Positions 1-12,678 of a stretch of DNA of 12,678 bases are shown one piece after another. The DNA is from Candidatus Woesearchaeota archaeon. Its GTDB lineage: Archaea > Nanobdellota > Nanobdellia > Woesearchaeales > GW2011-AR4. A model generated the notes under the pieces. The model ran no database searches. It was not told the DNA's origin and saw only the letters and a program-made list of their open reading frames with translations. The translations under genes were made by a program, and so were the position numbers. Where the stretch lies: contig DAOVKD010000007.1 in assembly GCA_030631975.1 (NCBI GenBank), forward strand, positions 1 through 12,678, read 5' to 3'. Position 1 is the stretch's first letter, and every line of letters begins with the position of its first letter.

Positions 1-158
1 CCCTCATTCAACGAATGAATCCCCCTATAATGAGAAAAGGCCAAAGTTACTTTCTCTATGTCATATCCTGTCAACTTACCTTTTAAGTTGGCAATATTTT
101 CTAATCCAAACTGAACAGACTGAAAGTCTTCTCCTTTAATTTCAAATGTACTTATCAT
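1..158 (-). CDS. Unidentified small protein, N-terminal part (runs off window)
   Basis: An open frame starts with ATG at 158-156 and continues to the window edge without a stop, giving about 52 residues beginning MISTFEIKGEDF. A ribosome-binding site, GGGAG, lies 8 bases upstream of the ATG, and a TATA-like promoter lies further upstream at 237-247, so this is very probably a real gene rather than chance. I do not recognise the family. The visible part is hydrophilic with no signal peptide or membrane segment. It is transcribed in the same direction as the CBS gene at 699-1124 but has its own promoter. The C-terminal part is outside the window, so no function can be proposed. Confidence 0.6.
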   Translation of the reverse strand, partial: MISTFEIKGEDFQSVQFGLENIANLKGKLTGYDIEKVTLAFSHYRGIHSLNE

Positions 159-236
159 TTTATTACTCCCTTGTTTATTACTTACCTCAGAACAAGTTGA
201 GGCATTTCACCTCTTTTACTTTGGGAAAGACATAGT

Positions 237-247
237 TATTTATAAAG
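237..247 (-). promoter_or_regulatory. Archaeal TATA box (with BRE) for the minus-strand partial gene
   Basis: On the minus strand the sequence reads CGAGAAG followed by CTTTATAAATA, a good match to an archaeal BRE plus TATA box. Transcription would be expected to begin about 25 bases downstream, near position 216, giving a leader of roughly 58 bases before the ATG at 158. In that leader TGAGG (198-202) can pair either with CCTCA (185-189) or with CCTC (210-213), so two exclusive small hairpins are possible. Confidence 0.6.
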
Positions 248-321
248 CTTCTCGAAAGAAATTTTATTATCCAAGGGACTTGCCTCCATCTTGCTTGAAG
301 AGGTCTTTTTCTAAATTTCAC

Positions 322-330
322 TATGAATGC
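322..330. repeat. Target-site duplication, left flank of element copy 1
   Basis: The 9-mer tatgaatgc here matches tatgaatgt at 556-564 in eight of nine positions. Together they bracket the inverted-repeat ends of element copy 1. Confidence 0.65.
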
Positions 331-555
331 AGCTACATATCAAATAAGGGCTGTGCCTTTTTAGGGGAGGCGGGTGGGAAGAATAATGTTAAGTCTGAAA
401 TAAAAATGTGGCGTGTTGTTTACGAAATGATTTAAGAAATGATATCATGGTAGCCCATTTTGGCTTCGCCCTGCATGTGGCTATGCCGCATGCTCGCTTG
501 CAATACCGCTCTGGCACAGCCCTATTATCAAATTTTTCTTATGTAAGATGTAGCC
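331..555 (+). mobile_element. MITE-like structured element, copy 1 (about 225 bp)
   Basis: This is a non-coding segment related along its length to 1171-1385, in the same orientation. The ends are imperfect inverted repeats: GCTACAT (332-338) against ATGTAGC (548-554). The flanks are near-identical 9-mers, tatgaatgc (322-330) and tatgaatgt (556-564), consistent with a target-site duplication that has one change. Inside, GGGCTGTGCC (348-357) pairs perfectly with GGCACAGCCC (513-522). AAAATG-T-GGC (403-412) pairs with GCCCATTTT (453-461) around one bulged T. GCATGTGGC (473-481) pairs with GCCGCATGC (485-493) with a TAT loop. A G-run block, GGGGAGGCGGGTGGG (364-378), is identical in copy 2. No transposase is encoded, and reading frames are not conserved between copies. 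Confidence 0.8.
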
Positions 556-564
556 TATGAATGT
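556..564. repeat. Target-site duplication, right flank of element copy 1
   Basis: The 9-mer tatgaatgt is the partner of 322-330. The single mismatch at the last base suggests an older insertion than copy 2, whose duplication is perfect. Confidence 0.65.
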
Positions 565-581
565 CTAATAAAAACTAATCA

Positions 582-630
582 TCTTCATTTAACCAATTAT
601 AGAATCCTCTTTTTAGGATAAGGATGAAGA
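582..630. other. Nested inverted repeats in the gap between element copy 1 and the CBS gene
   Basis: TCTTCAT (582-588) is complementary to ATGAAGA (624-630). Between them ATCCT (604-608) pairs with AGGAT (615-619) around a T-rich loop. This is the only structure I see between 565 and 698. It could act in either strand's transcript, for example as a 3' end signal for the CBS gene, but nothing in the sequence decides this. Confidence 0.35.
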
Positions 631-667
631 AAAAAGTAAAGAGATTGTATAGTAGAAAATATATATC

Positions 668-686
668 ACAAAAACCCAAAAGTTTA
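668..686 (-). terminator. Possible T-rich terminator after the CBS gene
   Basis: Just beyond the minus-strand stop codon at 699-701, the transcript sense strand reads AACTTTTGGGTTTTTGTG. Runs of T on the sense strand are the usual archaeal intrinsic termination signal. The call rests on composition and position only. Confidence 0.35.
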
Positions 687-698
687 GTATCAAAATAT

Positions 699-1124
699 TC
701 AATATTCAGGTCTTGTGTATTCCTGTCTCCTATTGGCAGTAAGGCCTCTGACTGACAAATATTTGAGGTTTTTGGCTATGCTGTTTGCTGTTACTATACC
801 AACAATTTTGTTATTTTCAGTAATTATTAATCTCCGTATCTTATGTTGAGATATTTTTCTGCTGGCCTCTGCTATATCTTCATTTGCATCACTTGTTATT
901 ATGGGCTGGCTCATAATATCTTTTACTGTTAATTCATCAGGATTTCTTCCTTTTGCCACAATTTTCCTTAAAATATCCCTTTCAGTCATTATGCCAATAA
1001 CTTTGTTATTTTCTTCAACTAAGACAGAGCCAATTACTTTTTTGTCCATTATTCCTGCAGCTTCGGAAATGTTAGTATCAGAAGAGACTTTTGTTACATT
1101 ATGCATTATTTCTTTTACCCGCAT
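699..1124 (-). CDS. Two-CBS-domain protein
   Basis: A 141-residue protein made almost entirely of two CBS domains, roughly residues 7-60 and 67-122. The first carries the typical run VIGIMTERDILRK (42-54), and the second carries HKIRRLIITENNKIVGIVT (94-112). Paired CBS domains form a Bateman module that usually binds adenine nucleotides. Stand-alone archaeal versions are generally thought to sense energy state, but their partners are seldom known and none is visible here. The C-terminal tail (about 123-141) is basic and unrelated to CBS. The start codon lies about 26 bases from the TATA box centre with no Shine-Dalgarno sequence, so the mRNA is probably leaderless. The gene diverges from the PhoU/ATP synthase cluster and is bracketed by two copies of the mobile element. 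Confidence 0.9.
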   Translation of the reverse strand: MRVKEIMHNVTKVSSDTNISEAAGIMDKKVIGSVLVEENNKVIGIMTERDILRKIVAKGRNPDELTVKDIMSQPIITSDANEDIAEASRKISQHKIRRLIITENNKIVGIVTANSIAKNLKYLSVRGLTANRRQEYTRPEY

Positions 1125-1145
1125 AGTGATAGTGTTAAGGGGGTG

Positions 1146-1161
1146 TATATAAAAACTTTTT
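1146..1161 (-). promoter_or_regulatory. BRE/TATA promoter of the CBS gene (leaderless)
   Basis: The minus strand reads AAAAAG (1161-1156), then TTTTTATATA (1155-1146). From the TATA centre to the ATG at 1124 is about 26 bases, so transcription should start at or next to the start codon. The left target duplication of element copy 2 (1162-1170) directly abuts the putative BRE, so anything upstream of it is now element sequence. Confidence 0.55.
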
Positions 1162-1170
1162 TATTATAGT
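1162..1170. repeat. Target-site duplication, left flank of element copy 2
   Basis: The 9-mer tattatagt is repeated exactly at 1386-1394, directly outside the inverted-repeat ends of element copy 2. Confidence 0.85.
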
Positions 1171-1385
1171 GGCTGCGTTCAAAAAGTCAAGCTATGCCTT
1201 TTTTAGGGGAGGCGGGTGGGAAGAATCACGTTTAATCTGAAATTAAAATGCTGTGTATCTTCACAAAGTGTTTCTACTAACAAAATCAAGATGCAGCATT
1301 TTGTCTTGCCCTGCATGCGACGTAGTTGCATGCCCGCTTGCAATACCGCTTTGGCATAGCCGATTAAAATATTTTGAACGCAGCC
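1171..1385 (+). mobile_element. MITE-like structured element, copy 2 (215 bp)
   Basis: The terminal inverted repeats are perfect over 14 bases: GGCTGCGTTCAAAA (1171-1184) and TTTTGAACGCAGCC (1372-1385). They are flanked by an exact 9-bp duplication, tattatagt. Internal stems match those of copy 1 in order: GCTATGCC (1191-1198) with GGCATAGC (1353-1360), AAAATGCTG (1245-1253) with CAGCATTTT (1294-1302), and GCATGCGAC (1313-1321) with GTTGCATGC (1325-1333). The 5' G-run block (1206-1220) and a 3' block around CTTGCAATACCGCT (1337-1350) are conserved with copy 1. The GGCT..GTT.AA end and 9-bp duplication recall the IS903 group of the IS5 family, which suggests mobilisation in trans by such a transposase (inference). 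No transposase or shared ORF is present. Confidence 0.85.
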
Positions 1386-1394
1386 TATTATAGT
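1386..1394. repeat. Target-site duplication, right flank of element copy 2
   Basis: An exact copy of tattatagt at 1162-1170, immediately after the terminal GCAGCC of the element. Confidence 0.85.
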
Positions 1395-1401
1395 CACAGA
1401 A

Positions 1402-1503
1402 AGATTATCTTTCCGCCGAGGGAAGACTAATCTGGAGAAAAAGCGAAGAGAGCGAGCAAGTGACAGGTCTCTGACAGGCGGTGTATCCTCGCTTTTTGAC
1501 AGG
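1402..1503. other. Structured non-coding region upstream of the PhoU-type gene
   Basis: Two adjacent folds fill this gap, which is richer in G+C than its surroundings. AGATTATCTTTCC (1402-1414) pairs with GGGAAGA-C-TAATCT (1420-1433), with one bulged base and one wobble. AAAAAGCGA (1438-1446) pairs exactly with TCGCTTTTT (1489-1497), enclosing about 40 bases. The heptamer TGACAGG occurs three times (1461-1467, 1472-1478, 1497-1503). No ORF, tRNA or known RNA family is recognisable. It may be an unidentified small RNA, a protein-binding region, or the remains of an older insertion. It ends about 30 bases before the TATA box of the next gene. Confidence 0.4.
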
Positions 1504-1534
1504 GTAACTTAGCAATAAAAGCAAAAAGCAAAAG

Positions 1535-1545
1535 CTTTATATTTA
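1535..1545 (+). promoter_or_regulatory. TATA box of the AbrB/PhoU gene
   Basis: AAAAG followed by CTTTATATTTA resembles a BRE plus TATA box. Its spacing predicts transcription starting near 1566, about 11 bases before the ATG at 1577. This may be the main promoter for the regulator and possibly for the ATP synthase genes that follow without a gap. Confidence 0.55.
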
Positions 1546-1554
1546 CTTACTAAA

Positions 1555-1569
1555 TACCTGCTATAGGTA
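1555..1569. promoter_or_regulatory. Small palindrome at the predicted transcription start
   Basis: TACCT, five bases, then AGGTA form a dyad centred on the predicted start of transcription (about 1566). A dyad at this spot would suit an operator. Because the gene just downstream encodes an AbrB-type DNA-binding domain, self-regulation is possible, but this is inference from position only. Confidence 0.35.
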
Positions 1570-1576
1570 AATATAT

Positions 1577-2449
1577 ATGGAAATAAGAAATATACAAAGA
1601 ACAGGAGATATGCATTATTTATACTTGCCCACAGCCTGGTGCAGGCAGCATAATATAGGTTCTAAATCAAAGGTAAGCATTGAGCATAGCAGTGATGGCT
1701 CTTTAATAATCTCCCCCCAGATAATAGAAAAAAAGCCAAAACACCTAAAGTTCAATATTGAGGAAACTCAGCCTGAAATAGTGCACAAATTAGTTGTAGC
1801 TTCTTATATCAATCCTGCTGCTTCATTTGAAATAAATATGGGCAAGGAAGTGGATTTTACTAACCTGCTTAATCAAAAAAGGCTTATAAGCCTGGAGTCT
1901 GTTGAGATTGATAAAAAACAGATTACTTCCAGTTGTACTGTTACTGTTTCTGACCCAGGATCCTTATTAAAGACAATGGTGAAAAAGATAAAAAATATGA
2001 TAATAGTTATGGGCAGGAATTACGATAAGGGATTGATTGAGAAGTATGAGGATGAGATTGACAGGAGTAAAATGCTCATAGACAAATCAGTTATAGGGTC
2101 TTTAACCATGGGCAAAACTACAAAATTGAAGAATATAGATCTCTATTACATCTCTTTAATATCAAAAGAACTTGAAAGGATGGTGGACAGGCTCATTTGC
2201 CTTGATGCGGGCAGCAAGAAATTCCTCGATGAAATTACAGTTTCAATAGAAATTTTGCAAAATATTGTAAATGATACTTCAAAACTTGATCAAAAGCAGG
2301 CAATGGATTTTGCAAAATCAGTATCATCAATAAAAAAACCTGATGTTAAAGGTCTTAAAAGCTATGATATGGCGCGTATGAGGCAAAACCTTGGAAAAAT
2401 AAGCGAAGTAGTAATGGACTGGATGGTGACACTAAAATTAGAACACTAA
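1577..2449 (+). CDS. AbrB-domain / PhoU-like regulator
   Basis: A 290-residue protein. Residues 1-48 form a SpoVT/AbrB-like swapped-hairpin DNA-binding domain (MEIRNIQRTG, then LPTAWCRQHNIG, then DGSLII). From about residue 125 it is helical and PhoU-like, with the PhoU-type motif ELERMVDR at 198-205. Archaeal proteins of this architecture are annotated as phosphate uptake regulators. No Pst transporter or phosphate-handling gene is in the window, so a link to phosphate here is family knowledge only. The stop codon at 2447-2449 is followed directly by an in-frame-open atpH region, so the gene is probably transcribed with the ATP synthase genes. AGGT about 9 bases before the ATG is at best a weak ribosome-binding site. 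The pairing could connect phosphate or energy status to ATPase expression. Confidence 0.85.
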   Translation: MEIRNIQRTGDMHYLYLPTAWCRQHNIGSKSKVSIEHSSDGSLIISPQIIEKKPKHLKFNIEETQPEIVHKLVVASYINPAASFEINMGKEVDFTNLLNQKRLISLESVEIDKKQITSSCTVTVSDPGSLLKTMVKKIKNMIIVMGRNYDKGLIEKYEDEIDRSKMLIDKSVIGSLTMGKTTKLKNIDLYYISLISKELERMVDRLICLDAGSKKFLDEITVSIEILQNIVNDTSKLDQKQAMDFAKSVSSIKKPDVKGLKSYDMARMRQNLGKISEVVMDWMVTLKLEH

Positions 2450-2530
2450 ATGTTTTTCATAGAGTATTTACATCATGTTATTAATATGCTTCGGGCGCGT
2501 TTACTGAAAAAATACACAAAACTGGTTACA

Positions 2531-2863
2531 ATGTTAACAGATTCAAAAGAAACTGAGATTTTAAGCGAGATTAGGGATTCTGAAAAAAAATCAGAAGAGA
2601 TAATAGAAAGAGCAAAAGTGGAGTATAAGCGAATCCTGGATGATGCAAAAAGAAATTCTTTAAAGTTATTGGCTGCAAAAAAGCAGGAAATAAGTAAATT
2701 ACAGCAAAAAAAGCTCATGGATTTTAGGGCAAAGGCTGGCTTAGTAAAGGCAGAAAAAGTGAAGGAAGGCAAAAAGGCGGCAAATCAGGCAAAGGCAAAG
2801 GCAGAAAAAAATGCCGGTAAAGCTGTTGAATTTGCCATGAAAAAATTTGAGGAAATGACATAA
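2531..2863 (+). CDS. atpH: A-type ATP synthase subunit H (peripheral stalk)
   Basis: From ATG 2531 this is 110 residues of almost continuous charged coiled coil (EILSEIRDSEKKSEEIIERA onward), rich in Lys, Glu and Ala, matching the small H subunit. H pairs with E as a right-handed coiled coil, forming the peripheral stalks that hold the A3B3 head against the membrane subunit I. The frame is open further upstream to an ATG at 2450, directly after the regulator's stop codon. That would add 27 residues (MFFIEYLHHVIN...) that are hydrophobic and basic and unlike subunit H. No Shine-Dalgarno sequence supports either start, and I chose 2531 on family length. The gene stops one base before the atpI start, as expected in this operon order. 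Confidence 0.8.
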   Translation: MLTDSKETEILSEIRDSEKKSEEIIERAKVEYKRILDDAKRNSLKLLAAKKQEISKLQQKKLMDFRAKAGLVKAEKVKEGKKAANQAKAKAEKNAGKAVEFAMKKFEEMT

Positions 2864-2864
2864 A

Positions 2865-4718
2865 ATGTTAAGACCCTATGAAATGAGTAGTGTCATAATG
2901 ACGGGGCCAAATAAGTTTCAGGAGGATGTCATTAAAGAACTTCATAAGCTCAGGATACTTCATATTGTTGAGCATTCAAAAACTGATTTAGCGGATATAG
3001 GAAACCCATTAGAGAATGCAAATAAACTTTCTGAAACAATAGTTAAGGTAAGATCCTTGATTACAGCGCTAAATATAAAAAAGGGGGAAAATAAGTTTGA
3101 GCTTAAAAGAGACTTACCTGAAATATATGAGACTACAAAAAGGCTAAATGAGGGAGTAAGCAAAAATTCTGACGAATTAAAAAAAATTGAAGGGCTTATA
3201 TCAAAAAATCAGGCCATAAAGCATGAACTGGAAATTTTTAAAAATATTGATATTCCTCTTGAAGACCTTGCATCTTACAGCTCATTAGTCTATTTTACTG
3301 GTTATATGGGGGAGAGTAAAGTAATGGCTCTGAAAGAGGACTTATCAAAAATAACAAAAAAATTTATGTTATTAGAGGATGCTGTTAAAAAAAGAAGTTT
3401 TATAGTGTTGTTTGTTGATGTTGAAAGCAAAGAGCATGCAAGTAATATACTGCAGAAATTGAGTTTTTCTCCTGTGAACTTTACAGGCATAGGCAATTTC
3501 AAGGGAACTGCATCAAGCAATTTAGGAAAAATAGAAAAAGAAAATACAAAACTTGAAAATCAAAGGGATAACATTAAAAAACAAATAGAAAAACTTGGGC
3601 AGGAACACAAAGACTTTCTGATATGCGCTGAGGAGTTTTTAAGCCAGGAACTTGAAAAGGCTGAGGCTCCATTAAAATTTGCAGCAACAAAGAACGCTTT
3701 TTTGATAAAAGGGTGGGTTCCTACCGGACAATTAAGGAGCGCAATTAACAGGTTAAATAAAACCAGTAAAAACAAATTGTTTATACATTCTGAGCCGGCA
3801 AAAGAGGCGGATAATGTTCCTGTAAAGCTTAAGAATCAAAATTATGCAAAACCATTTGAGTTTTTTATGAACTTATATACACTGCCAAATTATAAGGAAA
3901 TTGATCCTACATTTTTTGTTTTTCTTACATTCCCATTGCTTTTTGGATTTATGCTGGGAGATTTTGGTTACGGGTTAGTTACCCTTATCCTGTTTATGAT
4001 GCTGAAAAAAAGAATGCCTAAAGCAAAGAATTTCTTTAGCATACTGATTTTTGCATCTTTAGCAACAATGTTTTTTGGCTTATTGTTTGGAGAGTTTTTT
4101 GGTTATGAAGAAATTGCTGGCTTTCATCTCCCCCATATACTTTCAAGATCGCATCAAATAAACGAATTGCTGTATTTAGCAATTGCTATAGGAGCAGCGC
4201 ATATAAATCTTGGTTTAATAATTGGTTTTGTTAACGAGCTTAAGTCGCATGGGTTTATGAAAGCATTGTGTGCAAAAGGAGGGTGGATTGTGCTGGAAAT
4301 AGGAATTGCGCTGCTGGCATTGTCATATTTCAAGATAATTGCTTTGCCGATTTATATTGGAGTTGTTTTCTTCCTTTTATCGCTGTTTATGCTGTTAAAG
4401 GGAGAGGGTATTAAGGGGCTTATAGAGCTTCCGGGCATATTTAGCAATACGTTATCCTATGCAAGGCTCATGGCAATTGGCTTGTCATCTGTTAAATTAG
4501 CAGAAGTAATAAATGAGTCTGCAGCAGAAATGTTTCATGGAGGAGGATTTTTAATACTTGCCGGAGTGCTTATTCTGGTAATTGGGCATATACTGAATAT
4601 AGGAATCGGAATGCTTGGAAGTTTTTTGCACTCATTAAGGCTGCATTATGTTGAGTTTTTTACAAAATTTTTCCAAGGTGGCGCTGAAAAGTACAAAGCG
4701 TTTGGGGAAAAACAATAA
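2865..4718 (+). CDS. atpI: A-type ATP synthase subunit I (membrane a-type subunit)
   Basis: A 617-residue protein, slightly short for the family. The N-terminal half (about 1-335) is soluble and contains two long coiled-coil stretches (about 80-125 and 215-260), forming the cytoplasmic arm that contacts the E/H stalks. The C-terminal half has about seven to eight membrane segments starting near TFFVFLTFPLLFGFMLGDFG. The motif LSYARLMAIGLSS carries Arg534, which corresponds to the essential Arg that faces the proteolipid glutamate in V- and A-type a subunits. With the K ring it forms the ion-translocating half-channels. GAGG about 12 bases upstream may serve as ribosome-binding site. It is followed by an A-rich spacer and the proteolipid gene. 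Confidence 0.95.
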   Translation: MLRPYEMSSVIMTGPNKFQEDVIKELHKLRILHIVEHSKTDLADIGNPLENANKLSETIVKVRSLITALNIKKGENKFELKRDLPEIYETTKRLNEGVSKNSDELKKIEGLISKNQAIKHELEIFKNIDIPLEDLASYSSLVYFTGYMGESKVMALKEDLSKITKKFMLLEDAVKKRSFIVLFVDVESKEHASNILQKLSFSPVNFTGIGNFKGTASSNLGKIEKENTKLENQRDNIKKQIEKLGQEHKDFLICAEEFLSQELEKAEAPLKFAATKNAFLIKGWVPTGQLRSAINRLNKTSKNKLFIHSEPAKEADNVPVKLKNQNYAKPFEFFMNLYTLPNYKEIDPTFFVFLTFPLLFGFMLGDFGYGLVTLILFMMLKKRMPKAKNFFSILIFASLATMFFGLLFGEFFGYEEIAGFHLPHILSRSHQINELLYLAIAIGAAHINLGLIIGFVNELKSHGFMKALCAKGGWIVLEIGIALLALSYFKIIALPIYIGVVFFLLSLFMLLKGEGIKGLIELPGIFSNTLSYARLMAIGLSSVKLAEVINESAAEMFHGGGFLILAGVLILVIGHILNIGIGMLGSFLHSLRLHYVEFFTKFFQGGAEKYKAFGEKQ

Positions 4719-4816
4719 TCAAAAAATAAATCATTGACAAAAATAATAATCGATAAAATTTAAAATAAGAAATTATAAAAATTATAAAAATAATTAACAA
4801 AAACAAAATGCAATAT
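4719..4816 (+). promoter_or_regulatory. A-rich spacer with candidate internal promoter before atpK
   Basis: This gap between atpI and atpK is almost all A and T, with very little G. Two overlapping-type TATA candidates, TTATAAAA at 4773-4780 and 4782-4789, would place a start near 4800-4810, just ahead of the atpK ribosome-binding site. Because the ring needs many copies of K per complex, an internal promoter here would make sense. In such A/T-rich sequence, however, TATA-like words arise by chance. Confidence 0.35.
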
Positions 4817-4821
4817 GGAGG
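4817..4821 (+). promoter_or_regulatory. Strong ribosome-binding site of atpK
   Basis: GGAGG sits 9 bases before the ATG at 4831. It is one of the two best Shine-Dalgarno matches in the operon (the other is at atpA) and fits a need for high translation of the ring subunit. Confidence 0.75.
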
Positions 4822-4830
4822 CAGAATAAA

Positions 4831-5058
4831 ATGGCGGAATTAACAATAGGGATGATAGCATTGAGTTCAGCGCTGGCTATAGCAGGCAGCGCTATTGCGG
4901 CAGCATGGGCTGAAAAAGCGATTGGAGTAGCTGCTATAGGAGCAATGGCTGAAAAGGAAGAGCTGTTCGGTAAAGGCTTGATCCTTACAGTTATTCCTGA
5001 AACCTTAGTCATTTTCGGCTTGGTTATCGCAATCCTGATATTAGGGCTTGCAGGATAA
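4831..5058 (+). CDS. atpK: A-type ATP synthase subunit K (proteolipid, c ring)
   Basis: A 75-residue hairpin of two membrane helices (about 5-38 and 48-74) joined by a polar loop, AEKEELFGKG (40-49). The ion-binding carboxylate is Glu57 in TVIPETLVIFG within helix 2. The protein is a single hairpin, not a duplicated four-helix version. Helix 1 has no Gln and is dominated by Ala, Gly, Ser and Ile. A helix-1 Gln commonly helps bind sodium in Na+-type rings, so proton coupling is more likely, although the Thr after the Glu is kept. The initiator region has no signal peptide beyond helix 1. The gene lies in the usual place after atpI and has a strong GGAGG. Confidence 0.95.
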   Translation: MAELTIGMIALSSALAIAGSAIAAAWAEKAIGVAAIGAMAEKEELFGKGLILTVIPETLVIFGLVIAILILGLAG

Positions 5059-5073
5059 AAACCCTTTATTAAA

Positions 5074-5619
5074 ATGGGACTGGAAACTGTAAAAGAAGAG
5101 ATAGTTAGGAATGCTAAAGAGCAGGAAGCTGCTTTAATAGCGGAAGCTGGAAAAGAGGCTAGCAGAATAATGAAAGAAGCGGAAAAGGAAATTGAAGGAA
5201 TCAAAGAAAAAAGCAATGCAGAGTTCATGAAGAGGCTTGATGCAATAAAGAAGCAGGAATTGGCTTCTGCTAAGCTGGAGAATAAAAAATTGCTTCTTGA
5301 AGCAAAAAAACAGGCCATTGAAAATGTCTTTACTGAAGCAAAGAAAAAGATTGAAAACTTAGATGACAAAAAGAGAGAAACCTGCATAAAAAAGCTGCTT
5401 GAAAAAATAAAAAATGATATTGAAGCAGCAAGTATTTACTGCAGCAAAAAAGACCTTAAGCTTTTAAAAGATTTTAAGGCTGAAGCTGCTGATATAACTG
5501 GTGGTTTGATAGCAGAGAACAAAGATAGGACAATAAGGGTTGATTACAGTTTTGAGACAATATTGCAGGGAATAAAGGAGAATGAGCTGCAGAGTATAAA
5601 TAAGCTGCTGTTTGGTTAA
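5074..5619 (+). CDS. atpE: A-type ATP synthase subunit E (peripheral stalk)
   Basis: A 181-residue protein close to the usual family length. Residues 1 to about 100 form a long charged helix rich in Ala, Glu and Lys that pairs with subunit H. The C-terminal part (about 105-181) is a globular alpha/beta domain that caps the head, ending with the typical pattern GGLIAENKDRTIRVDYSF (about 142-159). Such a Gly-rich strand followed by a basic/acidic stretch is characteristic of the E family. The start is 15 bases after the atpK stop and lacks a clear Shine-Dalgarno sequence. The stop is one base before the atpC ATG, so translation of the two is probably coupled. Confidence 0.92.
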   Translation: MGLETVKEEIVRNAKEQEAALIAEAGKEASRIMKEAEKEIEGIKEKSNAEFMKRLDAIKKQELASAKLENKKLLLEAKKQAIENVFTEAKKKIENLDDKKRETCIKKLLEKIKNDIEAASIYCSKKDLKLLKDFKAEAADITGGLIAENKDRTIRVDYSFETILQGIKENELQSINKLLFG

Positions 5620-5620
5620 A

Positions 5621-6700
5621 ATGAAACTAGAAGAACCTGAAAAATTATCAAAAAAATTGAAGCTTGGGTTTTATCCCTATACTTATGTAAGGACTACTGT
5701 AATGAAGTCATTGCTTTTCAAAAAAGAAGATTATCATAAAATGCTTAAGATGAGCTTTAGCGAAATTGCGAAGTTTTTACAAGATACAAACTACAAGGCA
5801 GAAATAGACAAACTGGCTGCGGAATACTCTGGAGCTGATTTATTGGAGCTGGCATTAAACAAAAATCTTTCTGATTCCTTTAAAAAATTAATAAGAATTT
5901 CATCTTATGAACTGGGTTTGATGATTAAAGAATACATAAAGAGAAAGGATATTGAAGACATTAAAACAATCCTAAGGGGAAAATTTACCAATATGGATGA
6001 GAAGTTGGTTATGAACTCTATAACATCAGCAGGAACACTAAGCCCTGAATTCTTAACTTCGCTTTTGAAAAAAGAATCAATTGAAGAAGTTTTGAAAAAC
6101 AACAAAATTGTAGATTTTTCTTTGTTAAAAGAGGGGTTAAAAGACTTGAATGAAAAAAAGACTTTGGCGACTATTGAGAATGCATTGGATAAGCATTACT
6201 ATAACCATTTAATGGAATTTTCACAAATTTTACCGAAGCAGGGGGCTTTGTTTAGGGATTTCCTGCTTAAAGAGATTGAAATATTGAATATATTGACAAT
6301 TTTAAGATTGAAAAGGGTAAAGTTTGACAAAAAGGTTATTGCAGGTTTTATTATTTCAACTGGCGATAAACTGAAAGATGCAAAAATAAAGAGTTTGGCG
6401 GATGCTGATGACTTAGACCAGCTTTCAGGAATCTTGGAAAAGGCAGGATTTAAAAATGTGATTCAAAAAGGTATTGAAGAATTTAAAGAGAATGGCTCAT
6501 TAATAACTCTTGAAACTGAACTTTACAAACATTTGCTGAATGAGTCTATTTTGCTGCTGCACCAGCACCCTTTGTCAATTGACGTCATATTGGGATTTAT
6601 GTTTGCAAAGGACATTGAGATCAGAAATTTAAGAATTATCATTAAGGGTAAGCAGCTTGGATTAAGCGAGAACTTTATTAAAAAGCAATTGGTGTTTTGA
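5621..6700 (+). CDS. atpC: A-type ATP synthase subunit C (central adaptor, V-type d-like)
   Basis: A 359-residue, nearly all-helical soluble protein of the AC39 / V-ATPase subunit d family, which sits as a funnel on the proteolipid ring and connects it to the central D/F shaft. Family features include an early YPYTYVRTTVMKSLLF stretch and a later IEILNILTILRLKR stretch (about 220), one of the repeated helical units. I used the ATG at 5621. A TTG nine bases earlier in the same frame would only add three residues and overlaps the atpE stop. In most archaea the next gene is atpF, but here a long A-rich spacer and an unrelated protease-like gene intervene. Confidence 0.93.
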   Translation: MKLEEPEKLSKKLKLGFYPYTYVRTTVMKSLLFKKEDYHKMLKMSFSEIAKFLQDTNYKAEIDKLAAEYSGADLLELALNKNLSDSFKKLIRISSYELGLMIKEYIKRKDIEDIKTILRGKFTNMDEKLVMNSITSAGTLSPEFLTSLLKKESIEEVLKNNKIVDFSLLKEGLKDLNEKKTLATIENALDKHYYNHLMEFSQILPKQGALFRDFLLKEIEILNILTILRLKRVKFDKKVIAGFIISTGDKLKDAKIKSLADADDLDQLSGILEKAGFKNVIQKGIEEFKENGSLITLETELYKHLLNESILLLHQHPLSIDVILGFMFAKDIEIRNLRIIIKGKQLGLSENFIKKQLVF

Positions 6701-6942
6701 AATCACAAAATCAAAAATAATAATTAAAAAACAATAACAATAAAATAATTAATAATAAAACAATAAATCACAATCCAATAATAATAAAAAATAATCAGTT
6801 AAAAAATAGTTGACAATAAAATTAAAAAATAAAACAATTTTAAAAATTAAAAACTTAAAAAACAATAAGGGATTTTGCTTAAAAAATAAGATTTGAGAAT
6901 ACTCAGTAAGCATTTTTCCAATCGCTTTGAAAAAAATTTAAA
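6701..6942 (+). other. A-rich, G-poor spacer between atpC and the protease-like gene
   Basis: Positions 6701-6860 consist almost only of A, T and a few C in AATAA/CAATAA-type words, with A much more frequent than T on the + strand. From about 6870 the composition is more mixed. GCTTAAAAAATAAG (6877-6890) could be a TATA-like element for the next gene, and TGAG-AATA-CTCA forms a tiny hairpin near 6894-6905. No ORF, tRNA or recognised RNA is present. Confidence 0.55.
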
Positions 6943-8037
6943 ATGGGAGATTTAGGTTTTTTTGGTATTTTAAAACAAGGCAAGGAAATAGAGAAATACT
7001 CTGTTCCTAATGGCAGTGTAAAATTAGAAGTGCATTCGTTTGTTGAAAAAAAATTACTTAACGAAGAAATTTATTTGAACAGGTTTAAACCTTTGTATAA
7101 TCTTTTGCATAATAGCCTTAGAGAAACAATTGGGCTAATACAATCTAAATATGGCGCGCTTCCTGGAGAGTTGCAACCTGCTGAAAAGATTTGGTGTTTA
7201 TTTGTTTCTAGGGAAACCCTTCCTACTTTTAGTATGTGGGCTAGAAGAAGTGAAATGGGATTAATAATCCCGCTGGATTTATTAAATTTATCAGAAAATT
7301 ATAAAAATATGAAACACCACATGATGCATGAGTGTTTACATAGCTGCGCAAAAATGCATCATAAGGAAGAGGATGCAATACAAGAAATAAAAAAACATCA
7401 AGAAGAATTAAGGGCATCGTTGGAAAAATGCCAAGCGGAGACGCTGAATATTGTAAAATCTATTAAAGAATTTGGTGGCACCTATAACTATAACATAAAC
7501 AGGGAAGTTGATTTATTTACTCACGAGTTTTTAGTTCATTTTGGGAACTATATTGCGGATATAGGTATTGACACTATAGTTAGCTTACTGAATTTGGAAG
7601 AGTATATTGGAGTAGATTTAGATCTTACACAACGAGATAACAAAAACTTAGATTTATTAATTCCCTACCTAGAGGAAAATAAAAGCAAGATGAATCTTGG
7701 AGAGCTTAATTACATTGAATTTTGTATTTTAGTATGGAATATGCCTCTTTTTATTTTTCCGTATGTGTATAATAAAAACCATAGAAAAAAGGCAATAAAG
7801 CTAATAAGAGAGTATTTCAGGATTGTTAAAAAAATAGACCCCGAAGTGCAGAAACTTGTAAGAAGGATTTATGCTGGTTTTTTTAAGGTTATAAAGCCGC
7901 ATAAGATAGATTTATATGAATCAAACTTTGATGTTAAAAAAATAATACATACAGTAGAAAGTATTGATGCTGCTAAGGCATTATACACAAATTTGGTAAG
8001 AGATTTAGAATATTTAAGCTCGCATATAACTAAGTAG
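6943..8037 (+). CDS. HExxH-motif putative metallopeptidase within the ATP synthase operon
   Basis: A 364-residue protein that I do not recognise as a named family. Residues 124-135 read KHHMMHECLHSC, containing the zinc-protease signature HExxH (His129-Glu130, His133). About 55 residues later, NREVDLFTHEFLVHF (186-200) offers Glu188 and His194/Glu195/His199 as possible third ligands, so a gluzincin-like fold is plausible. Between them lies a Glu/Lys-rich helix (about 142-175). A C-terminal region with PLFIFPYVY (268-276) is hydrophobic but short. There is no signal peptide, so the protein is probably cytoplasmic. No Shine-Dalgarno sequence precedes the ATG. Subunit genes on both sides are intact, so this is an extra gene inserted into the conserved atpC-atpF junction, not a replacement. 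Peptidase activity and any role in ATP synthase assembly or turnover are unproven. Confidence 0.75.
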   Translation: MGDLGFFGILKQGKEIEKYSVPNGSVKLEVHSFVEKKLLNEEIYLNRFKPLYNLLHNSLRETIGLIQSKYGALPGELQPAEKIWCLFVSRETLPTFSMWARRSEMGLIIPLDLLNLSENYKNMKHHMMHECLHSCAKMHHKEEDAIQEIKKHQEELRASLEKCQAETLNIVKSIKEFGGTYNYNINREVDLFTHEFLVHFGNYIADIGIDTIVSLLNLEEYIGVDLDLTQRDNKNLDLLIPYLEENKSKMNLGELNYIEFCILVWNMPLFIFPYVYNKNHRKKAIKLIREYFRIVKKIDPEVQKLVRRIYAGFFKVIKPHKIDLYESNFDVKKIIHTVESIDAAKALYTNLVRDLEYLSSHITK

Positions 8038-8405
8038 ATTAAGCGTTAATGCTCTCTGAACTCATTAACCATATATTAATGCAAAAATAGGTGTTAAGAA
8101 CTGTTTGGAAACAGTTGGAAGTGTTTGCAAAACACTAAACAGTTAGTACTCATAAATCAAAATCATTAAATAACAAAAATGACGAAACAACAAAAACAAT
8201 AAATAAAAAACAATGAAACAATCAATAATAGAATTAAAAAAAACAATAATCAACAATGAAAGGATTAACAATAAAAACAATAATGAATAACTAAAATAAA
8301 TAACTGAAAACAATGCCCAATAAAAAATTACAATGAAAAACAATCAATAATAAATTAAACAATAAAAAAATTACAATAATTAAAATAAAAGAATAAAATA
8401 AAAAA
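8038..8405 (+). other. Long gene-free spacer: hairpins, then A-rich CAAT-repeat tract
   Basis: The first part (8038-8150) holds clustered inverted repeats. GTTAATG (8045-8051) pairs with CATTAAC (8063-8069), followed by the hairpin set at 8099-8144. The rest (about 8151-8405) is a G- and T-poor tract on the + strand in which the tetramer CAAT recurs about fifteen times, mostly as ACAATAA, ACAATGA or ACAATCA. This would be an unstructured mRNA leader directly before atpF, which lacks a Shine-Dalgarno sequence. The T-rich complement gives a long hydrophobic minus-strand reading frame that I regard as an artefact. Confidence 0.6.
8099..8144. repeat. Alternative hairpin cluster after the protease-like gene
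   Basis: AACTGTTT (8099-8106) is complementary to AAACAGTT at 8109-8116 and to a second exact copy of AAACAGTT at 8137-8144. Between the two copies AGTGTTT (8120-8126) pairs with AAACACT (8130-8136). The first arm can therefore form either a tight hairpin or a longer stem enclosing the middle hairpin. It may mark the mRNA 3' end of the preceding gene or act as a processing site. Confidence 0.55.
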
Positions 8406-8705
8406 ATGGTAAAAATGTCTGTTTTGGGCAGCAATGAATTTGTTGTTGGATTTCAGCTGGCTGGGATTAAAGATACTGTTGAGGTCAGCAATAGCCCTAT
8501 TAATGATATCGAGAAATTAAAGAACAGAAAAGAAATTGGTATTATTGTGATAGAAGAAAAGATACTTGATAACTTAGATAAACATCAAAGGCTTAAGATA
8601 GAAGATTCTGTTGATCCTGTATTTATTCCGGTTTCAACTAAAATTGAGCAGGGCAGTTTAAAGAGACTGATCAAAAAATCTGTAGGAGTAGACTTGTGGA
8701 AATAA
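8406..8705 (+). CDS. atpF: A-type ATP synthase subunit F (central stalk)
   Basis: A 99-residue protein with the Rossmann-like F-subunit pattern. An N-terminal VLGSNEFVVGFQLAGI (residues 6-21) matches the family's start, then comes IGIIVIEEKILDNL (44-57), then VFIPVSTK in the C-terminal part. F binds D in the rotating shaft inside the A3B3 head. Either ATG 8406 or ATG 8415 is possible, and the second would give the more typical short N-terminus before the first beta strand. No Shine-Dalgarno sequence is visible, and the leader is the A-rich tract. The stop codon lies inside a perfect hairpin at 8701-8725. Confidence 0.92.
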   Translation: MVKMSVLGSNEFVVGFQLAGIKDTVEVSNSPINDIEKLKNRKEIGIIVIEEKILDNLDKHQRLKIEDSVDPVFIPVSTKIEQGSLKRLIKKSVGVDLWK

Positions 8706-8725
8706 TGCAACAAAGTTGCATTATT
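8701..8725. terminator. Perfect 11-bp hairpin overlapping the atpF stop codon
   Basis: AATAATGCAAC (8701-8711), loop AAA, GTTGCATTATT (8715-8725). The TAA stop of atpF (8703-8705) is within the left arm. No T-tract follows, so it is a poor archaeal terminator. It is more likely an mRNA processing or stability element separating the upstream stalk/membrane genes from the head genes atpA, atpB and atpD. Confidence 0.5.
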
Positions 8726-8804
8726 AACCTCCCCTAACGAGTTATACAACATGAAGTACCCACCCCAACAAATAAAAATGATATTTCACAACCAAGTTAA
8801 AATT

Positions 8805-8809
8805 GGAGG
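8805..8809 (+). promoter_or_regulatory. Strong ribosome-binding site of atpA
   Basis: GGAGG lies 6 bases before the ATG at 8816, which fixes this start codon. Confidence 0.75.
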
Positions 8810-8815
8810 ATAAAG

Positions 8816-10543
8816 ATGGAAAAAGGCGTTATTTACAGAATTGCAGGCCCGGTTGTTGTGGCTAAAGGAATCAAGCCAAGAATGTATGATGTTTGCAGGA
8901 TTGGCAATGAAAAACTGATGGGAGAGGTTATCCAAATTTCCGGAGACAAAGTAATAATTCAGGTTTATGAGGATACATCTGGAATAAAACCTGGAGAGCC
9001 AGTTGTTAATACCAGGGAGCCATTAAGTGTAGAGCTTGGGCCAGGGTTATTAAAAAGTATTTATGATGGTATTCAAAGGCCTTTACCTGCGCTAATCAAG
9101 CAGATGGGGAATTTTATTAAGAGGGGTGTTGATGCGCCCGGCCTTGATCAGGCAAAAAAATGGGGCTTTAAGGCTGCTGCTAAGAATGGTGATAGTGTTA
9201 ATGGCGGGGATATTATTGGAGAAGTTGAAGAAAGTCCTGGAATGATCCATAAAATTATGGTTCCTCCAAATCAGGAAGGGAAAATTGTTGAAATAAAATC
9301 CGGGAAATTTACTGTTAATGACACCATAGGAAGTCTTGACAATGGTTTTGAACTAAGGCTTAAGCATAACTGGCCAGTTAGAATTGAGAGGCCTGTTTCA
9401 TCAAAGCTAAAGCCGGAAATGCCATTGGTAACCGGCCAGAGAATTCTTGACGCATTGTTTCCGATGGCTAAAGGCGGTGTGGCTGCTATACCCGGGCCTT
9501 TTGGCTCAGGTAAAACAGTAACCCAGCAACAGCTTGCTAAATGGTCTGATGCAGACATTATTGTTTATGTTGGCTGCGGGGAAAGAGGAAATGAAATGAC
9601 AGAAGTACTGAAAGAATTTCCAGAACTTATAGATCCGAAAAGCGGCAAGCCTTTGATGAATCGAACTGTTTTGATAGCAAATACATCAAACATGCCTGTT
9701 GCTGCTCGTGAAGCTTCTATTTATACAGGAGTCACAATTGCCGAATACTATCGTGATATGGGCTATTCTGTAGCTTTAATGGCGGATTCTACAAGCAGAT
9801 GGGCAGAAGCAATGAGGGAAATCTCTTCAAGGCTGGAAGAAATGCCTGGGGAAGAAGGTTATCCTGCTTATTTGTCAACAAGATTAGCGCAGTTTTATGA
9901 AAGATCAGGAGTGGTAGTGCCCCTGGGAACAAAAAAACAGGGCAGCATTAGCATTATCGGCGCTGTAAGCCCTCCTGGAGGAGATTTTTCAGAGCCGGTA
10001 ACACAAGGCACACTTAGAGTTACAAAAGTATTCTGGGCATTGGATGCAAAACTTGCGCAAAGAAGACATTTTCCCTCAATAAACTGGTTAACTTCTTACT
10101 CTCTTTATTTAGATGCATTAGAAGCCTGGTATGCAAAGAATGTTGCAGCTGACTGGAAAGAACTGGTCGGACAAATGATGACAATCCTGCAGGAAGAAGA
10201 AAAATTGCTGGAAATAGTGCAATTAGTTGGCTCTGATGCGCTGCCTGAAAGACAGCAGGTTACACTGCAGGTTGCAAGACTGATAAGAGAGTTTTTATTA
10301 CAGCAGAATGCTTACCATGATGTTGATACATATTGTGATCTGAAGAAAACACACAAGATGATGGAGTCAATAATGCAATTCTCAAAATTGGCAAATACTG
10401 CCCTGAATAATGGAATGAGTGCAGAGCAAATCCTGGCTACAAAATCAAAAGACAGGCTGAGCGAGATAAAATTTGTAAGAGATTATGAAAAGCTGCTTAG
10501 GGAAATTATGAGCAGCATTGAGAAGGAGTTGAGTGGAAGATGA
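8816..10543 (+). CDS. atpA: A-type ATP synthase catalytic subunit A
   Basis: A 575-residue protein of the usual length, containing an N-terminal beta-barrel (about 1-70), the bulge insertion typical of A/V catalytic subunits (about 110-200), the nucleotide-binding core and a C-terminal helical domain. The P-loop is GPFGSGKT (227-234) with Lys233. The catalytic glutamate is Glu256 in GCGERGNEM, and the Walker B aspartate is Asp324 in [13 protein letters not shown]. The downstream motif [13 protein letters not shown] is also canonical. No intein interrupts the P-loop, as happens in some archaea. Three A and three B subunits alternate to form the head where ATP is made or hydrolysed. The stop codon overlaps the atpB start as ATGA. 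Confidence 0.98.
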
Positions 10544-11958
10544 AGGAGTATAGAACAATAAACAGGGTAGCAGGACCTTTAATATTCGTTGAAAAAACCG
10601 AGCCAATAGGATATTCGGATATTGTGAAAATAGCTTTGCCGGATGGCAAGATAAAAAACGGGCAGGTTCTTGATACAAGCGATGATATTGTTGTTGTTCA
10701 GGTATTTGAAGGAACTTCAGGAATTGATGTCAATACAAGAGTTAAATTTCTTGGAGATACTCTAAAGTTAAGCGTGGCAAAAGACATGTTAGGCAGGGTT
10801 TTAAGCGGCAGCGGGAAGCCTATTGACGGCGGTCCTGAAATAATTCCGGATAAAAAGTTAGATATCGGAGGAGCTGCTATCAATCCTTTCGCCAGAGATA
10901 CTCCGCATGATTTCATTCAAACTGGAATTTCAACAATTGATGTAATGAACACATTGGTCAGAGGACAGAAACTGCCTTTGTTTTCAGGTTCTGGGCTGCC
11001 GCATAATGAGATGGCGCTGCAGATAGCCAGACAGGCAAAAGTTCTTGGCAAAAAGGAAAATTTTGTGGTTATATTTGCGGCAATGGGCATTACAAGCGAG
11101 GAAGCGCAATATTTCATTAATGACTTTAAGCAGACTGGCGCATTGGAAAGAAGCGTTGTTTTTTTGAATCTTGCAAATGATCCTGCAGTTGAAAGGTTAG
11201 TCACGCCAAGAATGGCTCTAACGGCTGCTGAATATTTTGCTTATGAGCATGATGCGCATGTCCTTGTCATTTTGACAGATATGACAAATTATTGTGAATC
11301 ACTAAGGGAAATTGGAGCAGCTCGTGAGGAAATACCAGGCAGAAGAGGTTATCCTGGATACATGTATACAGATCTTGCTATGATATATGAAAGAGCCGGG
11401 GTTATTCAAGGCAAGAAAGGCAGTATTACGCAAATTCCTATTTTGACAATGGTGGGTGATGATATAACGCATCCTATCCCTGATTTAACCGGCTATATTA
11501 CAGAAGGCCAGATTGTATTGTCAAGAGAGCTGCATAGAAAAGGAATTTACCCGTGTAATGATGTCTTGCCGTCATTATCCAGAATAATGAATTTAGGCAT
11601 TGGCCCTGATAAAACAAGAGAAGACCACAAGCAGGTTTCTGACCAGATTTATGCCGCTTATGCTGAAGGCCGTGATTTAAGAGGGCTGGTTGCTATTGTT
11701 GGAGAAGAAGCATTAAGTGAAAGAGATAAAAAATATTTAAAGTTTGAAGATGAATATGAGGACAAATTTGTAAGGCAGAGAAGGGATGAAGACAGAAGCA
11801 TTTCTGAAACTTTAGATTTAGGATGGAAACTGCTTGGAATTCTTCCTGAGAATGAGCTGACAAGAATTGATCCTGAGTTAAGAAAGAAGCATTACAAAGC
11901 AGCAGAAGAAGAAAAAGAGGAGACAGAGAATAAAGAGGGAGCAGTGGAAAAACAATAA
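10540..11958 (+). CDS. atpB: A-type ATP synthase regulatory subunit B
   Basis: A 472-residue protein and the non-catalytic partner of subunit A. The P-loop position is replaced by [14 protein letters not shown] (148-161), lacking the GKT Lys, as is normal for archaeal B subunits. PSLSRIMN carries Arg348, the likely arginine finger that completes the catalytic site on A. The stretch [20 protein letters not shown] is the typical B signature. The last 25 or so residues are an acidic Glu/Lys tail ([12 protein letters not shown]) that looks unstructured and may be lineage-specific. The start codon overlaps the atpA stop by four bases, and AAGGAG at 10523-10528 precedes it by 11 bases, indicating coupled translation. 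Confidence 0.97.
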
Positions 11959-11989
11959 TTGCATGGGAGAAAAAATGGAAGCAAGATAA

Positions 11990-12616
11990 ATGGTCCAGGA
12001 AGTAAAACCAACAAGAAGCGAACTGTTAAAGGTAAAAAACCAGATTAAATTAGCTATATCCGGGCATTCGTTATTGAAGAAGAAAAGGGATGGATTAATT
12101 CTTGAGTTTTTTGAGATTTTGAAAAAGGCAAAGACATTAAGGGAAGAATTAGTCAATGAATACAGAATTGCATTGGAAAAAATGAATATTGCAAGAACAT
12201 TGGAAGGAGATTTAAAAGTAAAATCAATTGCTATGGCAATTAAGGAAATTCCAGACATAGACTTAACAACAAAAAACATTATGGGGGTAAAAGTTCCGAA
12301 AATTAAAGGCGGCGAGATAAAAAAGGCGTTTATGGAGCGCGGTTATGGAATTTATAATTCATCTGCTATTGATGAGGCTGCTGCTGCTTATGAAACAGTT
12401 GTTGAAAAGATATTATTGGCAGCTGAAGTTGAGACATCAATGAGAAAACTGCTTAATGAAATAGAGAAGACAAAAAGAAGGGTTAATGCTCTGGAGTTTG
12501 TTGTCATGCCCAGATTAAACAATATTTCCTCATTTATAAGGCTAAGGCTGGAAGAGATGGAAAGAGAGAATATCTTCAGGATGAAGAGGATAAAAGCTAA
12601 AGTCCAGGTTCAATAA
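11990..12616 (+). CDS. atpD: A-type ATP synthase subunit D (central rotor shaft)
   Basis: A 208-residue protein with the long antiparallel coiled coil of the D family, which turns inside the A3B3 head. The N-terminus VKPTRSELLKVKNQIKLA (5-22), followed by GHSLLKKKRDGLILEFFEI, is a textbook D signature. The C-terminal helix contains KRRVNALEFVVMPRLNNI (about 161-178), also diagnostic. The start is 31 bases after atpB with only a weak GGA upstream. It is the last gene in the window. No small subunit G gene is visible, and the remaining 62 bases are A-rich without an ORF. Confidence 0.96.
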   Translation: MVQEVKPTRSELLKVKNQIKLAISGHSLLKKKRDGLILEFFEILKKAKTLREELVNEYRIALEKMNIARTLEGDLKVKSIAMAIKEIPDIDLTTKNIMGVKVPKIKGGEIKKAFMERGYGIYNSSAIDEAAAAYETVVEKILLAAEVETSMRKLLNEIEKTKRRVNALEFVVMPRLNNISSFIRLRLEEMERENIFRMKRIKAKVQVQ

Positions 12617-12678
12617 AAATAAACAATAAAAAAATAATAATATGTTTTGATTGTGAACAAAAGAAATTTTTCTTATTA
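12617..12678. other. A-rich tail after atpD
   Basis: An AATAA-rich stretch like the other operon spacers, then a mixed segment containing the palindrome AAGAAATTTTTCTT near 12660-12674. A T-run there might contribute to termination, but the window ends too soon to judge. The ATG at 12642 is followed by a stop after one codon. Confidence 0.4.

Follow-up and report, generated by a model that had tools for sequence, protein, structure and literature searches.

The window, meaning the whole stretch of 12,678 nucleotides that was analysed, is contig C23 of a 937,093-base, 186-contig assembly that is 64% complete. From their translations, and by Pfam for ATP-synt_F, we read its genes as a V-type ATPase operon. 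Two copies of a dispersed repeat lie at one end of the window, one on each side of a CBS-domain gene, and each encloses a structured core with helices P1 to P4. The features are as follows.

322..330, no strand: left target-site duplication of copy 1, TATGAATGC; its right counterpart is TATGAATGT, 8 of 9 positions identical
331..555, + strand: element copy 1, end type E, AGCTACATATC...GATGTAGCC
348..521, + strand: structured core of copy 1; covariance model R1, 161.2 bits, with this copy among R1's own 26 rows
349..357, + strand: helix P1 of copy 1, 5' strand, pairing with 513-521
364..378, + strand: conserved G-rich box of copy 1, GGGGAGGCGGGTGGG, which includes the 5' strand of P2
403..461, + strand: helix P3 of copy 1, apical loop variable
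473..493, + strand: hairpin P4 of copy 1, 9 bp with a 3-nt loop
513..521, + strand: helix P1 of copy 1, 3' strand
556..564, no strand: right target-site duplication of copy 1
699..1124, - strand: CBS-domain gene between the two insertions, context outside the element
1146..1153, + strand: TATA-like box TATATAAA upstream of copy 2; the regular-expression matches end 17 and 19 nt from the left end
1162..1170, no strand: left target-site duplication of copy 2, TATTATAGT, exact over 9 bp
1171..1385, + strand: element copy 2, end type A, GGCTGCGTTCAAAA...TTTTGAACGCAGCC
1189..1361, + strand: structured core of copy 2; R1, 194.8 bits, this copy also being among R1's 26 rows
1190..1198, + strand: helix P1 of copy 2, 5' strand, pairing with 1353-1361
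1206..1220, + strand: conserved G-rich box of copy 2, GGGGAGGCGGGTGGG
1245..1302, + strand: helix P3 of copy 2, apical loop variable
1313..1333, + strand: hairpin P4 of copy 2, 9 bp with a 3-nt loop
1353..1361, + strand: helix P1 of copy 2, 3' strand
1386..1394, no strand: right target-site duplication of copy 2, TATTATAGT, exact

Elsewhere in the window, A-rich repeats of the type AACAATAA occupy spacers of the ATPase region (4708-4803, 6710-6870, 8172-8404 and 12616-12642), and these spacers resemble each other. Three predicted proteins in or beside that region, of 290, 137 and 364 amino acids (1577-2449, 2450-2863 and 6943-8037), gave no Pfam match at E 0.001.

The initial annotation had described internal folds kept through compensatory change, beginning with a G-C to A-T swap in the inner stem. 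The swap is present, with GCTGTGCC (350-357) facing GGCACAGC (513-520) in copy 1 and GCTATGCC (1191-1198) facing GGCATAGC (1353-1360) in copy 2, and the middle stem (403-461; 1245-1302) likewise still pairs despite its differences in sequence. Pairing is also retained in the 9-bp hairpin P4, but the tally of one swap and two wobble changes needs correction: between copies 1 and 2 two pairs have changed on both sides (U-A to C-G and G-C to A-U) and one has gone from G-C to G.U. The minimum free energy of each copy is below that of all 200 of its dinucleotide shuffles (z -3.4 for copy 1, -6.5 for copy 2). The two copies carry different ends and different target duplications, which suggests that they inserted independently on the two sides of the CBS-domain gene; a composite transposon built around that gene was rejected on the same grounds.

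Within the genome, blastn returned 42 matches for copy 1 and 48 for copy 2, a few of them being two pieces of a single copy. The covariance model R1, built from 26 full-length copies of the genome itself with helices P1-P4, matched 59 sites there, 77 in G005, 8 in G001, 6 in G003 and 4 in G004, and none in the genus mate G002. In the order-wide search with a covariance model, 6 of 352 genomes matched, namely the genome itself, four genus mates and G220, a member of another family of the same order that holds two divergent copies. A second model, R2, with stricter filters gave a single match among 378 genomes of the class, in the genome itself. These counts are lower bounds, given the stricter filters of the wide searches and the position of several copies at contig ends. 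A pattern scan over 84,980 genomes returned 36 stretches, 31 in JACPMQ01, 4 in JADFLA01 and one on a bacterial contig (L214), which was taken as a chance hit, the covariance model giving no match to it. The pattern scan found nothing in viral contigs, and phage records compared with positions 1-2400 of the window gave no match. The matches in four genus mates and those in G220 exclude the possibility that the two loci have no homologues elsewhere, and the family is nearly restricted to the genus. Some 60-77 copies per roughly 1-Mb genome is a heavy load for reduced archaea.

The suggestion that this is an undescribed family holds up against Rfam. No Rfam model matched the window above its curated cut-off, permissive thresholds giving E values of 5.7 and 0.21 at best, below the cut-off, and in 15 related loci nothing matched the core, the hits there being one RNase P RNA gene and three tRNA genes elsewhere in the loci. 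Among the matches listed for literature on MITEs, structured RNAs and transposable elements of Woesearchaeota or DPANN, on modular palindromic repeats and on promoter-targeted archaeal MITEs, none describes this family, which is weak evidence drawn mostly from open papers.

The outer parts of the repeats are those of DNA transposons. Both ends could be recognised in 26 elements of the genome with end types A, B or E, and 17 of these have a target duplication, mostly of 9 bp, under a rule demanding at least 7 exact positions or at most one mismatch in at least 8; the other 9 have none by this rule, and mismatched pairings of flanks gave 0 of 650. In G005, 15 of the 17 elements with both type-X ends are flanked by a duplication of 7-8 bp, one of them mismatched, the mismatched-pairing control having covered only the first genome. 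Duplications were scored for these end types, A, B, E and X. Terminal inverted repeats are found in the 26 elements just mentioned and, among 44 examined G005 copies, in 17 with X1/X2 and 17 with Y1/Y2 ends, and the elements measure about 180-380 bp. Type A ends also occur without a core, as pairs on contigs C37 and C141 and as a single end on C29. Contig C34 of the same assembly carries an insertion sequence of about 890 bp that encodes a 276-residue DDE_Tnp_1 transposase between the ends GGCTCAGTAGAAAA and TTTTCTACTAAGCC; compared with the type-X ends of G005, these show 1 and 2 differences in 14 bases. PF01609 matched two genes of the genome, both on C34. Among the genus genomes this transposase has one distant relative, in G003 (28% identity); none like it was found in G005, and no transposase was found that matches ends A-E or Y.

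The inverted-repeat ends together with the target duplications indicate that the copies move as DNA, in the manner of MITEs. Of the proposal of a mobile structured RNA, mobility is therefore upheld, by way of DNA transposition with terminal inverted repeats and duplications of about 8 or 9 bp; for movement as RNA, a reverse transcriptase (PF00078, RVT_1) was sought and found in none of the six genus assemblies, all incomplete. Two other types of element were considered. Transposases of the Y1 type (HUH, Y1_Tnp) occur in 3 of the 6 incomplete genus genomes, and a core lies near only one of six Y1 loci, which speaks against a REP/RAYT element. A 13-nt stretch, GACTAAAGTCCGC, that by eye short-form cores share with a palindrome next to the Y1 gene of contig C174 was discarded, since the hairpin is not conserved among core variants. 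An integron attC site seems unlikely given that the copies are dispersed and carry 8-9-bp duplications.

The shortest cores (90-96 nt, in G001 and G004) are built from P1, a box of the type GGGGAGGYGGGYGGG, a short P3 and, on the 3' side, a segment around GTCCGCTCTGG able to form P2 with the G-rich box. Copies of the first genome have a longer P3, and slightly more than half of them also have the P4 hairpin. Covariation was counted in two alignments. A3 holds 26 full-length copies of that genome, one of them degenerate; A5 holds 28 chosen short forms (8 from G000, 6 from G001, 6 from G005, 4 from G004, 2 from G003 and 2 from G220) and omits copies with P4-like or extra hairpins. A further alignment, A2, was kept out of the counts because short forms were misaligned at its 3' end. 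In A3, 94.6% of 1,014 cells are paired, as against 32-45% in slid controls, and 10 of 39 pairs have changed on both sides, a number that none of 500 shuffles reaches. In A5, 95.2% of cells are paired, two-sided changes are seen in 10 of 21 pairs (2 of 500 shuffles), and covariation scores 0.312 as against 0.144 for shuffled alignments (0 of 500); both the shuffled and the slid controls ignore phylogeny. The cross-species covariation comes from P1 and P3, with P4 contributing in A3, and no pair of P2 has changed on both sides in either alignment, its pairing register in G005 being ambiguous. A conserved fold of 90 nt or more thus makes up the interior, with helices that covary both within a species and from one species to another. 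This agrees with the structured interior first proposed and excludes an absence of covariation in a larger alignment: in tests blind to kinship, paired columns covary, as in structured RNAs, more than in every or almost every one of 500 shuffles, and more than in the slid controls.

The G-rich box was also considered as a G-quadruplex and this was rejected, its runs being interrupted in many G005 copies. Some copies contain additional hairpins. Extra units lie in the apical loops of some P3 helices (L036, 609-944; L028, 1504-1697; L123, L186 and L185), by eye about three in tandem in one copy, as if small palindromes insert. Also by eye, two G003 loci (L146 and L151) have a hairpin unit of about 35-40 nt, GTGAACGCGACGAG...TCGCTCGCAATTCAC, between P1 and the G-rich box, upstream of the covariance-model match, and the P4 region of L136 holds a related unit.

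How the parts of the core are combined was analysed in 51 of the 59 matches of the genome (53 were taken, and the degenerate C87 and C147:112 omitted). The classes of the J2/3 segment and of the P3 apical loop occur in many combinations. The 5' base of P1 is independent of the J2/3, P3, apical-loop and P4 types (p 0.44-1.0) and tied to the 3' base of P1 at the far end of the core (mutual information 0.70, p 0.0005). It is also tied to the end types, and since P1 follows the end type, its C-G/U-A switch may be a single old event. Other associations persist. The 5' end type goes with P3 bases (p 0.01 and 0.0005) and with the apical-loop type (p 0.02); the 3' end type is linked to a single P3 base (p 0.01) and to J2/3 (p 0.03); J2/3 is linked in turn to the apical loop (p 0.013) and to P3 (p 0.008 and 0.0065); and the apical loop is linked to the P3 bases (p 0.0005 and 0.0085). 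The shuffling of loops is strong and incomplete. A PHI-type test for recombination on A3 gave p 0.0005. When eight informative paired columns of A3 were ranked by linkage against 2,654 other pairs of columns separated by 20 or more, four (4-177, 65-113, 74-106 and 136-146) stood at or above percentile 0.999 and a fifth (135-147) at 0.984; the remaining three (66-112, 7-174 and 75-105) were unremarkable (0.58, 0.41 and 0.10, respectively). The copies have thus reassorted their loops and kept their stems paired, an unusual combination, and ectopic recombination or gene conversion among copies would account for the shuffling.

Gene conversion is equally part of an alternative in which these are ordinary MITE palindromes, their pairing inherited from inverted repeats and spread by ectopic conversion, with no selection on the fold. 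Conversion among copies is indeed likely, several modules are linked, independent events in P1 are few, and MITE transcripts are reported to form stable stem-loops (PMC10969869). However, pairs of P1, P3 and P4 change on both sides, some of them to several pair types, and those of P1 and P3 do so across species; moreover, the four paired columns head the linkage ranking although recombination has broken the linkage around them. We regard descent without selection as improbable, and a fold kept by selection as the better reading.

The ends are exchangeable as well. By regular expression, both ends of the 51 copies are of type A in 10, B in 17, E in 2 and C or D in 8, the last two being hard to distinguish; two copies are hybrids (B/A and E/C), 5 have one unrecognised end and 7 have neither end recognised. 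In G005, where arms were counted in 44 of 77 copies, types X and Y occur, 9 of the 44 copies are mixed or flipped, and one arm is unclassified; a G003 locus (L156) shows, by eye, ends of a further kind. At four orthologous intergenic sites a copy is present in each of two species (L059/L153, L020/L143, L054/L152 and L146/L138). At L146/L138 both flanks align and the core is inverted between its P1 borders. The core is also found at orthologous sites without recognisable ends. That one core should be shared by several kinds of transposon end and also occur outside them is unusual; the core is probably older than its present ends, and would have gained new ones by recombination at its borders, that is, at P1. 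A candidate empty site was rejected: the gene found after the core in L020/L143 has no core upstream of it in G003, but the upstream context there is different, so that this locus fixes no borders. At C96:1-300 (L128) the flanks are near-perfect inverted repeats of each other, either an assembly artefact or a large palindrome.

The initial annotation left open whether the folded form acts as an RNA or as a hairpin in single-stranded DNA, and here the strand is informative. Non-Watson-Crick cells are G.U rather than A.C by 115 to 17 in A3, 111 to 18 in alignment A4 and 61 to 3 in A5. Counting pair positions with at least one such cell gives 19:13 in A3 and 11:3 in A5, and removing the commonest pair per position leaves 51:17 and 19:3, respectively. 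By helix, the A3 counts are 45:0 in P2, 44:9 in P3, 20:2 in P4 (2:2 without the commonest pair) and 6:6 in P1, which alone shows no strand bias. The + strand also has the lower minimum free energy in 50 of 52 cores of the genome (it is worse in one) and in 16 of 17 cores of other genomes. The G.U excess and the better fold of the + strand favour a + strand RNA; from these sequence patterns the core is probably an RNA, and an RNA function is likely.

A strand-specific role of single-stranded DNA would still fit part of these data. The fold might work at the DNA level, single-stranded or as a cruciform, and be recognised during transposition or recombination in the manner of attC or REP, with RNA uninvolved. 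A strand-specific DNA fold would likewise favour G.T over A.C, and the unbiased P1, the flip of the core at L146/L138 and the mixed or flipped arms in G005 all agree with such a role. Duplications of 8-9 bp and DDE-type ends suggest, however, transposases that work on terminal repeats and not on the core, and HUH enzymes are found in half of the genus genomes with a core near one of their six loci. This alternative is unlikely, and is the most probable of the three that we weighed.

The positions of the insertions bear on how a core would be transcribed. In G005, the motif TTTAWA occurs 8-30 nt outside 13 of 17 type-X elements, in all 13 cases at 13-16 nt, as against 12.8% of 4,000 non-ORF positions; in the first genome a looser TATA motif lies at this distance of 8-30 nt from 20 of 28 insertions with A, B or E ends, mostly at 14-19 nt, as against a background of 21.4%, the search interval and both motifs having been picked after viewing the flanks. 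The G005 sample is 17 of 18 listed copies, one with a left type-X end only; the other is 28 of 53 copies, two without a left flank, and duplications were judged on 26 of those 28. This tight spacing of 13-19 nt to TATA-like boxes suggests integration directed to archaeal promoters. The boxes lie on either side of the elements (G005, 8 left and 7 right; first genome, 10 left and 14 right), so that many copies would be read from the other strand.

That two-sided placement of boxes around end-bearing copies weighs against another alternative, in which the core is a host cis-regulatory RNA, a leader or intercistronic element, that transposon ends captured later. In its favour, cores without recognised ends occur at orthologous loci in four species pairs, and among the 19 copies outside G000 and G005, 8 have a same-strand ORF that ends -2 to 19 nt upstream (mechanical ORF calls). 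Nevertheless, those 19 copies have no consistent downstream gene, two of them face the end of an opposite-strand ORF at 20-21 nt, and orientation differs at one orthologous site. We consider a captured host RNA the least probable of the three alternatives. In one G001 locus (L160) a core (1501-1590, - strand) lies 46 nt upstream of an archaeal RNase P RNA gene (1110-1454) on the same strand.

Based on the above data, we propose that the repeats are, with good likelihood, non-autonomous DNA transposons (MITEs) with a structured core in a woesearchaeal/nanoarchaeal genus. DDE transposases encoded elsewhere would act on the terminal inverted repeats and integrate the element with an 8-9-bp duplication, in many cases at 13-19 nt from a TATA-like box, and copies would thereby come to lie at promoters and in leaders. 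Between the ends, the closing helix P1 would enclose the G-rich box with P2, P3 and an optional P4, a fold that may be kept because the core is transcribed as RNA. What this RNA would do is a matter for a more tentative suggestion, and the role that we favour is the following: by folding, or by being processed, within the leader or trailer of a host transcript, it could make insertions beside promoters tolerable. Equally speculative at this stage is the idea of an RNA module that spreads via borrowed ends, the same core being found in at least four clearly different repeat groups (A/B/E, C/D, X and Y), apparently flipped or re-armed at its closing helix, its loops recombining like parts of a kit, and delivered to TATA promoters that would transcribe it. 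A fold kept amid exchanged loops and ends gives covariation an internal control, as few RNA families do, and the family allows a test of whether RNAs are carried by non-autonomous elements to the elements' own advantage.

Structured sequences are tied to mobile elements in other systems too, such as the omega RNA of IS200/IS605 and REP/RAYT. Unlike in those, the Y1 genes here lie mostly away from the cores, and the elements have DDE-type ends and target duplications. Prokaryotic MITEs such as the Correia elements resemble the family in being short, with terminal inverted repeats, target duplications and frequent positions near promoters, and inversion and RNase III processing have been reported for Correia elements (PMC10969869); they differ from the present family, in which several end types share one core, inner helices covary across species and loops are largely exchangeable. 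The BOX elements of Streptococcus pneumoniae are, by description, a likewise modular interspersed repeat with a predicted RNA fold, and are transcribed in 5' and 3' extensions of operons (PMC3049150). The modular part of BOX is boxB, which may be present or absent and varies in number, whereas here modularity consists of discrete loop alternatives and exchanged ends. Finally, insertion sequences of Wolbachia are reported to be inverted by recombination between their inverted repeats (PMC3004938), the interior being flipped as in L138/L146; there, whole insertion sequences are turned around, whereas the unit inverted here is a core that a helix of about 9 bp encloses.
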